DNA of 64,000 nucleotides from assembly GCA_005239175.1 (NCBI GenBank), contig SOPS01000001.1, forward strand, positions 124,001-188,000. Direction: 5' to 3'. Positions 1-64,000 of the stretch are shown piece after piece (position 1 is the stretch's first letter; the number at the start of each line of letters is the position of its first letter). The DNA comes from a halophilic archaeon SHRA6. Its GTDB lineage: Archaea; Halobacteriota; Halobacteria; Halobacteriales; Haloferacaceae. The translations under genes and the position numbers were made by a program. Below the pieces are notes generated by a model. It had not been told where the DNA came from, made no database searches, and saw only the letters and a program-made list of their open reading frames with translations.

Positions 1-127
1 GTCGATCGATCCGCTCACTGCACGGAACATGCTCGTTGAGGGCTTCTTCGTGCCGGTGCTCGAAGAGATCGACGTCGACGAGTTCCGTGAGGACCTCCAG
101 GAACTCATCGCGGCACGGCTCAGATAA
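1..127 (+). CDS. C-terminal end of an unidentified protein (partial)
   Basis: An open frame enters from the left edge and ends at TAA (125-127). The visible 41 residues are acidic and probably helical and end in ELIAARLR. Too little is present to name a family; the helical tail would suit a TetR-type regulator or an enzyme subunit equally well. A T-rich stretch (about 181-189) follows and could act as a transcription end. Confidence 0.55.
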   Translation, partial: SIDPLTARNMLVEGFFVPVLEEIDVDEFREDLQELIAARLR

Positions 128-230
128 CGCGGCTGCTGTCGCGTTGTTCCAGGGGCCGCCAGACGGCCGGCGGCTGTCGCCTTTTATTTCGGAGGGAATC
201 GCTTAAGTCCGTCACACGCTCACACCGAGT

Positions 231-281
231 ATGCGCTGTATCGCGTCGATAGAACGGATGTCACGGGTGAACCGGCCATGA
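231..281 (+). CDS. possible 16-codon upstream minicistron before the ferritin-like gene
   Basis: An ATG at 231 lies about 28 bases after a weak TATA-like CTTAAG (about 202-207), the usual spacing for a haloarchaeal leaderless start. It opens a 16-codon frame whose TGA (279-281) overlaps the ATG of the ferritin-like gene (ATGA at 278-281). The short peptide has no recognisable function; if used, it would serve to couple translation to the next gene. Alternatively the promoter call is wrong and the ferritin gene simply has a short 5' leader. Confidence 0.3.
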   Translation: MRCIASIERMSRVNRP

Positions 282-775
282 GCGTCGGTCATTCGGTGAC
301 GTCGGATCACCAGCTCGCGCGGCTGTTGCAGATCGGAATCGTCCTCGAAGAGGTTGTGGAGGCGCGTGCGCACCACCACTACCAATCGCTCGCCGAAGAG
401 GATCGCGACCTCGACGACGAGATCGAGTCGCTGCTGGAACATGCCGCCGAAGAGTCAGCCGAGCACCGCAATGCCCTCGAAGAACTCATCGCGGGGCTCG
501 AAGCCGACAGCGTCCCCTTCGAAGAGATCGAGACGCTCGTCGAGGCCCAGTATGGGCAAACGAAACCGGAAGACTTCGACGGCATTCTGTACGATCAACT
601 GTGCAACGAGGAAACCGCCTACAAGTTCTACGACGACCTGATCAAGGCGATCGAGGACAGTGACGTCGAGTTTTCGGTCGATCGAGCGACCCTGCTGTCA
701 GTATTACGGGACCTCCGGGCGGCCGAACGCGACGGCGTCGAGCGGGTAACGACGATTATGGAGGAACGAGCATGA
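278..775 (+). CDS. ferritin-like / rubrerythrin-type diiron-fold protein
   Basis: The 165-residue product is almost entirely helical and acidic. It has Glu- and His-rich segments (EEVVEARAHHHY near residue 28, EHAAEESAEHRNALEE near 53 and CNEETAYKFY near 109) placed like the metal-binding helices of the ferritin-like superfamily. This is inference from pattern; not every E/ExxH pair is obvious, so it may be a divergent member. ATG at 278 is the first start codon in the frame. It is followed 61 bases later by a DtxR-type metal regulator on the same strand, which suggests a role in iron or manganese storage or oxidative stress under metal control. Confidence 0.6.
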   Translation: MSVGHSVTSDHQLARLLQIGIVLEEVVEARAHHHYQSLAEEDRDLDDEIESLLEHAAEESAEHRNALEELIAGLEADSVPFEEIETLVEAQYGQTKPEDFDGILYDQLCNEETAYKFYDDLIKAIEDSDVEFSVDRATLLSVLRDLRAAERDGVERVTTIMEERA

Positions 776-836
776 ATCGGAATCCGGACCCCAACAGAAA
801 CGAGAACGAACGTGCGAGCGCGAATGGAGGCGACAA

Positions 837-1277
837 ATGAACACTGCCGACCAGTATCTCAAAGCAATCTATCTCATCCAGCAGGCCGAAGACGGTCCCG
901 CTGCGACCGGGAAGCTCGCCGATCGACTCGACGTGAGTCCCGCAAGCGCGAACGAAATGATCGGCAAGCTCGAATCCCGCGGGCTCGCCGAGCACGAAAA
1001 GTACAAAGGCGTCAAACTGACAGACGAGGGGATCGTCCGCGCCCGTGACGCGTTGCAGACGTACTGCATCATCGAGCGGTTCTTGGCGAACGTCCTCGCG
1101 GTCGAGGAGTTCCGATCGGAGGCCAGGGAACTCGAAGCGGTTATTGACGGGACGGTCGCCGAACGGCTCGACACGATCATCGAGCGGCGGCCGGAGTGTC
1201 CGGACTGTTTCGACCCCGAGGACGACGCGTGTGCCTGTCTTGAGGTCACGTTCGAAGAGGAGACGATCGCTGACTGA
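837..1277 (+). CDS. DtxR/SirR-family metal-dependent transcriptional regulator
   Basis: The 146-residue protein starts with the DtxR-type winged helix (MNTADQYLKAIYLIQ, then a helix-turn-helix around LADRLDVSPASANEMIGKLE) and continues into the metal-binding dimerisation domain (ALQTYCIIERFL). It lacks the C-terminal SH3-like domain of long DtxR proteins, as archaeal SirR-type regulators do. The tail carries a Cys cluster (CPDC near residue 121, CAC near 132) that could bind metal. The start at 837 is supported by GGAGG at 826-830. It is likely cotranscribed with the ferritin-like gene upstream and would be expected to repress metal uptake or storage genes when Fe(II) or Mn(II) is bound. Confidence 0.85.
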   Translation: MNTADQYLKAIYLIQQAEDGPAATGKLADRLDVSPASANEMIGKLESRGLAEHEKYKGVKLTDEGIVRARDALQTYCIIERFLANVLAVEEFRSEARELEAVIDGTVAERLDTIIERRPECPDCFDPEDDACACLEVTFEEETIAD

Positions 1278-1347
1278 TCGAAAATCGCAACGCGTTTTAG
1301 GGGGTAGGCGGTACTGTTTGATACGTCCAACAAGAGGGCGATCGGTC

Positions 1348-1420
1348 AGTCCCGTGGTGTAGCGGCCAATCATAATGGCCTTTGGAGCCATTGACGGCGG
1401 TTCGAATCCGCCCGGGACTA
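1348..1420 (+). tRNA. tRNA-Gln (anticodon TTG)
   Basis: A full cloverleaf can be drawn by hand. The acceptor stem is AGTCCCG (1348-1354) with CGGGACT (1413-1419) and discriminator A1420. The anticodon stem ATGGC/GCCAT (about 1374-1390) encloses loop CTTTGGA with anticodon TTG. The T arm is GGCGG-TTCGAAT-CCGCC (1396-1412). CCA is not encoded. The 3' end is repeated further downstream, as expected for an integration target. Confidence 0.93.
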
Positions 1421-1423
1421 TTT

Positions 1424-1451
1424 TGCCGCGAGCAACACCGCGAGCGGAAAA
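1424..1451 (+). repeat. inverted repeat directly after the tRNA-Gln 3' end (hairpin 1)
   Basis: Immediately after the tRNA, ATTTTgCCGC (from 1420) can pair with GCGGaAAAT (1444-1452), leaving a 14-base loop (gagcaacaccgcga). Each of the three later tRNA-end copies is also followed by a potential hairpin of different stem sequence. It could be a terminator or part of the attachment site. Confidence 0.45.
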
Positions 1452-1498
1452 TACGTCCAGCGGATTCGGGCCCAGAGGACGAGAGAATTCGAGTCCTC

Positions 1499-1523
1499 GC
1501 GGTTCGAATCCGCCCGGGACTAT
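1499..1523 (+). repeat. exact 25-base copy of the tRNA-Gln 3' end, followed by a perfect hairpin
   Basis: Bases 1499-1523 are identical to 1397-1421, covering T stem, T loop and 3' acceptor strand of the tRNA. No 5' half of a tRNA precedes them. They are followed by CCTGCTGC (1524-1531) and GCAGCAGG (1546-1553), an 8-bp perfect stem with a 14-base loop resembling that of hairpin 1 although the stem differs. A tRNA 3'-end duplication like this is what integrase-type elements leave behind as attR. Confidence 0.75.
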
Positions 1524-1582
1524 CCTGCTGCGAACATTGTCGTGAGCAGCAGGTATCCCTCGGGGATTCGAATCAGAGAGCG

Positions 1583-1677
1583 GAGCACCGCGGAGCGATC
1601 GTGGTTCGAATCCGCCCGGGTTGTATCTCATGCGTTCGCTATCTGTTCGATAACTCAAACCGATGAAACGAACAGAT
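1583..1677 (+). repeat. third, shorter tRNA-3'-like copy plus hairpin
   Basis: GGTTCGAATCCGCCCGGG at 1603-1620 again matches the T arm and start of the acceptor strand. The preceding bases from 1583 are shared with the fourth copy over 31 bases with one mismatch (1583-1613 against 1693-1723). CCGCG-GAGCGAT-CGTGG can fold as a 7-base-loop stem just before it. Downstream, ATCTGTTCG (1641-1649) and CGAACAGAT (1669-1677) form a perfect 9-bp inverted repeat with a 19-base loop. Confidence 0.6.
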
Positions 1678-1692
1678 CCCAATTACGGAGTA

Positions 1693-1762
1693 GAGCACCA
1701 CGGAGCGATCGTGGTTCGAATCCCACCAAGATTATACGACAAAATAAGAGTGCGACTTTGTC
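1693..1762 (+). repeat. fourth, most diverged tRNA-3'-like copy plus hairpin
   Basis: The 31-base unit recurs at 1693-1723 (GAGCACC... to ...TTCGAATCC), preceded by a CCACG-GAGCGAT-CGTGG stem-loop. Here the acceptor-like part has drifted to CACCAAGATTATA. A 6-bp inverted repeat GACAAA (1738-1743) / TTTGTC (1757-1762) with a 13-base loop follows and abuts the 3' end of the PIN-domain gene. Together the four units fill 1397-1762; no protein-coding gene is recognised in 1421-1763. Confidence 0.5.
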
Positions 1763-1763
1763 A

Positions 1764-2279
1764 CTACTTTTGACGGCGGAGCGTCAGCTTTGCTTGCGCA
1801 ACGTAGGTGTTCGAGTCACAACTCCGTGCGTCACTTACTTTCGATAATAGCGCTTCTGCGTCGACTGGCTCAAGCTGCTCGTTACGAACAAACGCTGTCA
1901 ACAAAGTCGGCGTCGTAATGAGCCGGGTATCGACCAGAGACGCGTGAATAAGCGCGAGTTGGTTGAATTCGTCGCAGAGAAATTGCGTCGCGTCGAGGTC
2001 GTTGGCCAGTGAAACTGCGGCGTTTTCGCCATCGTCGAGCGGAAATTCCTCATTGCGTTCTGCAGCTCGGACGCGGAACGCAGCAAGGCGATCGAGAACG
2101 GCCTGTGCGGCGGTTCCCGATCGATCGTCGTACGCTGCGGTCTCTTGTAACTCTGCGACGACTTGCTCAGGAACATAGACCTGAGAATTCTCAAGAAGAA
2201 AGCGAAGAGGCGCGTACTCGTGAGTGGCAACAGATCCGAGACTAACAAGTGCAGACGTATCTGCGACGACGACTGCCAT
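1764..2279 (-). CDS. PIN-domain protein, probable toxin-type RNase
   Basis: The 171-residue protein has the PIN-domain pattern of spaced acidic residues: VVVADTSALVSLG at the N terminus (first catalytic Asp), an internal Glu in VVAEL (near 42), LDDGENAAVSLA (near 82) and FLCDEFNQL (near 102). PIN domains are Mg-dependent ribonucleases, often toxins. It lies directly after an RHH-type gene: that gene's TAA is immediately followed by this ATG (junction 2277-2282), so the two are surely coexpressed. It sits beside the tRNA-end repeats, consistent with an acquired island. Confidence 0.82.
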   Translation of the reverse strand: MAVVVADTSALVSLGSVATHEYAPLRFLLENSQVYVPEQVVAELQETAAYDDRSGTAAQAVLDRLAAFRVRAAERNEEFPLDDGENAAVSLANDLDATQFLCDEFNQLALIHASLVDTRLITTPTLLTAFVRNEQLEPVDAEALLSKVSDARSCDSNTYVAQAKLTLRRQK

Positions 2280-2597
2280 TTACGAGTTTGCCAGTTCCTC
2301 TGCGGTCTCTTCGAGGAATTCTTCGCTTAGTTGGCGCTTCAGGACGCGAAAGTTCGCTGCCTCCTCGTGTCCGACAAGTTCCTTTAATTGTTGAAATGTG
2401 ATCTCATCATCGTAGTACGCCCCCGCGATTTCCTGCGTGATGTCGTCATCGTGAGATGCATCACGGAGGTACTCACGTAGTGCGTTGGTAAGGATGTCCG
2501 TGCGATCGGTCTCGAAGACGGTTGCAAGCGCATCGGCTCGCTCGATTAACCCCTGTGGGGCACGGAACTGCACTCGCTTCTTGCGCTCGGAGCTCAT
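2280..2597 (-). CDS. ribbon-helix-helix (CopG-like) protein, probable antitoxin
   Basis: The 105-residue protein starts with a basic beta strand and helix (KKRVQFRAPQGLIERADALA, residues 6-25) followed by TDRTDILTNALREYL, the typical RHH/CopG DNA-binding layout. The acidic C-terminal half (QEIAGAYYDDEITFQQLKELVG and on) probably binds the PIN partner encoded next. A TATA-like TTAATTAC (complement of 2619-2626) lies about 26 bases before the ATG, so the mRNA is probably leaderless. RHH antitoxins usually repress their own promoter. Confidence 0.8.
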   Translation of the reverse strand: MSSERKKRVQFRAPQGLIERADALATVFETDRTDILTNALREYLRDASHDDDITQEIAGAYYDDEITFQQLKELVGHEEAANFRVLKRQLSEEFLEETAEELANS

Positions 2598-2698
2598 ATG
2601 TGTACATTGTGAGTGCTAGTAATTAACGCTTCGCTCGTACCGATCGATCGCAGCCCAAATCCGCCCTGTCACAATCGATCGATGTCAAAACCCTCCAC

Positions 2699-3238
2699 CT
2701 ACGCGGGTTCGAACTCGTGAATCGGCCACTCGAGTTCGTGCTCGAGGGCCATCGCTCGCTCGTCTTCTTCGGGTGCGCGGATCGACAGGGAAACCGGCAT
2801 ATCGATCTCGGTGTCGGCGTAGGGAACCGTGACTCGACCGGTCAGCCGCGCCCCGGAGTCGAGTTCTACGATCGCGATCGTGTAGGGTGCCCGATCGGCG
2901 AGCGCTGGCGGCGGCGTCCGGACCTCGGTGTAAGAAATGACCGTGCCGGTCTCGGGCTGGCGTTCGATCTTGAGATTTCGACTCCCGCAGTCGTAACACG
3001 CCGGGCGTGGCGGCACCAGTCGCGTCCCACAGTCCTCACAGGCAGCCGCGAGCAGGCGGCCCTCGTCGAGCGCCGCAAAAAACCCGGGGAGCGTGAATGG
3101 GCTGTCGGATGTAAGTTCCTCGGGCGATCGCGGTGCAGTCGCGTACTTGTCGGGTGTGTCCACGTCTACATCGATATCTACAGCTGCATCTGTGTCTGCG
3201 TCGGTAGCGTTGGTGTTGGTATTGGTGTTGTCAGACAT
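2699..3238 (-). CDS. DUF35-type OB-fold / zinc-ribbon acyl-CoA-associated protein
   Basis: The 179-residue product has a Thr/Asp/Val-rich acidic leader (residues 2-30), a rubredoxin-like zinc ribbon (CEDCG near 68 and CYDCGSRNL near 81) and an OB fold (residues 95-165). DUF35 proteins bridge thiolases and partner enzymes and bind CoA. The gene follows the thiolase gene by two bases, the classic thiolase-DUF35 pairing. The ATG at 3238 is chosen because upstream codons in the frame read as a basic, Arg-rich, non-haloarchaeal sequence. The partner arrangement points to acyl-CoA chain metabolism; the substrate is unknown. Confidence 0.85.
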   Translation of the reverse strand: MSDNTNTNTNATDADTDAAVDIDVDVDTPDKYATAPRSPEELTSDSPFTLPGFFAALDEGRLLAAACEDCGTRLVPPRPACYDCGSRNLKIERQPETGTVISYTEVRTPPPALADRAPYTIAIVELDSGARLTGRVTVPYADTEIDMPVSLSIRAPEEDERAMALEHELEWPIHEFEPA

Positions 3239-3240
3239 GG

Positions 3241-4407
3241 TTAGGCGGCTGAGAGTACGTGTGCGACGGTGACGGCGTCGGCGACGCCGCCCTCGTTGAT
3301 CAGCAGTGCGGTGTCGGCGCCGTCGACCTGGCGCTCGGGCGTTGCGGTTCCGGTCAGTTGCTCGTAGGCCTCGACGGCCTGTGCGATCCCGGTCGCACCG
3401 ATCGGATGGCCACGGGCCTTGAGCCCGCCGCTTGTGCTCAATTGAACATCGGTCCATCCGGCCGATCGATCCTCGGGCGCAAGCGGGCTCTCGTAGCCCT
3501 TCCCGCGGGGAGCGAGCCCGGCGGCCTCGGCCAAGAGTGCTTCACAGACAGTGAACGCATCGTGGACCTCCGCGATGTCGACATCGGACGGTTCAATACC
3601 GGCCTGATCGTACGCCTGGGTCGCCACCTCGTGGGCTCCTTCGATGAAGGTGAGGTTCCGGTCGGCGATCGAGAGGTTATTCGCGCCGGCGCCGACCCCC
3701 GCCACACGGACGGAGTCGTCGACCGAAAGCGTCGACGTTACGTCCTCGTTTGCGACGAGGACCACCGCGGCACCGTCGGTGACTGGCGCGCAGTCGAACA
3801 GTTTCAGCGGCGGCGAGACGTATGCGGAGTCCAGTACCGTCTCGACGTCAGTCTCGCGCTGGAACATCGCTCTGGGGTTAGCCGCGGCGTTTTTGTGGTT
3901 CTTAACCGCGATGCGTGCGAGGTCACGCTCAGTCGCATCGGTCTCGTGGAGATATCGCTGTGCGAGCAGGGCGTACTGGCTGGGAGCGGTAACACCAGAG
4001 CGTTGCTCGGTCGCGCGATCGAACGCCGCCGACAGGGCGTCGGTCGCGCCGGCAGTTCCGCCGGCAGTCATCTTCTCGACGCCACACGCCAAGACGGCGT
4101 CGCGACGCCCGCTCCTGACGTCCTCGACAGCGTGGCGTAACGCCAGGGCGCCGGCGGCGGCACACCCCTCGACGCGCTCGGCAGGGACGTGGCGCAATCC
4201 GCACCACTCGGCCATGAGCGTCCCGTACATAATCTGGTGCTCGTAGGATTCAGACTGGTTGCCGACGTAGATCGCATCGACAATCTCAGCGGGGTCAGGC
4301 AATCCCTCGAACGCCTCCGTGACGGCGACGCTAAAGAGGTCCCGACCAGTGAGGTCAGTACGGCCAAGCGGGGAGGTCCCGACGGCCGCGATTCGCGGAT
4401 CTGTCAC
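3241..4407 (-). CDS. thiolase-family acyltransferase (SCP-x-like)
   Basis: This 388-residue protein has the thiolase fold hallmarks: nucleophilic Cys in VEGCAAAGALAL (near 83), EVHDAFTVCEALL (near 283, a catalytic His typical of the SCP-x/archaeal branch) and GGLKARGHPIGATG (near 328). It starts with GTG. Archaeal thiolases of this branch work with DUF35 partners and condense or cleave acyl-CoA esters; one such complex feeds the mevalonate pathway. Here it sits between an acyl-CoA synthetase (74 bases upstream) and a DUF35 gene, so degradation or formation of an unusual acyl chain is as likely as acetoacetyl-CoA synthesis. Confidence 0.88.
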   Translation of the reverse strand: MTDPRIAAVGTSPLGRTDLTGRDLFSVAVTEAFEGLPDPAEIVDAIYVGNQSESYEHQIMYGTLMAEWCGLRHVPAERVEGCAAAGALALRHAVEDVRSGRRDAVLACGVEKMTAGGTAGATDALSAAFDRATEQRSGVTAPSQYALLAQRYLHETDATERDLARIAVKNHKNAAANPRAMFQRETDVETVLDSAYVSPPLKLFDCAPVTDGAAVVLVANEDVTSTLSVDDSVRVAGVGAGANNLSIADRNLTFIEGAHEVATQAYDQAGIEPSDVDIAEVHDAFTVCEALLAEAAGLAPRGKGYESPLAPEDRSAGWTDVQLSTSGGLKARGHPIGATGIAQAVEAYEQLTGTATPERQVDGADTALLINEGGVADAVTVAHVLSAA

Positions 4408-4481
4408 GGTTGCACCCAGACTGGCGGTGTAGTTAAGTGTTCAGCCCAAAGCTGACAGCGAAAGAACCGAAACGAACTGTG

Positions 4482-6062
4482 TCATCCCTCGACGTCGCCG
4501 TGGGCCTCCCGGAGTTCGACTTTGCGGATCTTCCCCGTGGCGGTCTCTGGGAGATCGTCGACGAACTCGACAATGGTTGGGCACTTGAATTTCGCCAGAT
4601 TGTCGCGAGCAAACTCGATGACGCCGTCCTCGGTGAGGTCGGCACCCTCGGCAGCCACAACAATTGCTTTTGGCGTCTCGCCCCACTCCTCGTGGGGAAC
4701 GCCGATCACGCCGACGCGCTCGATGTCAGGATGGGCGTAGAGGGCGTCCTCAACCTCGACGCTTGAGATGTTCTCGCCGCCACTGATGATGACGTCCTTT
4801 TTTCGATCCTTGATCGAAATCATCCCGCGTTCGTCGATGCTGGCGATGTCGCCGGTGTGGAACCATCCGTCGACCCGCCCGGAGAAGGCCTCACGGGTCC
4901 GCTCGGGCTTGTTCCAGTAGCGGTCCATAACCTGGTTGCCGCGGACGATGATCTCGCCCATCGCCCTGTCGTTGGACGGGATATCCTCACCGTCCTCGTC
5001 GACGACGCGCAGTTCGGTCCCGAGCATGGCGTGGCCCTGGCGGGTCTTGATCGCAAATCGGCCCTCGCTTTCGATCCGGCGCGGGGAGTTGCTCGTCGTA
5101 ATCAGTGGACCGGTTTCGGTCAGCCCGTAGACGTGTAGAATATTCCAGCCGAGTTTGTCCTCGACAGTCCGGATCGTGGACTCAGGCGGCGGACTGGCCG
5201 CAGTCGCGATTCTGACGGGCTTGTCACCGGTCGCTGCAATGTCGTGGGTCTGGTAGTGGTCGATCATCCGATCGAGGACGGTCGGTGCACCACAGAGATA
5301 AGTCACATCATGGGCGTGGATCCGATCGAAGGCGTCTCCAGCGTCGAAGTGCCGCTGGCAGACGTGCGTACCGCCGACACCAGTGATAATGTAGGGATAG
5401 CCCCAGCCGTTGACGTGGAACATCGGGAGTGTCCAGAGATAGGCGTCGTCATCGCTGATCTCGGTGTGGTGAGCCGCGATCAACGCGTGTAGATGTTCGG
5501 TTCGGTGGGTTCGGACGACGCCCTTTGGTTCGCCGGTCGTCCCGCTCGTGTAGTTGATCGTCGCGGGGTCGTCCTCGGAGATGTCGGGGCGGTCGACCTC
5601 GCTGGGGTCGGCGTTCGCTACGAGTGACTCGTAGTCCTGCCAGTCGCCTTCGACGCGATCGGCTGGATTGGCGATAAACGCCGTGACGGGGACGTGCTCG
5701 CGGATTGCCTCGACCTTTGCTGCGTACTCGTGGTCAGCGACGATCGCCTGGGCCCCGCAGTCGTTGAGGATGTACTCGTAGTCCTCAGAGATCAGCCGGT
5801 AATTGAGCGGGACCGAGATGGCCCCGAGAACGTTGATCGCAAATAGTGTCTCCAGAAACCAGTGTGTGTTCGGCGCGAGCAACGCCACGCGGTCGCCCGA
5901 GTCGATCCCGAGATCCGAGAGCGCTGCCGCCGCACGATCAACCCGGTCGCCGAACGCATCATAGGTGTACTCGGTGCCGTCATGAGCGATCACGCCAACA
6001 GCGTCGCCGTAAACATCAACTCCCCTGTCGAGGAAGTCCAGCGTCGTCATCTGTCGATGCAT
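4482..6062 (-). CDS. AMP-forming acyl-CoA synthetase
   Basis: A 526-residue member of the adenylate-forming family. Motifs in order are YTSGTTGEPKGVV (P-loop-like A3, near 170), GLTETGP (A5, near 318), GWFHTGDIA (A7, near 400) and a C-terminal GKIRKVEL whose Lys is the usual catalytic residue. It would activate a carboxylic acid with ATP and CoA. It is the first gene of the run with the thiolase and DUF35 genes. A TATA-like CTTTACG (complement of 6088-6094) about 29 bases before the ATG at 6062 supports that start; a second ATG four codons in is the alternative. Medium- or long-chain fatty acids are likely substrates but this is not proven by sequence. Confidence 0.9.
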   Translation of the reverse strand: MHRQMTTLDFLDRGVDVYGDAVGVIAHDGTEYTYDAFGDRVDRAAAALSDLGIDSGDRVALLAPNTHWFLETLFAINVLGAISVPLNYRLISEDYEYILNDCGAQAIVADHEYAAKVEAIREHVPVTAFIANPADRVEGDWQDYESLVANADPSEVDRPDISEDDPATINYTSGTTGEPKGVVRTHRTEHLHALIAAHHTEISDDDAYLWTLPMFHVNGWGYPYIITGVGGTHVCQRHFDAGDAFDRIHAHDVTYLCGAPTVLDRMIDHYQTHDIAATGDKPVRIATAASPPPESTIRTVEDKLGWNILHVYGLTETGPLITTSNSPRRIESEGRFAIKTRQGHAMLGTELRVVDEDGEDIPSNDRAMGEIIVRGNQVMDRYWNKPERTREAFSGRVDGWFHTGDIASIDERGMISIKDRKKDVIISGGENISSVEVEDALYAHPDIERVGVIGVPHEEWGETPKAIVVAAEGADLTEDGVIEFARDNLAKFKCPTIVEFVDDLPETATGKIRKVELREAHGDVEG

Positions 6063-6201
6063 GGTGTGTCAAGACGTAACTGTGAAACGTAAAGTTCTTT
6101 CTTAACCGTGGAGGCGAACGCCCAATCGGAGCCGAGAGCGACAGCCGCCGATGGTCATGTCGATCCGCAGAGCTAAACAATCGTCACCGTAACCGTACAG
6201 T

Positions 6202-6486
6202 ATGGACGAAACACCGGAAACGACCGAGACGATCGAACTTGACCACGCCGAACGGGTCCGAATCGGCGCAACGCGCGGGGAATTCAACACTGAGATCGGC
6301 CGCCCGAGAGAGTATCCAGACAGCGCCGACGTGACGGTAACGACCGAGATGGGCGATCGCGTCGTGATGACTGTCGACGCGACAGCCGGAGATCACGCGA
6401 CTGGCCACGCCGATATTGAGCTGTCGGTCCCAGACGCCAAAGACCTCGTGACGGCGATCGAAGCCGCGGTCGATCGACTCGAATAG
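6202..6486 (+). CDS. conserved small haloarchaeal protein of unknown function
   Basis: A 94-residue, very acidic, predicted mostly beta protein (DVTVTTEMGDRVVMTVDATAG, then a C-terminal helix AKDLVTAIEAAVDRLE). No catalytic motif or signal peptide is visible. Codon use and composition match haloarchaeal genes. It is convergent with a tiny gene ending eight bases away on the other strand. Confidence 0.7.
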   Translation: MDETPETTETIELDHAERVRIGATRGEFNTEIGRPREYPDSADVTVTTEMGDRVVMTVDATAGDHATGHADIELSVPDAKDLVTAIEAAVDRLE

Positions 6487-6493
6487 CGCCGTC

Positions 6494-6577
6494 TTACCGC
6501 AATAACCGTTTTACGAGACGCTTGAGCAGTTTCAACGCGAGTCCCTGAGCAAGCTTTCGTGCGATCCACCCGAGCAT
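6494..6577 (-). CDS. 27-residue cationic amphipathic small protein
   Basis: Reading the minus strand from ATG at 6577 to TAA at 6494-6496 gives a 27-residue peptide starting MLGWIARKLAQ. It has four Lys, four Arg, nine Leu and no acidic residue. The second half (about 13-27) alternates Leu/Val with Lys/Arg as in an amphipathic helix. That charge is opposite to a normal haloarchaeal protein. A TTTTAGG-like TATA element lies about 25 bases upstream. It could be a membrane-active peptide, a small membrane protein or an adaptor; expression is unproven and chance cannot be excluded. Confidence 0.45.
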   Translation of the reverse strand: MLGWIARKLAQGLALKLLKRLVKRLLR

Positions 6578-6629
6578 ACACGACACTCGCGCCGAGAATA
6601 GCCTAAAACTATCGCTGCAGGAGTGACAG

Positions 6630-7397
6630 CTATCCGTGTTCGATCGACACCGTCCACTCGCCGCCGCTCTCGACGAGCAGGTAGCCGACGCCAGAGACCT
6701 GCTCGGTTCTGGTCTCGCCATCGACATCCGACTCTGTGGCGAACAGCCGGAGCCCGCTGTATTCGCCTGCACGATCGAAGACATCAACGAGGTGACCACC
6801 ACCGCCCGACGCAGAGAGGGTAAACTGCGTCTCCGCGTCGTCGGGGAACTCGATCGGCCCGAAAACATCGGTGAGGGTGCTCTCACGTTCGACTGGAGGT
6901 GACTCGCCGGTGTCGTACACCGGCAGTTCGGTGACATCGATCGTCCACTCGCCGTCAGCGATGACAGTAAGCTCGACAGTCTGGGGGTCGATCGAGTGGA
7001 TCGTTCGGCCGTCAAACGGACCGACAGCGTTGATTCCTGCAGCGAGGACCTCGCCCGCTGAATCGAGAACGCCGACGTTGAACCGTCCCTCGCCCTCGTG
7101 GTCGTATTCGGCGATGATCGGTCCGTCTGTGGAGAGCTCAAAGCTGTCTATCGATTGCGGATCGTCACTATCTGGATCGCCCGATCCAGAAAACGAGTGG
7201 GTGACCGGATTGGAGCCGTCGGTTTCGTAGTCAAATATCGCGTCGGCGTACGGTGGCCACGGCGGAGACTGAGAGTCCTCACCGCCGAGACAGCCTGCAA
7301 GCCCAGTGAGACCGGCGAGCGCACCACTCGAAAGTGCGAGGTACGATCGCCGATTGAGACGGGCCTGTGGGGATGATCTGTCCATACCTCGTCTCAT
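6630..7397 (-). CDS. Tat-exported lipoprotein of unknown function
   Basis: The 255-residue protein begins with a twin-arginine signal (NRRSYLALSSGALAG, near 16-30) and a lipobox LAGC, the usual haloarchaeal Tat-lipobox pattern, so it should be anchored outside the cell membrane. The rest is beta-rich with repeats of the type VELTVIADGEWTIDVTELPVYD and GYLLVESGGEWTVSIEHG, resembling haloarchaeal extracellular domains that end in W-T-hydrophobic strands. No enzyme motif is seen. An alternative ATG lies four codons into the frame. Confidence 0.8.
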   Translation of the reverse strand: MRRGMDRSSPQARLNRRSYLALSSGALAGLTGLAGCLGGEDSQSPPWPPYADAIFDYETDGSNPVTHSFSGSGDPDSDDPQSIDSFELSTDGPIIAEYDHEGEGRFNVGVLDSAGEVLAAGINAVGPFDGRTIHSIDPQTVELTVIADGEWTIDVTELPVYDTGESPPVERESTLTDVFGPIEFPDDAETQFTLSASGGGGHLVDVFDRAGEYSGLRLFATESDVDGETRTEQVSGVGYLLVESGGEWTVSIEHG

Positions 7398-7463
7398 TCG
7401 GCAGGGTTGCTAAGTGTGACGCTGCAAATTTCAAATGAGATACTCAGGGCAGTGTGCGGCCGG

Positions 7464-8534
7464 CTACAGCGTGTCGGCAATCCGTTCGGCGATCCGGTGG
7501 GCTCCTTCAGCCGCCGCGAGGTCGGGTCGATCGGCGGTGACGACGCTCACATCGCGGGAGAGCTCTGCGGAGAGCCGCGCTTCAAACTCCTCGGCGATAC
7601 CCGGAATACACGCCATTCCGCCGGTCAGCGCGATCGGCTTGCCCAACGCGAGCTGATACGGCTTCATGTGGGTGTTCGCGAGCTCTGAGAGGAAGTTATT
7701 CGCAATCTCATCGACTGCCTCGTCAACGTACTCGTCAACGGGGTCCATGAGACCGCGGTTGACGGTAAACTCGTGGGAGCCGCCGCCGGGCTGTTGGATC
7801 ACGTCGGTGAACGGCTCGAAGTCAACAAATGAGGCGTGTTCCTCCTTGTACTCGCGAGCGGTGGTGAGATCGATGTTGACACGGCCCTGGGTTTCCTCTT
7901 CGACGGCGTTTGCGATCCGCCGATCGACTTCCGAGCCGGTGACTGCACCCGTCGAAAATGGGGCAAGCTGTTCGCCGTGACGATACGCACAGGCCTCGAG
8001 GTTCGTCGAACCCATGTTGATCGAAACAAAGACTTCGTCGATCGCCTCAAGCCCGTCGCCCATTGCCGGAATCGAACCACACAGTGATTCAGGGAAGCTC
8101 CGGATTGCCGCCTGGCCGATCGGGCTTCCCTCAATGACCTCGGTCAGATTTTCGAGCCCGGCTTCGTTGTCGATCGTTGGGATCGCATAAACAACGGCGC
8201 TGTCCTCGGGAATATTTTGTGCCCGAATAAGCTCGGTAAAGAATTTTGCGGCCAACTCCGCACGAGCATCGTCTTCGGGGAGGCCCGATCGAAGCATAAA
8301 CTCGACTGTATCGGGGTATTCTTGGGCGGCCTGCTCACCGTAGAGGACACGCTCGGTTCCCGTAATCGGATCATCGTACGTTGCGAGACAGGTGAGCGTC
8401 CGAATCGTGTCGGGCTCTCCGTCTCTGAGGAGCTGAATAACCGTCCGAGTGCTCCCGAGTTTGACACCGACCGGGGTTGGCTCGTCGCTACTATCTGTGC
8501 TGCCGTCGAACGCATCGTCATCTGTGTCTGACAT
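7464..8534 (-). CDS. actin-superfamily ATPase, salactin-like
   Basis: The 356-residue product has the actin/Hsp70/MreB nucleotide-binding pattern: phosphate-1 loop VGVKLGSTRTVIQLL (near 23), phosphate-2 loop EVFVSINMGSTNLEACAY (near 167) and adenosine motif IALTGGMACIPGIAEEF (near 302). An acidic disordered stretch precedes the core. Sequence style and size fit the haloarchaeal salactin group of filament-forming actins known from Halobacterium; the exact orthology needs a search. It lies 14 bases after a gene for an ArlD/E-domain protein and is probably cotranscribed with it, which hints at positioning of a motility or surface complex. Confidence 0.8.
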   Translation of the reverse strand: MSDTDDDAFDGSTDSSDEPTPVGVKLGSTRTVIQLLRDGEPDTIRTLTCLATYDDPITGTERVLYGEQAAQEYPDTVEFMLRSGLPEDDARAELAAKFFTELIRAQNIPEDSAVVYAIPTIDNEAGLENLTEVIEGSPIGQAAIRSFPESLCGSIPAMGDGLEAIDEVFVSINMGSTNLEACAYRHGEQLAPFSTGAVTGSEVDRRIANAVEEETQGRVNIDLTTAREYKEEHASFVDFEPFTDVIQQPGGGSHEFTVNRGLMDPVDEYVDEAVDEIANNFLSELANTHMKPYQLALGKPIALTGGMACIPGIAEEFEARLSAELSRDVSVVTADRPDLAAAEGAHRIAERIADTL

Positions 8535-8548
8535 GATATGGAAACGGG

Positions 8549-9001
8549 TTATGAAAGCGAGGCCAGTGTTGCGATGTATAGCAGGCTCAACCGATGATCG
8601 CCGACCTCAAAGGATCGACAGTGGACGGGTTCGGGCATCGAACCAATCTCACCCGCAATTGCGTGTTGGATCTCCGGTGCGATCCAGCCGAGTTCGCGGT
8701 AGTACCGCAGTGCGTCTCGTGCGGGGCTGTGTCCGCCGACGAGGGTGAGAAACTCAACCCAGTCGTACAGCAGCCGTCGACCAACGTCTGATCGGGGAGC
8801 CGATTGGAGATACGGCCGTTCGAGGTCCGCTGTCGCCCGGGCGGTCCGCAGTGACAACAGCTCACGGAACTGCTGGGCACGGATCGACTCTTCGGCGGTC
8901 AACCCGGGACCCGTCAGTTCCGACTCCGCTATTTCTGGTTCGGCGATGCCCGCCAGATTCCGGAGCTCAGTCGGATCGTACTCCCGTGGATTGACAACCA
9001 T
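8549..9001 (-). CDS. ArlD/ArlE (FlaD/E)-domain protein
   Basis: The 150-residue protein has a charged N-terminal half and a C-terminal domain matching the archaellum accessory ArlD/E module: PYLQSAPRSDVGRRLLYDW (near 64) then the helical core WVEFLTLVGGHSPARDALRYY and LGWIAPEI (residues 82-112). In canonical archaella such domains, in ArlC/D/E proteins, help form the cytoplasmic ring and connect to chemotaxis. No other archaellum gene is nearby. Being the first gene of a two-gene operon with an actin homologue is notable and suggests an adaptor between filament and a polar complex; this is inference. Confidence 0.72.
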   Translation of the reverse strand: MVVNPREYDPTELRNLAGIAEPEIAESELTGPGLTAEESIRAQQFRELLSLRTARATADLERPYLQSAPRSDVGRRLLYDWVEFLTLVGGHSPARDALRYYRELGWIAPEIQHAIAGEIGSMPEPVHCRSFEVGDHRLSLLYIATLASLS

Positions 9002-9117
9002 GCTATCGTATCGCAGTCTGTCCGTTTGCTCGCGTTGCCGCTACGGGGAGACAACTCACGGACAGGATATCAGTATTTTGGTACTGATCGATCGAGAGAG
9101 CGTTCTAATAGCCCGAT

Positions 9118-9849
9118 TCAGTCGAGCTCGAAGTTGATTCGCTCGTGCTCTGAGCCCTGGGTTTTCCGGCCAGTAACCGTGATTTCGCCGATCTCGCCAG
9201 TCGCCGAGACGTGCGTGCCTGCACAGGCAGTCCGATCGAGCGGCTCCTCATTCTCTCCGGCGATCTCGACGATTCGGAGATTGGTGATCGACGCCGGGAG
9301 GAGCGCGATTCGAGTTCGCTCGGGATCGAGTTCAGCCTCAGCGGTTTCTCGATCCATCGTGTACCACCGGACCTCGCGATCGTCTTCAACGAGGCCGTTG
9401 AGCGCAGTTTCAATGTCTGCGAGATCGGTTTCGGTAAAGCGATCGTACGCACAGTCGAGGTGTGCGTGATCGGCGTACAGCTGGTTACCAGTCGTTTCGG
9501 CGTCGTAGGCCGACAGGAGGTGCGCCGAGAGCAGGTGTTGTGCCGTGTGATACCGCATGTGCGCGTACCGACGAGGCCAGTCGAGTTCGCCGCGAACTGC
9601 CGTACCGGGTTCTGGGAGGTGATCTGGGCCGCTCACTGAATGGTAGATTTCGTCTTTCTTTTCGACAGCCGTGACCGTCCAGGTTCGATCGCCGTCGACC
9701 GTCTCGATCGTTCCGGTGTCGTGGGGCTGGCCGCCGCCAGTCGGATAAAAGTGGGTGGCGTTGAGCACGAGCCGATCAGACAACGTGCGCGCGACCGTCG
9801 CGTCGAACGATCGCACCGAACTGTTTTCGAAGTACAGCTGCTCGGTCAT
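9118..9849 (-). CDS. alaX: AlaX-type alanyl-tRNA editing protein
   Basis: A 243-residue trans-editing protein of the AlaX-M type. It has the N-terminal beta domain (NATHFYPTGGGQPHDTG, near 29) and the zinc-binding editing site HTAQHLLSAHLL (near 100) with CAGTHVSATGEIG (near 210). It hydrolyses Ser or Gly mischarged on tRNA-Ala. ATG at 9849 is chosen because the longer frame upstream reads as an Arg-rich non-acidic sequence. No alanyl-tRNA synthetase catalytic domain is present, so it is a free-standing editor. Confidence 0.9.
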   Translation of the reverse strand: MTEQLYFENSSVRSFDATVARTLSDRLVLNATHFYPTGGGQPHDTGTIETVDGDRTWTVTAVEKKDEIYHSVSGPDHLPEPGTAVRGELDWPRRYAHMRYHTAQHLLSAHLLSAYDAETTGNQLYADHAHLDCAYDRFTETDLADIETALNGLVEDDREVRWYTMDRETAEAELDPERTRIALLPASITNLRIVEIAGENEEPLDRTACAGTHVSATGEIGEITVTGRKTQGSEHERINFELD

Positions 9850-9979
9850 AGTCGACTTCAGGAGTGCGATCGGCTTACCGCTTCGGCTCGCGGCGATCAA
9901 ACGCGTTGTGAGCCACGCGCGTCGTTGGAGGTGTCGTAACGCATAAGATGCGAAGCGGCGTAAATCTCTGTAATGATAC

Positions 9980-10711
9980 ATGAGAATCGACGCGCCAGGG
10001 GGTGGCCCCGTGGGCGTTGAAATAAAAGAATCCGCCGTCACAGACGAGGCCTTCGCGGAGATGCAGCGGTTTGTCTACGACTATCTGACCGCGAGCGTCG
10101 AAAGCGAAGGCGACGGCGGCCGGATGCGGTGGTACCCCTGGCACAGCGCGGAGTACCGCTTCAACCACATCAGAAACGTCACCGAACTGGCGACCAAGAT
10201 TGCGAAAAAGGAGGGTGCAGATGTCGACGTCGTGCGGGTTGCCGCAGTCTTTCACGACGTTTCGAAGCTCGAGGCCGATCAGGAGACCCACGCAGAGGAG
10301 GGCGCGCGCGTCGCTCGCGAGTACCTCAACACCCATGGCGACTATCCGCAGTCGTTCATCGAGGAGGTATGTCAGACGATCGTCGACCACTCCTACCACG
10401 GCCCCCTCTCAGACGTGTCTCTCGAGAGCCAGTGTTTGATCGAGGCTGACGTGCTCGATAAGGTCGGCGCAAACGGCACGGCGCTGATGTTGCTCCGGAT
10501 GGGATACGAAGCCAGAACCCATATGGACGCGGCTGGGATGGTCGATCGCGTTCTCGAACGCGGGCGCGATCACGTCGATCGAATCGAATCCGATACTGCC
10601 GAGAGCATCGCCCACCAGCGGCTCAAACGCGTTCGGTGGTTCCGCGAGTGGCTCGAAGCAGAAGTCGTCGAGATGAACAGCGAACTGGACCGAGATCAAG
10701 ACATGCAATAA
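9980..10711 (+). CDS. HD-domain phosphohydrolase
   Basis: The 243-residue protein has the metal-binding HD signature: His in EYRFNHIRNV (near 62), HDVSK (near 91), further His in DHSYHGPLSD (near 136) and Asp in EADVLDKVGA (near 154). HD proteins cleave phosphomonoesters or cyclic and nucleoside phosphates; the substrate cannot be told from the sequence. C-terminal helices (VDRVLERGRDHVDRIES and on) complete the fold. It is convergent with the epimerase gene downstream. Confidence 0.85.
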   Translation: MRIDAPGGGPVGVEIKESAVTDEAFAEMQRFVYDYLTASVESEGDGGRMRWYPWHSAEYRFNHIRNVTELATKIAKKEGADVDVVRVAAVFHDVSKLEADQETHAEEGARVAREYLNTHGDYPQSFIEEVCQTIVDHSYHGPLSDVSLESQCLIEADVLDKVGANGTALMLLRMGYEARTHMDAAGMVDRVLERGRDHVDRIESDTAESIAHQRLKRVRWFREWLEAEVVEMNSELDRDQDMQ

Positions 10712-10752
10712 CGCGGCGACGCACCGAAGAGCCGATCGCACAATCGGGCCAC

Positions 10753-11745
10753 TCAGATCGTTTCGAGCACACCGAGCACGCGCGCTTCGGCGTCGCGTCC
10801 CGGATCGTACTCGTGGCCGTCTCGATCGCTTTCGAGATGCTCAGTCACAGTCGTCGCCATCGCCGTTTCCGGTGGCCTTGACTCCCACCCGAGCGCTGAG
10901 AGCTTGGCCGTCGAGAGCACGTGTGGGTACTCACGATAGAGAATGAAGTCGGCAGTTTCGAGGCCACCAGCGGCCAGTTCGCGATCGCCTGCGCGGACGA
11001 TTTCGACTGAGGTGTCGAGTGATTCGGCGATGAGTTCGATCGTCTCTTCGAGCGTGAGCAGTCGGCGGTCGCCGACATTGTAGCTCTCACCGGGCTTGCC
11101 ACGCTCAGCGACGATCCTGAGCGCCGAGGCAACGTCTTCGACGTACGCGCGGTGCCAGACGTTCTGGCCATCGCCGGGGATCACGAGGCGATCATAGTTC
11201 ACAACGCGATCGATCCAGTAGTCCAGCCGTTCGGTGTAGTCGTGGGGGCCGTAGACGATGCACGGGCGAACGGACATGGCATTGACACCGCTTTCGGCGG
11301 CCTCGAAGACAACGCGATCGCCCTCGGCCTTCCGGTTGCCGTATGTCTCCGAGGAGTCGTCGACAGCCTGATCGGCCGAACAGGGTCGAAGCGGCGTCTC
11401 GCCCTCTCTTTTCGGGATCTCTTCCGCACCGTAGGCATCTCCGGTAGAGATGTACACGTAGCCGTCGACGTCTGCGAAGATATCGACAGCCGCGGAGACG
11501 TCTCCCGGCGCGTAGGCGACACAATCGATGACAATGTCGGGATCGACGGTCTCGGCGGCGCGTGCAAGCGCGTCGTCGTCTGTGCGATCGCCAGCGACGT
11601 GTGTGACTCGATCGTTCTCCTCGAAGGGATTCGGATGGTTGCCTCGGTTGAAGATGGCGACATCGTAGTCGTGCTCGAGCAGGTCGGTGACAGTATGGCG
11701 GCCAATAAATCGGGTCCCGCCGATGACGAGCGCAGTGTCGGTCAT
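10753..11745 (-). CDS. NAD(P)-dependent epimerase/dehydratase
   Basis: The 330-residue extended short-chain dehydrogenase has Rossmann glycine motif VIGGTRFIGRHTV at residues 7-19, STGDAYGAEEIP (Ser/Thr of the active site, near 101) and YGNRKAEGD (YxxxK, near 134). The GGTRFIG variant is typical of haloarchaeal sugar-nucleotide epimerases and also of chloroplast RNA-binding epimerase relatives. It probably acts on a nucleotide sugar for surface glycans, but no sugar-biosynthesis genes adjoin it. Confidence 0.85.
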   Translation of the reverse strand: MTDTALVIGGTRFIGRHTVTDLLEHDYDVAIFNRGNHPNPFEENDRVTHVAGDRTDDDALARAAETVDPDIVIDCVAYAPGDVSAAVDIFADVDGYVYISTGDAYGAEEIPKREGETPLRPCSADQAVDDSSETYGNRKAEGDRVVFEAAESGVNAMSVRPCIVYGPHDYTERLDYWIDRVVNYDRLVIPGDGQNVWHRAYVEDVASALRIVAERGKPGESYNVGDRRLLTLEETIELIAESLDTSVEIVRAGDRELAAGGLETADFILYREYPHVLSTAKLSALGWESRPPETAMATTVTEHLESDRDGHEYDPGRDAEARVLGVLETI

Positions 11746-11850
11746 ATCGATTCGACGGCTTGCGGGAGCAAAGAACTGTGGAAAATGACGGCAAGGGCAG
11801 CCGTGAAATCAAGGTTGATACGGTGATCGACGCGACTCGTAGTAACCGCT

Positions 11851-13071
11851 GTGTGCGCTCGATACCTCACCACAATCACAGATGAGCTACGGGCACTCAA
11901 CAGCGGCGGCCGCGGCATCATCCTAGCAACGATCGCGCTCGGGTGGGGCGTGACGATCGGCGCACGCACGATCTATCCGGTTTTGTTGCCCTCGCTTCGC
12001 TCTGCGTACGACTTCGGGCTCACAGCATCCGGGATACTACTGAGCGTGTTGTTTGCCGCATACGCGCTCGGACAGTTGCCCGGCGGCGTGCTCGCCGATC
12101 GGGCTGGCGAACGAATAACGCTCACACTCAGTGTGGCTGTCTCCGGCGTGGCAATACTGTTCGTTGTCATTTCCCAATCGACAGTCGCACTGTTTGTCGT
12201 GACCGCCGCGTTCGGCTTTGCGGTCGGGTTTTACGCGATCGCACGGTTTACCGCAATCGCGGCGATCTACCCCGACAGATACGGAACCGCAGCCGGTGTG
12301 ACAAATACCGCTCCCGAACTCGGACAAGCCCTGTTGCCGCCGATCGCAGGGTTTGTTGCGTCGGTCGTCGGCTGGCGACTCGGGCTTGGATTTGTGGTGC
12401 CCGTATTTGTGATCACTGCTGTCGGGCTCTGGGTGACGGTTCCGGGGCCCGCAACCGACGAGACTGACGACGATAAAACCACAGCGACGTCACCATCGGT
12501 TCGACGCGTCCTCGGGGCACTCAAGGACCCGGCAATCCTGCGTGCGACCGCTGCGATGATCCTCGGAGTGTCGATCTGGCAGGTGTTCACCGGCTTTTAC
12601 CCGACGTACCTCGTCGAGACAAAGGGACTCTCGTCCTCGCGTGCGGCCGCCGTGTTTGGGCTCTACTTCGCTGCAACTGCGGTAATCCACCCTGTCGCCG
12701 GGGCCGTATACGATCGCTTCGGCGTACGGCGCGCCTATTTCCTCTCTGGGGTCGCCGCGGTGTCATTGGCCGCACTCCCGTTTATTGACGGGCTTGGCGG
12801 TGCGATCGCGGTTTCGATCGGGATGGGGACGCTCTTGGCCTTCGAGACCCCGACGGAGTCGTATCTGGTCCAGTCGCTGCCGTCGTCGATCGAGGGAACT
12901 GGATTCGGGGTACTCCGCACAACAGTGTTTGCTGTCGGCGCGGCCGGGCCGGCGGTTTTCGGCGTCCTTGCCGATCGTGGATACTTCGATGAGCTCTTTA
13001 TTGCGTTGGCAATCATCGCGGTGGGGATGATCCTACTCGCGAGACAACTGCCCGCGGTGTCGGTCCGATAG
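11851..13071 (+). CDS. major facilitator superfamily transporter
   Basis: A 406-residue membrane protein with about 12 hydrophobic segments. The MFS loop 2-3 signature is visible as GGVLADRAGERI (near 75), with the equivalent in the second half at AVYDRFGVRRAY (near 279). It starts with GTG. MFS carriers use proton or sodium gradients; the sequence gives no substrate, although the general look resembles nitrate/sugar-phosphate or drug carriers. It is divergent from the epimerase and closely followed by the protease gene. Confidence 0.88.
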   Translation: MCARYLTTITDELRALNSGGRGIILATIALGWGVTIGARTIYPVLLPSLRSAYDFGLTASGILLSVLFAAYALGQLPGGVLADRAGERITLTLSVAVSGVAILFVVISQSTVALFVVTAAFGFAVGFYAIARFTAIAAIYPDRYGTAAGVTNTAPELGQALLPPIAGFVASVVGWRLGLGFVVPVFVITAVGLWVTVPGPATDETDDDKTTATSPSVRRVLGALKDPAILRATAAMILGVSIWQVFTGFYPTYLVETKGLSSSRAAAVFGLYFAATAVIHPVAGAVYDRFGVRRAYFLSGVAAVSLAALPFIDGLGGAIAVSIGMGTLLAFETPTESYLVQSLPSSIEGTGFGVLRTTVFAVGAAGPAVFGVLADRGYFDELFIALAIIAVGMILLARQLPAVSVR

Positions 13072-13117
13072 CTCGAAGATCGGTAAGTTCCTTGCCGTGG
13101 CTCCCGTATCCGCGTGC

Positions 13118-14473
13118 ATGCTCGGACTGCACGTCGCGTTCATTGCGTTGTTGATCGGAACGCAGGCGTTTTTTACCCTGCTAGCGATCAAAAATGTCGG
13201 CCATGCCGATCGAACGGTCCGCTCGCGGGCAGCGTGGCTCGCCGATCGGCTCGGTATCGACGATCACGAGGAGTTACTCCAGTATCACCGAATCACGACG
13301 GCGTTCTCCCAGCTCAGATCGTGGATTGCGCTTGGCGCACTCCTCGTGGTTCTCTACAGCGGGCTCTTTACCCGGGCTGTCGAAGCAGCAAACAGCTTCG
13401 AGTTCGGTCCGGTGCTTGAAGGGACGTTGTTTATAATCGGGGCGATCGTCGTGGTACAGCTGTTTTCGGTGCCCTTCGCCGTGGTCAGCACGTTCGGTAT
13501 CGAAGAGATATTTGGCTTCAACGAGCAGTCGCCGACGCTATTTGTTCGCGATACCGTCCTGAACACGGTGATATCAGCTGGACTCACGGTCGTTGTCGCC
13601 GGAGCCGTTCTGTGGTTCATCGAGGCGTACCCGACGTGGTGGCCGGTCGCCGCCTGGGCGCTCGTAATCGGGTTCAGCCTCCTGATGCAGATCGTCTACC
13701 CGCGTGTCATCGCGCCGCTTTTCAACGACTTCGAACCGGTCGCTGACGGAGATCTCCGTGAGGCGGTCGAAGACGTGTTCGATCGCGCGGGCTTTTCGTG
13801 TGAACAAATCTACACGATGGACGCCAGCCGCCGATCGACGCATCTGAACGCGTACTTCACGGGCTTTGGGGAGACAAAGCGGGTCGTCCTCTTCGATACC
13901 CTCGTAGAGAAACTCTCGCTGCCAGCGGTCCAGAGCGTGCTCGCACACGAACTTGCGCACTGGAAGAAAGCCCACATCTGGAAGCAGGTCGGCGCAAGCG
14001 CGATCCAGCTCGCGATCGTCTTTGGCGTGCTCGGCTACCTCGTCTCCGCGGAGCCGCTGTACGCGATGTTCGGACTCCCAACTGAGGCGACATACGCTGG
14101 GTTGCTCGTTGGGGTCGTCGTGGTCTCGCCCGTGTTAGAGCTTACTGCGCCGCTGTCGAACCGCCTGTCACTGAAACACGAACGAGAAGCCGACGCCTTC
14201 GCGGTCTCGGTCATGGGTGAGGGCCAGTCGATGATCGACGCGCTCGCAGCACTGGCTCGTGAGAATCTCGCGAACCCGTTTCCAGACCCGACGTATGCGA
14301 CGTTTCATTACAGCCATCCGCCGATCCCCGAACGCATCCGACTGATCGAAGAACAGATGGGGGACTCGACAGCGGAACAGTCGGGTGACGCAGATGGCAA
14401 GAGTCAGCCAACCGACGCAGACGACAAGAGTCAGCCAACCGACGCAGACACTGGTGGATCGACCGCTCTCTGA
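13118..14473 (+). CDS. M48-family membrane metalloprotease (Ste24/CAAX protease-like)
   Basis: The 451-residue protein has several membrane spans and the zinc protease motif HELAHWKKAH (near 286) plus the third-ligand region EREADAFAVSVMGE (near 363). This is the Ste24/HtpX type of intramembrane-facing metalloprotease; length and topology fit Ste24 better than HtpX. Start at ATG 13118 is preferred over an upstream GTG because it places the hydrophobic segment MLGLHVAFIALLIG at the N terminus. The C-terminal tail (after GEQ near 420) is acidic and contains two exact 27-base direct repeats (14387-14440, encoding DADxKSQPT units). Confidence 0.9.
   Translation: MLGLHVAFIALLIGTQAFFTLLAIKNVGHADRTVRSRAAWLADRLGIDDHEELLQYHRITTAFSQLRSWIALGALLVVLYSGLFTRAVEAANSFEFGPVLEGTLFIIGAIVVVQLFSVPFAVVSTFGIEEIFGFNEQSPTLFVRDTVLNTVISAGLTVVVAGAVLWFIEAYPTWWPVAAWALVIGFSLLMQIVYPRVIAPLFNDFEPVADGDLREAVEDVFDRAGFSCEQIYTMDASRRSTHLNAYFTGFGETKRVVLFDTLVEKLSLPAVQSVLAHELAHWKKAHIWKQVGASAIQLAIVFGVLGYLVSAEPLYAMFGLPTEATYAGLLVGVVVVSPVLELTAPLSNRLSLKHEREADAFAVSVMGEGQSMIDALAALARENLANPFPDPTYATFHYSHPPIPERIRLIEEQMGDSTAEQSGDADGKSQPTDADDKSQPTDADTGGSTAL
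14387..14440 (+). repeat. 27-base direct repeat in the protease gene tail
   Basis: Two consecutive 27-base units (starts 14387 and 14414, with a partial third at 14441) differ at only a few bases, and encode a 9-residue acidic repeat in the cytoplasmic-looking tail of the M48 protease. Slipped-strand expansion of a disordered tail is the simplest reading. Confidence 0.7.
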
Positions 14474-14485
14474 ACGAGAAAGTCG

Positions 14486-14887
14486 ATGGCAGAACCTGGA
14501 ACGTACGTCCTTGTCATGGAACGCTCCCAAGCCGCGTCGATCGAGATCGGTGCGCTCGGAACGATCGAGTTTCCCGCCGGCGGCTACGGCTACGTCGGCA
14601 GTGCCTTCGGCCCAGGAGGGTTAGCCCGCGTCAACCGGCACCGATCGATCGCCTCGGGTGAGAAATCAACGCGTCACTGGCATATCGACTACCTGCTTGG
14701 CCACCCGGAGACGCAACTCGTCGACGTGGTACTGTTTCCGGGTCGTGATGTTGAATGTGCGCTCGCGACGGGAATCGACGCGGACTCCGTCGACCAATTC
14801 GGCGCATCCGACTGTGACTGTCGGAGCCACCTGTTGTACGCGGCCGAACCGAGTGCGATCGTCTCGGCTGCCGAGTCGTACCAGTGA
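14486..14887 (+). CDS. DUF123-type GIY-YIG nuclease-like protein
   Basis: The 133-residue protein matches the DUF123 group of the GIY-YIG superfamily, often linked to endonuclease III. It has GTYVLVMERS near the start, GGYGYVGSAFGPGGLARVNR (GIY-YIG-like core, residues 32-51), RHWHIDYLLGH (near 63) and a conserved Cys-rich CDCRSHLLY near 111. The conserved Arg and His residues are retained, but nuclease activity in this branch has not been firmly established. It starts 12 bases after the protease gene. Confidence 0.82.
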   Translation: MAEPGTYVLVMERSQAASIEIGALGTIEFPAGGYGYVGSAFGPGGLARVNRHRSIASGEKSTRHWHIDYLLGHPETQLVDVVLFPGRDVECALATGIDADSVDQFGASDCDCRSHLLYAAEPSAIVSAAESYQ

Positions 14888-14934
14888 CGGGGATAGTGAA
14901 CAAAAATACGAACGACCCGAAACCGGCGGCCCGA

Positions 14935-17900
14935 TCAGTCGTCGCCGGTCGACATCGCACTGGCGTCGACGCGGGCGTCGATCGACGTTTCAGCTGATTC
15001 GGGCAGTTCGTGACGCACATCTGCGCCGCGACCCTCTTCGATGACCTGTGCGTACGCATCTGGGAAGACCCGCACGAAGTGTTGGCGTTCGGTCTCCCAA
15101 GATTCCAGCAGTTGTTTTGCCTTTTTACTATCGGTGTACGTGGCGTGATTCTCGATCAACCGTGCGAGCATCGCTTCGTCTTTCTCGGTAAGCGTCTCCG
15201 AGAGCGATACCATCCCGGTGTTGAGCTTCGGCTCGAGTTCGCCGTCTGGATCGTAGACGTACGCGACACCGCCGGACATCCCGGCACCGAAGTTGCGGCC
15301 TGTCTCACCGAGTACCGCAACCGCGCCGCCGGTCATGTACTCACAGCCGTGGTCACCGACCCCTTCGACGACGGCTTTGACGCCGGAATTTCGAACGGCA
15401 AAGCGCTCGCCAGCGACGCCGTTGATGTATGCTTCACCCTGGGTCGCACCGTACAGCGCAACGTTGCCGATCAAGATGTTCTCGTCGGCCTCGTAGGCAG
15501 CGGTCTCGGGAGTGTTGATCACGAGTTTGCCGCCCGAAAGCCCCTTGCCGACGTAGTCGTTTGCCGCTCCGGTGAGCGACATCGTGACGCCATTTGCGAG
15601 GAACGCACCAAAGCTCTGTCCGGCGATCCCGTCGAAGTCGATCGCGATCGTGTCGTCGGCGAGCCCTTCGCCGCCGTATCGTTTCGAGATCTCGTTCGAG
15701 AGCATCGCGCCGGCCCCGCGATTGACGTTCGAAATGTCCGTTTTGATCGAGACTGGCGCGCCGTTGTCCAGCGCCGGGGCAGCCTTCTCGATCAAGTCGT
15801 GATCGAGATGTGTCTCGATATCGGCGTGGTGTTGCTCTCTGACTTTGATCCGCTGTTCGCCAGCGGTTTCGGCAATGACCGTCGAGAGGTCGAGGTGTTT
15901 GGCCTTCTCGTGGTCCGTGATTCGCTGGCTGAGCAGTTCGGGCCGACCGATCATCTCGTCAAGACTGGTGAAGCCCAGTTCAGCCATGATCTCGCGAAGC
16001 TCCTGTGCGATGAACGTCATGTAGTTGATGACGTGAGCTGGCTGGCCGGGGAACCGCTCGCGGAGATCCTCGTTTTGTGTTGCAACGCCAACTGGACAGG
16101 TGTTCGCGTGGCACTGTCGGGCCATTACACAGCCAGCGGTGACGAGCGAAGCTGTCCCGAAGCCGTACTCCTCGGCACCGAGCAGCGCGGCGATCGCCAC
16201 GTCTCGACCCGTCTTCATTCCGCCGTCGACGGTGACGCGGATGCGATCGCGAAGCCGTGTCGCACACAGCATCTGGTTGGCCTCTGCGAGGCCGAGTTCC
16301 CACGGCAGGCCGGCGTTCTTAATCGAGGTCTTCGGCGATGCGCCCGTCCCGCCGCTGTGTCCTGAGATGTGGACGACGTCGGCATTGGCCTTCGCGACAC
16401 CGGCGGCGATCGTCCCGATACCCGCCTCGGAGACGAGCTTCACGTTGATGTCTGCCTCAGGATTTGCAGCCTTCAGGTCGTGGATGAGCTGTTTGAGATC
16501 CTCGATCGAGTAGATATCGTGCAGCGGCGGCGGCGAGATGAGCCCGACGCCCGGCGTCGCATACCGGACGTGTGCGATCATCTCGTTGACCTTTCGGCCT
16601 GGCAGGTGACCACCTTCGCCGGGCTTCGATCCCTGGGCCATCTTGATCTGAATCTCATCCGCGGAGGTGAGGTACTCCGAGGTCACGCCGAAACGTCCCG
16701 ACGCGACCTGTTTGACACTGCACTCTTTTTCAGTCCCGAATCGCTCTGGGGGTTCGCCGCCCTCGCCGGTGTTTGACTTCCCGCCAAGGCGGTTCATCGC
16801 CATCGAGTTGTTCTCGTGGGCCTCCGGTGAGATGCTGCCGAGACTCATCGCGGCCGTCGTGAACCGAGAGACGATGTCTTCTACCGGTTCGACCTCCTCA
16901 ACGGGGACCGACGTACGATCGGAGTCGAATTCCAACAGCCCGCGGAGCGTCTGGAGGTTCTCATTTTGCTCGTTGATCAACGCGGCAAACTCCTTATAGC
17001 GCCCGTAGTCGCCCGATCGGACCGCCTGCTGGAGCGTGCCGACAGTCTTTGGATTCCACTGGTGGTAGATTCCTTTGGTGCGGTGTTCGTACTCACCCTG
17101 GGTTTCGAGATCGGGATCCGCACCGAAGCCAATCGCGTGGCGCGTCCGAAGATCAGATTCGAGCTGTTCGAGGCCGATCCCCTCAGTGCGAATCTCAGTG
17201 CCCTCGAAGTACTCCGAGACGAGCCCCGAATCGAGCCCGACAGCCTCGAAGATCTGTGCGCCCTGATAGGACTCGACCGTCGAGATTCCCATCTTGGCCA
17301 TGATCTTCAAGAGGCCGTGTTCGAGCGCGTGGATGTACGACTCGATCGCTTCGCTCTCGTCGGCACCATCCGGACCGGCGACGAGGTCGCCGATCGTCTG
17401 GTAGGCGAGATACGGGTTCACGCCGCCAGCACCGTAGCCGACGAGCGTCGCGATATGGTGAACCTCCCGTGGATCGCCGGATTCGACGACGAGCCCGACG
17501 TCCGTTCTGAGCCCGTGGCGAACCAGGTCGTGATGGACTGCACCAGTTGCCAACAGACTTGGAATCGCGATTCGATCGGTGTCGATATCGCGATCGGACA
17601 GAACAATGATGTCCGCGCCCGCGTCGATTTCCGCGCGAACCGACTCGCGAAGCGATTCAACCGCGGTCTCGAGATCGTCCTCGGGATCGTACGTCATCGA
17701 CACCGTCGCGCTCTCGAAGCCGTCGACCTGCCGTGAGAGGCCCTTGATTGAGGCCGTCTCCTCGTCGGTGAGGATCGGAGAGTCAAGCACAAGCTGCCGG
17801 GCGTGTTCTGGCGTTTCGTCGAGGAGGTTTCGCTGCGCGCCGAGTCGCGATTGGAGGCTCGTCACCAGCTCTTCGCGGATATAGTCGATCGGCGGGTTCG

Positions 17901-19485
17901 ACACCTGTGCGAACAGCTGTTTGAAGTATGTAAACAGTGGCCGATTGAACTCAGAAAGCACCGAAAGCGGCGTGTCGTCGCCCATCGAGCCGATCGGGTC
18001 CTTTCCATCTGTCGCCATGGGTTCGAGCAGGTGGTTCAGCTGGTCAGTTGTGTAGCCGAACGCAGCCTGATGTGCCCGCAGCGAGTCGACTTCTCCCTGT
18101 GGAAGCTTGCTGTCTCCAGCAACCTCCTCGAGTGATGCTTGGTATTCGTCGACCCACTCACCGTATGAGTCCTCAAGGAGTCCATCAAACACCTCCTCGT
18201 CAGGGATGACGCGGCCTTCCTCGGGGTCGGCCATGAAAATCTGCCCAGGCTTGAGGCGACCGCGCTCTTCGATCTCGCTCGGGTCGGTGTCGAGTGCGCC
18301 CGCCTCGCTGGCGAGAATCAACCGACCGTCAGTCGTCACGTCGTAGCGACACGGCCGGAGGCCGTTACGATCGAGTACCGCCGCGACCGCGTCTCCGTCA
18401 GTCGCAGCGACGAGAGCAGGGCCGTCCCACGGTTCGACGAGGCTCGCGTGGTAGTCGTACCACTCGCGGCGGGCGTCGTCCATGAGCTCGTCGTTTTCGT
18501 AAGCCTCTGGGATCAACATCCGAAGAACGTGCGGGAGCTCTCGACCAGCGTTCAACAGTAACTCGACAACGTTGTCCACGCTGGCAGTGTCAGATTGGTC
18601 GGCGATCGTGATCGGTTTGAGCGTGTCAATCTCCTCGCCGAACGCCTCGTGTTCGAGTGCCGATTCGCGGGCGCGCATCCAGTTGACGTTCCCCTGAATC
18701 GTGTTGATTTCGCCGTTGTGGATGATCTTGCGGTACGGGTGTGCAAGGTGCCAGGCTCCGAGTGTGTTTGTGGAGAACCGCGCGTGAACGAGGACAAGTT
18801 CGCTTTTGACACGTTCGTCCTGCAAATCGAGATAGTACTCTCGGAGCTGCTCACCTTTGAGTAGGCCCTTGTAGACGAGTGTTTTGCGGTCAAGTGAACA
18901 GACGTAGAACCGGCCCGACCCCTCGATCGTTTCGGCGGCGTGTTCGAGCGCTCGCCGGCCGACGTACAGCGCGCGATCGAACGCTTCGATGTCCATTGAA
19001 TCTTCGACGGGCGCGACGAACGGCTGACAGACAACCGGCTCAGAGTCGAGGGCCGTTCGCCCGAGATCCGCATCGCCGGTCGGAACCGTCCGCCAGTGGA
19101 ACACTTCAAGGCCGTATTCTGCCAGCGTCGATTCAAAACAGTCGATGAGGTCCGCCCGGACTGCATCGTCGGTCGGCATGAATACCGAGCCGACAGCGTA
19201 CGTCTCAGGAATCTCACCAACTTCGTCAGCAAAGAACTCGTCTGGGCGCTGGATCATAATGCCTGCGCCATCGCCGGTGTTTTCCTCTGCGCCGGTGGTT
19301 CCTCGATGTTCGAGATTTTCGAGCAGATCGATCGCGTCGGAGACGACTGAATGTGACGGGCCGTTCTCAAGGTCGATGACCGCACCGACGCCGCAGTTCG
19401 ATCGATCGTCGGTTGGGTCCGCGAGGCCATGCGTCGGCTCCGCTACAGAGCCCGATACATGGGTATCACTGTGTGGCTTGGTCAT
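14935..19485 (-). CDS. gltB: glutamate synthase large subunit
   Basis: This 1516-residue enzyme makes two glutamates from 2-oxoglutarate and glutamine. A short propeptide ends before the nucleophilic Cys in SNCGVGAVID (near 32), which should become the mature N terminus of the glutaminase domain. It is followed by the central domain, the FMN-binding TIM-barrel region (GGKSNTGEGGEPPERF near 880 and HSGGTGASPKTSIKNAGLPW) and the 3Fe-4S ligands CVMARQCHANTC (C-x5-C-x4-C). The C-terminal glycine-rich GltB beta helix (residues about 1250-1450) completes it. ATG at 19485 is favoured because upstream codons are non-acidic and overlap the promoter. No small subunit gene is adjacent, so ferredoxin or a distant GltD may donate electrons. 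Confidence 0.95.
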   Translation of the reverse strand: MTKPHSDTHVSGSVAEPTHGLADPTDDRSNCGVGAVIDLENGPSHSVVSDAIDLLENLEHRGTTGAEENTGDGAGIMIQRPDEFFADEVGEIPETYAVGSVFMPTDDAVRADLIDCFESTLAEYGLEVFHWRTVPTGDADLGRTALDSEPVVCQPFVAPVEDSMDIEAFDRALYVGRRALEHAAETIEGSGRFYVCSLDRKTLVYKGLLKGEQLREYYLDLQDERVKSELVLVHARFSTNTLGAWHLAHPYRKIIHNGEINTIQGNVNWMRARESALEHEAFGEEIDTLKPITIADQSDTASVDNVVELLLNAGRELPHVLRMLIPEAYENDELMDDARREWYDYHASLVEPWDGPALVAATDGDAVAAVLDRNGLRPCRYDVTTDGRLILASEAGALDTDPSEIEERGRLKPGQIFMADPEEGRVIPDEEVFDGLLEDSYGEWVDEYQASLEEVAGDSKLPQGEVDSLRAHQAAFGYTTDQLNHLLEPMATDGKDPIGSMGDDTPLSVLSEFNRPLFTYFKQLFAQVSNPPIDYIREELVTSLQSRLGAQRNLLDETPEHARQLVLDSPILTDEETASIKGLSRQVDGFESATVSMTYDPEDDLETAVESLRESVRAEIDAGADIIVLSDRDIDTDRIAIPSLLATGAVHHDLVRHGLRTDVGLVVESGDPREVHHIATLVGYGAGGVNPYLAYQTIGDLVAGPDGADESEAIESYIHALEHGLLKIMAKMGISTVESYQGAQIFEAVGLDSGLVSEYFEGTEIRTEGIGLEQLESDLRTRHAIGFGADPDLETQGEYEHRTKGIYHQWNPKTVGTLQQAVRSGDYGRYKEFAALINEQNENLQTLRGLLEFDSDRTSVPVEEVEPVEDIVSRFTTAAMSLGSISPEAHENNSMAMNRLGGKSNTGEGGEPPERFGTEKECSVKQVASGRFGVTSEYLTSADEIQIKMAQGSKPGEGGHLPGRKVNEMIAHVRYATPGVGLISPPPLHDIYSIEDLKQLIHDLKAANPEADINVKLVSEAGIGTIAAGVAKANADVVHISGHSGGTGASPKTSIKNAGLPWELGLAEANQMLCATRLRDRIRVTVDGGMKTGRDVAIAALLGAEEYGFGTASLVTAGCVMARQCHANTCPVGVATQNEDLRERFPGQPAHVINYMTFIAQELREIMAELGFTSLDEMIGRPELLSQRITDHEKAKHLDLSTVIAETAGEQRIKVREQHHADIETHLDHDLIEKAAPALDNGAPVSIKTDISNVNRGAGAMLSNEISKRYGGEGLADDTIAIDFDGIAGQSFGAFLANGVTMSLTGAANDYVGKGLSGGKLVINTPETAAYEADENILIGNVALYGATQGEAYINGVAGERFAVRNSGVKAVVEGVGDHGCEYMTGGAVAVLGETGRNFGAGMSGGVAYVYDPDGELEPKLNTGMVSLSETLTEKDEAMLARLIENHATYTDSKKAKQLLESWETERQHFVRVFPDAYAQVIEEGRGADVRHELPESAETSIDARVDASAMSTGDD

Positions 19486-19498
19486 GTGTATTTTCTTC

Positions 19499-19563
19499 GT
19501 ATACCCAAATAAAGCGTTGACCCTGAAAGGATAATGGTTCATAAGACACATATTAGGGTATAC
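19499..19563 (-). promoter_or_regulatory. paired 13-base inverted repeat over the gltB promoter
   Basis: GTATACCCAAATA (19499-19511) and TATTAGGGTATAC (19551-19563) are inverted copies with one mismatch, 52 bases centre to centre, about five helical turns. The proximal copy overlaps the probable TATA element of gltB (TTTATTTG, complement of 19508-19515), about 25 bases before its ATG. This suggests cooperative binding of a regulator, for example an Lrp-type or nitrogen regulator; the protein is not identified. Confidence 0.6.
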
Positions 19564-19681
19564 AAGGTAATTGATCATAATGGGATTGTTAGTATGTCGC
19601 GCAATCAATCGTGAATAATGTAGCGTAACCAGAGCATAGCGAGTCGGTGACGTTTTTATTTCTGCTGCCCGCAGGTAGTGT

Positions 19682-20446
19682 GTGCGCATTGAGAACAGTT
19701 TCATTCCGGTTCGCGGCGTCGGCGAACGGACCGAGCGAGGGCTCTGGGAGCAGGGGATCACAACCTGGGACGCGTTCGATCGCGCTGCCGTTGGGAAAAC
19801 GACGGGCCAGCGGATTGAGTCGTTCATCGAAGAGGCAAGCACGCGGCTCGATCGGCGAGACACACAGTACTTCGATACCGTCTTTCCAAGCAGCGAGCGG
19901 TGGCGACTCTACGAGAATTTCAGGGACAAGGCGTGTTTTTTTGATATCGAGACAACGGGTCTCGATTCGGCTCGCAATGTCGTCACGACGGTTAGCTACT
20001 ACCTCGACGGCGAGACGCGGACGCTCGTCCGTGGCGATACCCTGACCGCCGACGCGCTTCGGGCCGCCTTCGCAGATGCAGATCTACTCGTGAGTTTCAA
20101 CGGTATTCGGTTCGATCAACCCTTCTTAGAGGACTGTTTCGACCTGTCGATCGACACCCCACACCTCGATCTGATGTACCCGTGCAAACAACTCGGGCTA
20201 TCGGGCGGGCTGAAAGCGATCGAATCCGAGATCGGTATTGAGCGCGATCGGCCGGATATTTCAGGACGAGACGCGGTCCGGCTGTGGCACGAATACGAAC
20301 GGGGGCGCGATGGGTCGCTTGAAACGTTGATCTCGTACAACCGTGAGGACGCAGTGAACCTCCAGCAACTGACTGATATTGTTACCCAACAGCTCCACCA
20401 GAATGTTTTCGAACAGTATCGATCGACGGCTAGCCAGTCGGTGTAG
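19682..20446 (+). CDS. RNase H-fold 3'-5' exonuclease-like protein
   Basis: The 254-residue protein carries the DnaQ-like exonuclease motifs: FFDIETTGLD (Exo I, near 86), VSFNGIRFDQPFL (Exo II, near 138) and YNREDAVNL (Exo III, near 219). The N-terminal 60 residues contain helix-hairpin-helix-like GVGERTERGLWEQG. The layout matches YprB/RNase_H_2 type exonucleases. It starts with GTG and overlaps the 3' end of the convergent bactofilin-like gene by 17 bases. A role in DNA repair or RNA trimming is plausible. Confidence 0.85.
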   Translation: MRIENSFIPVRGVGERTERGLWEQGITTWDAFDRAAVGKTTGQRIESFIEEASTRLDRRDTQYFDTVFPSSERWRLYENFRDKACFFDIETTGLDSARNVVTTVSYYLDGETRTLVRGDTLTADALRAAFADADLLVSFNGIRFDQPFLEDCFDLSIDTPHLDLMYPCKQLGLSGGLKAIESEIGIERDRPDISGRDAVRLWHEYERGRDGSLETLISYNREDAVNLQQLTDIVTQQLHQNVFEQYRSTASQSV

Positions 20447-21791
20447 GAGAACCGTCCGCATCGGATGAGTCAGTGGCCTCTGGGTCGCGATCGTTCTCTG
20501 TCTCAGTCTTCGCGCGATTAGCCACGATCTCACCCTCGTCGTCTATAGTCTCAGTCTCTCCGCCGTTGTCCACGGTTTCAGATTCGCCGCCGTCATCCAC
20601 AGCCTCAGCTTCCCCATCGTCATCCACAGCCTCCACGCCGTTGTCCACATCCTCAGTCTCCCCATCGTCATCCACAGCCTCCACGCCGTTGTCCACATCC
20701 TCAGTCTCCCCATCGTCATCCACAACCTCAGCATCGCCGTCATCATCCACAACCTCAGCCTCGCCGCCGTTGTCCACGGTTTCAGCCACCCCGTCGTCAT
20801 CCGTGGTCTCGGTCTCCGCGCGGTCGGCTCCAGTCCCAGTGTCTCCGTCTCGCTCCACAGGTTCGCCTGAGTTATCTGCGTCACGTGGACCATCTGGCTC
20901 ACGCGAGTCAGCTGCGTCGCGCGAATCACCCGAGTCACTTGCTGCGGCCGATCGCTTCGGCGTAATATACTGCATCTCGCCGCTCGCCTGAAGTGAGCCG
21001 GTAACATAGGCGCCCTCGTACACCGTGAGATCGCCCGCCTCGACGTTGCCGCGCACTGTTGCGTTCGGGTGCAGCGTCACCGAGCCGGTCGTCCTGACAG
21101 TTCCGATCACCTCCGTCTCAGCGCCAACTGAGATATCGCCGCCGCTGGCGGTAAGCCCCCCAAAGATCGTGTTTCGCTCGCCAACGTCGATCGACTCGGC
21201 GTTGATGTTGCCGTGGATCCGGCAGTCGTCGCCGATCGTCGCAGGCGTATCGACGAGCCACCGATCGTCCGAGATGACCGAGCCTGCAGGGATCGTCACC
21301 GGATCGACCTCTTCGACCTCCTCGCCGGCCAGCGCGGTGGCAAACTCCTCGGCGGCGTCTTTATCCCCCAGCCGGAGCAGGTGTGAGAGGACAATGAAGT
21401 AAAACAGGTACACCGGAATTGGATTCCGGATGACGATCCAGCCGTTGGCCTCGAATCCTTCGTCAATCTCGACGTCGTCGCCCACATCCAGGTCGCCTGA
21501 GACGAGGAGTCGGCCGTTGATCCGGACTCGCTCGCCCACGTACGCATCCGCCCCCACGAGGACGCTTCCGTCGACGTGACAAAAGGTATCCAGCCGACAG
21601 TCGTCATCGGCCTCGATGCTGCCGCCGATCGAGACGTCCTCGCCGGCCGCAACCGTGCGGCCACGAATTCCGAGTTCGATCTCGCTGTCGCGGCCGATCA
21701 ACACGTCTCCGGTGGTGACGATATCGTGCTCTTCGACCGTGGTACCGTCAGGGAGTTGGAGCGAATTGAGCGGATCGACGCGAGATGACAC
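20430..21791 (-). CDS. bactofilin-like polymer-forming protein with acidic repeat tail
   Basis: The 453-residue product has two blocks of short beta-helix turns (GDVLIGRDSEIELGIRGRTV and on, residues 27-130; and GDDCRIHGNINAESIDVGER and on, about 190-270), as in bactofilin/DUF583 proteins. Between them is a hydrophobic stretch (PIPVYLFYFIVLSHLLRL, near 136), possibly a membrane contact. The last 180 residues are acidic low-complexity repeats. GTG at 21791 is chosen because a TATA element TTTATTAG (complement of 21816-21823) lies about 28 bases upstream; a longer frame would run across that promoter. The protein is likely a membrane-associated scaffold. Confidence 0.78.
   Translation of the reverse strand: MSSRVDPLNSLQLPDGTTVEEHDIVTTGDVLIGRDSEIELGIRGRTVAAGEDVSIGGSIEADDDCRLDTFCHVDGSVLVGADAYVGERVRINGRLLVSGDLDVGDDVEIDEGFEANGWIVIRNPIPVYLFYFIVLSHLLRLGDKDAAEEFATALAGEEVEEVDPVTIPAGSVISDDRWLVDTPATIGDDCRIHGNINAESIDVGERNTIFGGLTASGGDISVGAETEVIGTVRTTGSVTLHPNATVRGNVEAGDLTVYEGAYVTGSLQASGEMQYITPKRSAAASDSGDSRDAADSREPDGPRDADNSGEPVERDGDTGTGADRAETETTDDDGVAETVDNGGEAEVVDDDGDAEVVDDDGETEDVDNGVEAVDDDGETEDVDNGVEAVDDDGEAEAVDDGGESETVDNGGETETIDDEGEIVANRAKTETENDRDPEATDSSDADGSPTPTG
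20612..20707 (-). repeat. 48-base tandem repeat in the bactofilin-like gene
   Basis: Two identical 48-base units start at 20612 and 20660 and a third begins at 20708, encoding a 16-residue acidic unit built from DDDGET and DVDNGVEA pieces. Looser 24-base relatives extend over about 20540-20790. The number of units probably varies between strains. Confidence 0.85.
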
Positions 21792-21815
21792 GTTCGCATC
21801 CTGTCTCCGGGAACT

Positions 21816-21823
21816 AATAAAGC
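21816..21823 (-). promoter_or_regulatory. TATA box of the bactofilin-like gene
   Basis: TTTATTAG on the minus strand lies 25-32 bases before the GTG at 21791, the spacing of a leaderless haloarchaeal promoter, and decides the start of that gene. Confidence 0.6.
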
Positions 21824-21937
21824 GTCCGGGACCACGGACAGCAGTGATCTCACTCCTCCGTTCGAGAAGCGTTTGACCGGCCAAGAGTGGCAAAGATGTA
21901 TACTGTTTTAACCATGCCCCGTCCAGCATCCGATACC

Positions 21938-22927
21938 ATGACCGAGCGATCGCCTCCGAGTGCACCCCCGAGCGACTCGGACGGCCCAGACGACCCAGAC
22001 AGCCTGTCTGTCTGTGTGCTCTTGCCAACGCTCAACGAGGCTGAGACGATTGAGGACGTCGTCTCCGGGTACATCGACGCCGGGTACGAGCAGGTGTTTG
22101 TGATAGACGGGGGCTCCGAGGACGGAACGGCCGAACTCGCCGCGGCCGCCGGTGCGGACGTTCGTCAGCAAAGTGGCTCTGGGAAGGGACAGGCCGTCCG
22201 GGAGGCTGTCGAAGCGATCACCGCCGACATCGTGTTGATGGCCGACGCTGACGCGACCTACGATGTCGGGGACGCCGATCGGATGCTACAGCCCATCCTC
22301 GAGGGCGAGGCCGAACACGTCATCGGTAACCGCTTTGCGGACATGCAACCCGGTGCGATGACGCGGTTCAATAAGATTGGGAACCGGATTATTAACGCCG
22401 CGTTCACGGCGATCCACGGCAAGCAGTATCGCGATATTCTCTCGGGGTATCGAGCGTTCACGACCGAATCCTTCCGGCAGTTTAGGCTCAATGCCGACGG
22501 CTTCGGCATTGAGACAGAGATGGCCGTCGAGTGTGCCAAACGCGGGATCGACACCGCAGTTGTCCCGATTACCTACCGACCGCGCCCGCATGGATCAGAC
22601 ACCAACCTTCATCCGATCCGCGACGGCGGCATCATCTTTCTCGAACTGTACCGAAAAGCGAAGACCAACAATCCGCTGTTTTATTTCGGTAGCGTGGGGG
22701 GTATCGCAACCGCCGTCGGGTTCGTGCTCGGGCTCTACGTCATCTACGACTGGGTTGTCGCCGGCATCAGCCACGAGGTCATCGCAATCGGCTCGGTCGC
22801 AGGGGTACTGTTCGGCGTTCAACTGCTGATGTTCGGCGTGCTATCGGACATGTTACTGTCGTTTCACCGCGAACAGCTCGATCGGATCGATCGGATCGGC
22901 GATGATCTTGATGAGGAGTCCGAGTGA
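21938..22927 (+). CDS. aglJ: dolichol-phosphate hexosyltransferase, AglJ-like
   Basis: The roughly 330-residue family-2 glycosyltransferase begins after an acidic leader with VCVLLPTLNEAETIEDVV, then VIDGGSEDGT and the metal-binding ADADATYD. Two C-terminal membrane spans (FGSVGGIATAVGFVLGLY and AGVLFGVQLLMFGVLSDM) anchor it. Size and motifs fit AglJ, which adds the first sugar to dolichol phosphate in haloarchaeal N-glycosylation of the S-layer. The ATG at 21938 fits a TATA-like TTTTAA at about 21906-21911; ATG 21914 is an alternative. Other dolichol-phosphate sugar transferases are similar, so the symbol is probable rather than certain. Confidence 0.78.
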   Translation: MTERSPPSAPPSDSDGPDDPDSLSVCVLLPTLNEAETIEDVVSGYIDAGYEQVFVIDGGSEDGTAELAAAAGADVRQQSGSGKGQAVREAVEAITADIVLMADADATYDVGDADRMLQPILEGEAEHVIGNRFADMQPGAMTRFNKIGNRIINAAFTAIHGKQYRDILSGYRAFTTESFRQFRLNADGFGIETEMAVECAKRGIDTAVVPITYRPRPHGSDTNLHPIRDGGIIFLELYRKAKTNNPLFYFGSVGGIATAVGFVLGLYVIYDWVVAGISHEVIAIGSVAGVLFGVQLLMFGVLSDMLLSFHREQLDRIDRIGDDLDEESE

Positions 22928-22958
22928 TCTACAGAAAATTCGACCGCAAAGGGCTCGC

Positions 22959-23513
22959 TCAGAGTGCGTCAGCGAGGCGATCGGCCGCCTCCTCGACGCT
23001 GCCTTCGTTTTCGATAAACCGCACAGGTGCGTTTTGATCGCGTGCGTACTGGAGCGCCGCAGATCGATTGAGATCCTGCTCGAAGGCGATCTTGCGCTCG
23101 GTGGCGTCCGGTATCTCACGGGTACTGTTTTGTCGACGTTCGAGTATCGTCTCTGGACTCGCCTCAACGAGAGCGAACGTAGTCGGCGAGACGTCGTGGA
23201 GCACTTCGGTGGGAAGCCCCTGGATGTAGCCAGCCTGTGTCTCTACTGCCAAGTGCGTTGAGAGAATAATGTTCGTCGATTCAGCCTCGTCAGCGACAAA
23301 CTCGCCCGCACGACGCTGGAGACGGCGTGTCTGTCGCTGCGACAGTGTGGCTAGGTCTCCTCGGCCGGTTGTGACGCCACTCGTCGCGGCCTGTTCAAGC
23401 ATGACGTCCCCGAAATTGATGAGTTTGTACCCGTCTCCGAGCTTTCGTCGAACCGTTTGACAGACGCTCGAGAGCCCAACGCCGGTGACACCGGAGACTA
23501 ACGTGACTGTCAT
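22959..23513 (-). CDS. archaeal adenylate kinase-like protein with altered P-loop
   Basis: The 184-residue protein follows the archaeal AdkA pattern: P-loop region at residues 7-15, LINFGDVMLEQA (near 31), a helix TRRLQRRAGEFVADE, LSTHLAVETQAGYIQGLP (near 84), ERRQNSTREIPDA (lid Arg residues, near 125) and a last strand APVRFIENEG. The P-loop reads SGVTGVGLSSV, so the invariant Walker-A lysine is a leucine; the bases (CTC at this codon) are clear. The enzyme may be inactive, use another lysine, or belong to a branch lacking it. Its ATG shares a base with the TAA of the preceding DUF5789-like gene. Confidence 0.75.
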   Translation of the reverse strand: MTVTLVSGVTGVGLSSVCQTVRRKLGDGYKLINFGDVMLEQAATSGVTTGRGDLATLSQRQTRRLQRRAGEFVADEAESTNIILSTHLAVETQAGYIQGLPTEVLHDVSPTTFALVEASPETILERRQNSTREIPDATERKIAFEQDLNRSAALQYARDQNAPVRFIENEGSVEEAADRLADAL

Positions 23514-23797
23514 TAGAAGCTCACCTCACTTTCGTCGTCTTGTGGCATCGATCCACGATCGTCGTAGTACCTGCGTCCAACAAAACTGGCCCCGACTAGC
23601 ATCATTAACGTATCATACAGGTCATCGGCTGAATCGAATTCGTCCATTTCAGATCTCTCAATAACGGTTTGGATCGTCGTGCTCTCTCCGTCCGGCGGTG
23701 ACAGTTCTGTACTTCCCACAGTCTCGACGACCGTGGCTCGTGAGACTGGAAAATCTAGTTTTCTCGCGAACAGATCGCGAGTCTCTGGCAAGCGCAT
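23513..23797 (-). CDS. small DUF5789-like haloarchaeal protein
   Basis: The 94-residue protein looks like the DUF5789 family: FPVSRATVVETVGSTEL near the start and a conserved ending LVGASFVGRRYYDDRGS (near 67). The fold is probably a small helical domain; no function is known. ATG at 23797 is preferred to one three codons upstream because the TATA box TTTAAATA (complement of 23820-23827) is then 26 bases away. It is the first gene of a two-gene operon with the adenylate kinase-like gene. Confidence 0.72.
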   Translation of the reverse strand: MRLPETRDLFARKLDFPVSRATVVETVGSTELSPPDGESTTIQTVIERSEMDEFDSADDLYDTLMMLVGASFVGRRYYDDRGSMPQDDESEVSF

Positions 23798-24166
23798 ATA
23801 TACCATTTCGCGTTTGGTGTATTTAAAACTGGCATTACCCTAATTATTTATCATTTAGAACAAGACGCTGTGGGAACTTATTCACAAAGACGTCGGACAA
23901 ATCTGTGGTGTAGCAAAGCGATCTGTCCTGCCACGTCTTGGTGGTACTGTTCGCCGATCGAGAGACAAACGGACAACTGTCGAGCGCGATTTGGGCGATC
24001 GAAGTAAAAGAACTGAACTGGGTGACTTTGACTACCGACTTTCCCGCGGTGCGATCTTGTTCAAATGGATAAAATTCATCATACACACTATTGAAACAGT
24101 TTTGTTGGAACCATCAATACCAATTTGATGGTAAGATTATTTATTTGTGGTAACGTATTTCCCTCT
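23798..24166. other. AT-rich interval with no recognisable gene
   Basis: Apart from promoter elements at both ends (TATA at 23820-23827 for the minus-strand gene, ATTATTTATTT at 24137-24147 for the antitoxin), these 369 bases hold only one 80-codon open frame on the minus strand (24086 to 23844). Its product is not acidic, is Ser/Thr/Phe-rich and matches no family I know, so I do not call it a gene. It may be decayed mobile DNA beside the toxin-antitoxin pair. Confidence 0.5.
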
Positions 24167-24412
24167 ATGTCAACAGAGACGGATGCACAGGGACGGCTGT
24201 ACATCCCGAAGGAGGTGCGCGAGAAGTACGGCCAGAAGTATCACATCGTCATGTACGAAGATAGAATCGAGTTGATCCCGGTCGCAGACGACCCACTCGC
24301 CGCTGTCCGCGAAGCGGCAGGTGAACTTCACGATGCGTCCGTCGAGGAAATTCAAGAGAACATCGAGGCGGAGGCGAAAGACGAAGCTGCGGAAGCCGGC
24401 GGTGACAGATGA
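24167..24412 (+). CDS. AbrB/MazE-type (SpoVT-like) antitoxin
   Basis: The 81-residue protein has a swapped-hairpin AbrB DNA-binding domain at its start (DAQGRLYIPKEVREKYG, residues 6-22; YEDRIELIPV near 30) and a helical acidic C terminus likely to bind the toxin. ATG at 24167 lies about 26 bases after a TATA-like ATTATTTATTT, so the transcript is probably leaderless. The end overlaps the PIN gene by four bases (ATGA at 24409-24412). Confidence 0.85.
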   Translation: MSTETDAQGRLYIPKEVREKYGQKYHIVMYEDRIELIPVADDPLAAVREAAGELHDASVEEIQENIEAEAKDEAAEAGGDR

Positions 24413-24795
24413 CGGTGTACGTCGAGACGGATTTTCTGCTCGCACTCGTCAAAGATACCGATTGGTTGCAGAGCTCCGCAGAGGACGCCCTCGACGAGTA
24501 CGACGTCGAAACGTCGCCCTTCTCGTACCTCGAACTCCTCCTCGCCCGGGAACGATACGAATTCGACTACGTTCCGCTGGTGGCGAACCTGCTCGAACTC
24601 GTCCCCGTGCGAAACGAGGAAGAGGAACAGGTGGTTCTGAAAGCCGTCAACTACTACGACGAGGGGATGACGTCGTTCGACGCGTTCCACGCGGCGACGG
24701 CGGAAACACGTGGGATGGACGTGCTCTCGTCCGAGAAAGACTACGAAGATATCGAAGTCGAGCGAGTCCCACTCGAACCGATCGACGATGAATAA
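24409..24795 (+). CDS. PIN-domain toxin (VapC-like)
   Basis: The 128-residue PIN protein has the acidic active-site residues in order: VYVETDFLLALVKD (near 3), SYLELLLARE (near 39), MTSFDAFHAATAETRGMDVLSSEKDYEDI (Asp residues near 89, 104 and 110). VapC-type PIN RNases cleave tRNA or rRNA when freed from the antitoxin. It is translationally coupled to the AbrB-type gene before it. This pair is unrelated to the RHH/PIN pair near the tRNA, giving two independent PIN modules in the window. Confidence 0.87.
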   Translation: MTVYVETDFLLALVKDTDWLQSSAEDALDEYDVETSPFSYLELLLARERYEFDYVPLVANLLELVPVRNEEEEQVVLKAVNYYDEGMTSFDAFHAATAETRGMDVLSSEKDYEDIEVERVPLEPIDDE

Positions 24796-24987
24796 CATCG
24801 GACTGAGAAGAGAGTACCAACTGAACGAAGCGAGGCACTCATAGCGGTTGTCGTGACCGCGAGTACGACAGATCTGATCGAATCTTCCGGCTGCTCATGA
24901 AGTCCAAAAATCCGGGCGGTGGCGCAAGATTCGACATCTCCATTCACTGATGTACAGCTAGAAGTCTCGTAGCAGTCGTTCTTCCGC

Positions 24988-25275
24988 CTACCGACTCTCC
25001 CGCTGCTCAACTTTGTTCAGCTCGATCAACAGCCGGAAGATCGCCTTCACAAGATTCGAATCGACTTCAAACCGTTCGGCGTTCTCGCCGGCGCGTTCCA
25101 TGACGACATCCTCCTGGGATTCGTCAGTCGTCGGCAGATCGTGTTCGGCTTTGACCTGCGCAACCGAATCAGCGACATACGTTCGTCGGGCGATCAGCTC
25201 GACGATGTCGTGGTCGATCTCCTCAATTTCCTCGCGTAACTCCGCAAGCTCTTCTTCGGCGTGACTCTGGCTCAT
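24988..25275 (-). CDS. chorismate mutase (AroQ type)
   Basis: The 95-residue all-helical protein has the AroQ active-site pattern: LREEIEEIDHDIVELIARRTYVADSVAQVK (the Arg of ELIARR near 31 and Lys near 43) and RLLIELNKVEQ near the C terminus. It converts chorismate to prephenate, the branch to Phe and Tyr. It overlaps the shikimate kinase gene by four bases (ATGA at 25272-25275), so both aromatic-pathway enzymes are made together. Confidence 0.9.
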   Translation of the reverse strand: MSQSHAEEELAELREEIEEIDHDIVELIARRTYVADSVAQVKAEHDLPTTDESQEDVVMERAGENAERFEVDSNLVKAIFRLLIELNKVEQRESR

Positions 25276-26138
25276 AGTGTTCGTGCTCCGTGTGTTCGTG
25301 TTTCGGTCCTGATTAGGGTTCCGTCCCGTGCGCCCCAGACGGACTCAACGGTGTCGATCGCCTCGGCGTCACCAACGGCGACAACACTCGGTCCGGTTCC
25401 CGACAACGAGACACCGGCGGCCTGGTCTAACACCTCGACGGTCGCGTCGGGCTGAAATCCAAGCGCTGCGGAGAACGCGAGCCCATTGACGCTCATTGCC
25501 TCCGTGTAGCGGCTCTCGCTCGCCAGCTCCTCGGCCAGTCGGGCCATCGGGGCGATCCGCTTGCATCGATCGACGTCCGCGTCGGCGCTATAGGCGCGCT
25601 CCGGTGGCGTCCACACCGCAACATCCCACGACACGGTCTCGCGCGACCGCAGCGTATCAGTGGTGTTGTCGGTCAGTGTGATCCCGCCGAGCATGCTCGC
25701 GCTTGCGTCGTCGAACGCGCCGGTTACTGTCACGCCCGCATCGCGTGCCGCGGTGACGCCAAGCAGACAGGCCTCGAGTCGATCGATCGGTCCGTCGTCT
25801 CCGACTGCCACGTCCAGCGCGTCACACGCGGCCAACACCGCCGCGTTCGCCGCCGCGCTCGAGCTCTTCAGTCCCGCGGCCATGGGAACGTCGCTTTCGG
25901 TTCGTACGACAGCCCCCTCGTCGTCGCCGAACCGATCGATCACCAACTGCACACAGCGTTCGATCAGTTCAGTATCGGCATCTGGTTCACCCGCAATCTG
26001 TCCGGTGACGGCCTCAGCGTTTGGCTCCAACTCGACAGTCGCTCGCGTCTCAATGTCGATCGCGAATGCCGATCCGATACCGGTCGCCAGCGCGTTCAGG
26101 ATCGTCCCCGCGCCAGGAGCGGCTGCCCGTCCGTCCAT
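25272..26138 (-). CDS. archaeal shikimate kinase (GHMP family)
   Basis: The 288-residue protein belongs to the GHMP kinases, not the bacterial AroK fold: DGRAAAPGAGTILNALATGIGSA at the start (product-binding region), ESDVPMAAGLKSSSAAANA (ATP-binding PxxxGLGSSAA-like motif, near 84) and LSGTGPSVVAVG (near 250). It phosphorylates shikimate. A TATA-like element TTTTTATT (complement of about 26158-26166) lies about 24 bases before the ATG at 26138. The leader region contains a sequence repeated in inverted form in the tandem array beyond. Confidence 0.9.
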   Translation of the reverse strand: MDGRAAAPGAGTILNALATGIGSAFAIDIETRATVELEPNAEAVTGQIAGEPDADTELIERCVQLVIDRFGDDEGAVVRTESDVPMAAGLKSSSAAANAAVLAACDALDVAVGDDGPIDRLEACLLGVTAARDAGVTVTGAFDDASASMLGGITLTDNTTDTLRSRETVSWDVAVWTPPERAYSADADVDRCKRIAPMARLAEELASESRYTEAMSVNGLAFSAALGFQPDATVEVLDQAAGVSLSGTGPSVVAVGDAEAIDTVESVWGARDGTLIRTETRTHGARTL

Positions 26139-26202
26139 ACGAGTACTCCTGAGAGCGAATAAAAAGGTGTAGCGATGACGGCGAATACCGAGAGATCTGT
26201 AT

Positions 26203-26331
26203 CTCGTTGCAGTAGAACTCAGGAGATACTCGTTACTATTACACTCAGGAGATGCCCATTGCAGTAGAACTCAGGAGATACTCGTTACTATTACACTCAG
26301 GATATGCTCGTTGTAGTAGCCCAGGATATCA
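26203..26331. repeat. intergenic tandem array, 26-base half-units (52-base period)
   Basis: About five 26-base units lie head to tail between the divergent shikimate kinase and DUF5796-like genes. Alternate units are nearly identical, giving a 52-base period (TTGCAGTAGAACTCAGG begins at 26207 and 26259). The core CTCAGGAGATACTCGT (26218, 26270) recurs in inverted form at 26139-26154, right at the kinase start, missing one base. It is not a CRISPR: there are no unique spacers. It could be an array of regulator sites. Confidence 0.85.
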
Positions 26332-26366
26332 TCGCCTTTTTTGAGTTGAACGCGGTATAATAGTCA

Positions 26367-26798
26367 ATGAATCCCCGTAACGACGTCCCCCCGAGCACAC
26401 TCGGCGTAGAGCTTCGACCCGAGGGGGTCGTCGTCGAGTATCTCGACGGCCGAACGACGCTGTACCACGGCGTCCCCGAGACAGTCACGGGATCGCTCAC
26501 CACGGCGCCCGGGAAAGAGACCCACGTCCTCGTGACCGATCCGACGGAGACTGAAGGCGTGATGATGTACGTAAACGACCGGAATACCCACGACGACATC
26601 CTCGAAGACACTGGTGTCGGGCGAATTCTCCTCGAACAAGGCGAAAGCGAGGAGATCTTTCCGGGAGTGACGGTCCGCCATCTTGAGGGCTATCGAAACG
26701 AAGTCGAGGCCGATCCAGCCGTCGCTCGGGGTCGCGTGTTCGTCTTTATTGAAGATGAGTGGGGCGAACAGAGCTACGAATTCGTCTCCGACGCGTAG
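26367..26798 (+). CDS. DUF5796-like conserved haloarchaeal protein
   Basis: The 143-residue acidic protein is beta-rich and looks like the haloarchaeal DUF5796 family: DVPPSTLGVELRPEGVVVEY near the start, HGVPETV, KETHVLVTDPTETEGVMMYV (near 50) and a closing VFVFIEDEWGEQSYEFV. No enzymatic motif or signal is evident. Nothing in the context points to a function. The family number is recalled from memory and should be confirmed. Confidence 0.72.
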   Translation: MNPRNDVPPSTLGVELRPEGVVVEYLDGRTTLYHGVPETVTGSLTTAPGKETHVLVTDPTETEGVMMYVNDRNTHDDILEDTGVGRILLEQGESEEIFPGVTVRHLEGYRNEVEADPAVARGRVFVFIEDEWGEQSYEFVSDA

Positions 26799-26817
26799 CC
26801 GTCTCTGTGTGGAGTCG

Positions 26818-26952
26818 TCACTGCAGGTACGTCGGATCCTCCGCGTCGCAGGACTCCTCGTGGCGTTTGGCCTCCATTTCATCGTCGAGCAACAGGCCAC
26901 AGTTCTCACACTGGAACCAGATGCCGTCGTCGCGCTTGACCTGTGTGACCAT
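26818..26952 (-). CDS. 44-residue zinc-finger small protein
   Basis: The minus strand from ATG 26952 to TGA 26818-26820 encodes 44 residues with FQCENCGLLLDD (near 13) and RHEESCDAED (near 31). This CxxC...HxxxxC arrangement fits one zinc ion. The composition is acidic as expected of a real haloarchaeal gene. Small single-finger proteins of this kind are common in Halobacteria; roles in biofilm and stress have been shown for some. It is convergent with the DUF5796-like gene. Confidence 0.72.
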   Translation of the reverse strand: MVTQVKRDDGIWFQCENCGLLLDDEMEAKRHEESCDAEDPTYLQ

Positions 26953-27008
26953 ACTGCACTTTCGGTGCGCCAACGCAAAATGATTTCCCCGTCAGCAATG
27001 AGAAACTA

Positions 27009-27017
27009 CATTTAAAG
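27009..27017 (+). promoter_or_regulatory. TATA box of the Cdc48 gene
   Basis: CATTTAAAG is centred about 27 bases before the ATG at 27041, with no room for a leader or Shine-Dalgarno sequence; a leaderless start is expected. Confidence 0.65.
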
Positions 27018-27040
27018 ACCGATCGGGACGTATTAGCGAT

Positions 27041-29191
27041 ATGAGCGACAATCGCGGCGTCGAACTCACCGTCCAAAGCGCCGAAAAGCGCGACGCAGGG
27101 CGGGGGATCGCGCGCCTTCCCTCCTCAGCGATGCGTGCCCTCAGCGTTCTTAGCGGCGATACAGTCGTGATCGAAGCTGAGCGGACGACAGTTGCGAAAG
27201 TCTGGCCGGGCGGGCCGGGTGCGTCGGATGGAACAGTCAAGATCGACGCCGATACCCGATCGAACGCAGGCGCGTCGATCGGCGAAACGGTTCGCGTGTA
27301 CAAAGAGTCCGTAGAGGCGGCCACGTCGGTGACGCTTTCGGCCCCCGAAGAACTGGAGGAAGTCGATCTCGACGCCGGGACGATCGAATCGGCAGTCAAA
27401 AACGATCTCCGCGATCGACCGATTCGATCGGGTGAAGGCGTCCGAATCGAGCGGTTGGCTGGCAGCCGCTTCGTCGTTACGGATACGGTGCCCTCAGGAA
27501 CAGTTCGAGTGACAGGTGACACAACGGTATCGGTAACCCAAACCGGACGGATCAGTAAGGCGGTCGGTCGAATGAGCCGGGCCGACAGCGATGAGCCAAC
27601 CCGGACCGACGGCGTCACCTACGAGGATATCGGCGGACTCGATGAGGAGCTTGAACTCGTGCGAGAGATGATCGAACTGCCGCTCTCGCGGCCGGAGGTA
27701 TTCACCCGCCTCGGGATCGAACCACCAAAGGGCGTGCTCTTACACGGTCCACCCGGAACGGGGAAGACACTCATCGCAAAGGCCGTCGCGAACGAGGTCG
27801 ACGCGAGCTTTCGAACGATCTCGGGGCCCGAGATCATGTCGAAGTACAAAGGTGAGTCCGAAGAGCGCCTCCGCGAGGTCTTCGAGGAGGCCGCTGAGAA
27901 CGCGCCAGCGATCATCTTCATGGATGAGATCGATTCGATCGCTGGCAAACGAGACGACTCTGGCGATGTCGAGAACCGGGTTGTCGGACAGCTATTAACG
28001 CTCATGGACGGCCTCGACGCCCGCGGAGATGTAATTGTCATCGGGGCGACGAACCGTATCGACTCGTTGGACATGGCGCTCCGTCGCGGTGGCCGCTTCG
28101 ATCGTGAGATCGAGATCGGCGTCCCCGGCGAGGCAGGCCGCCGCGAGGTACTTGACGTCCATATCCGGCGGATGCCGCTGGCCGACGACGTCAACGTCGA
28201 CAAACTCGCGGCCCAGACACACGGCTTCGTTGGGGCTGATCTGGCCTCGTTAGCGAAGGAGGCAGCGATGACTGCGCTTCGACGAGCGAGACACGCCAGT
28301 GAGCCGCTGGAATCAGTCGAAGTGACACGATCGGATTTCGAGAGTGCGATGGCGAACGTCGAACCAAGCGCGATGCGTGAGTACGTTGCCGAAACCCCGA
28401 CAACAGATTTCGATGACGTTGGTGGGCTCAAGACAGCGAAGACAAATCTCGAACAGGCGGTGACGTGGCCGCTGCGGTACGGGCCGCTGTTCGACGCGGC
28501 GGACACGACGCCGCCGACCGGCGTCTTACTGTACGGTCCGCCAGGAACCGGGAAAACGCTTCTCGCGCGAGCGATCGCCGGTGAAAGCGGTGTTAATTTC
28601 ATTCAGGTCGAGGGACCTGAGCTGTTGGATCGGTACGTCGGCGAGTCAGAAAAGTCAGTGCGAGAGGTGTTCGAACGAGCTCGCCAGTCTGCCCCGGCAA
28701 TCCTGTTTTTCGACGAGATCGACGCGATCGCCGGCGATCGAGACGGGATCAGTGGAGATTCCGGTGTCGGCGATCGAGTCGTGTCACAGCTTTTGACCGA
28801 ACTCGATCGGCTCGCAGACAACCCAAACCTCGTCGTCATTGCGGCGACAAATCGTCGAGACGCGCTCGACCGTGCGCTGTTGCGCCCGGGACGATTAGAA
28901 CGGCACATCGAGGTGCCAGAGCCCGATCGAGATGCCCGGCGGGCGATCTTCGAGATCCACACGATGAACAAGCCGCTCGGAGACGATGTCGATCTGGACA
29001 GTCTCGCCGATCGGACCGAGGGACACTCGGGCGCAGAGATCGCCGCAATCTGTCGAGAGGCCGCGCTGCTTGCGATCATGTCGGTTGCGAACGAACACGA
29101 AGGCGATTCCGCGAACGAGCACGCCGACGAGGTGGTGCTTACCGCCGACCGGTTCGAGCAGGCGCTGGCGGCCGTCAAAGTTGATCAATAA
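27041..29191 (+). CDS. Cdc48/VAT-type AAA+ ATPase
   Basis: The 716-residue protein has the N-terminal substrate-recognition domains (residues 1-185) and two AAA+ modules. D1 has [13 protein letters not shown] (near 235) and [11 protein letters not shown] (near 290); D2 has [13 protein letters not shown] (near 500) and [11 protein letters not shown] (near 560), with paired arginine-finger regions ([14 protein letters not shown] and [14 protein letters not shown]). Both Walker motifs are intact. Cdc48/VAT unfolds proteins for the proteasome. The C terminus lacks a clear HbYX proteasome-docking motif (it ends VKVDQ), so docking may be indirect or this may be one of several paralogues. Confidence 0.95.
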
Positions 29192-29276
29192 ACCGCCGAT
29201 TGTCACTCGAGTCGACACTGGGTGTTACCCCGTTTTGGGGATGGATTAATCCCGTCGGCGCGCGAGAAGCCACCTG

Positions 29277-29687
29277 ATGACTGACGAAGAGCCACTCACG
29301 GAAGCACCGCTGACCGACGCTCGTGCCGAACAGCTTACCCGGGCCTGCCGGAGTGCGGTTGGAGACAACTGTCGATCGGTAATGTACTTTGACCCGACCA
29401 ATTACATGCAGGTGTATCTCCGAAGCGATCTCGAACAGGATGCCGACCAGATGTCCTTTATCGGCCACGAGTGGCACGATTTCAAAACGACGACAGACGC
29501 CTACAAAGGCTCCGAGCTGGGACAGTATCGGTACACAATCCGGACCTTCGAGAACGGCTACCTCGTCCGCGCGGGTACCCAAGACGCTGGCGCGTTCGTG
29601 ACGACCGACGGACTGACGATGCAAGATTTCGAGGCGCTTGCAACCGCAATTGTTGAGCTGTTGGCAAGCTGGGACGATCGAGAGTGA
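29277..29687 (+). CDS. conserved haloarchaeal protein of unknown function
   Basis: The 136-residue protein is predicted alpha/beta: LTDARAEQLTRACRSAVGDNCRSVMYF near the start, a strand-rich middle (YMQVYLRSDLEQDADQ, YRYTIRTFENGYLVRAG) and a final helix LTMQDFEALATAIVELLASW. It looks like a soluble sensor- or roadblock-like small domain, but I cannot assign a family. A palindromic GGATTAATCC (about 29243-29252) just upstream may contain its TATA element. Confidence 0.68.
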   Translation: MTDEEPLTEAPLTDARAEQLTRACRSAVGDNCRSVMYFDPTNYMQVYLRSDLEQDADQMSFIGHEWHDFKTTTDAYKGSELGQYRYTIRTFENGYLVRAGTQDAGAFVTTDGLTMQDFEALATAIVELLASWDDRE

Positions 29688-29758
29688 CCACTCACGAGGT
29701 CGAAGCGAGATCGCCACAACTGGAAGATGTATCTGTCCGCATCACATAGCTGGAGATC

Positions 29759-30670
29759 GTGTCCAGTCACCCGGTAGCGTCGGCCCGTCGGTTCGTTCGA
29801 TCGGTCCGACAGTGGTGGTACACGACGAGCGGTGAGCCCAGTCCGCTGGAACTCGCGGTCTCGTTCGGTTCGATTCCGTTGGTACTCACTGCAATCTGGC
29901 TGTTGCCGATCGGGTACGAATGGGGGTTGAGCCTTGCGGCCGAGTCAATCCGCGAACCGGGCGTGCTGGTTTCGGCGTACACGCTCAACTACGTCCACGT
30001 CGACGCCCAGCACCTGTTCGACAACGTGCTCAACTACGTCGTCACGCTCGCGGCGATCTATCCGCTCGTCGGGATCGCAGGCTGGCGGCGACGGCTGGCG
30101 ATCGCTGGGGGAGTCTATCTCACCATTGCACCGGCGGCGATCACCTGGCTGACGCTGTCGGCGATCGGCGGAACGACCCCGCGGTTAACGGTCGGATTTT
30201 CCGGGCTTACGGCGACGCTGCTCGGCTTTCTGCTCGTCGTGTTGTTCGCCGCCGCCGAAACGGCGACAGACCGTCGTGTCCGGATGTCGTGGGCCGCAAT
30301 TCCGTTTCTGGTCTCGGTCGCAGCCGCGCTGTCAATCCCTTCAATTGCGCCTGTCCCCCTTCGGGGCGGTCTTTTGGCGCTGTGTTCGGGGCTTACGCTC
30401 TTTGGCGTCGGAGCGATCGTCAGGACTCGCCCCCAGCGTCCAGCGCTCAACGACCACGCCCTGCTCGCGGTGCTCATCGGAGCGACAATATACGCTGTTG
30501 GGGTTCTTGGGGCGCTGTTTCTCGTCCCGGACGGGACAAACGTCTGGGGGCACTTCGGTGGGTATCTGTTCGGCTTTCTCTTTGCGTACGTCGCGTTCGT
30601 GGTTCCGCCCTCATTTTCGCGATTAGCACTGGGTAGCCGTGGCAGCGATCACGATCGCCACAACCCGTGA
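29759..30670 (+). CDS. rhomboid-family intramembrane serine protease
   Basis: The 303-residue multi-spanning protein keeps rhomboid landmarks: HVDAQHLFDNVLNYV (conserved His and Asn of TM2, near 80), TVGFSGLTATLLGF (catalytic Ser in GxSG, near 145) and WGHFGGYLFGFLF (catalytic His, near 265). The start is GTG at 29759. An active protease is therefore possible. The substrate is unknown. A second, much larger rhomboid is encoded at 59883-61805. Confidence 0.83.
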   Translation: MSSHPVASARRFVRSVRQWWYTTSGEPSPLELAVSFGSIPLVLTAIWLLPIGYEWGLSLAAESIREPGVLVSAYTLNYVHVDAQHLFDNVLNYVVTLAAIYPLVGIAGWRRRLAIAGGVYLTIAPAAITWLTLSAIGGTTPRLTVGFSGLTATLLGFLLVVLFAAAETATDRRVRMSWAAIPFLVSVAAALSIPSIAPVPLRGGLLALCSGLTLFGVGAIVRTRPQRPALNDHALLAVLIGATIYAVGVLGALFLVPDGTNVWGHFGGYLFGFLFAYVAFVVPPSFSRLALGSRGSDHDRHNP

Positions 30671-30701
30671 GAAGCGCCACTGGCCTAACAGCCCCTGAAG
30701 A

Positions 30702-31028
30702 TCAAAACGGAAGCAGCGATCGCAGCCGACCGATCACACCGGAGCCTGCTTCAGCCCGGTACGTTTCGAAGACCGGGTGGAGCACTTCGAGCACCTCGGT
30801 CTCGTTTTCGAAGCGCGACTGTGCGAGACGATCGAAGGCCTTCGAGAGTTCGACGGTGTTGCCGGACCCGTCGACGGGGACCGCCGTCGAGTCGATCGCA
30901 GCGACGATCTCGTCGGCTGTCGCGGGATACTCGATGTCGGCGTCGTCTAAGCGGGCAGCCAACGCAGCGATACCAAACTCGAGGTGATCGGGGTCCGAGG
31001 AGTCGTTTGGGGGCGGACGTGCGGCCAT
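30702..31028 (-). CDS. small conserved haloarchaeal protein of unknown function
   Basis: The 108-residue acidic protein begins with a helical motif EFGIAALAARLDDADIEYPATADEIVAAID resembling the helix-turn of DUF2795/DUF5789-like small domains, and ends with a hydrophobic tail GVIGRLRSLLPF. No catalytic residues stand out. It is convergent with the rhomboid gene and preceded by an array of 18-base repeats. Confidence 0.65.
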   Translation of the reverse strand: MAARPPPNDSSDPDHLEFGIAALAARLDDADIEYPATADEIVAAIDSTAVPVDGSGNTVELSKAFDRLAQSRFENETEVLEVLHPVFETYRAEAGSGVIGRLRSLLPF

Positions 31029-31109
31029 TACATGGTATTCGGTGGTACTCGTTCAAAACAACTGTGGGTTCTGACTGTCCGTCGGATCACGAACAGCCCG
31101 GCAAATGAT

Positions 31110-31199
31110 CGATAGCCTGGATCTGCCCGGTCGTCTATATCTGTTCGATCGCCTGGTTTTACGCGATCGCTTGATTCTACACGATCGCCTGGACCTACT
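31110..31199. repeat. five 18-base degenerate tandem repeats
   Basis: Units start at 31110, 31128, 31146, 31164 and 31182; the last three carry CGATCGC(C/T)TG(G/A) followed by a T/C-rich half. The array occupies the space upstream of the small protein gene at 31028 and after the end of 31222-31644. A frame through it would encode a six-residue basic repeat and is not a believable gene. A protein-binding array or simple slippage product. Confidence 0.75.
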
Positions 31200-31221
31200 C
31201 ACTACTTACTCGGCTACTCCG

Positions 31222-31644
31222 CTATTCTATCGTCTCGATCGGTGGTTCGGCATCAACAACCCGCAGCTCAACGCCCCTCCCGGCACGATCGAAGGCTGCG
31301 GTCGATTCGTCGTCCCACGGCGGGATCGAGACAATAATTACGCCGGCGAGATCGTCGCGTTTTGTCACGCCGAGTGGGCCGCTCGGATGCGAGACGAACT
31401 TCGCGTCTGCACCGCCAGCAGGGCGACCGAGGTCCATCCCGAAAACGGAGTTGATCGACCGCCCGGCGTCAGGGAGATACATGTCGGTGATGATCCGTGC
31501 GTCCGGGTCCGCAATCGCAGAGAGATCGGACTCAAACTCGCTGACCGGCGTCGATCCGAGCGACAGCGTCACGTTCCCCGGATCGGCAGTCTCGGCCCGT
31601 TCGAGCAGCACCGACAGCAGCCCACGGGTAATGTACGCAGCCAT
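31222..31644 (-). CDS. conserved haloarchaeal protein of unknown function
   Basis: The 140-residue protein begins MAAYITRGLLSVLLERAET and contains DARIITDMYLPDAGRSINSVFGMD (near 48) and GVTKRDDLAGVIIVSIPPWD (near 98), giving an alpha/beta look. The ATG at 31644 lies one base after the stop of the preceding MBL-like gene, so the two are an operon. A longer frame exists upstream but would run through that gene. No family recognised. Confidence 0.68.
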   Translation of the reverse strand: MAAYITRGLLSVLLERAETADPGNVTLSLGSTPVSEFESDLSAIADPDARIITDMYLPDAGRSINSVFGMDLGRPAGGADAKFVSHPSGPLGVTKRDDLAGVIIVSIPPWDDESTAAFDRAGRGVELRVVDAEPPIETIE

Positions 31645-31645
31645 C

Positions 31646-32332
31646 TCAGTCGGTGATAAACGATTTGAGCGTTTTGCCGTATAACGCTGGTGTGCGTCCT
31701 CGAGAGCCGTCGAGGGCGTCGCGCAGGATACGACTGGCGTTCTCATGGATGCCGTCGCCGTGGCCAACGAGGATCCGATCGGGAGCATACGACTCGAGCG
31801 CGCGTTTCGGTGGGAACAGCCGAAGCATTGGGTGAACGCCGAGTTGCTCGGTATCGGTCACGAAGTACGAGGCGGTCCCAACCGACTCGGGGACGACAAG
31901 CGTTCCGTTGTCAGGGTTGTACAGACCGGCTTCTTGCCACGGCGGCACTGACGAGTCGCGCACGACGAACGTCCGATAGCCGGTCTCACCCAGTTGATCG
32001 CCGAACCGCTTGACTGCCACATCGAGTTTGGACTCGACACCGGTCATCCACTCGGGGATGTGAACCGCGACGTCGTGTCGGGCAGCGATCGCCGCCGCAT
32101 CGCGTTTGTGGCGATCGAGACAGACAGCAACTCCAGCGACATCGCCAAACTCCGCAATCAGGTCGTCGAGTCCATCAGCGTCGACAGGGTCGACGAGCCA
32201 GACGCCGTCGTCGGTGGCGAGCGCGTGGCTCGCACGTTCCATCGTTTCCTCCGGGTAGGCAATCCATCCGACACCGTCGTCGAATCGATCGATCTCGCGC
32301 AGCGCAGTCGACCCCGCGGCTTTCATCGGCAT
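31646..32332 (-). CDS. MBL-fold-like hydrolase, probably without full metal site
   Basis: The 228-residue protein has the outline of a small metallo-beta-lactamase-fold protein: GVWLVDPVDADGLDDLIAEFG (near 44), VAVCLDRHKRDAAAIAARHDVAVHIPEWM (near 68, in the place of HxHxDH) and a late IVLVGHGDGI-like ILVGHGDGIHENA (near 188). The canonical HxHxDH motif is reduced to DRHKRD, so metal binding may be changed. Similar proteins are widespread in haloarchaea as MBL-fold proteins of unknown substrate. Confidence 0.68.
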   Translation of the reverse strand: MPMKAAGSTALREIDRFDDGVGWIAYPEETMERASHALATDDGVWLVDPVDADGLDDLIAEFGDVAGVAVCLDRHKRDAAAIAARHDVAVHIPEWMTGVESKLDVAVKRFGDQLGETGYRTFVVRDSSVPPWQEAGLYNPDNGTLVVPESVGTASYFVTDTEQLGVHPMLRLFPPKRALESYAPDRILVGHGDGIHENASRILRDALDGSRGRTPALYGKTLKSFITD

Positions 32333-32404
32333 ACCGATCGCTACGGGCTACATCCGGTTAAATCGTGTCCGATGGATCGTGTGGTCGGCCAAACGCGGGC
32401 TCGA

Positions 32405-32689
32405 TCAGAGCCGATCCGTGTTGATCTCGACGTCGGCCGGCGCGACAATGAGGAACCGCCGAAAGTGCATGAGTTCGCCGCCCATGTCCTTGATTTCGCG
32501 GGCAAATCCGGCGGCGAGCGAGTTGAGATCGCCCTCAACGGCGAGCACGAGCACGTTCCCGTCTTGAACCACACTGATCCACTCTTCGGGCGGCGTGGTG
32601 CCGTCAAGCACCCCGAGGACCACATCGTCTGTCGGCAGGTCCTCAAGATGGTCCTCAGCATCCCGGAGATTGAGGTCGAAATCACTCAT
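32405..32689 (-). CDS. DUF5779-like conserved haloarchaeal protein
   Basis: The 94-residue protein looks like the DUF5779 family: MSDFDLNLRDAEDHLED, VVLGVLDGTTPPEEWISVVQ (near 24), NVLVLAVEGDLNSLAAGFAR (near 46) and a closing FLIVAPADVEINTDRL. It has a compact alpha/beta fold with no known function. ATG at 32689 is chosen because the preceding codons in the frame are Arg/Ser-rich. It is divergent from leuA. Confidence 0.75.
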   Translation of the reverse strand: MSDFDLNLRDAEDHLEDLPTDDVVLGVLDGTTPPEEWISVVQDGNVLVLAVEGDLNSLAAGFAREIKDMGGELMHFRRFLIVAPADVEINTDRL

Positions 32690-32931
32690 ACGACTACGGT
32701 TAGTTGGTGATCTCAAAAGGTTTCGGGAGCCGAGAGAGGCGTCGCCGAACACAGGTGAGCCAGGCAATCCTGACGCCCGAAGTTGACAAACAGGGATACG
32801 GCCTTACCCTTCATATATAAATGACAACTGATATCGGTTTGTGTATTAGGTCTACATACACATATTAATACAAGGCGCCCCGTCGGTGTACCGCGGTTTT
32901 AGCTATTCTTTTCAAGAGTCGAGGTGGACGG

Positions 32932-34218
32932 ATGTCCAGTCGCTTCGGTACTCCAAAACGTATAAATACTCCCACGACCCAGGGGCAAGTACAATGTCTC
33001 ACAACGACACGGAGGATTTGTCGGGTACCCCGGCGGATCGAGTTCTTCCAGGGCACACTGGACAACACTGACGGGATTGAGTCAGTACGAATTTTCGACA
33101 CGACGCTACGTGACGGCGAGCAGTCGCCACGCACATCCTTTGATTACAACGACAAGCGCGAGATCGCCGAGATCCTCGATGATATGGGCACCCATGTCAT
33201 CGAATCCGGATTCCCGGTGAACTCCGAGCCTGAGTTTGAGGCGGTCGCGGACATCGCCGCGGCGACCAACACGACGACGTGTGGGTTGGCTCGGGTCGTC
33301 GACAAGGACATCGAGGCCGCGATCGACGCCGGCGTGGACATGATCCACGTCTTCGTGAGCACGAGCGATGTCCAACTCGAAGACTCCATGCACGCCAGTC
33401 GTTCAGAAGCCAAACAGCGCGCCGTCGAGAGCGTCGAACGCGTCCGCGAAGCGGGCGTCGAGGTGATGTTCTCGCCGATGGACGCAACCCGAACCGACGA
33501 GAGATACCTCGTCGAGGTCATCGAGGCTGTCGACGAAGCCGGCGTGGATTGGATCAACATCCCGGACACGTGTGGGGTTGCGACCCCAACGCGATTCGCA
33601 AAACTGGTTCGGACGGTCCGCGAACACACCGACGCGCGGGTCGACGTTCACGCACACGACGACTTCGGGCTGGCCTCGGCAAATGCCATCTCTGGCTTCG
33701 AGGCCGGCGCTCACCAGGCACAGGTGTCGGTCAACGGGATCGGCGAACGCGCCGGCAACGCGGCCTACGAAGAGGTCGTGATGTCCGCCGAGAGCCTGTA
33801 CAACGTCGACACTGGGATCGACACGACCCGGATCACCGAGCTGAGCCGGATGATCGAGGAGAAATCCGACATCCCGATTCCGGCAAACAAGCCGATCGTT
33901 GGGCGGAACGCCTTTGCCCACGAAAGCGGGATCCACGCTGCTGGCGTGATCGAAAACAGCGACACCTTCGAACCCGGCGTCATGACCCCGGAGATGGTTG
34001 GGGCCCGCCGCGAGTTCGTGATGGGCAAACACACCGGCACTCATTCGGTCAGGAAGCGACTTGTTGAGGCCGGCTACGACCCAACTGAGTCGGAAGTCCG
34101 GGAGGTAACAAAGCGCGTCAAAGAGTACGGCGCGGAGAAACGCCGTGTGACTGACCAGGTCATTACGCGCTTTGCCGAAGAGGTTGGGGTCCGATCGACG
34201 GAGGAGGTCAGAATCTGA
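32932..34218 (+). CDS. leuA: 2-isopropylmalate / citramalate synthase family enzyme
   Basis: The open frame encodes the whole catalytic domain: IFDTTLRDGEQSPRTSF (near 54, catalytic Arg-Asp), GFPVNSEPEFEAV, HVFVSTSDVQ, the metal-binding VHAHDDFGLASANA (near 241), NGIGERAGNA (near 270) and AHESGIHAAGVI. It condenses acetyl-CoA with a 2-oxo acid, starting leucine (or, as CimA, isoleucine) synthesis; its place before ilv and leu genes favours LeuA. The C-terminal allosteric domain of long LeuA proteins is missing. The true start is unclear: ATG 32932 gives a basic leader that crosses a strong TATA box, while the promoter-proximal ATG 32994 is in another frame. Confidence 0.85.
   Translation: MSSRFGTPKRINTPTTQGQVQCLTTTRRICRVPRRIEFFQGTLDNTDGIESVRIFDTTLRDGEQSPRTSFDYNDKREIAEILDDMGTHVIESGFPVNSEPEFEAVADIAAATNTTTCGLARVVDKDIEAAIDAGVDMIHVFVSTSDVQLEDSMHASRSEAKQRAVESVERVREAGVEVMFSPMDATRTDERYLVEVIEAVDEAGVDWINIPDTCGVATPTRFAKLVRTVREHTDARVDVHAHDDFGLASANAISGFEAGAHQAQVSVNGIGERAGNAAYEEVVMSAESLYNVDTGIDTTRITELSRMIEEKSDIPIPANKPIVGRNAFAHESGIHAAGVIENSDTFEPGVMTPEMVGARREFVMGKHTGTHSVRKRLVEAGYDPTESEVREVTKRVKEYGAEKRRVTDQVITRFAEEVGVRSTEEVRI
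32961..32968 (+). promoter_or_regulatory. TATA box inside the apparent leuA 5' coding frame
   Basis: TATAAATA is a strong haloarchaeal TATA element. Its centre is about 30 bases before an ATG at 32994, which opens a different reading frame from leuA (see the minicistron and leuA entries). Confidence 0.7.
32994..33071 (+). CDS. 25-codon open frame at the leuA promoter, out of frame with leuA
   Basis: The ATG at 32994 sits at the expected distance from TATAAATA (32961-32968) and opens a 25-codon acidic-looking frame (MSHNDTEDLSGTPADRV...) that stops at TGA 33069-33071 inside the leuA sequence. The acidic start is what one expects of the leuA N terminus itself. Either one base has been gained or lost (natural frameshift or sequencing error), or translation shifts +1, or this is a true regulatory minicistron. 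Confidence 0.4.
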   Translation: MSHNDTEDLSGTPADRVLPGHTGQH

Positions 34219-34330
34219 TGGCAGTTTCACGGTTTTTTGCTCGCGAAGAGCGACAGCCGCAGGATTCGCGATTACCGAGGGGCGTACCTGCGCAACGCGG
34301 CCGTCAGCGGCCACCGATAACGCGTAATCG

Positions 34331-34338
34331 TTATATAT
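34331..34338 (+). promoter_or_regulatory. TATA box of the ilvBNC-leuCDB operon
   Basis: TTATATAT is centred about 26 bases before ATG 34360, so transcription should begin at or next to that ATG. The first biosynthetic start (ilvB, 34642) is about 280 bases further on, giving an unusually long 5' region for a haloarchaeal mRNA. Confidence 0.75.
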
Positions 34339-34359
34339 CTCCGATCGGATACAACAGGT

Positions 34360-34440
34360 ATGGTCTTGCAGTCGATCGATCTCCGCGTCTCGGCGTCCGG
34401 AGCGATCGCTGTCGACGGGTCGATTATTGTAGGGGTCTAA
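34360..34440 (+). CDS. 26-residue Ile/Leu/Val-rich leader peptide of the ilv-leu operon
   Basis: From a leaderless ATG at 34360 to TAA at 34438-34440 the frame has 26 sense codons, of which 11 are branched-chain (five Val, four Ile and two Leu by count). They are densest at the end: residues 21-26 read SIIVGV before the stop. The stop lies in the loop of a perfect hairpin (34429-34447). The operon downstream makes exactly these amino acids. By analogy with bacterial ilv leader peptides, ribosome stalling on the Ile-Ile-Val codons could sense starvation. The peptide is unproven; the combination of promoter spacing, composition, hairpin and context is the evidence. Confidence 0.6.
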   Translation: MVLQSIDLRVSASGAIAVDGSIIVGV

Positions 34441-34447
34441 CCCCTAC
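34429..34447 (+). promoter_or_regulatory. leader hairpin holding the leader-peptide stop codon
   Basis: GTAGGGG (34429-34435) pairs perfectly with CCCCTAC (34441-34447) around a TCTAA loop containing the TAA stop. A ribosome stalled on codons 22-24 (34423-34431) would block it. AGGGGT (34431-34436) can instead pair with ACCCCT (34457-34462), so two exclusive structures are possible. Confidence 0.6.
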
Positions 34448-34492
34448 CACACCCACACCCCTCGTTTTGACGAACAACATTCGACCACCAGC

Positions 34493-34511
34493 CCCGTCCA
34501 CTTCGGACGGG
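34493..34511 (+). promoter_or_regulatory. second leader hairpin before ilvB
   Basis: CCCGTCC (34493-34499) and GGACGGG (34505-34511) form a 7-bp stem with an ACTTC loop. The surrounding leader (34441-34629) is strikingly rich in A and C and poor in G, hence otherwise little structured. No T-run follows the stem directly, so it is not an obvious intrinsic terminator. Confidence 0.5.
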
Positions 34512-34629
34512 CCGACCCACCCTCGACAGTAATGATAACCACGCTGACACGGACCCACGACGGAACCGAACGACCACGACCAACAGCCCGAACCGCTCGC
34601 GATTGGTTTGGCAACACCACACAACCCGC

Positions 34630-34634
34630 GAGGT
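34630..34634 (+). promoter_or_regulatory. Shine-Dalgarno sequence of ilvB
   Basis: GAGGT lies seven bases before the ATG at 34642. It marks ilvB as a leadered, internally initiated gene, in contrast to the leaderless peptide frame before it, and decides against an upstream TTG in the same frame. Confidence 0.6.
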
Positions 34635-34641
34635 CTCATCG

Positions 34642-36405
34642 ATGAGCGAACACGCACCACCGACAAAGGAGCAAGCACAGGAATCAGAAGCATCGACAAG
34701 CAAATCGACACCGACACAGGTGACAGATGGCTCGACTGCGATCGTCCGTGCGCTCGAAAACGCCGGAGTCGAACACGCCTTTGGCGTGCAAGGCGGCGCA
34801 ATCATGCCGGTGTACGACGCGCTCTGGGACTCCGAGATCACCCACATCACGATGGCCCACGAGCAGGGCGCCTCGCACGCGGCAGACGCCTACGGCGTCG
34901 TCTCGGGGACGCCAGGTGTGTGCCTGGCGACGTCGGGTCCGGGGGCGACGAACCTCGTGACCGGGATCGCCGACGCCTCGATGGACTCGGATGCGCTGAT
35001 CGCGCTGACCGGACAGGTTCCGAGCCACATGGTCGGTTCGGACGCGTTCCAGGAGACAGACACGACCGGTGTGACCGCGCCGATCACGAAACACAACTAC
35101 TTCGCGTCAGATTCGGACACCGTCGGCAAGACGGTCGGCGAAGCATTTGCACTGTCTGAGACGGGTCGTCCGGGGCCGACGCTGGTGGATCTTCCGAAGG
35201 ACGTTTCCTTCGGAGAGACCGATCGGGATCCCGGAGAGCCAACGCCGCCACCGGGGTCGACACCGACACCGGCGGCGGATTCGGCGGCGGTTGACGCTGC
35301 CGTTGCGGCGATCGAACGCGCCGAACGGCCGCTGTGTCTGTTCGGCGGCGGCGTGATCAAAGCTGAGGCGTGCGAAGAGGCGCGGGCATTTATTCACGAG
35401 TACGATATCCCCGCAGTCACGACGATGCCGGGAATCGGCACGGTGCCCGAAGACGACGAGCTCTGTCTGTCCTGGGCAGGCATGCACGGGACTGGCTACG
35501 CGAACATGGCGATCACTCACACAGACTGTCTGATCGCCGTCGGCACCCGTTTCGACGATCGGCTCACCGGTGGAATTGAGACATTCGCCCCGGAGGCGGA
35601 GGTCATCCACATCGACATCGATCCCGCGGAGATCTCGAAAAACATCCACGCGGACTATCCGCTCATTGGGGATGCCGCGACGGTGCTCGAACAGGTCCAC
35701 GACGCGATCGAGACGCCGCCAGCGACCCGCGAGTGGGTCGAGCAGTGTTCGGCGTGGAAAGACGACTACCCGATGGATTACCGGACGCCAGAAGACGAGC
35801 CACTGCGGCCGGAGTTCGTCGTTGAAGCGTTCGACGAGGCGACTGACGACGACACGATCGTCACCACCGGCGTCGGCCAACACCAGATGTGGGCGTCCCA
35901 GTACTGGACGTACAAAGAGCCGCGCACGTGGGTGTCCTCACACGGCCTCGGAACGATGGGGTATGGACTGCCCGCAGCGATCGGCGCGCGCTTTGCCGCA
36001 GACGACAGCCAGGATGTCATCTGTTTCGACGGCGACGGATCGTTCCTCATGACGATGCAGGAGTTGTCTGTCGCGGTCAGAGAGAACCTCGACATCACGG
36101 TGGCAATTCTCAACAACGAGTACATCGGGATGGTCAGACAGTGGCAAGACGCCTTCTTTGAGGGACGACACATGGCCTCGGAGTACAACTGGATGCCCGA
36201 GTTCGACAAAATGGCCGAGGCGTTTGGCGCAAAAGGCTGGCGGGTCGACGACTACGACGAAGTTGCCGATGCGATCGAGGGGGCGCTCGAATACGACGGC
36301 CCTTCGGTGATCGACTTCCACATCGATCCACGGGCGAACGTCTACCCGATGGTTCCAAGCGGCGGAGCGAACGGCAAGTTTGCGCTGACGGAGGACCAAC
36401 TATGA
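34642..36405 (+). CDS. ilvB: acetolactate synthase large subunit
   Basis: The 587-residue ThDP enzyme follows an acidic leader with TDGSTAIVRALENAGVEHAFG. The catalytic Glu lies in MAHEQGASHAADAYG (near 75), the FAD-domain arginine region near GTRFDDRLTGG and the ThDP motif in ICFDGDGSFLMTMQELSVA (GDGx..NN-type, near 460) through AILNNEYIGMVRQWQ. It makes acetolactate or acetohydroxybutyrate in Val, Leu and Ile synthesis. It overlaps ilvN by four bases. The long leader before it contains the putative attenuator. Confidence 0.95.
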   Translation: MSEHAPPTKEQAQESEASTSKSTPTQVTDGSTAIVRALENAGVEHAFGVQGGAIMPVYDALWDSEITHITMAHEQGASHAADAYGVVSGTPGVCLATSGPGATNLVTGIADASMDSDALIALTGQVPSHMVGSDAFQETDTTGVTAPITKHNYFASDSDTVGKTVGEAFALSETGRPGPTLVDLPKDVSFGETDRDPGEPTPPPGSTPTPAADSAAVDAAVAAIERAERPLCLFGGGVIKAEACEEARAFIHEYDIPAVTTMPGIGTVPEDDELCLSWAGMHGTGYANMAITHTDCLIAVGTRFDDRLTGGIETFAPEAEVIHIDIDPAEISKNIHADYPLIGDAATVLEQVHDAIETPPATREWVEQCSAWKDDYPMDYRTPEDEPLRPEFVVEAFDEATDDDTIVTTGVGQHQMWASQYWTYKEPRTWVSSHGLGTMGYGLPAAIGARFAADDSQDVICFDGDGSFLMTMQELSVAVRENLDITVAILNNEYIGMVRQWQDAFFEGRHMASEYNWMPEFDKMAEAFGAKGWRVDDYDEVADAIEGALEYDGPSVIDFHIDPRANVYPMVPSGGANGKFALTEDQL

Positions 36406-37106
36406 GCGGAGAGGATCACGACAACAGCACACCCCCAAAACACGGATTGGCCGGCCGCCCACCAGAAGAGCGGCCGCATCCAGAAGGCAGACGGACCAGT
36501 CAGGGGATTCGGATCGATCCAGAGGCAGAAGCCGAACCGAGAGTTAGACAGGCCGTCGTCTCGGCGCTCGTGGAGAACGAACCGGGGGTGCTTTCGCGCG
36601 TCTCCGGGCTGTTCTCGCGCCGGCAGTTCAACATCGAGAGCCTGACTGTCGGTCCAACCACGGTCGAAGGAAACGCGCGAATCACCCTTGTGGTTGAGGA
36701 GACCGAACCGGGAATCGAACAGGTCAAAAAACAGCTCGCAAAGCTCAAGCCGGTGATGTCGGTCGGCGAGTTGGACGACGACGCAGTTCGCGCGGAACTC
36801 GTACTCATGAAGGTCCACGGTGACGAGCCCGACAAGGTCCATGCGATCACGCAGATGTACGACGGACAGACACTCGATGCAGGACCACGGACCATCACCG
36901 TCCAGGTCACCGGCAATCAGAGCAAGATCGACGACGCGATCGACGCGTTCAGGCAGTTTGGAATCATTGAGATCGCCCGAACTGGCCAAACAGCGCTAGC
37001 GCGCGGGGCAACCCCGACGACACCGGGTGAAGAGCCCGCGCCGGAGGGAACGATCGCCGACGAACCACAAAAGCCCCAAACACCCGCACAGCATTCGGAC
37101 GATTAA
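36402..37106 (+). CDS. ilvN: acetolactate synthase regulatory subunit
   Basis: The 234-residue protein has the N-terminal ACT domain ([32 protein letters not shown], from about 48) that binds valine for feedback inhibition, and the C-terminal small-subunit domain ([13 protein letters not shown], near 130). It carries acidic and proline-rich extensions at both ends (residues 1-40 and 205-234) beyond the usual 160-residue core. It is coupled to ilvB by an ATGA overlap and should form the holoenzyme with it. Confidence 0.93.
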
Positions 37107-37135
37107 AACCACCACACAAATACGATACACACACA

Positions 37136-38179
37136 ATGGCAAACGAACTTAACGCGACAATCTACTACGAAGACGATGCAGACCCGAACTATCTGAGCAA
37201 CGAAACGGTCGCTGTCCTTGGCTACGGGAGCCAGGGCCATGCACACGCGCAGAATCTCAACGACAGCGGCGTAGACGTAATTGTCGGCCTGCGGGAGGAC
37301 TCTTCCTCGTGGGAGGCCGCAGAAGCCGACGGGTTGACCGTCGCAACGCCCGATGAGGCCGCAGCAGCCGCGGACGTTATCTCAATTCTCGTCCCAGACA
37401 CCGTCCAGCCGGCGGTGTACGAGGCAATCTCCGACGGCATTGAGGCTGGAAACACCCTCCAGTTTGCACACGGCTTCAACATTCACTACAACCAGATCCA
37501 GCCGCCCGAGGACGTGGACGTGACGATGATCGCGCCAAAGTCGCCGGGACACCTCGTTCGGCGGAACTACGAAAACGGCGAGGGAACGCCGGGGCTTTTG
37601 GCCGTCTATCAGGACGTAACCGGTGACGCAAAACAGCGAGCGCTCGCGTACGCGCAGGCGATCGGCTGTGCCCGTGCGGGTGTCGTCGAGACGACGTTCC
37701 GCGAGGAGACCGAGACCGATCTGTTCGGCGAACAGGCTGTGTTGTGCGGCGGGATTGCCTCGCTCGTAAAGACCGGCTACGAGACGCTCGTCGATGCAGG
37801 GTACAGCCCGGAGATGGCGTACTTCGAGTGCCTCAACGAGATGAAGCTCATCGTCGATCTGATGTACGAGGGCGGCCTCGGCGCGATGTGGGATTCGGTC
37901 TCAGACACCGCCGAATTCGGCGGCCTCGTTCGCGGCGACGAGATCATCGACGATCACGCCAGAGAGAACATGGAGTCGGTGCTTGAGCGCGTCCAAAACG
38001 GCGAGTTCGCCCGCGAGTGGATCGTCGAGAACCAGGCTGGGCGACCGAGCTACACCCAGCTGCGGGAAGCTGAGGGCAGCCATGAGATCGAACAGGTCGG
38101 CGAAGAGCTCCGATCGCTGTTCGCGTGGGCCCAAGAGGACGAAGAAACCGACGAGGAGTCGCCCCGCGTGCAGGCATGA
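37136..38179 (+). CDS. ilvC: ketol-acid reductoisomerase
   Basis: The 347-residue class I enzyme has the NADPH motif [17 protein letters not shown] (near 23), [20 protein letters not shown] (near 130) and the metal-binding [16 protein letters not shown] and [18 protein letters not shown] (near 190 and 228). It converts acetolactate to dihydroxyisovalerate. It starts 29 bases after ilvN and overlaps the next small gene by four bases. Confidence 0.95.
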
Positions 38180-38505
38180 GTGAGGAGAATCGAGAGGCGA
38201 TGGGAGAGATCTCCCACACGCATCCCTACACTGGCGAGACGTTCGGCGGTGTGTACCGTCGCGGGCCAGCGATCGCCGACGGCGGAGAGTCATCGCCAGT
38301 TCGGACGGGAGCGACTACCGACACGACACCGGAATCAACGACGGATGCGGAAGCGGAGACAGAGACGGATGCGGACACGGATGCGAATGCTGACACGGAC
38401 ACGGATGACGTCGCGCGAGTGCGCGACGTCGATCACGAATCGAGCGCGACCGCCAACGAGGTCTGGACGCGCGGCGGTGCGGTACCCGAGGTACCTGATA
38501 AATGA
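38176..38505 (+). CDS. small acidic protein between ilvC and leuC
   Basis: The 109-residue product starts [20 protein letters not shown] and continues [16 protein letters not shown], then a low-complexity Asp/Thr/Ala linker (residues 48-78, encoded by imperfect GACACGGATGCG-type repeats), and ends with [22 protein letters not shown]. It overlaps ilvC (ATGA 38176-38179) and leuC (ATGA 38502-38505), so it is translated with both. I do not recognise a family. Position suggests an accessory or regulatory role in the Leu branch, for example a chaperone or subunit linker for LeuCD, which is inference. Confidence 0.7.
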
Positions 38506-39914
38506 GTAACGGAACGCTGTACGACAAAGTATGGGATAGACACACGGTAACAACGCTACCGAACGGCCAAGATCAGCTGTTCATCGGGTTGCACCTCATC
38601 CACGAGGTAACGAGCCCGCAGGCGTTCGGGATGCTTCGAGAGCGCGACATCGACGTCGCGTTCCCCGATCGGACGTTCGCGACGACCGACCACATCGTCC
38701 CGACGACGCCGGAGGGTCGCGAACGACCCCTCAAAGACGACCAAGCTGAGAACATGCTGTCGGCGCTGGAGCAAAACACCGAGGAGGCCGGGATCACGTT
38801 CTACGGGCTCGACACCGGCAAGCAGGGAATCACCCACGTCGTCGCTCCAGAGCTTGGATTGAGCCAGCCGGGGATGACCGTCGTCTGTGGTGACAGCCAC
38901 ACGGCAACCCACGGCGCGTTCGGCTCGATCGGCATCGGAATCGGGACGACCCAGATACGGGACGTGCTCGCGACCGGCTGTATCGCCGCGGACAAACAGA
39001 AGGTCCGCCGGGTCGAGGTCACCGGCGAACTCGGCGACGGCGTCTACGCGAAGGACGTCATCCTGAAAATCATCCAGGATCTCGGCGTCGGCGGCGGCGT
39101 CGGCCACGTTTACGAGTACGGCGGCGAGGCGATCAAATCGCTCGACATGGAGGGTCGACTTGCCGTCTGTAACATGTCGATCGAAGGCGGCGCACGCGCT
39201 GGCTACATCAATCCCGACGAGACGACGTACGAGTACCTGAAGGGTCGAGAGTTCGCCCCTGAGGGCGACGCGTGGGACGAACACATCGAGTACTGGGAGT
39301 CGATCCGCTCGGACGAGGACGCCGAGTACGACGACGTTGTCGAGGTCGACGCCGACGGGATCGCCCCGATGGTTTCGTGGGGAATCAACCCCGGACAGGT
39401 CATCGAGGTCACGGACCCCGTTCCAACGCCTGAAGAGGTGCCACAACAGGATCGTGAGGCCGCCCAGAAGGCCTACGATCACATGGACGTCGAACCTGGC
39501 GAGTCGATGCAGGGGTACGACGTTGACGTGGCGTTCCTCGGAACGTGTACTAACGGTCGGGTCTCGGACTTCCGCGAGGCTGCAAAGGTGCTCGAAGGTC
39601 GCTCTGTAGACGACGACGTGTGGGCACTCGCCGTTCCTGGCTCCGAAACCGTGCGTGCAGAATGTGAAAAAGCGGGCATCGACGAGGTGTTCCGTGAGGC
39701 CGGCTTCGAGTGGCGACAGGCGGGCTGTTCGATGTGTCTCGCAATGAACGACGACAAACTCGGTGCGGGTGAGGTTTGTGCCTCCTCGTCGAACCGCAAC
39801 TTCATCGGTCGACAGGGCGATAAGGCCGGCAAGACCGTCCTCATGAGCCCGGCGATGGTCGCTGCGGCAGCCGTCGAAGGTGAGGTCGTCGACGTTCGGG
39901 AGGTGTTGAACTGA
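38502..39914 (+). CDS. leuC: 3-isopropylmalate dehydratase large subunit
   Basis: The 470-residue aconitase-family subunit has HLIHEVTSPQAF (near 29), VVCGDSHTATHGAFG (first 4Fe-4S Cys region, near 128) and the later cluster ligands FLGTCTNGRVSDF (near 346) and GCSMCLAMNDDKL (near 408). It isomerises isopropylmalate with LeuD. It is joined to leuD by a TGATG overlap at 39912-39916. Confidence 0.95.
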   Translation: MSNGTLYDKVWDRHTVTTLPNGQDQLFIGLHLIHEVTSPQAFGMLRERDIDVAFPDRTFATTDHIVPTTPEGRERPLKDDQAENMLSALEQNTEEAGITFYGLDTGKQGITHVVAPELGLSQPGMTVVCGDSHTATHGAFGSIGIGIGTTQIRDVLATGCIAADKQKVRRVEVTGELGDGVYAKDVILKIIQDLGVGGGVGHVYEYGGEAIKSLDMEGRLAVCNMSIEGGARAGYINPDETTYEYLKGREFAPEGDAWDEHIEYWESIRSDEDAEYDDVVEVDADGIAPMVSWGINPGQVIEVTDPVPTPEEVPQQDREAAQKAYDHMDVEPGESMQGYDVDVAFLGTCTNGRVSDFREAAKVLEGRSVDDDVWALAVPGSETVRAECEKAGIDEVFREAGFEWRQAGCSMCLAMNDDKLGAGEVCASSSNRNFIGRQGDKAGKTVLMSPAMVAAAAVEGEVVDVREVLN

Positions 39915-40516
39915 TGGCGGGCGTTCCACAGATTCGACGGATCGCTGGCACCGGCGTGCCGATCCGCGGCGATGACATCGACACCGACCAGATCCTTCCG
40001 GCACGGTTCATGAAGGAAGTCACCTTCGACAATATGGGCGAGTACGCCTTCTACGACGCCCGCCGCGACGAGAACGGCGAGCGCAACGATCACCCGCTGA
40101 ACACCTACACGGGTGCGAACATCGCGGTCGTAAACCGAAACTTCGGCTGTGGCTCCTCGCGTGAACACGCCCCACAGGGACTCATGCGCTGGGGTATGGA
40201 GGGAATCGTCGGTGAGTCCTTCGCAGAGATTTTCCGAGACAACTGCAAGTCTCTGGGCGTCCCAGCGATGACCGCTGACGCGGAGACGGTCGATCGCCTC
40301 CAGACGTTCATCGAGGAGAACCCCGAGGCGGGGATCGAACTCGACGTCCGTGAGAAGACGATCACCTTCGACGGCGAAGTCGTCGATGCGGAGATCGACC
40401 ACGCGATGCGCGAAGCCCTGCTTGAGGGGACGTGGGACACGACCGCAGTGATGCGATCGAACATGGATCGCGTCCGCGACGTGGCCAACAGCCTGCCGTA
40501 CGTTGAGGATCGATGA
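39914..40516 (+). CDS. leuD: 3-isopropylmalate dehydratase small subunit
   Basis: The 200-residue swivel-domain subunit has [14 protein letters not shown] (near 18), [19 protein letters not shown] (near 75) and [15 protein letters not shown]. These are the substrate-loop and Ser-Arg-His residues of LeuD. It is coupled to leuC and overlaps leuB by four bases. Confidence 0.95.
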
Positions 40517-41490
40517 CCGAGGAGATCGTCGTCATCCCCGGTGACGGGATCGGCACCGAAGTGATCCCGGAAGCCCAGCGTGTGCTGGAGACGGTCATCG
40601 ACGTCGAGTTCGTCGAAGCAGACGCCGGCGATGCCGTCAAGACTCGAACGGGCGAAGCGCTTCCGCAGGAAACCTACGATCTCGCTGCGAGCGCAGACGC
40701 CACGTTGTTCGGCGCAGCCGGCGAAACCGCCGCGGACGTCATCCTTCCGCTGCGCGAGGCGGTGGATTCGTTCGTCAACATCCGGCCGGCGAAGGCGTAT
40801 CCGGGCGTCGACGCGCTGCGTCCGGAGACCGATCTCGTCTTCCTCAGAGAGAACACGGAGGGCGTCTACTCGGGCCACGAGGATCGCCTCTCAGACGATC
40901 TGTCGACGCTAACCCGCGTCGTCACGACATCCGCGTCCGAGCGCCTCGCTGAATTCGCCTGCGAGTACGTCGGCGATCGCGATGTGAACGGCTTTACTGT
41001 CGCCCACAAGGCAAACGTGATGCGCGAGACCGACGGTCGGTTCCGCGACGCAGTGGTGGCAGTCGCAGAAGACAACGGTGTTGAGGTCGACGAGGTGTTG
41101 ATGGACGCGTTCGCAACTCGGGTCTGTCTCGACCCAACACAGTTCGACGTGATCGTCTGTCCGAACCTCGCGGGCGACGTGCTGTCAGACCTCGCCGCTG
41201 GGCTCGTTGGTGGGCTCGGATTGTTGCCGTCGGCGAATGTCGGCCCCGATCGGGCGCTCTTCGAGCCAGTCCACGGCACTGCGCCCGATATCGCTGGACA
41301 GGGTGTTGCCAACCCTGCAGCGACGATCCTCTCTGCGGCAATGCTGCTCGAGTACCTCGGATACGATGCAGAAAGCAACGCGGTGCACGAAGCTGTTGAG
41401 GGCGTCCTCTCGGACGGCCCGCGGACCGCGGATCTCGGCGGCGACGCCTCGACGACCGAGGTCACGGACGCAATTATCGATCGGCTGTAA
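40513..41490 (+). CDS. leuB: 3-isopropylmalate dehydrogenase
   Basis: The 325-residue beta-decarboxylating dehydrogenase has [16 protein letters not shown] at its start, [13 protein letters not shown] (near 115), the catalytic Lys in [13 protein letters not shown] (near 163) and the NAD-site [19 protein letters not shown] (near 256). Isocitrate and homoisocitrate dehydrogenases are related, but its location after leuCD fixes the function. It closes the operon; the next gene is 120 bases away with its own TATA element. Confidence 0.93.
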
Positions 41491-41610
41491 CCACCCGGAC
41501 AGCGTCGCGACGCACCGAACGGCTGTAACCGGCAGGCCATCGTCGTGCACCGATCGACTCCTGGGTTGGCACATGATTTTTATTAATTCGCTGCGCACAT
41601 CCGAACGGCC

Positions 41611-41757
41611 ATGACAACCGTTGAACTCGACGAGGAGACGATCGAGCGGCTCGACGCGCTTCGGGAGGCGGATGAGAGCTACGACGATCTGGTGACAGAA
41701 CTGCTCAACATATACGAGGCAAGCGAACTGACCCTGTTCAAAAGCGGCGGCGAGTAG
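41611..41757 (+). CDS. 48-residue antitoxin-like small protein
   Basis: ATG 41611 to TAG 41755-41757 encodes an acidic 48-residue protein, MTTVELDEETIERLDALR followed by ESYDDLVTELLNIYE, the short strand-helix-helix layout of small RHH/VapB-like proteins (DUF7557-like in haloarchaea). A TATA-like TTTTTATTAATT (41577-41588) lies about 27 bases upstream. No toxin gene adjoins it, so it may be an orphan regulator. Confidence 0.7.
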   Translation: MTTVELDEETIERLDALREADESYDDLVTELLNIYEASELTLFKSGGE

Positions 41758-41794
41758 CACGCTCGGCGGTGCAGCCACGAGCGTGGCGGCGGCG

Positions 41795-42244
41795 TTACTC
41801 TTGGTAGGCGATTCTGACCTGGTCCCACTTGCCTTTGTTTTCGAGATGTGCCTGGAGTTGATCGGCGTACTCCTGTGTGAGCTGTTCGGCCGCACGGAGC
41901 TGATCTTGATCGACGCCGTCGTCGCCGCCACCTAACCCGAGTGCGCCCTTGATCGACGAGACGATTCCGCCGCCAGAAGACGACGAGGAACTGCCGCCAG
42001 CGCCGCCCATCGAAGCCATCTGCGATTGGATGTTGTCGAGTTCCGGGATAATCTGTTCGACCTTTTCGGTATTCGAAACGATCCTCGCCTGCTCTGGATC
42101 GTCGGGGTGTTCGATTTCAAACTCCGTCGCCGTCATGATGAGTCCCCACTGTTGGCTGCTAAACTGCGATTGGGTTACGTACTCTGTGAACTGCTGGTCG
42201 ACGGCCATCCGGTCACCGACGATCGAGTCTGTCCAGTTGCTCAT
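41795..42244 (-). CDS. DUF5799-like conserved haloarchaeal protein
   Basis: The 149-residue protein starts MSNWTDSIVGDRMAVDQQFTE and continues SSQQWGLIMTATEFEIEHPDDPE (near 29), VEQIIPELDNIQSQMASMGG (near 64), a Gly/Ser linker and a C-terminal helical region ending KWDQVRIAYQE. This matches my memory of DUF5799. No function is known. The ATG at 42244 is favoured over upstream starts because the longer frame is not acidic and would overlap the kinase promoter region. Confidence 0.75.
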   Translation of the reverse strand: MSNWTDSIVGDRMAVDQQFTEYVTQSQFSSQQWGLIMTATEFEIEHPDDPEQARIVSNTEKVEQIIPELDNIQSQMASMGGAGGSSSSSSGGGIVSSIKGALGLGGGDDGVDQDQLRAAEQLTQEYADQLQAHLENKGKWDQVRIAYQE

Positions 42245-42359
42245 ACCACCGATACGACCACGAGCGGTATCAGCGTTTCCGTCCATGCGATCGCCGCGAG
42301 GCCGATGGCGGTAGCGCGATTCCGTAACGCTATCCCAGCGGGGCTGAGTACCTGCACCT

Positions 42360-44108
42360 ATGTCGAAAGAAACCGTGCCGGAGTCAGTTATTATCCACTC
42401 CGGCATGGAGATCGTGTATGCGAACCCTGCATTTTGTACGCTCGTTGGGGAGAAATCAACAGCGCAGTTCACCGATTGCTCACTTGCAGAGCTGCTAACA
42501 CCGCATCATCGCAAGCCATTCGGCGAACAGGTGGCACGTATCGAACGTGAAGATGCTCCAACGCTCGGATTGACCGTTGAGTTTCAGACGCGTACCGACA
42601 CGCAACAACGCGCCATTGTCGTGAGTTCGCTGATCGAGTGGGAGGGGACCGAGCAGGTACAGACACAGGTGTTCCCGATCACGGGGGTAGACGCCGACAG
42701 GCGTCAGCTGCTGTACGATCAAGCGATGGACGAAGCACCCCTCGGGATCACGATTACGGATCCATCCCAACCCGACAATCCACTCATCTATGTCAACGAG
42801 GGGTTTTCTGAGCTCACCGGCTATCCAGAAGCCGAAGTGCTCGGGCAGAACTGTCGATTTCTGCAGGGAGAGGCAACCCGGGAGGAGCCAGTGGCGACGA
42901 TGCGATCTGCAGTCGACGCCAAAGAGCCCGCAACCGTTACCGTACGAAACTACCGGAAAGACGGATCGATGTTCTGGAACCGTGTCACGATCGTGCCCAT
43001 TCACGCTGAGACCGGGACAGTCACGAACTGGCTTGGCTACCAGCAAGACATCACCACTGAAAAACGGTACGAACAGGATCTGTCGCTGTTCAAAGCACAG
43101 GCAGAGGGCTCCGAGAAAGCTATTTTGATCACTGATCGGGCGGGGACGATCGAATACGTTAATCCTGCCTTTGAGCGGTTGACTGGCTACACCGCCGCTG
43201 AGGCCAGGGGGAACAATCCGCGGATTCTCAAATCCGCCCAGCAAGACGATGAGTTCTACGCGAGGTTGTGGAAACAGATTACGGCCGGTGAGGTCTGGGA
43301 AGCAGAACTGACCAACCAGACCAAACACGGCGAGTTCTTCGAGGTCAAACAGAAGATCATCCCCGTTATGGACGAAAACGGTGACATCACAAATTTCGTC
43401 GCGATCGAGCAAGACGTGACCGAGGACGTGCTCACGACACAGACGCTCGATGTGTTGAATCGAGTGCTCCGCCACAACTTGCGAAACGCCCTCAACGCGA
43501 TCGACGGATACGCAGAGCTATTGGAAACTGCGGAGGTAGATTCTGAGACCCGGCAAGCATCGGTCGCGGCGATTCGAAACCAGGCTGAATCGATGCAGAA
43601 AATCGCTGAGAAGACAGCAGAGATTCGCTCAATCTGGGATCCAAGTGAAGACCACCGAACTTGGGATCGATTCGATATTGGGTCACTTGCGGAAAGCTAT
43701 CGGCGCCAGTATCCAGACGCGGTCATTACCCCTACCGTTGGCGACGACGGAGAAATCCAGGTTCGGAACGCAGAACTGTTCAAAAAAGCCCTCGACGAGG
43801 CAGTTGAGAACGCAATCATCCACACTGATCAGTCGCCCCCCAAAGTGACGATCACAGTTCACCGAGACCCAGATGCCAACCAGCTGCGGATACGCGTCGT
43901 CGACAACGGACCAGGAATTCCTGCCGTTGAACGAGAGACGATCGAATCGGGCGAAGAGACGCCACTGACCCACGGTCTTGGGGTTGGCTTGTGGGTGATG
44001 GAGTGGATAACGACAACGCTCGGCGGTGAACTGCTGATCGCAAACAACGAGCCCAACGGCAGTGTGGTAACGTTCCGGTTGCCGGCTCCCGGGAAAAATA
44101 TCCAATAG
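42360..44108 (+). CDS. sensor histidine kinase with PAS, LOV-type and PAS domains
   Basis: The 582-residue soluble kinase has three PAS-like domains. The second (about 118-240) is LOV-like: GQNCRFLQGEA carries the adduct-forming Cys, followed by NYRKDG, FWN and GYQQDIT, which keep the Asn, Asn and Gln of flavin-binding LOV domains. A third PAS (about 255-360) follows. The His-box is RVLRHNLRNALNAIDGYAE (near 372) and the ATPase domain has EAVENAIIHT, VVDNGPGIP and THGLGVGLWVMEW. No membrane segment is seen. It probably senses blue light or redox and phosphorylates an unlinked regulator. Confidence 0.9.
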   Translation: MSKETVPESVIIHSGMEIVYANPAFCTLVGEKSTAQFTDCSLAELLTPHHRKPFGEQVARIEREDAPTLGLTVEFQTRTDTQQRAIVVSSLIEWEGTEQVQTQVFPITGVDADRRQLLYDQAMDEAPLGITITDPSQPDNPLIYVNEGFSELTGYPEAEVLGQNCRFLQGEATREEPVATMRSAVDAKEPATVTVRNYRKDGSMFWNRVTIVPIHAETGTVTNWLGYQQDITTEKRYEQDLSLFKAQAEGSEKAILITDRAGTIEYVNPAFERLTGYTAAEARGNNPRILKSAQQDDEFYARLWKQITAGEVWEAELTNQTKHGEFFEVKQKIIPVMDENGDITNFVAIEQDVTEDVLTTQTLDVLNRVLRHNLRNALNAIDGYAELLETAEVDSETRQASVAAIRNQAESMQKIAEKTAEIRSIWDPSEDHRTWDRFDIGSLAESYRRQYPDAVITPTVGDDGEIQVRNAELFKKALDEAVENAIIHTDQSPPKVTITVHRDPDANQLRIRVVDNGPGIPAVERETIESGEETPLTHGLGVGLWVMEWITTTLGGELLIANNEPNGSVVTFRLPAPGKNIQ

Positions 44109-44128
44109 CGACGCGAATCAATCGATCA

Positions 44129-44929
44129 TTACTCGCCGGTGAATTCGGGATCGCGCCGCTCGATGAACGCCGACACGCCCTCTGCGTGATCGGCCGACTC
44201 GATCGGTGCGGCCTGTGCAGCAGCCTCCTGTTCGATCGCCGCGGGTAGTGACGTTGTCGGGTTGTGTCGCAAGAGTCGCTTCGAGGTCCGCAGCGCGATC
44301 GGCGGCCCCTCGGCGATCGTCTCGACGAGCTCGTCAGCGCGCTCTTCGAAGGCATCAGTCGGATAGACGTGGTTCGCAATGCCGATTTCCTTCGCGCGAT
44401 CGGCCGAGACCTGCTCGCCGGTGAAGACGAGTTCGCGAGCGACATTGTCGCCAACCCGGCGGGGCAACAGATATGACGTGCCCGAATCAACAGCCAGTCC
44501 GACCTGTCGGAAGCCAAAGCCGATCGTTGCCTCCGCACTAAAGAGGGCGATATCGCAGGCGATCGCGAGGTTGGCACCCGCGCCGAACGCCGCGCCGTCA
44601 ACCTTCGCGACGGTTGGAAACTCACACTCGGCGACCTGCCGAATTGTCCGTCCGATGTCTCGGATCACGTAGCGAACGGCCTCCTCAGCTGTGCCATCTT
44701 CGGCGAATCGCTCGATCATGAGTTCGATGTCTCCGCCTGCGGAAAACGCCGGTCCATCGCCCTCGAAAACGACACACCGGGTGTCCCCGCCCTCGAGTTC
44801 GTCGAGAGCGTCTCTGATCCCCGTGGTCAGGGCTGCAGTGAGCGCGTTCCGGCGATCGGGATCTGCGAGCGTGATCGTCGCGATGCCGTCGGTTCGATCT
44901 AGACGAACCGTTGGGTCGGTGTCGCTCAT
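44129..44929 (-). CDS. enoyl-CoA hydratase/isomerase family protein
   Basis: The 266-residue crotonase-fold protein has GDGPAFSAGGDIELMIERF (oxyanion-hole region, near 55), VDGAAFGAGANLAIACDIA (near 109) and EATIGFGFRQVGLAVDSG. One catalytic Glu is seen near 134 and acidic substitution at the second site is not certain, so hydratase or isomerase activity are both possible. It overlaps the acyl-CoA ligase gene by four bases (ATGA), so both likely act in fatty-acid beta-oxidation. Confidence 0.88.
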   Translation of the reverse strand: MSDTDPTVRLDRTDGIATITLADPDRRNALTAALTTGIRDALDELEGGDTRCVVFEGDGPAFSAGGDIELMIERFAEDGTAEEAVRYVIRDIGRTIRQVAECEFPTVAKVDGAAFGAGANLAIACDIALFSAEATIGFGFRQVGLAVDSGTSYLLPRRVGDNVARELVFTGEQVSADRAKEIGIANHVYPTDAFEERADELVETIAEGPPIALRTSKRLLRHNPTTSLPAAIEQEAAAQAAPIESADHAEGVSAFIERRDPEFTGE

Positions 44930-46491
44930 TCGTCGGTGTCCGTCTCTCGAAGCTCGAACTTCTGGACTTTCCCGGTCGTCGTGCGCGGCAATTCGTCGAC
45001 AAACTCGACCTCGCGGGGGTGTTTGTACGGCGCAAGCGAATCCAGACAGTACTGTTTGATTTCCTCGGCGGTGACGTCGCCGTCTGGAACCCTGACAATG
45101 AAGGCTTTGACCGTCTCACCGCGGCGTTCGTCTGGGATGCCGACGACCGCGGCGTCGGCGACTTCCTCGTGCTCAAAGAGGAGCTCTTCGACTTCTCGGG
45201 GATACACGTTGTACCCGCCAGAGACGATCATGTGTTTTTCGCGATCGACAACGTAGTAGTAGCCGTCCTCGTCGTGGTAGCCGATGTCGCCGGTGTGGAA
45301 CCATCGGGTCCCGTCTACCTCGGTGAACGCTTCGTCGTTAGCCCCCGGAAGGTTGTAATAGCCCGCCATCACGTTCGGGCCGTTGATTACGAGTTCACCG
45401 GTGATCTCGTCAAGATCGACATCGTCCTCGTCGACCGGCCCTTCATCGATCGGTGAGACGTCCTCGAATTCGTCGGTAACAATCCGACACGAGACACCGG
45501 GCAGCGTCTTGCCGATGCTCCCCAGGCGGCGGCCGCGTTCTGGCGTGTTGAAGTGCGTGACAGGGCTCGTCTCGGTGAGTCCGTATCCCTCGTAGATTTT
45601 CGCATCGTACAGCTCCTCGAACTGGCGGACGACCTCGATCGGAATGCCGGCCCCGCCAACACCACACATCCGCAGCGACGAGAGATCGAAACTCTCGGCG
45701 TTCGGCTGGTTGATCACGTCGTTGTACATCGCCGGCACGCCGTGCATGAGGGTGAGTTCGGCGTCCTCGACGAGCCCCACCGCCTCCTGGGCGTCCCACG
45801 ATGGGAGGGGGTAGTAGGCGCCGCCGCCGAATAGCGTCGCGTTCATTACAACGGTCATCCCGTAGATGTGAAACAGCGGAAGCACGCCAAGTTGTCTATC
45901 GCCCGGCGTGATGTCGTCGGGCACGATACTCACAGACATCTCCGCGTTCGATCGCAGGTTTTCGTGAGTCAATAACACGCCCTTCGGTTGGCCGGTCGTC
46001 CCCGAGGTGTACGGCTGGACAGCCACGTCGTCACTGTCGCGATCGACTACGTCCGTCTGCGGCTCGCCACAGAAGGATCCGAATTCGGTCCCAACGTCGG
46101 CCTCCCCAACGGTGACAACGGCCTCAACGTCAGTGTCCTCGCGTACCGACTCGACGATTGGCGCGAGATCGGCAAGCGTGACAACGACCTTCGCCCCGCT
46201 GTCGGCGAGGAGGTGTTTGATCTCCCGCGAGCGATACTGCGGGTTCATCGGGACGACAACGCCCCCGGCCTGTAGTGTGCCGTGGAACGCGACGACGAAC
46301 TGCGGAAGGTTCGGCAGATAGATCGCGACGCGATCGTCGGCGCCAAGCCCCACCTCAGAGAGTCCTGCGGCAAACCCACCGATTTTGGCCCACAGCCGCT
46401 GGTAGTCGGCCTCGTACTCCTCGTAGACGACCGCAGGTTCGTCGGGATGTGCTTCGACCGTTGACTCGACGTTGGTGACGAGATTCGTCAT
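44926..46491 (-). CDS. long-chain fatty acid--CoA ligase (AMP-forming)
   Basis: The 521-residue adenylate-forming enzyme has QPYTSGTTGQPKGVLLTHENL (near 160), GYGLTETSPVTHF (near 305), WFHTGDIGYHDEDGYY (near 395) and the C-terminal Lys in TTTGKVQKFELR. It activates fatty acids to acyl-CoA. It lies 52 bases downstream of menC on the same strand, so MenE (o-succinylbenzoate-CoA ligase) is an alternative; its coupling to enoyl-CoA hydratase favours fatty acids. Confidence 0.85.
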   Translation of the reverse strand: MTNLVTNVESTVEAHPDEPAVVYEEYEADYQRLWAKIGGFAAGLSEVGLGADDRVAIYLPNLPQFVVAFHGTLQAGGVVVPMNPQYRSREIKHLLADSGAKVVVTLADLAPIVESVREDTDVEAVVTVGEADVGTEFGSFCGEPQTDVVDRDSDDVAVQPYTSGTTGQPKGVLLTHENLRSNAEMSVSIVPDDITPGDRQLGVLPLFHIYGMTVVMNATLFGGGAYYPLPSWDAQEAVGLVEDAELTLMHGVPAMYNDVINQPNAESFDLSSLRMCGVGGAGIPIEVVRQFEELYDAKIYEGYGLTETSPVTHFNTPERGRRLGSIGKTLPGVSCRIVTDEFEDVSPIDEGPVDEDDVDLDEITGELVINGPNVMAGYYNLPGANDEAFTEVDGTRWFHTGDIGYHDEDGYYYVVDREKHMIVSGGYNVYPREVEELLFEHEEVADAAVVGIPDERRGETVKAFIVRVPDGDVTAEEIKQYCLDSLAPYKHPREVEFVDELPRTTTGKVQKFELRETDTDE

Positions 46492-46542
46492 GCGTTTTGT
46501 ATTGGCAATCGAGCGGGCCTAAATCTATGGTGAATAATTGTG

Positions 46543-47598
46543 TTATCTGTTTGTTTCAGTTGTCTCGACGCCGATTCCCGCCCCGGATGGAACAGTCACA
46601 CGGCCGTCAGCGACAGTCACCGGATCGGGGCCGAGATCGGTTTCGAGCAGGGAGGCAGTTGCGAGGCCGCACGGGCGAACGTCAGGGATCGCCGCGGCGA
46701 CGTGGACTGCGGTCGTCCGCGCGACTACCGCGTCGATCGTCGTCGTTACTACCGGATCGATCCCGGCCGCCCGTGATCGGGCAGCCAGCGCGACAGTCCG
46801 GCGCGGGCCGCCGATCGCCATCGGTTTACAGACGAGGACGTCGGCAGCGTCGGCTTCGGCAATTTCCGCAAAGCCGACCGACGCCAGGGACTCGTCAAGC
46901 GCGATCGGCACCCCATTGCCGCGCAGTTCGGCGTGTCCAGAGAGATCATCCGCAGGGAGTGGTTGTTCGAGGTACTCGAGGGCAAGGGGAGCGAGCGCGT
47001 CGATCGCCCGCGCTGCGGTTTCGCGGTCCCACGCGCCGTTGGCGTCGATGCGGATGTCGACGGTCGGGCTGACCGCCTCCCGGACTGCGCGAACCCGATC
47101 GATATCCGAATCGAGGGCGTCACTGCCCGCCTTGAGCTTGAGACACGAAAATCCCGAGTCAACTGCCTCTGTGGCGGCCCGGACGGTTTCGTCGATCGAG
47201 CCGCCCCCGATCGTCGCGTTCACGGGGACAGACCCCGCGACATCACCGGCGCTCCCGAATACCTCCGTGCGGAGGTGCTCGGCGGCCGATCGGTCCGCTG
47301 CGGCCGCAGCCCGATCGATCCGCGCGGATTCGACAGCATGAGCGGCCGCAGGGGTTGTCGCTGGATCGACGCTGCGTTTCGGATCGTCGGCCGATGCGGC
47401 AGATCGGAGCGCCTGCTCACACGCATCGTAGGATTCAGTCCAGCCGGGCAGTGGCGCCGCCTCGCCGATTCCACTCGGCTCCGAATCTGCGGCGATCCTA
47501 ACAAGAAAACCACGGCGCTGGGTGATTGAGCCACGGGCGGTCGACAACGGCGAGGCGAGCCGAATCGAGTAGGGATCAATATGCATCTGGCTTGTCAT
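46543..47598 (-). CDS. menC: o-succinylbenzoate synthase
   Basis: The 351-residue enolase-superfamily enzyme has the N-terminal cap (GSITQRRGFLVRI, GIGEAAPLPG near 43) and barrel with Lys in SCLKLKAGSD (near 158), metal-binding Asp in DIRIDANGAWDRE (near 184), EYLEQPL (near 213) and IALDESLAS (near 236). It dehydrates SHCHC to o-succinylbenzoate in menaquinone synthesis. Related MLE racemases look similar, but the neighbours menA and menB settle the call. It starts five bases after menA ends. Confidence 0.9.
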   Translation of the reverse strand: MTSQMHIDPYSIRLASPLSTARGSITQRRGFLVRIAADSEPSGIGEAAPLPGWTESYDACEQALRSAASADDPKRSVDPATTPAAAHAVESARIDRAAAAADRSAAEHLRTEVFGSAGDVAGSVPVNATIGGGSIDETVRAATEAVDSGFSCLKLKAGSDALDSDIDRVRAVREAVSPTVDIRIDANGAWDRETAARAIDALAPLALEYLEQPLPADDLSGHAELRGNGVPIALDESLASVGFAEIAEADAADVLVCKPMAIGGPRRTVALAARSRAAGIDPVVTTTIDAVVARTTAVHVAAAIPDVRPCGLATASLLETDLGPDPVTVADGRVTVPSGAGIGVETTETNR

Positions 47599-47603
47599 GG
47601 CGA

Positions 47604-48518
47604 TCAGATCGCGAGGCCGATCGCGAACAGGACAGCATAGAGCGCGAGGAGTTTGCCAGTCCGTTCTAAAGCGGGATTCAGCATCTTCCCGGCGGTTTCG
47701 GTGAGAACGGTCCGGACGACGCTGACGCCGAGCGGAAGCGTAAGAAGCGGCAAGAAGACAGCGATCGACGCTGCCCCCGTCGCGACGAACCAGAGCGGAA
47801 CCGCGTACGCGAGCGCAGTGAACGCGAAATACTCCGCACGACAGAATCGGTAGCCGAATCTGACCGCAAGCGTCCGCTTGCCGGTTGTGGCATCTTCCTC
47901 GCGGTCGCGGACGTTGTTCACGACGAGGATGTTCGTCGAAAGCGCGGCGATCGGCAGGCTCGCCGCGATCGCCTCGAGTGTAACGGTTCCCGGCGTGATC
48001 GTCATCGGAAACGGACCGGCAAGGAGCGACGCCGCTTGGACATAGTACGTGCCGGTTACTGCGACGAGCCCGAAGAAGACGAAGACGAACAGATCGCCGA
48101 GTCCGTGATAGCCGAGCGGATACGGACCACCCGTGTAGGCGATTCCACTGGCAACCGACAACAGCCCAATTACGAGAATCGGAACCCCGCCAACGTAGAC
48201 GAGATACGTTCCGACAGCGATCGCGGCGGCGAAGGTGAGGTACATCGCTCGCTTGACTGTCGGGGGCTCAATCAACCCTGACTGGGTTACCCGGGTGAAG
48301 CCCTGTCTTGCCTCGGTGTCAGCACCCTGAATCGCGTCGTAGTAGTCGTTCGCAAAATTGGTTCCGATCTGGATCAAAAGCGCCCCAATGAGGGCGGCGA
48401 TCGCCGGCCAGAACCCAAAAACGCCATTGCCCCACGCGAGCCCGACACCGACGAGAACTGGTGCCGCCGCCGCCGGCAGTGTCTGGGGGCGCGCAGCCAT
48501 CACCCACGCTTTCGTCAT
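47604..48518 (-). CDS. menA: 1,4-dihydroxy-2-naphthoate polyprenyltransferase
   Basis: The 304-residue UbiA-family membrane enzyme has the prenyl-diphosphate-binding NFANDYYDAIQGADTEAR (near 58) and the second Asp-rich VVNNVRDREEDATTGKRT (near 200). It attaches the isoprenoid tail to the naphthoquinone ring in the membrane. The start MTKAWVMAARPQTLP at 48518 is chosen because a TATA element overlapping TATATT (48545-48550 complement) is then about 29 bases upstream; ATGs at 48539 and 48566 are alternatives. Confidence 0.93.
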   Translation of the reverse strand: MTKAWVMAARPQTLPAAAAPVLVGVGLAWGNGVFGFWPAIAALIGALLIQIGTNFANDYYDAIQGADTEARQGFTRVTQSGLIEPPTVKRAMYLTFAAAIAVGTYLVYVGGVPILVIGLLSVASGIAYTGGPYPLGYHGLGDLFVFVFFGLVAVTGTYYVQAASLLAGPFPMTITPGTVTLEAIAASLPIAALSTNILVVNNVRDREEDATTGKRTLAVRFGYRFCRAEYFAFTALAYAVPLWFVATGAASIAVFLPLLTLPLGVSVVRTVLTETAGKMLNPALERTGKLLALYAVLFAIGLAI

Positions 48519-48605
48519 CGAAACGTCCTGGACACTCATTGGATTATATTGGCCATCGGGGCTCAAAGCGGCTATGATTCTCCCAACTGGAGATGGTGAA
48601 CGAGT

Positions 48606-49517
48606 TCAGTAGTGCCAGGGATACTCACGAAACTGCGGTTCGCGCTTTTCGAGGAACGCGTCTCGTCCCTCTGCAGCCTCCTCTGTCATGTACGCGAGCC
48701 GGGTGGCCTCGCCGGCGAACACCTGCTGGCCAACCAAGCCGTCGTCGGCGAGATTGAACGCATATTTCAGCATCCGCATCGCAGTTGGACTCTTTTGTGT
48801 CATCTCGTCGGCCCACTCTAGGGCGACAGTTTCGAGCTCCTCATGAGCGATCGCCTCGTTGGCCATTCCCATCTCGACGGCCTCGCTCGCCGAGTAGGTC
48901 TTCCCACGGAAGAAGATCTCGCGGGCCTTCTTTTGGCCGACCTGTCGGGCGAGATACGCCGAGCCGAATCCGCCGTCGAAGGAAGCAACATCCGGGTCGG
49001 TCTGGAGGAACTTCGCGTGTTCGTCGCTTGCGAGCGTGAGATCGCAGACGACGTGCAATGAGTGACCGCCGCCGACAGCCCACCCGGGCACCACCGCGAC
49101 GACCGGCTTCGGCATAAACCGAATCAGCCGCTGGACCTCAAGGATGTGCAGCCGACCGGCCTTCGCCTCTCGAACGAGCGGATCGTCGTCGTCGCCGGCG
49201 TCGTCACCCTCGCGGTACTCATATCCAGAACCCCCGCGAACAGACTGATCGCCACCTGAACAGAATGCCCAGCCGCCGTCCTTCGGTGAGGGGCCGTTAC
49301 CAGTCAACAACACACAGCCGATATCCGCCTGTTTGCGGGCATGATCGAGCGCGGCGTACAGTTCGTCGACCGTCCCCGGACGGAACGCGTTTCGCACCTC
49401 GGGGCGATCGAACGCGATCCGGACCGCCGGGACGTCCGTGCCGCGGTGATAGGTGATGTCCTCGAACTCGTCTGTAACCAACTCCCAGCGATCGGAGTTG
49501 AACAACTCAGAGACCAT
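48606..49517 (-). CDS. menB: 1,4-dihydroxy-2-naphthoyl-CoA synthase
   Basis: The 303-residue crotonase-fold enzyme shows MenB-specific features: FCSGGDQSVRGGSGYEYREG (near 100), VPGWAVGGGHSLHVVCDLT (near 145), DPDVASFDGGFGSAYLAR (near 180) and the C-terminal YMTEEAAEGRDAFLEKREPQF. It closes the second ring of menaquinone. ATG at 49517 is preferred because the upstream residues are not conserved-looking and carry few acidic residues. It is transcribed just before menA (87 bases apart). Confidence 0.94.
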   Translation of the reverse strand: MVSELFNSDRWELVTDEFEDITYHRGTDVPAVRIAFDRPEVRNAFRPGTVDELYAALDHARKQADIGCVLLTGNGPSPKDGGWAFCSGGDQSVRGGSGYEYREGDDAGDDDDPLVREAKAGRLHILEVQRLIRFMPKPVVAVVPGWAVGGGHSLHVVCDLTLASDEHAKFLQTDPDVASFDGGFGSAYLARQVGQKKAREIFFRGKTYSASEAVEMGMANEAIAHEELETVALEWADEMTQKSPTAMRMLKYAFNLADDGLVGQQVFAGEATRLAYMTEEAAEGRDAFLEKREPQFREYPWHY

Positions 49518-49582
49518 ACCCCGAGTCGGGTCGGTGAGGATAAAAAATCGATGACAGCTACCAGGGGGCCTCGACAAGTGGC

Positions 49583-49828
49583 CTACTCAACGGTGATCGT
49601 GTGGACCTGCTGTACGGATGTCGCTTCCCAGACATTGCTGCGCATGCCGGCGCGTGAGAGCTCCATGTGTACTGTCGAGCCGGGCTGAAGCGCCTCGGCG
49701 GTCTGCTCAGCGGTCCGATCGGCATAGGAGACAACGTGAAAGGTCGAGTTTTCTGACTCGTGGGTGACCGTGAGTGCGCCGTGTGTGTTCTTCTCGGTGA
49801 CGACTGTGAATTCCCCATCTACTCTCAT
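49583..49828 (-). CDS. small conserved haloarchaeal protein of unknown function
   Basis: The 81-residue protein is all-beta in appearance: VDGEFTVVTEKNTHGALTV, FHVVSYADRTAEQTAEALQ and TVHMELSRAGMRSNVWEATS, a small SH3- or OB-like barrel. ATG at 49828 is chosen since it opens the acidic, conserved-looking part and an AT-rich promoter lies just before it. It may bind nucleic acid or act as a small regulator; this is a guess from fold. Confidence 0.65.
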   Translation of the reverse strand: MRVDGEFTVVTEKNTHGALTVTHESENSTFHVVSYADRTAEQTAEALQPGSTVHMELSRAGMRSNVWEATSVQQVHTITVE

Positions 49829-50048
49829 ATATGATAGTAAATAAGACAAACATTTAATTGTATCTCAATAGCTCTTTGTATACCTATTATTTCTCCCTAT
49901 CGCTAGCACATACTTCATAATTATTCCCATAGAACTGTAGATATTCCAAGTGAGTGTGCAACAAACTATCATCCGTTGTACCGATCGCCTGTGTTCGCCC
50001 CCCAGGGCGGACGCATTTAAGCTTCTAACCGTCGTAGAGTGATTTGAA

Positions 50049-50357
50049 ATGTACAGTGCACGCGATCGCGTGAAGAATCAACAGTGGGTCGATGCGATCT
50101 CGGAGGCGGCAGCCGAGCTTGAGCTGGATGCTGAGGCTCGCTCAAACGCAGTCGATCTGTTTGTCTCACACGTTCCTGACGCCGAGCGATCGAAGCCCGC
50201 TGTCGCCGCCGCGGCGTTGTACGCGGGTGCGCTCGTCGCCGGTGAGGAGCGATCTCAGCGCGCGGTCGCCGAGGCGATGGGTGTCACGCGTCTCAGTGTA
50301 CAATCGAAATGGAAGGACCTGCTGTCAGATGCTGGATTTCGCCCACCAACGTGGTGA
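50049..50357 (+). CDS. single-cyclin-repeat TFB-like protein
   Basis: The 102-residue protein consists of one cyclin-like repeat similar to the second repeat of TFB: AVAAAALYAGALVAGEERSQRAVAEAMGV then TRLSVQSKWKDLLSDAGF, comparable with [21 protein letters not shown] in the full TFB of this window. There is no zinc ribbon and no first repeat. It may modulate promoter selection by competing with or assisting TFB, or may simply be a DNA-binding protein built from that fold. A TATA-like TTTAAG (50016-50021) lies about 30 bases upstream. Confidence 0.7.
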   Translation: MYSARDRVKNQQWVDAISEAAAELELDAEARSNAVDLFVSHVPDAERSKPAVAAAALYAGALVAGEERSQRAVAEAMGVTRLSVQSKWKDLLSDAGFRPPTW

Positions 50358-50375
50358 CCACTGTCGGCGCCACGG

Positions 50376-50873
50376 TCACTTTTCAGGATTCGTGGCTGCA
50401 CGTCCCTCACGATCGGGCGTGAGGTTGCCGTGGCGATCGATCTCGCCGTTGACGATCCGCGTCGAAGAGATCCGCTCTCCGTCTTCTCCATAGACGTGAT
50501 CGACGACCTCGATACGGAGTGGGTCAAGCCCCTTCTGCTCTCGGATCTCGTTGATTCGCTCGCCCCCGTCGACGGTTTCAGGCGAGACAATGAGCGCGTC
50601 GAATCCTGGCTCGGTCGCGATACCCGTTGGTTCAGTCAACTCGCGGATCGTGAGCGATCGGCCGTGTCGCTCGGCGATCGGTTCGATCTCCGCTTTGAGG
50701 GCAGCCTTCCGCTCGTCGAACGGCTTGACGTATCGTTCGACATGCCTCGTCTTCGGCGCCAACTCATCGGAGGTGAGACCGACGGTAACGTCGCCAAGTT
50801 CGAAAGCCCGCTCGAAGAGTGCGAGGTGACCGTCGTGTACGGGATCGAACGTCCCACCGATCGCCACGTCCAT
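50376..50873 (-). CDS. coaD: phosphopantetheine adenylyltransferase
   Basis: The 165-residue nucleotidyltransferase has the ATP-binding GGTFDPVHDGHLALF (residues 6-20, TxxH-like HxGH motif) and the second motif region ISSTRIVNGEI (near 136). It adenylates phosphopantetheine in CoA synthesis; archaeal enzymes belong to this eukaryote-like branch. It is convergent with the TFB-like gene. Confidence 0.92.
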   Translation of the reverse strand: MDVAIGGTFDPVHDGHLALFERAFELGDVTVGLTSDELAPKTRHVERYVKPFDERKAALKAEIEPIAERHGRSLTIRELTEPTGIATEPGFDALIVSPETVDGGERINEIREQKGLDPLRIEVVDHVYGEDGERISSTRIVNGEIDRHGNLTPDREGRAATNPEK

Positions 50874-50943
50874 ACTCGAATCTGGATTGGTGGCGTCTTA
50901 AAAGCCGTTATATCGCGGTGTGAAATCGATGCAGTCGGAGTGT

Positions 50944-51486
50944 TCAGTTCTTGTCGACTGTGCCTGTCTCCGAGTGGCCGTCGTCGGCGTCAGTCTGGGG
51001 ATCTTCGACAGTGATCGTCACCGGTGTGGTATCACTGTCGGCGTCCTTACCGCCCAGCCGCCGATCGAGATTGAATACCGTGTTCAGTTCTGACTGTACC
51101 TGCCCGACGACACCACGGACGAGTTCGCTCGGCGCGATCGCCTCGTACTCGTAGGGGTTGTTACCCGCGCCTTCGCTCTTGCGCTTCTGCCGCGTCACCG
51201 TCTCCTCGTCGTGAAGTTCGGCGAGTGCCTCCCGAACCGTACTCGGGTACAGGCCGGTGCCATCGGCGATCTCCTCGCTCGTCCGATTCGGATGCTGGCG
51301 GAGATACACGTAGATCCGTGCACGGGTTTCGGTATCGAGCACCCACGCGAGTAAGTCGACGATCCCCTCGTCGAACTCCGAAACGGCCCGATCGGCACCG
51401 CCTTCGAGCCGTTCTTTGGTTCGCTGGAGCTCTTCGCGGCCGACGGGCGATCGCGATCCGTCGGTTTCAGTCTCATCATCTGTCAT
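50944..51486 (-). CDS. winged-helix transcriptional regulator
   Basis: The 180-residue protein has an acidic leader, a helix (DEGIVDLLAWVLDTETRARI) and a winged helix (YLRQHPNRTSEEIADGTGLYPSTVREALAELHDEETVTRQ, residues 61-100). The C-terminal part (PSELVRGVVGQVQSELNTVF) is helical and could dimerise; a disordered tail follows. It resembles haloarchaeal ArsR/TrmB-like regulators; the target is unknown. Confidence 0.82.
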   Translation of the reverse strand: MTDDETETDGSRSPVGREELQRTKERLEGGADRAVSEFDEGIVDLLAWVLDTETRARIYVYLRQHPNRTSEEIADGTGLYPSTVREALAELHDEETVTRQKRKSEGAGNNPYEYEAIAPSELVRGVVGQVQSELNTVFNLDRRLGGKDADSDTTPVTITVEDPQTDADDGHSETGTVDKN

Positions 51487-51547
51487 ACTGGTAACGGCGA
51501 GCCGGCGGTTAAAAAGGGTTTCTGTTGGACAACAAAGGACGAATCGG

Positions 51548-52633
51548 CTACGCCTCGGTATCTAAACAGAGCGCATCACAGAGTGCCGCCAATCCATGTT
51601 CAGCGTGGAGTCGTCGTTGACGGGCAGTACCGCTTTCATTGTTCAGGACGGTTCGGATCCCGGTTACGCCAAGCCGATCGGCTTCTCGATCGATTACCTC
51701 TGAGAGCGTGACAACGCCATCACCAGTCCGATCGATGAATGAGGCGTCGTGGCCGTGTCGGATCGCGCGCCACTTGTTCTCGTCGAGAATTTCTCGGCGG
51801 ATGTCCATCGACGACTCACCGTCCGCGTATCGCTCGGCGAGATCCATGACGAGCGCATGGACGTATTCGACAAACGCGAGGACGACCGCAAGGTCAGACT
51901 GTCCGTCTGGAGTCCGGACCTCAACGGTCCCGTGACCGGTATGCGGGCGGACGTCGAACCAGAGTTCGCCCCGATCGTCGATCGCGCCGTGTTTCACCAT
52001 CGTTCGCTCGAAGCGATCGAACGCGTCGTAGTCCGCAAAGGCGGTCGGCATCCCGGTGTTCGGCAGCCCCTCGAAGATTTTCGCGCGCGCAGAGGCCAAG
52101 CCGGTGTCGAAGCCGTTCCAAAACGGGGAGTTTGCCGAGAGCGCAAGCATCGGCGGGAGGTACCACCGTAGCTCGTTGGCGATCCAGACCGCCTTGTCGG
52201 GGTCGTCGACGCCAACGTGGACGTGCAGTCCCGCAGTAGTGTTTCGATGTTGGGAATACTGGATCCGATCGAGCTGGGAGCGATACCGCGGCTTCTGCGC
52301 GTGATCGAGCTCGCGCCATTTGGCAGCAGGATGTAACCCTGCGCCAGCGATTCTGTAGCCGTGGGCTGCGGCGTAGTCGACAAGTGCCTCTCGAACACGG
52401 CGGAGATGGGTTTCCGCAGTGTCAATATCCTCGATGAGCGGTGTTTGCGTTTCGATCGTACACTTGAACAGCTCGTGGTCGATCCGCCCAGAGAGCGGCG
52501 CTGGCGGGTCGGATCCGTACACCAGTTCGTCGGTTCCTGAGACGGGATAACCGGCCGTATCGACAATAAAAAACTCCTCTTCGATCCCGAGCGTTCCCAT
52601 CCGCGTGAACGCATCCGGCGAGCCAGTATCCAT
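51548..52633 (-). CDS. gshA: glutamate--cysteine ligase (haloarchaeal GshA)
   Basis: The 361-residue GCS2-family enzyme starts [25 protein letters not shown] and includes [18 protein letters not shown] (near 52), [19 protein letters not shown] (near 132) and [19 protein letters not shown] (near 240). Haloarchaea make gamma-glutamylcysteine, not glutathione, as their main thiol, and this gene family was shown to do so. ATG at 52633 is set by a TATA-like CTATTTATTC (complement of 52657-52666) about 28 bases upstream. Confidence 0.92.
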
Positions 52634-52708
52634 TAGCTGACCCCTTTGGCCGGGAGGAATAAATAGGTCTTGAAGCCGGTAGACAACCAACACAACCGCA
52701 GCCGAGGC

Positions 52709-53338
52709 TTACTGTTTCCGTGCAACAACCCCGAGGTGATCGTCGTGATACGGCGCGAGCGATCGCGTTTCGAGCACCTCGTAGGTCTCCGCAAGTTCCT
52801 CGAGGACGCGATCGTAGACCGCCTCGGGGTCGGCAGTCACGTCCTCGCTGCGGGCTTTGATCGCCGCGAGCAGGAGTCCGTCATCGTCAAGGAAAATCGC
52901 ATTCCGCGCCGCAACAGTTGCCTGTCCTCTCGTTGCGACGTCCTGGACGATCACGTCCAGGTTCGATTCGACGACGTGGGCGTACGTTTCGGGCCGCCGG
53001 GCGTCTTTCAAAAGCGGGAACAGGTTCGATCGATCTGCAGCTACCGACACGAGGTCTCGAACCGGACGTGGCGCGAACTCAACGGCATACGTTGGGCCGG
53101 CAAAATCAGCGACGTGACTGACCGTCGTACCGCTTGCCGCCCCGAGGTACAGAACGGATTCACCACCTGATAGCTGGACATCCATCCCGAGTTCGAACAT
53201 TGCACCGAGCTTCGACCGGCCCACATCCCACACACGCCACTGGCCGTCTGTCGGCTCGCCGTAGACGGGTTCGCCGCTCGTTACAAGTCGCTCGCGGCCG
53301 TCGAACGCGCGTCGAACGACGCCGTCTGGAAGCGTCAT
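52709..53338 (-). CDS. flpA: fibrillarin-like rRNA/tRNA 2'-O-methyltransferase
   Basis: The 209-residue SAM methyltransferase has ESVLYLGAASGTTVSHVADF (SAM-binding loop, near 60), VYAVEFAPRPVRDL-like YAVEFAPRPVRDLV (near 84), DVIVQDVATRGQA (near 128) and a final LAPYHDDHLGVV. It is the catalytic subunit of box C/D RNPs. It overlaps the Nop5 gene by four bases (ATGA at 53335-53338). The N-terminal part is typical of archaeal FlpA. Confidence 0.94.
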   Translation of the reverse strand: MTLPDGVVRRAFDGRERLVTSGEPVYGEPTDGQWRVWDVGRSKLGAMFELGMDVQLSGGESVLYLGAASGTTVSHVADFAGPTYAVEFAPRPVRDLVSVAADRSNLFPLLKDARRPETYAHVVESNLDVIVQDVATRGQATVAARNAIFLDDDGLLLAAIKARSEDVTADPEAVYDRVLEELAETYEVLETRSLAPYHDDHLGVVARKQ

Positions 53339-54177
53339 TCGTCGCCTCCGTCGGTTCGCGCCTGGATCGTGGCGATCCGATCGCGCAGTTCCTCGTGGAT
53401 TTCCTCACGGTACTCGCCGCTGTAGTGGTCGATCCGCGCGGCGATCGCGAGCTTCCCCGCAAATGCGCGGGCGGCAGAGCCGCGGTTGTCTGGGTGGGTT
53501 CCACGCACGTACTCGTGGGTGAAAATGATCCCGTGTTTTGGCGAGGTGCCGCGGCCGGCAAGGTGTGCAAACAGCGCGTCCTCCGCGCCAAGTACCTGTA
53601 CGGTCCCGCTCGGTTTCTTTGCGAGAGACTCAAGTCCCCCCGCGAGCGCGATGAGCCGCGCAGCGAGCACCGATCCAGCCATCGCGTCGAGATTCGGCGC
53701 GATCTGTGGGGTTTGTCGCTCAATGAACGATCGCAGCGCCTCGGCTTCTTCAGCCAGTGCATCGACCTGCTCGGCCAGCGCGAGGACGTGCCCCTCTGCG
53801 TCGGTCTGTGGCTCGCGACCCGCAAGCGATCGGACTCCTGCGACCGTCGGCTCAGCCTCCTCAAAGAGCGTTCCCGCCCACTCAGCGGTCCGTTCGGCGA
53901 GTTCATTCGCGATGCGTTCGGTGTCGTCCATCGATCGAACTGCATGCACGAGCTGGCTGTCGTCTGCCTGCTCGCGGCTTCGAACGGCTCGTCTGGCGGC
54001 CTCGATCGTCGCGTCCCGGAGCCGATCGTAGTACTCGGCTTCGCTGTCGGCGTACCCCTCGTCGACGGCGATCGACGGCCATGCGCGGGGCGTTGCAGCG
54101 CTCCCCGACGCGATCGAATCGATCGCTTCCTCGGTGTCGCCGGGCGGCAGCCCCGCGAACCAGGCGTCGTCTGTCAT
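53335..54177 (-). CDS. nop5: Nop5/Nop56-58-family box C/D RNP protein
   Basis: The 280-residue protein has the N-terminal acidic domain, a coiled-coil (VLALAEQVDALAEEAEALRSFIE, near 130) and the conserved Nop domain (PQIAPNLDAMAGSVLAARLIALAGGLESLAKKPSGTVQVLGAEDALF, from about 156, and GTSPKHGIIFTHEYV). It bridges L7Ae and fibrillarin on guide RNAs. It is shorter than bacterial-free archaeal average of about 370 residues, with a compact coiled-coil, as seen in haloarchaea. ATG at 54177 is used; upstream codons are not acidic. Confidence 0.92.
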   Translation of the reverse strand: MTDDAWFAGLPPGDTEEAIDSIASGSAATPRAWPSIAVDEGYADSEAEYYDRLRDATIEAARRAVRSREQADDSQLVHAVRSMDDTERIANELAERTAEWAGTLFEEAEPTVAGVRSLAGREPQTDAEGHVLALAEQVDALAEEAEALRSFIERQTPQIAPNLDAMAGSVLAARLIALAGGLESLAKKPSGTVQVLGAEDALFAHLAGRGTSPKHGIIFTHEYVRGTHPDNRGSAARAFAGKLAIAARIDHYSGEYREEIHEELRDRIATIQARTDGGDE

Positions 54178-54256
54178 ACGATCCGGTACCGCACCCGCCG
54201 GTATGTACCCTTCGCACTCGGAGGGCCGCACATCGCAAAAATTCCAGCCAGCCCGA

Positions 54257-54901
54257 TCAACACACCGGCTTCGGGTTTACACCCATCGATTCGAGCGAGT
54301 CAGTGTACTCCTCGTAGGCCGCCTGGATCGCCGCCGTCGCCGCCTCGACAGCCTGGTCGACATCCGCATCGTCCGCACACACGGCTTCGATCAGCGTGAG
54401 CGCCTGCTCGATCTGCCCTGTGACGTCCGAGCCGAGTTCGCGAAACACCGACGCGGTTCGTGGATCGGCGTCACCAACAAAGTAGCCGGTGTACTGCTCT
54501 TTGGATTTCTTTGCGACCAGACACCGACCCAACAGCGCGCCGGCGCGATCGATCGTCGCCTCGTACTCCCGGAGTACGGCCTGAATCGCCGGGACATCGT
54601 CTGTGTCAATTTCCTCGATTTCGTCTGGATTATCAAGTTTCGAGACAACGGTTTCGAAGTGTTCGGCCTCGACAGCGGCGATCGACTCGAACGTCTCGCG
54701 TGCAGCCTCATGGGATTCGTCTTCGGCCCACGCCTCAAGGGTTTCCTGGGCGGCCCGCTCGGCGACCGCGGCCGCGCGGAGCACGGTTTTCGTCTCGAGT
54801 TCACCGCCGGTTTCGGCGTACAGTGCCTTCGATGAGCCAAGTCGTGAGAGTGCGGTTGCGTTGTCGGTTTCGATGCGATCGCGGAGCTCCGAGGAAGTCA
54901 T
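54257..54901 (-). CDS. ferritin-like / rubrerythrin-type protein
   Basis: The 214-residue helical acidic protein has AERAAQETLEAWAEDESHEAARETFESIAAVEAEHFETVV (residues 49-88) and a later EEYTDSLESMG, patterns of a four-helix ferritin-like bundle with ExxH-type ligands (EAEHFE). The last residues include a Cys. It could be an iron- or peroxide-handling protein; the identity of the metal site is not proven. It is unrelated by operon to the ferritin-like gene at the left edge. Confidence 0.72.
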   Translation of the reverse strand: MTSSELRDRIETDNATALSRLGSSKALYAETGGELETKTVLRAAAVAERAAQETLEAWAEDESHEAARETFESIAAVEAEHFETVVSKLDNPDEIEEIDTDDVPAIQAVLREYEATIDRAGALLGRCLVAKKSKEQYTGYFVGDADPRTASVFRELGSDVTGQIEQALTLIEAVCADDADVDQAVEAATAAIQAAYEEYTDSLESMGVNPKPVC

Positions 54902-54956
54902 GCCTATCGGTTCGTTGGGCGTCGTGATAAAAAGTCGTCTTTGGTGGAGAGCGCGC

Positions 54957-55817
54957 TTACTCGCCTTTCTCGATCGGCGCGCCGACGAGGTTGCCCCATT
55001 CGGTCCAGGAGCCGTCGTAGTTTATTGTGTCGTCGTAGCCGAGCAGTTCGTGCAGTGCGAACCACGCGACCGAGGACCGCTCGCCGATTCGGCAGTACGC
55101 GACGGTCGTCTCGTCGCCGTCGATGCCCTTGTCGGCGTATAGCTCACGGATCTCGTCTGCGCTTTTGAAGGTGCCGTCGTCGTTCGTGACCGCGGCCCAC
55201 GAGATGTTCTGTGCGCCTGGGATGTGCCCGCCGCGCTGGGCAGTCTCCTGCAGTCCTGGCGGCGCGAGGATCTCGCCGGAGAACTCCTCTGGGCTGCGCA
55301 CGTCGACCAGCGGCAAACCGCGGTCGATCGCTTTCTCGACATCGTCGCGGTACGCGCGGATCGACTCCCGTGGACCGGAGGCGTTGTACTCCTGTTCGGA
55401 GAATGAGGGAACCTCGTCGGTCGTCGGATAGTCGTTCTCGATCCAGTACTCGCGGCCACCGTCGAGGAGCTTCACGTCCTCGTGGCCGTAGTATTTGAAC
55501 TGCCAGTAGGTGTACGCCGCGAACCAGTTGGCGTTGTCGCCGTAGAGAACGACTGTCGAGTCGTCGGTGATCCCGTGTGAGCCGAGCAGCTCCTCGAAAT
55601 CCTCTTTCGTGAGAATGTCACGGGTAGTCTGATCTTGCAGTTGGGTCTCCCAGTTGAACCCGATCGCTCCGGGCGCGTGAGAGTCTTCGTAGGCCTCCGT
55701 GTCCACGTCAACCTCGACCAGTCGGTGGGCGGGGTCGTCAGACTCGAAGGCGTCCAGGTTCGATTGGACCCAGTCGGCCGTTACGAGTACGTCGTTCGCA
55801 TATTCGGATTGACTCAT
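54957..55817 (-). CDS. tandem-rhodanese sulfurtransferase
   Basis: The 286-residue protein has an inactive N-terminal rhodanese domain (VTADWVQSNLDAF, LYGDNANWFAAYTYWQFKYYG) and an active C-terminal domain with catalytic loop VAYCRIGERSSVAWF (near 237). CRIGERS differs from the CRKGVT of classic rhodanese but keeps Cys and Arg residues, as in other thiosulfate sulfurtransferases of haloarchaea. It is transcribed divergently from a second rhodanese 239 bases away. Confidence 0.9.
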   Translation of the reverse strand: MSQSEYANDVLVTADWVQSNLDAFESDDPAHRLVEVDVDTEAYEDSHAPGAIGFNWETQLQDQTTRDILTKEDFEELLGSHGITDDSTVVLYGDNANWFAAYTYWQFKYYGHEDVKLLDGGREYWIENDYPTTDEVPSFSEQEYNASGPRESIRAYRDDVEKAIDRGLPLVDVRSPEEFSGEILAPPGLQETAQRGGHIPGAQNISWAAVTNDDGTFKSADEIRELYADKGIDGDETTVAYCRIGERSSVAWFALHELLGYDDTINYDGSWTEWGNLVGAPIEKGE

Positions 55818-56056
55818 ACAGCCACCTGTACGGTCTGGATCCCCTTAGACCCTCTATCGGCGGTGAAAACAGCCGACCGATCGGAAAAGCAGAAAAAACT
55901 GCCGCTAAGTTGGGACACACACAGCTACGTAGCCGCGGGGAGTCACAGGTTGGGGTCGGGCCAACAAACAACCAGCAACAATTGCAGCCGTTCGGTTTTC
56001 CGGCGAGATCTCGCGGGTGTCAGAGGATACAGGTACGTTGGGCGAATAGAACGCGT

Positions 56057-56854
56057 ATGGATACACAGTGGCTCGTGTCGATCGAGGACGTACCGCTCGA
56101 TGATCCATCAGTTCAGATCGTCGACGTGCGTGAGGCGTGGGAGTACGACGCGATCGGCCACCTGCCGGGTGCGGTGAACATTCCCTTCGAGCAGTTCCGT
56201 GACGACGCGTCGGCAGATCCGGGGACACTGCCCGGTCAGTCGGTCTTCGAGTCGTTGCTCGGCGAGTCCGGAATCGGTCCCGAGGATCGAATTATCGCCT
56301 ACGACGACACCCATGGCGTCTTCGCCGCTCGATTGCTGCTCACAGCGATCGCATACGGGCATACGAACGTCTCACTGCTCGATGGAGATTTCAGCGCGTG
56401 GAAGCGGACCCGAGCGGTGTCGAACGACACACCCGAAGTCGACCCTGTCGACTACAGTCGACCGCCGGTCGGGCTCGATCGCGATGGCTCGCCACTCGTC
56501 GATACCGAAACCGTCGAGTCCCTGCTCGAGTCGGGGACAGTCACCCTCATCGACACCCGAGAGGCCCACGAGTACGCGGCAGGGCACCTCCCCGGAGCGA
56601 TTCGACTCGACTGGATGGAACTGGTCGACACCGAGAGCCGAGGGATTCGTCCTGCGGCGGAGATCGAGGCAGTTCTGGAAGAAAGAGGGATACCAACCGA
56701 TCGAGACCAGCCGATCGTCCTCTACTGCAATACTGCCCGCCGACTCAGCCACACCTACGTCGTCCTCCGGTCGATCGGCTTTGAGGATGTCCGTGTCTAT
56801 GAAGGAAGCCTCGCAGTGTGGGATGGACCGCTCGAGGGAGACACAGACGAGTGA
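56057..56854 (+). CDS. tandem-rhodanese sulfurtransferase (second copy)
   Basis: The 265-residue protein again has two rhodanese domains: VQIVDVREAWEYDAIGHLPGA (near 20) and an active-site loop in the second, PIVLYCNTARRLSHTYVV (near 220), with CNTARRL in place of CRKGVT. This loop differs from the divergent neighbour (CRIGERS), so the two probably have different acceptors. ATG at 56057 is used since upstream codons are basic and Gln-rich. Confidence 0.88.
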   Translation: MDTQWLVSIEDVPLDDPSVQIVDVREAWEYDAIGHLPGAVNIPFEQFRDDASADPGTLPGQSVFESLLGESGIGPEDRIIAYDDTHGVFAARLLLTAIAYGHTNVSLLDGDFSAWKRTRAVSNDTPEVDPVDYSRPPVGLDRDGSPLVDTETVESLLESGTVTLIDTREAHEYAAGHLPGAIRLDWMELVDTESRGIRPAAEIEAVLEERGIPTDRDQPIVLYCNTARRLSHTYVVLRSIGFEDVRVYEGSLAVWDGPLEGDTDE

Positions 56855-56910
56855 GCGAGTCGCGGGTTCGGAGCGTTGATGTCTGCGGCCGCCAAATGAG
56901 CGGCTAACGC

Positions 56911-57330
56911 ATGCAGAGCTCAGATCCGACGGTTATCCGGTCGATTGCGGTCACCGTCGATGATCTCGTTTCGGCGCTGGAGGCGACCGAACGAACGACG
57001 ACCAACGCGGTACTCCGAATTACGCCCCCATTTAACGGCCGAATGCGCGCACGGCTCCACGTTGCAGGCGGCGAGGGCCACTACGACGCCAGCCCACAAC
57101 CAATTCACATTCATCCTCGGACATTTGTCGACGGACTATCGCCATACCCGGAGGTCGACGAAACGGCCCAGACGATCGAGGAAAGCGGTTATAGCGTCGA
57201 AGAACACCGCGCGGCCCACGAACGAGCCGTCGATCGGTGGCGGCAGTCGATCCGCGATCACCTCACAGACACCGTCGAGATCGAAACCGATCGCGGTGCA
57301 CACAGTGTCGCCGTCAGCTATCTGGGATAA
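56911..57330 (+). CDS. conserved haloarchaeal protein of unknown function
   Basis: The 139-residue protein has a helical N terminus (IAVTVDDLVSALEATERTTTN), a strand-rich middle with several His (GEGHYDASPQPIHIHPRTFV, near 55) and a C-terminal helix (VEEHRAAHERAVDRWRQSIRDHL). The His/Pro-rich PIHIHP could bind a metal. No family is recognised. It runs into the convergent lipoprotein gene, which ends at the next base. Confidence 0.65.
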   Translation: MQSSDPTVIRSIAVTVDDLVSALEATERTTTNAVLRITPPFNGRMRARLHVAGGEGHYDASPQPIHIHPRTFVDGLSPYPEVDETAQTIEESGYSVEEHRAAHERAVDRWRQSIRDHLTDTVEIETDRGAHSVAVSYLG

Positions 57331-58011
57331 TCAGCCGTCGCTGCTGTCAGTACTCGTGACCGGATGTTCGATCGCTTCGAACAACGAGAGGATCGTTGGC
57401 TCCTCGTCGGATCGAAGCTGTTCCGGATAGATCCCGACACCAATGACAAAATCATCTGCACTGCGGGCGGTGCCGACGTGACCGATCACGTCGATCGTCT
57501 GTCCCTCAACTGTTGCTTCAGCTGTGAACGCAGTGACCTCCGTTTCGGCGTCTACCATTGTAACTGTCGAGGAGCCGATCTCCTCTGGTGACGAGATCGA
57601 GCCATACTCACCGCTGACGAGCTCCAGGATCTCTTTGTTCGACAGTTCGCCAACTGGATTCAGCTCCTGACCGACGATCTCAACCACGGGCGTGGTGACG
57701 ACGGCGAACACGCCAGCGTCAACCGCGCCGATTGCGGGGACGTCAATCGCCTTTCGGTAGACCAGTAAGTGATTCGTCGCCTCAACTTCCCGTGTTTGGC
57801 CCGCCGCAGAGACCTCCTCGTGGATCGTCTGGGGCTCACGGCGTTCGAGCTCGTAGCCGGTTCCCGAAAGTGCATCCTCTGAGACCGTCGCTTCTTCGGC
57901 GGTGACAGTCAACGGCTCATCGCCGGTAATGAAACCCAGACAGCCAGCGGTTGCGGTGACGGCAGTGACACCGAGTGCGATTGCTCCTCGTCGCGTGTAC
58001 GTCGGCTGCAT
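57331..58011 (-). CDS. DUF6517-type Tat lipoprotein
   Basis: The 226-residue protein has a twin-arginine signal and lipobox (TRRGAIALGVTAVTATAGC, residues 5-23) and a mature part recalling DUF6517: LTVTAEEATVSEDALSGTGY and HLLVYRKAIDV, then GVFAVVTTPVVEIVGQELNPVGE. It should be membrane-anchored outside the cell. Function unknown. It lies four bases after the TFB gene on the same strand and may be read through from it. Confidence 0.8.
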   Translation of the reverse strand: MQPTYTRRGAIALGVTAVTATAGCLGFITGDEPLTVTAEEATVSEDALSGTGYELERREPQTIHEEVSAAGQTREVEATNHLLVYRKAIDVPAIGAVDAGVFAVVTTPVVEIVGQELNPVGELSNKEILELVSGEYGSISSPEEIGSSTVTMVDAETEVTAFTAEATVEGQTIDVIGHVGTARSADDFVIGVGIYPEQLRSDEEPTILSLFEAIEHPVTSTDSSDG

Positions 58012-58015
58012 TCAG

Positions 58016-58969
58016 CTATCGAAAGCCCATCGCTTCGATCTGTTCTTGATATCGATTCCGGATCGTTACCTCAGTGACCTGGGCGACGTCAGCGACCTCT
58101 CGTTGGGTCTTCTTTTCGTTACAAAGCAGTGACGCCGCGTAGATCGCCGCGGCGGCGAAGCCGGTCGGGGATTTCCCGGACAGCAGGCCCTGCTCTGCGG
58201 AGACGTCGATAATCTCTGTCGCCTTCGATTGAACCTCCTCAGACAGTCCGAGCGAGGACGCGAACCGGGGGACAAACTGCTTTGGATCGACTGGTTTGAG
58301 CTCTAGACCGAGCTCCTGGGAGATGTAGCGATACGTCCGTCCGATCTCTTTTTGTGGAACTCGCGAAACCTCGGCAACTTCGTCGAGCGATCGCGGAATC
58401 CCCTCCTGTCGGCACGCGGCATACAGTGCCGCGGTGGAGACGCCTTCGATCGATCGGCCGCGGATGAGGTCTTCTGCGAGCGCGCGACGGTAGATGACCG
58501 ACGCAACCTCGCGAACCGATCGGGGAACGCCAAGCGCAGACGCCATGCGATCGATTTCAGAAAGGGCGAACTGGAGGTTTCGCTCGCCGGCATCTTTGGT
58601 GCGGATGCGTTCTTGCCACTTGCGCAGTCGGTGCATCTGACTGCGCTTTTCCGAAGAGAGCGATCGGCCGTAGGCGTCTTTGTCCTTCCAGTCGATCGTC
58701 GTCGTCAGCCCACGGTCGTGCATCGTTTCGGTGATCGGCGCGCCGACGCGAGACTTGCTCTGGCGCTCGGAATGGTTGAACGCACGCCACTCGGGCCCCC
58801 GATCGATCTGGCGCTCGTCAAGCACAAGTCCACAGTCATCGCAAACCAACTCACCCTGGTCGGCATCAGTAATGATCTCATCAGAGCCACACTCCGGACA
58901 TGAGAGAGTTTCGTCCGCTTGGTGCTCCGATTCGCGCTGCTTTTGACGCTGTCTGCTCGGACGCTCCAT
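58016..58969 (-). CDS. tfb: transcription initiation factor TFB
   Basis: The 317-residue factor has the N-terminal zinc ribbon ([24 protein letters not shown], near 24-47; Cys pairs 24/27 and 43/46), the B-reader/linker ([21 protein letters not shown]) and two cyclin repeats (from about 120 and 215, the second with [37 protein letters not shown]). It recruits RNA polymerase to TATA-bound TBP. Haloarchaea carry many TFBs, so this is one paralogue. The TATA element TTTAAATA (complement of 58993-59000) lies about 28 bases before the ATG. Confidence 0.95.
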
Positions 58970-58992
58970 TATATCGGGTTGTTGTTCGGTGG

Positions 58993-59000
58993 GTATTTAA
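58993..59000 (-). promoter_or_regulatory. TATA box of tfb
   Basis: TTTAAATA on the minus strand, centred about 28 bases before the ATG at 58969, with a purine-rich upstream segment suitable for TFB recognition; a leaderless tfb mRNA is expected. Confidence 0.65.
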
Positions 59001-59163
59001 ACCTTTGCGGTAACTATAAATGTTGAGAGGGGTTTGTCGATTTGAATGTTACGACAATTTCAGCCGACAAGGCGAGTATTCTCCTCATTCGCTCAGCTCC
59101 CGCATGTTATTACCGATAGGTATGTGACAAACGCTTTTGCATAACTATTGAGTATGATACGGT

Positions 59164-59238
59164 ATGGACGAATTGAACCGATCCGAACACAGTGCGCACG
59201 ATCACGCAGACCCGATCGAGCCAGTGGGGGGTAGCTGA
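59164..59238 (+). CDS. 24-residue minicistron overlapping the METTL5-like gene
   Basis: ATG 59164 opens a 24-codon frame, acidic and His-rich (starts MDELNRSEHSAHDHADP), that ends at TGA 59236-59238. The next gene's ATG begins at 59238 (TGATG). An AT-rich element about 20-30 bases upstream (59134-59148) could place the mRNA start at this ATG, making it a leaderless cistron coupled to the methyltransferase. No function is visible in the peptide. Confidence 0.45.
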   Translation: MDELNRSEHSAHDHADPIEPVGGS

Positions 59239-59873
59239 TGGCGACAAAACGCGCTCTCGCTGGGCAGCTGTCGGTCGTTGCAGGGTTCGACAACCCACGA
59301 GCCGAACTTGAGCAGTACCCGACACCGCCGGAACTGGCTGCCCACGTGATCCACCTTGCGGATCTCCACGACGACATCTCCGGACGCACCGTCGTCGATC
59401 TCGGGACGGGAACCGGGATGTTGGCACTCGGCGCTGCCCTCCGCGGGCCGGCGCGGGTCATCGGCGTCGAGATCGATCGCACGGCACTCACGACCGCAAC
59501 GACCAATCGAAAACGGGTCGGAACGACGACGCCAATCCACTGGATTCAGGGCGATGGCGGACAGGTTCCGCTTCGCATTCCCGAGCCAGCGACGGTCGTG
59601 ATGAATCCGCCGTTTGGGGCCCAAAATGGGGCAAAAGGCGCAGATCGGCGGTTTCTCGCCAGCGCGGCGGCGATCGCCGACGTCTCGTACTCGGTACACA
59701 ACCGCGGTAGCGAGTCGTTCATCGAGGCCTTCGCCGCAGACAACGGTGGAGCGGTCACACACGCCTTTGAGGCCGCCTTTGACGTGGACAATCAGTACGA
59801 CCACCACACGGACGAGCGTCGTGAACTCGCGACCGAAGTGTACCGGATCGAGTGGACATCGACAGACGACTGA
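59238..59873 (+). CDS. METTL5-type rRNA N6-adenine methyltransferase
   Basis: The 211-residue SAM methyltransferase has YPTPPELAAHVI (near 28), SAM motif VVDLGTGTGMLALGAA (near 51), VIGVEIDRTALTTA and the N6-adenine catalytic motif MNPPFGAQNGAKGADR (NPPF, near 121). Archaeal METTL5 proteins methylate 16S rRNA with a Trm112 partner; that partner is not encoded nearby. Its ATG is shared with the stop of a 24-codon upstream frame. Confidence 0.9.
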   Translation: MATKRALAGQLSVVAGFDNPRAELEQYPTPPELAAHVIHLADLHDDISGRTVVDLGTGTGMLALGAALRGPARVIGVEIDRTALTTATTNRKRVGTTTPIHWIQGDGGQVPLRIPEPATVVMNPPFGAQNGAKGADRRFLASAAAIADVSYSVHNRGSESFIEAFAADNGGAVTHAFEAAFDVDNQYDHHTDERRELATEVYRIEWTSTDD

Positions 59874-59882
59874 TCGCAGTCG

Positions 59883-61805
59883 CTATCTCACTCGCCGATC
59901 TTCGCCGTAGCGCTCTTTGTCGGCGATTCGGACGATCGTGTCTGTTTGCTCGTGTTCGACGAACAGCCGGCCCTCAACGTTGTGAAGCGTAAAGTTCCCG
60001 AGTGATGCGTTTTCTCCAGCGGCAGGGATCGCAGTTCGGATCGCTTCGTCGCTGTCGACGCGTTCTGCGGGAGTCACCGAATGGTCCTGCTCGTTCGTCT
60101 CGTTTGTCGCGTTCACCTCACTCGTCTCGTTTGTCGTGTTCTCCTCCCTCGTCTCGTTTGTCTCAGTTTCGTTGACGGCCGTCCTTGCGGGGGTCGCGAC
60201 GACGACAAACTCCTCAGCTTCTGTAACGATCGACAGCCGACTGCCGGCGACGATCGGCTCTGCAGTCACGGGTTCAGCGAGATAGGCGGTTCGGGTCGTA
60301 TTGTCGTGTGAAAGCGTAATGCGGTAGGTGGTCCCGCCGTTTGTCGCGACCCATCCATCGCGTGTCGCAACCACGGTTTCCTGCCAGCCGATACCGCCGA
60401 CGCGGACGGTCGATCGGCCCTCGAAGCCGAGCCGGCCGGCTGTTGTCGCAGTCGTCCAGACGTTTTTGTCGGTGTTCCTGACGATCACCCCCGAGGTGTT
60501 CACCTGGGTGGTCTCGCCAAACGCCTCTACGTCGACAATCCCGACGAGGCCATCTGGGACGTCCTCACCGTAGGTGACCTCGTAGCCGTCGATCTCGATC
60601 GGATCGCCGGGGAGTGCAGCGTCGTCCGCAGTGGTGAGACTGACCGGAATCGTCGGGCCGACAAGCAGCGCGATCGCGACCACAACGACGAGCGCCGCAG
60701 CCTGTCGGCCAGTTGCCGAGGTGATCGATTCGCGAATCGTGTTCGGAGCCGTAACCGCACGGGCGGGGAGCAGGGGTCGGTCGCGAGCAGTCGCTGCGGC
60801 CGCAATCACGGTCGCAAGCACGAACACGAGTGCCAGTCCGATCGCCCGATACAGCACGTACTCCTCGCCGCCGCGGTACCAGTATATCGCCCACAGCGAC
60901 TGGCTAATCCCGTACAGCAGCGCACCGATCCACAGCCGCGATGCCGCCGGGGGCGTGTCGCTTCGATACCACAGCAAGGCAAGCGCACATGCCACACCAA
61001 AGAACAGGCCGATCGCGTGTCCCTGAACGGCGATCCCGGCGAACCACGGCGTGTTGTAGCCGGGTTGGGCACTCGAAATCTGTACGGGATTTACGAATGC
61101 GTTGTAGAGACCGCCCAGGACACGGCGTGCCGAGAGGGCGACAACCGTCGCGATCGGATAGTACACGAGCGCGAAGCCGGCGAACGCGTACACGACGCCC
61201 GAAAAGCCGATCGAGGGACCGAGCGAAAAGATTCCGGTCAACATCCCAACGGCGATGACACCCGCTGGGAAGACGAGAAAGGCCCGCGCACGCGGGTCGG
61301 TCCACAGCCACGATCGCACATCACTGATGCTGGCCGACGGAGGACGGCTGAATGGACTGGCGGCCGCTGATCTCGTTGCCGCATAGTGGCCGAACGCGTA
61401 TTCCGCAAGCGGCGCGAGCGCGAGTGTCCCGATCATGTTGCCGCGGAGGTGTCCGTAGTTCGCGTGGGCAAATCCCGATAGCAACACCGCGATTGGGTCG
61501 AAGTAACTCCACGCCCGAAACGGGATGACAGTCGGCGCGTATCGGTCGTTGATCCCGCCCTGGATGAAGAGGTAGACGCCGATCACGATCGCCATCGACA
61601 CCAGCGTTCCCCACGGCACGCCGTAGAGAAACCGGGAACGAAGGGCCGCAATCGGCTCCAGTCCACCGTCGAGACGCGAAAGGACAAAGACCGAAACCGC
61701 GATCGTCGCGAGAAGTGCGATTCCGTGGATCGGCAGGGCACTGAGCACCGGCAATGCAGCGATGGCCGAGGAGCCGACAGCCGTGACAGAGCCAGCGATC
61801 GGCAT
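59883..61805 (-). CDS. large rhomboid-family membrane protein with sequon-rich external domain
   Basis: The 640-residue protein has an N-terminal multi-span region with rhomboid features: FAHANYGHLRGNMIGTLAL (TM2 His and Asn, near 112), GPSIGFSGVVYAFAGF (catalytic Ser, near 192) and GIAVQGHAIGLFFG (catalytic His, near 257), then more spans. The last part (about 390-640) is a beta-rich domain likely outside the cell. It contains a linker (about 547-580) with six N-x-T sequons (NET, NTT, NAT types) and others nearby (NTS, NTT, NAS, NFT). It is convergent with the METTL5-like gene. Confidence 0.8.
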   Translation of the reverse strand: MPIAGSVTAVGSSAIAALPVLSALPIHGIALLATIAVSVFVLSRLDGGLEPIAALRSRFLYGVPWGTLVSMAIVIGVYLFIQGGINDRYAPTVIPFRAWSYFDPIAVLLSGFAHANYGHLRGNMIGTLALAPLAEYAFGHYAATRSAAASPFSRPPSASISDVRSWLWTDPRARAFLVFPAGVIAVGMLTGIFSLGPSIGFSGVVYAFAGFALVYYPIATVVALSARRVLGGLYNAFVNPVQISSAQPGYNTPWFAGIAVQGHAIGLFFGVACALALLWYRSDTPPAASRLWIGALLYGISQSLWAIYWYRGGEEYVLYRAIGLALVFVLATVIAAAATARDRPLLPARAVTAPNTIRESITSATGRQAAALVVVVAIALLVGPTIPVSLTTADDAALPGDPIEIDGYEVTYGEDVPDGLVGIVDVEAFGETTQVNTSGVIVRNTDKNVWTTATTAGRLGFEGRSTVRVGGIGWQETVVATRDGWVATNGGTTYRITLSHDNTTRTAYLAEPVTAEPIVAGSRLSIVTEAEEFVVVATPARTAVNETETNETREENTTNETSEVNATNETNEQDHSVTPAERVDSDEAIRTAIPAAGENASLGNFTLHNVEGRLFVEHEQTDTIVRIADKERYGEDRRVR

Positions 61806-61937
61806 ATCTCATCCATCGACTGAGACGGTATCAATGCCTCGGTCCCATCGCACGTTCAATCGCGGGCGTTTTCGGCGTGAAGAAGCCGATCGTGAAGGCA
61901 CCACCGGCACCTCCAGACGCCGAACCGAGTCGAGCAA

Positions 61938-63401
61938 TCAGTAGCTCTTCGCGAAGTACGCCGTCTGAGTTGCGGGGTCGCCACAGATCGCACACGTGTC
62001 ATCCTCGTCGATCTCTTCATCATCCTCGAAGGGACACATGACAATCTCCGCTGAGATCGGCTCTTTGATGACCGCCTCGCAGGCTTCGTCGCCACACCAC
62101 GACGTCTTGACATAGCCGCCGTGTTGGCCGATCGTACCGAGAATTTCTTCGCGGGAATCTGCCTCGCGGACGTTTGCTTCGAGGTTCTCCTCGGCGGCTG
62201 CGTACAGTTTCGCGTACACTTCGTCGAGGTGATCGAACACGACCTCGTCGATTTCGTTTCGATCCTCAGTGGTCGACTCGCCGTCGGGACGGTGGACGAC
62301 GGTCACCTCGCGGTCGTCGACCTCGTGGGGACCGATTTCGAAGCGGACCGGGACGCCGTTGAGTTCGTGTTCGTTGAATTTGAAGCCAGGATTGCGGTCG
62401 TCACGATCGTCGAGTTCGACCCGGACATCCGCATCCTCGAGGTCTTCATACACCCCTTCGGCATAGTCGAGCACTTCGTCTTTCGTGTCCTCTTGATAGA
62501 TCGGGACGATCACAACCTGCTCGGGAGCGATCGTCGGTGGGAGGACAAGCCCCTGGTCGTCCGAGTGAGTCATGATGAGCGCGCCGAGCGATCGCCACGA
62601 CAGCCCCCACGAGGTCGTGTGTGCGGGTCGCTCTTCTTCATCTTCGTCGGAGTAGGTGATGTCGAACGCCTCTGCAAAGGAGGTCCCGAGGTGGTGGCTC
62701 GTCGCGGCCTGAACAGACTTGCCGTCGGGCATCAACGCCTCAACGGTCGTCGTCGTGTGCGCGCCGGGGAACTTGTCGTGTTCGGGTTTACGACCGCGGA
62801 GCACTGGGATCGCGAGCAGATCCTCGTAGATCGACTCGTACTGATCAAGCCGCAGTATCATTTCGTCCCACGCCTCCTCGTGGGTTGCGTGGGCGGTGTG
62901 GCCCTCCTGCCAGAGGAACTCTTTGGTACGGAAGAACGGCTTCGTGTCGGTCGCTTCCCAGCGGACGACAGACACCCACTGATTGACCCGCAACGGGAGG
63001 TCACGATGGCTGCGGATCCACTGGGACATGTACGGAGCGATGATCGACTCGCTCGTCGGACGGACCGCAAGCGGTTCTTCGAGCTCGTTGTGTCCGCCTT
63101 TCGTGACCCACGCGACCTCTGGATCGAATCCCTCGACGACGTCCTTCTCGCGCTCGAGGTAGCTTTTCGGGATGAACATCGGGAAGTACGCGTTCTGGAC
63201 GCCGGTCGATTTGAACTTCCCGTCGAGTTCGGCTTTGATCGCCTCCCACAGCGCGTAGCCACGCGGTCGGGTGATAATGAAGCCGCTCATTCCCTCGGGG
63301 GCGTAGTTCGCGAGCCCGGCCTTCTGGACGACCTCGGCGTACCACTCGCCGGTCTGGTGCTCTTTGGACTTGGTTATCCCAAGCGCTTGATCGTCGGTCA
63401 T
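61938..63401 (-). CDS. proS: prolyl-tRNA synthetase, archaeal/eukaryotic type
   Basis: The 487-residue class II synthetase has VRPTSESIIAPYMSQWIRS (motif 2 region, near 112), FLWQEGHTAH (near 164), GTSFAEAFDITY (near 248) and a late SDDQGLVLPPTIAPEQVVIVPIY. The C-terminal zinc-binding extension (CGDEAC near 440, CPFED and CAICGD) and the terminal Tyr are typical of archaeal/eukaryotic ProRS. It charges tRNA-Pro. It is divergent from the DsbB-like gene. Confidence 0.95.
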   Translation of the reverse strand: MTDDQALGITKSKEHQTGEWYAEVVQKAGLANYAPEGMSGFIITRPRGYALWEAIKAELDGKFKSTGVQNAYFPMFIPKSYLEREKDVVEGFDPEVAWVTKGGHNELEEPLAVRPTSESIIAPYMSQWIRSHRDLPLRVNQWVSVVRWEATDTKPFFRTKEFLWQEGHTAHATHEEAWDEMILRLDQYESIYEDLLAIPVLRGRKPEHDKFPGAHTTTTVEALMPDGKSVQAATSHHLGTSFAEAFDITYSDEDEEERPAHTTSWGLSWRSLGALIMTHSDDQGLVLPPTIAPEQVVIVPIYQEDTKDEVLDYAEGVYEDLEDADVRVELDDRDDRNPGFKFNEHELNGVPVRFEIGPHEVDDREVTVVHRPDGESTTEDRNEIDEVVFDHLDEVYAKLYAAAEENLEANVREADSREEILGTIGQHGGYVKTSWCGDEACEAVIKEPISAEIVMCPFEDDEEIDEDDTCAICGDPATQTAYFAKSY

Positions 63402-63619
63402 TACTCCGAAGTTTCCGAGCGGACGCTTAAAAGGTGCGAAGCTGTGGGAGACGATGCCAGCGGCGTGAGCGCAGCGTCGCGATCGAATAAACAGGCATAC
63501 AAGATGGAGCGTGCGTATCTTGCACCAAAACTCGTTGGAAAACCGGCTGTTCGGATCAGTTAGTGCACAGGCTTTACGATACCGATCAGGATATACAGTC
63601 TCGTTCGTAGGTGAGTACT

Positions 63620-64000
63620 ATGGATACCTCTGCCGATCGCTCAATACTACTCGCGTGTACGATTGTCGGAGTTATTGCGACTGGAGGGAGCCTCTATTTC
63701 AGCGAAGTGTTGGGATTGATCCCGTGTGAACTCTGTTGGATACAGCGAATCGGGATGTATCCACTCGTTGTCATCCTGGGAGTTGCCACCTACGAGAACC
63801 GAATCGAAGTCTGGCGGACAGCCCTTCCGCTCTCAGTCGGTGGTGGGTTCGTCGCTGCGTACCATTCGTATATCCAGCGTGCAGCAACAGTACGTTGTTC
63901 ACTCGATGGAGGCTGTGGGAGTGTACAATACGAACTGTTCGGGCTTCTCTCGATACCCAATTTAGCATTAATCGCGTTCTCACTGATCTCGATCGGCCTC
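63620..64000 (+). CDS. DsbB-family disulfide-bond oxidoreductase (cut by the window edge)
   Basis: From ATG 63620 the frame runs open to the edge (127 codons). It has a first membrane span, the DsbB CxxC site IPCELCWIQRIGMYP (near 36-50), a second span, and the second Cys pair in RCSLDGGCGSVQYEL (near 93), followed by another span. DsbB passes electrons from the thiol oxidant to quinone. A TATA element ATATA (63591-63595) about 27 bases upstream supports a leaderless start. The C-terminal end is missing. Confidence 0.88.
   Translation, partial: MDTSADRSILLACTIVGVIATGGSLYFSEVLGLIPCELCWIQRIGMYPLVVILGVATYENRIEVWRTALPLSVGGGFVAAYHSYIQRAATVRCSLDGGCGSVQYELFGLLSIPNLALIAFSLISIGL

Follow-up and report, generated by a model that had tools for sequence, protein, structure and literature searches.

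Does the haloarchaeal actin salactin have a partner, and does that partner tie it to the archaellum? The question is raised by two adjacent genes in a 64,000-nucleotide stretch of the genome of the halophilic archaeon SHRA6 (contig SOPS01000001.1, positions 124,001–188,000), hereafter called the window. It had been predicted that a salactin-like actin gene lies there 14 bases from a gene for a 150-residue protein with an ArlD/E domain, and the pairing was taken to suggest that an actin filament system is tied to the placement of the archaellum or of another polar machine. Profile searches bear out both identities. The actin matches Pfam family PF25229 (Salactin) with an E-value of 4.8e-182 and 605 bits (cut-off 27.1) and passes the NCBIfam salactin equivalog NF053533 with 591 bits (cut-off 400). 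The small protein matches PF04659 (Arch_fla_DE) with an E-value of 7e-15 and 55 bits (cut-off 21), and this is the sole family found in it by the Pfam and NCBIfam search. The spacing is also as predicted and, as both genes are on the minus strand, the ArlD/E gene is the upstream one and salactin the downstream one (Table 1). The gene before the pair (9118–10041) encodes an AlaX-like editing protein, and the product of the gene after it (6630–7397) has no Pfam or NCBIfam family at an E-value of 1. Elsewhere in the window, a glutamate synthase large subunit of 1642 aa is encoded at 14935–19863, and a tRNA-Gln (TTG) call at 1348–1420 overlaps an ORF of the other strand (756–1682).

Table 1. Features of the arlD-salactin locus, in window coordinates.
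Feature	Position	Strand	Remarks
Salactin, actin homologue, 356 aa	7464..8534	-	Charged N-terminal tail, residues 1-18; actin-type body, residues 19-352
14-base spacer, arlD to salactin	8535..8548	-	Same in a congener (L131)
ArlD (archaellum protein, ArlD/E domain), 150 aa	8549..9001	-	Upstream gene of the pair
ArlD/E domain (Pfam PF04659)	8561..8821	-	ArlD residues 61-147; predicted all-helical
ArlD conserved N-terminal motif	8960..9001	-	Residues 1-14; consensus M-x-I/L/V-N/D-P-R-x-Y-D-x-x-E-L-R
Block upstream of arlD, with TATA-like stretch and inverted repeat	9055..9090	-	Probable single operon promoter

The best identification of the small protein is ArlD itself, of which this would be the genome's only copy. 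Two ArlD/E-domain proteins only are encoded in the genome, the window product and ArlCE, in which the domain is joined to a FlaC part that the window product does not have. The archaellum cluster is on this contig too, at a distance of about 0.95 Mb; it comprises ArlCE, F, G, H, I and J, together with CheD, a CheC-like protein and archaellins, with no ArlD within it. A profile built from salactin-linked ArlD/E proteins matches the gene directly before ArlCE-F-G-H-I-J in three Halobacteriaceae genomes (L038, L039, L044), where the matched genes share the N-terminal motif of the window protein; the gene at that place is matched in all five named Halobacterium loci, H. salinarum DSM 3754 included. 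As the Halobacterium gene is ArlD by its position and the motif is shared, the window protein is best assigned to ArlD. The original prediction had also held that no archaellum gene is near, which is right for the rest of the neighborhood and wrong for the small gene, best read as an archaellum gene in its own right. That the motif-bearing counterpart is the ArlD of the Halobacterium archaellum operon also rules out a new ArlD/E paralogue.

The ArlD/FlaD proteins of Haloferax volcanii and H. salinarum (PMC6509185, PMC2666748) have the same domain and N-terminal motif, and Haloferax species likewise have a salactin gene after ArlD. By comparison, the window protein is divergent and its gene is not part of the archaellum cluster, where ArlD is found in Haloferax, Halobellus, Halogeometricum and Halobacterium; that location is a usual feature of ArlD, not a defining one. 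Identity of the window ArlD to the other rows of alignment A3 is 30–40%, and its branch has a length of 2.8 in an ArlD/E-domain tree that is too poorly resolved (92 columns, long branches) to place it firmly with known ArlD or with ArlCE and in which some labels come from a crude motif rule, wrong for L037, L040, L050 and L051. Its structure model has a pLDDT of 72 and gave no match in the PDB by fold search at an E-value of 0.001; by sequence, the best PDB hit had an E-value of 0.82. The motif was also considered as a docking site for salactin. It is kept in ArlD of genomes with no salactin (e.g., L054) and is therefore not a salactin-specific docking site.

In a congener of the window's genome (G199), both the 14-base spacer and the 36-base block upstream of arlD are identical to those of the window, while the sequence farther upstream has diverged. 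As spacer and block are both kept, we infer from these sequences that the pair is probably transcribed from a single promoter ahead of arlD, with no further one in the spacer. The block holds an inverted repeat, ATCAGTA-N6-TACTGAT (9069–9088), about 68 bases ahead of the start codon of arlD, which is kept in the congener and is a possible operator. In H. volcanii, a regulatory study names "ArlD/HVO_1202" as one transcription unit, raised in a csmR deletion that also raises other archaellum and chemotaxis units (PMC13286277). HVO_1202 is not called an actin in the passages on this unit; judging from gene order in eight other Haloferax species, it is probably a salactin homologue, and the H. volcanii control genome contains a PF25229 match. 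The conserved block and spacer and the joint rise with archaellum and chemotaxis units would also be expected if arlD and salactin were co-expressed for a motile, dividing rod phase, with no contact between their products. We consider such shared regulation alone unlikely: it leaves unexplained both why, in most genera, the two genes stay together at a distance from the archaellum cluster and why ArlD alone among archaellum proteins stays with salactin in genomes that have no archaellum.

A neighborhood survey for a conserved ArlD/E partner had been proposed as one check on the prediction, which a failed ArlD/E profile search or a pairing confined to this genome was to overturn. The profile match holds, and the pairing proved to be conserved far outside the window's genome. 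Among 391 haloarchaeal genomes, drawn from a larger group, salactin is present in 186, and the positions of the pair cover all of these. ArlD lies directly upstream of salactin in 156 of the 186, adjacency meaning the same strand and at most 600 bases between matched stretches (154 by position, plus G021 and G075 after reading of their loci, L128 and L047). In the other 30, the two genes adjoin in a different arrangement or at a slightly greater distance (four genomes), lie within 10 kb of each other (two) or elsewhere (23), and one genome, G379, has a broken salactin and no ArlD. Counted by genus, adjacency is found in 29 of the 33 salactin-bearing genera, the exceptions being Halobacterium (g26), g53, g56 and g66. 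This conservation exceeds chance. In Halobacterium the two genes are far apart, and the H. salinarum salactin paper reports poor synteny and DNA-repair genes nearby (PMC10746226). The split in precisely the genus of the salactin work may explain that published "poor synteny." We found no description of the pairing in the literature searched, most subscription papers and all preprints being outside its scope.

Such an order might also have been inherited and seldom broken, with no present function. Vertical inheritance accounts for part of the adjacency within families, and the pair has been broken, at no known cost, in Halobacterium and in some Haloarculaceae. It is kept across two families, however, and no other cluster that includes the window is common to at least three of the 12 genera compared, a comparison made by crude six-frame ORF tiling and muddied by antisense frames. 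Mere ancestral linkage also has to contend with the renewed association of salactin with archaellum genes in Halovenus, where ArlD is not involved, and with the joint retention of ArlD and salactin after loss of the archaellum (both described below). We regard it as very unlikely.

The pair also lies repeatedly among archaellum genes. In 60 named loci gathered with ArlD as the query, and hence not a salactin survey, salactin adjoins ArlD in 47 (one is cut by a contig end). The pair sits inside an archaellum-chemotaxis cluster in 14 of the 60, all from Haloferax, Halogeometricum or Halobellus, in the order CheC-like, CheD, ArlD, salactin. Salactin is at most 20 kb from FlaC in 27 of the 117 genomes for which both places are listed. 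In two Halovenus genomes (L132:4369–13524; L133:5348–13854), two salactin genes each are found inside the archaellum motor operon, which reads on one strand CheC, CheD, ArlCE, ArlF, ArlG, salactin, ArlCE, ArlH, salactin, ArlCE, ArlH (this second ArlH being seen in L132), ArlI, ArlJ. Both salactins, both ArlH, ArlF and ArlG of L132 score above their NCBIfam cut-offs. With three ArlCE and two salactin copies, the operon looks like the product of repeated duplication of an ArlCE-ArlH-salactin unit. On the salactin tree, the label "in archaellum cluster" requires at least five changes, three of them forced by well-supported branches, as counted by a quick method. As a side observation, in one Haloferax locus another small protein with an ArlD/E domain, which forms its own clade, is encoded about 2.5 kb beyond salactin (L106:14255–14710). 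Genome context strongly supports a link of salactin with the archaellum, through the pair in archaellum-chemotaxis clusters, salactin in the motor operon and the ArlD/HVO_1202 unit; the interpretation offered with the prediction is partly supported.

FlaC is found in 177 of the 186 genomes with salactin and in 126 of the 205 without it, Fisher values being uncorrected for kinship; as 126 of the 303 FlaC-positive genomes have no salactin, it is dispensable for archaella. Within five genera of mixed state, an intact salactin gene occurs in 66 of 72 archaellated and in 2 of 8 non-archaellated genomes, with losses mostly judged by FlaC alone and with three of the six salactin-less genomes, in g3, possibly reflecting one deletion of a shared cluster. 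Eight of the 88 FlaC-negative genomes have ArlD, by profile A1 at an E-value of 1e-15, with which a divergent ArlD could be missed. All eight also have salactin. ArlD alone is found in none of the 88, salactin fragments alone in one (G379) and neither gene in 79. Of the eight, G186 is archaellated (ArlJ, archaellins); in G182, G276, G337, G360, G351 and G334 neither an archaellin nor ArlJ was matched, and in G289 the single archaellin contains internal stop codons and the ArlJ-like match is only weak. The pair is therefore retained in seven archaellum-less genomes, which represent three genus-level groups (g13, g69, g37) rather than seven independent events. As ArlD in FlaC-negative genomes is always accompanied by salactin, its survival after loss of the archaellum is confined to genomes in which salactin survives too. 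A strict one-to-one link between salactin and swimming, also considered, is contradicted by these genomes. Four archaellum-less genomes of genus g69 (G182, G276, G337, G360) each contain between two and five salactin matches, of which one adjoins ArlD.

Phenotypes reported for the H. salinarum salactin deletion are motility with no statistical difference, normal shape in rich medium and, at low phosphate, a disturbed distribution or partition of DNA (PMC10746226). The part of the prediction that concerned placement of the archaellum gains no such support: this mutant swims normally, many archaellated genomes are without salactin, and the pair occurs in archaellum-less genomes.

Plasmid segregation by ParM and ParR relies on a dynamically unstable actin and a small partner encoded alongside. 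By analogy, with an actin and a small adjoining partner gene, ArlD might have a second role, unconnected with the archaellum, as salactin's general adaptor, and the pair might be a segregation module with ArlD acting as ParR does to ParM, the archaellum merely sharing the adaptor. The seven archaellum-less genomes that retain both genes and the mutant's DNA-partition phenotype with normal motility speak for such a module. This reading is nonetheless quite improbable in our judgment: the pair, or salactin alone, has repeatedly been found inside the archaellum cluster, and in the mixed genera intact salactin goes with archaella (with the limits on loss calls given above). The order in the window, partner then actin, differs from that of ParM/ParR; the partner carries an archaellum domain, PF04659 being the only one found in it, and no DNA-binding domain is recognized in it by Pfam or NCBIfam.

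Homologs of salactin occur in 21 non-haloarchaeal genomes among 324. At the 12 such loci read, no ArlD/E match was obtained with haloarchaeal profiles, which could miss distant ones, and an extension of the salactin-ArlD pair beyond haloarchaea was rejected on these grounds. In family f15, which we take to be Archaeoglobaceae, salactin is found with a coiled-coil protein and a MinD-like ATPase in five of six loci (L120, L121, L125, L126, L127), the sixth, L122, ending at a contig end; at one f15 locus, genes resembling ArlI and ArlJ lie upstream as well. In family f19, presumably Methanocellaceae, salactin is followed by a preflagellin-peptidase-like gene in three of four loci.

In H. salinarum, the one species for which this behavior is known, salactin filaments grow and shrink out of the cell poles and are dynamically unstable (PMC10746226). 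In H. volcanii, two papers describe ArlD foci at the cell poles and non-motile arlD mutants (PMC6509185, PMC11588486), arlD being required there both for archaella and for swimming. Our preferred reading, to which we assign a probability of roughly 0.45, is that arlD and salactin form a conserved operon in which ArlD serves salactin as a partner at the pole and attaches the dynamic filaments to this site and to its motor. ArlD would then contact salactin and anchor its filaments, linking them to the cell pole, and the filaments would need ArlD rather than the archaella needing the filaments, an order of dependence that fits normal motility without salactin and the archaellated genomes that lack it.

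Against this preferred reading we count that the salactin mutant swims normally, that 126 of 303 FlaC-positive genomes have no salactin and that the pair occurs in archaellum-less genomes. We also count against it the split pair of Halobacterium, the motif kept without salactin, and the poorly resolved ArlD/E tree with its long window branch. As to what might be moved, a bolder version, possible but doubtful, would make salactin an archaellum-linked cytoskeleton, with ArlD at the base of the polar motor as a filament-organizing center, much as the basal body is for microtubules. Unstable filaments growing from it would hold or partition both motors and chromosomes at division, the DNA-segregation phenotype would be one output of a system that organizes the pole, and the partner would have been hidden because Halobacterium, the model genus, is among the few that have the two genes apart.

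Among the closest known systems is salactin of H. salinarum (VNG0153C; PMC10746226), of the same family at equivalog level and likewise with a charged N-terminal tail. The window copy follows ArlD, as in most salactin-bearing genomes, whereas the Halobacterium copy does not. Volactin of H. volcanii (HVO_2015; PMC10869688) is also a dynamic haloarchaeal actin, but belongs to a different Pfam family, against which the window protein scores only 27 bits, below the Volactin cut-off. MinD2 and MinD4 (PMC11588486) likewise place ArlD and chemosensory arrays at the poles, and a MinD-like ATPase is encoded next to salactin in family f15; MinD, however, is a P-loop ATPase and not an actin, and none of the genes flanking the pair in the window was identified as MinD.

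The published context of salactin pointed to DNA repair and offered no partner, whereas the present survey finds one in nearly all salactin-bearing haloarchaeal genera. That partner, a motor protein of known polar localization, is a concrete candidate for the factor that keeps salactin at the pole. The question can be tested in the genetically tractable H. volcanii, where ArlD/HVO_1202 is reported as one transcription unit (PMC13286277). If the preferred reading is true, salactin would be the first actin tied to the archaellum, as far as the literature found shows. The position of salactin behind ArlD in most species examined suggests that the cell skeleton and the polar swimming motor work together.

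Follow-up and report, generated by a model that had tools for sequence, protein, structure and literature searches.

The window, a 64,000-nucleotide stretch of haloarchaeal DNA, carries on its forward strand the genes leuA (frame to 34218), ilvB (34642-36405), ilvN, ilvC, leuC, leuD and leuB, with a short leader between leuA and ilvB. The presumed target of regulation is ilvB, which encodes the large subunit of acetolactate synthase (TIGR00118, 685 bits against a cut-off of 538) and is 98% identical to ilvB of Halalkalirubrum salinum; the genes from ilvN to leuB (36402-41490), assigned by NCBIfam matches, form the remainder of the presumed operon. The leader ORF MVLQSIDLRVSASGAIAVDGSIIVGV spans 26 codons (34360-34440, + strand, stop TAA at 34438-34440) and ends in ATT-ATT-GTA-GGG-GTC-TAA, 201 nt before ilvB. 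Its putative control codons, ATT ATT GTA (Ile-Ile-Val), lie at 34423-34431, GTA being the rarest Val codon. Given the TATA box TTATATAT at 34331-34338, 29 nt upstream of the leader ATG at 34360, the transcript is predicted to start at or adjoining this ATG, i.e. to be leaderless. As the transcription start site (TSS) map of Haloferax (Hfx.) volcanii gives 72% of mapped protein-coding transcripts as leaderless (PMC4983044), the leader ORF would be expected to come first on the ilvB transcript. Against the Rfam covariance models, the leader had no match that reached the gathering score, and the interval 34300-34700 had none with E<=1, so nothing places the leader in the T-box, ppGpp riboswitch, ilvB-OMG or any other Rfam family. 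A second small ORF follows (34532-34645, + strand), the TGA of which overlaps the ilvB ATG (ATGA); counterparts occur in Halorubrum loci, e.g. MHHRTPPRQ.

Conservation of the leader upstream of ilvB

The window was compared with 79 further ilvB loci, of which L071 was left out of the assessment (its sequence begins inside the gene). All 79 assessable loci, window included, carry GTAGGGG in frame, followed by CCCC. The 76 fetched loci with ATY-GTA-GGG-G upstream of ilvB were aligned together with the window, giving 77 loci; beyond these, the leader ends in CGC-GTA-GGG-G (RVG) at L065 and contains ATT-GTA-GGG-G at L081. A counterpart of Ile-Val-Gly is found in 77/77 aligned loci. Ile thus precedes GTA throughout and Ile-Val codons end every leader, while the residues farther upstream vary and none is invariant. 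The stop codon follows GGGG after 2 or 5 nt (TAG in 42, TAA in 25 and TGA in 10 loci), and CCCC starts 0-3 nt past the stop in all 77.

The promoter and the reading frame are kept together. In 67 of 77 loci, an AT-rich hexamer lies 22-36 nt upstream of the in-frame ATG, compared with 10% at random positions. When no frame is assumed, the best TATA-supported ATG shares the frame of GTA at 67 of 68 loci. Leader length takes 20 different values, the GTA frame being kept across them. At the control position, Val is encoded by GTA in 77/77 loci, compared with 0.6% of the 3589 Val codons in ilvB homologues; in the genes of the window, GTA makes up 6% of Val codons. Similarly, ATT occupies the Ile position in 57/77 leaders but accounts for only 8% in ilvB homologues. 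This codon bias implies a constraint on the nucleotide sequence beyond the peptide, as expected if GTA doubled as a slow control codon and as the base of the stem described below. Close relatives are grouped among these loci and their counts are not independent events, so the spread across families and genera in the covariance-model survey is the better measure of conservation.

Hairpin and downstream RNA

The first-pass annotation, the coordinates of which were all correct (GTAGGGG 34429-34435, TAA 34438-34440, CCCCTAC 34441-34447, ACCCCT 34457-34462 and a further stem 34493-34499/34505-34511), had described a hairpin with the leader stop codon as its loop. The hairpin is real, but its loop is 34437-34439, so that the last A of the stop is paired. 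In the window, GUAGGGGU-CUA-ACCCCUAC (34429-34447, + strand) forms an 8-bp stem (34429-34436/34440-34447) with a folding energy of -12.6 kcal/mol, equalled by one of 200 shuffles, and is supported by fold, conservation and compensatory variants. The surrounding 101-nt region folds better than shuffled controls (-29.2 versus -19.5 +/- 2.8; z -3.5; 0/200 as good).

Immediately downstream lies a pyrimidine-rich, G-poor and unstructured tract with TTTT at its end (34448-34468, + strand), delimited by composition and folding energy over the 77 loci. In the first 20 nt past the stop, G amounts to 2-4% and C+T to about 80%, after which the composition is normal; the G-poverty noted at first sight is thus a general property of these leaders. 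The mean folding energy of 30-nt segments is -12.4 kcal/mol for those starting at GTA and -0.2 to -0.6 for those starting 6-18 nt later. The RNA is therefore a clean hairpin followed by unstructured RNA of about 80% pyrimidine in the 77 loci. The absence of a clear T-run was likewise borne out, as a run of T4 or longer occurs within 60 nt in only 22/77 loci, and no consensus terminator was found on the + strand of the window leader.

According to the first-pass annotation, the AGGGG of the 5' arm can also pair with the downstream ACCCC, which would make two mutually exclusive structures, with a second stem following. This view is not supported: a partner of at least 5 bp is present in 83% of loci, compared with 89% when the C-rich tails are shuffled, and only some lineages have the second stem. 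The pairing of AGGGG with the next ACCCC was dropped, being expected of any C-rich tail, and no conserved antiterminator was found across the loci. The second stem, CCCGTCC/GGACGGG (34493-34511, + strand), is indeed present in the window and kept with an altered loop in the closest relative (L080), but it does not correspond to a fixed strong stem class-wide, the mean 30-nt energy in this region being about -5 to -6 kcal/mol versus -12.4 kcal/mol for the first hairpin. A mutually exclusive antiterminator is not needed for single-hairpin designs.

Compensatory changes, proposed earlier as a check on the stems, were at first nearly uninformative because the 5' arm is invariant. RNAalifold returned no pairs from the 77-sequence alignment, a result of the invariant 5' arm and of offsets of 0-3 nt in the position of the 3' arm from locus to locus. 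In its place, stems were counted locus by locus. The fourth G of GGGG is part of 102 stems, and its position is a G-C pair in 100 of them and a C-G pair in the other 2; stems of at least 6 bp are found in 72% of cases versus 39% with shuffled tails. Compensated stems occur upstream of ilvB in L337 (GTAGGGCC-CGCCTA-GGCCCTAC, 8 bp, with a G-C to C-G change) and upstream of valS in L148 (AGGGCC/GGCCCT). The near-invariance of the 5' arm keeps the covariation thin, though it is present. As a general leader signal, GGGG-N-TAG-CCCC was rejected: in 12 genomes it was no commoner than a reversed control, which assigns the hairpin to Val leaders and not to all leaders.

Distribution among haloarchaea

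A covariance model of 50 positions (match threshold E<=0.01) found the element in 282 of 292 haloarchaeal genomes and 73 of 77 genera, mostly once per genome. All 10 genomes that lack a match possess an ilvB relative, and five of them (L333 to L337) hold diverged ilvB leaders: besides the compensated stem of L337, these comprise GTACGGGCC...GGCCCAC in L335 and L336, and GTAGGGG...CCCC with the stop beyond the hairpin in L333 and L334, so the stop-in-loop layout is not universal. Among the other model-negative genomes, the leader was not found in L338, L339, L340 and L342, and the match of L341 begins inside the gene. The genomes that have ilvB but in which no leader was found comprise G123, the f5 genome and the two of f11. 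Outside the class, about 160 genomes of the phylum gave no convincing match and eight marginal ones (best E 7e-4).

Leaders at aminoacyl-tRNA synthetase genes

In several genomes, a second covariance-model match lies 110-170 nt before valS, as identified from the sequence. Here, the hairpin with GTA is present in several families, with leaders ending in VFVGAP, VFVGAF, VRVGAS or VVGAH and carrying no Ile codon: GTA is preceded by Phe in 14, Arg in 4, Val in 4, Gly in 2 and Leu in 1 of the leaders, and by Ile in 0/25. The difference from ilvB is in line with the relevance of Val alone to valS, Ile and Val both being products of the IlvB pathway. Other families have a leader of 9-11 codons at valS, with GTA-GTA followed by an Arg codon and without the G4 hairpin. 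At the valS loci L145-L158, a conserved CGTTTCGACGGATG-like element was observed about 20-35 nt past the leader stop, 3' of the hairpin.

The pheS and trpS genes were examined because the published TSS map of Hfx. volcanii lists uORFs there, namely 23- and 26-aa uORFs on the trpS and pheS transcripts (PMC4983044, Table 2). Among 38 pheS loci, 26 have a Phe-rich leader with GFGFFF near the stop. These leaders show a stable fold around the stop without an unstructured tail, so a readout of the ilvB type is not claimed for pheS. In L175-L204 and L294-L301, the leaders start with MASEP/MAPE and end in GFGFFF; in several loci, the TGA lies within stems (GCCCGG-TGAC-CCGGGC), and GGYGGAC is conserved downstream. 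Trp-rich leaders (WRWR or WRWW) precede trpS type 2 at all 12 loci. In Hfx. mediterranei and Hfx. larsenii, the trpS leader is 23 aa long, with a mass of 2703 and 2728 Da, respectively, and matches the 23-aa uORF of 2743 Da listed for Hfx. volcanii (PMC4983044). WRWR/WRWW codons mark the trpS type 2 leaders of L205-L216, L397, L398 and L400; in the last three, they lie between the inverted-repeat arms GTCCACTTCCC ... GGGAAGTGGAC, and a second hairpin, e.g. CGGGCTTAACCCG, comes next. This arrangement looks like a classical alternating attenuator.

A survey that used the TATA position only, with no composition filter, recovered short ORFs at pheS (18/30; F 13.6%), trpS type 2 (8/12; W 10.4%) and valS (28/58; V 19.0%). 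The controls gave 0/6 for leuS, 0/5 for metS, 1/6 for ileS, 2/25 for thr/ser/pro/gly/hisS, 1/18 for trpS type 1 and 0/30 for trpE. Leaders before leuS, metS, ileS, cysS, thr/ser/pro/gly/hisS and trpE were rejected as candidates with one possible exception in one of six genomes, an Ile leader at ileS of L236 (MRRRRTVPRPPAVGQSRRSVVASSPIIAGQ) with a TATA-like box upstream. In the genome of the window itself, the stretch with trpS, pheS and the start of valS contains no such leader.

A candidate frameshift at leuA

At leuA (region 32961-33071), a TATA box and a leaderless ORF, MSHNDTEDLSGTPADRVLPGHTGQH (32994-33071), precede the LeuA frame, which is +1 to this ORF. The same +1 relation to a conserved leaderless ORF is found in 72/75 related loci, and in 63 of these 72 the LeuA frame contains no ATG, GTG or TTG between the ORF ATG and FDTTLRDGEQ. 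The core CGAGTTCTTC[CG]AGGG is nearly invariant class-wide. From these frames, we regard leuA as a candidate for a conserved +1 frameshift, with the Leu codon CTT as its site. Ribosomal slippage and leucine control have already been raised for HVO_1510 (PMC8305020); the class-wide conservation of the core is new beyond that report.

Discussion

We propose that the ilvBNC-leuCDB operon is controlled by a leader-peptide attenuator, which would respond to charged Val-tRNA (and Ile-tRNA), a reading to which we assign a probability of about 0.65. Comparison among genomes supports the leader ORF, its frame, its promoter spacing, the control codons, the hairpin and the association with the gene. On these grounds, the sensing of Val/Ile appears well supported, and the output would be either early transcription termination or control of translation. 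The initial idea that the position of the ribosome on the leader ORF acts on the hairpin, and thereby on ilvB, is strongly supported by the class-wide conservation and by the leaders of valS, pheS and trpS.

We infer the following sequence of events: (i) transcription would start at the leader ATG, and a ribosome would translate the leaderless ORF behind RNA polymerase; (ii) with Val- and Ile-tRNA plentiful, the ribosome would clear Ile-Ile-Val, terminate at the stop in the loop and leave; (iii) with the ribosome gone, the GUAGGGG/CCCCUAC hairpin and the unstructured pyrimidine tract would cut downstream expression, most likely by premature transcription termination, perhaps aided by FttA/aCPSF1; (iv) with Val or Ile short, the ribosome would stall with AUU or the rare GUA in its A site and cover the 5' arm, so that no hairpin would form and the polymerase would read into ilvB. 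The geometry of the leader bears on the last step: the conserved stem begins with the three bases of the GTA codon, and a ribosome halted on this codon would be expected to mask the 5' arm. Low expression with plentiful and high expression with scarce Val/Ile-tRNA would be the simplest reading. Transcription and translation are coupled in Archaea. Haloarchaeal RNA polymerase co-purifies with translation factors (PMC8576121), and a hairpin motif caused 59% termination in vivo in one Hfx. volcanii reporter (PMC7237163). Several features run counter to the attenuator at ilvB. In 55/77 loci, the 60 nt examined contain no run of at least four T, although U-rich RNA is reportedly what FttA prefers (PMC11616081), and the window leader has no consensus terminator. 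The control codons at the end of the leader are only few, a conserved antiterminator was not found, the stop of L333 and L334 lies past the hairpin, and some genomes with ilvB gave no leader. Changes to the control codons of the Streptomyces coelicolor ilvB leader, as cited in PMC1262725, were without effect, so codon content alone is no proof of attenuation.

The G-poor tract can also be read as the active element. According to this explanation, which we regard as unlikely though worth serious consideration, the bare pyrimidine tract would load FttA in a Rho-like manner after ribosome release, resulting in factor-dependent polarity, and the hairpin would only expose the tract or shield the upstream RNA. 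Strict G-poverty, about 30 nt without structure past the hairpin and the missing T-run at many loci are in line with it. However, the tract is mostly C, in contrast to the U-rich RNA that FttA is reported to prefer (PMC11616081), and the upkeep of the hairpin through compensatory change would be left unexplained.

Control of translation, with the leader still sensing Val/Ile, is in our view a live rival, though a rather improbable one. In this scenario, the hairpin or ribosome release near the stop would govern whether ribosomes reinitiate at the second small ORF, coupled to ilvB by the ATGA overlap. The start of ilvB is ATGA/GTGA in 74/76 loci, a Shine-Dalgarno-like site is present in only 24/76, and an ATG ORF ends on the TGA of the ilvB start in 58/76 loci versus 43% for other TGAs of the same regions. 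This enrichment is modest, however, and ATGA overlaps also occur elsewhere in the operon. The distance from leader to ilvB ranges from 67 to 344 nt, and the hairpin showed no conserved complementarity to the start of ilvB.

The invariant Ile-Val-Gly adjoining the stop (77/77) could point to a TnaC-like arrest motif in the nascent peptide that senses the free amino acid, but unlike known arrest peptides the leader has no invariant residue farther upstream, GTA and GGG are invariant as nucleotide sequence, and Ile is dispensable in the valS leaders, which makes this explanation very unlikely. That the inverted repeat is a DNA site for a dimeric, e.g. Lrp-like, transcription factor with an incidental small ORF is barely credible: GTAGGGG-N-CCCCTAC is also a palindrome in DNA, yet the GGGG-CCCC spacer and the 3' half past CCCC vary, the frame with the TATA-positioned ATG is kept (67/68) with the stop 2 or 5 nt on, and unrelated sequences occupy the equivalent place before pheS and trpS.

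Returning to the attenuator and extending it to the haloarchaea as a class, we think it quite likely that leaderless, amino-acid-specific leader peptides control ilvB, valS, pheS and one trpS by ribosome stalling, that this would be the first such system described in Archaea, and that leuA may sense leucine via the +1 frameshift. In the simplest form, at ilvB and valS, the terminator-like hairpin has the control codon as its base, which would make an antiterminator unnecessary. A 2021 account describes promoter recruitment of RNA polymerase as the only known target of activation and repression in Archaea (PMC8448881). If our proposal is true, attenuation works with the archaeal (eukaryote-like) RNA polymerase, without Shine-Dalgarno initiation or bacterial terminators. 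It would explain how haloarchaea adjust the synthesis of branched-chain amino acids (BCAA) and some synthetase genes, and would make transcription-translation coupling and the action of FttA testable in vivo through one synonymous change (GTA to GTC).

The attenuators of the E. coli trp, leu, ilv and phe operons and of pheST rely on a leader peptide with codons for the product amino acid, pheST being the aminoacyl-tRNA synthetase case, and the leu leader uses a rare codon. They employ alternating terminator and antiterminator structures, U-runs and Shine-Dalgarno starts. The haloarchaeal ilvB leader resembles them in its cognate codons, its rare codon and the use of such leaders at synthetase genes, whereas the alternating structures, U-runs and Shine-Dalgarno starts were not found for it. 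E. coli TnaC requires free tryptophan as well as conserved residues farther upstream. Its control at or near the leader stop, with factor-dependent termination in the untranslated RNA beyond, resembles what may occur at the ilvB leader, but the ilvB leader has no invariant upstream residue.

Among the long-5'-UTR uORFs of Hfx. volcanii (PMC4983044, Table 2), the trpS and pheS entries match the Trp- and Phe-rich leaders; the uORF section of that paper gives lengths, pI and masses, with neither a remark on composition nor an ilvB entry. The search, which covered the open-access literature, yielded bacterial ilvB leaders (PMC1262725, PMC10272879) and no archaeal leader-peptide attenuation. The ilvB-II, ilvB-OMG and ilvB RNA motifs likewise have a BCAA-rich uORF upstream of ilvB with attenuation proposed or tested, but are confined to bacterial lineages (PMC10272879), and the window leader has no Rfam match. 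Similar in layout are the leader candidates of Corynebacterium, Mycobacterium and Streptomyces (PMC1262725), in which a short ORF before ilvB also has Ile, Val or Leu codons overlapping a terminator-like hairpin. Those leaders are bacterial and have poly-U terminators, whereas the haloarchaeal leader is archaeal and predicted to be leaderless, has a near-invariant GUAGGGG/CCCC hairpin around its stop codon, and carries a pyrimidine tract in place of the U-run.
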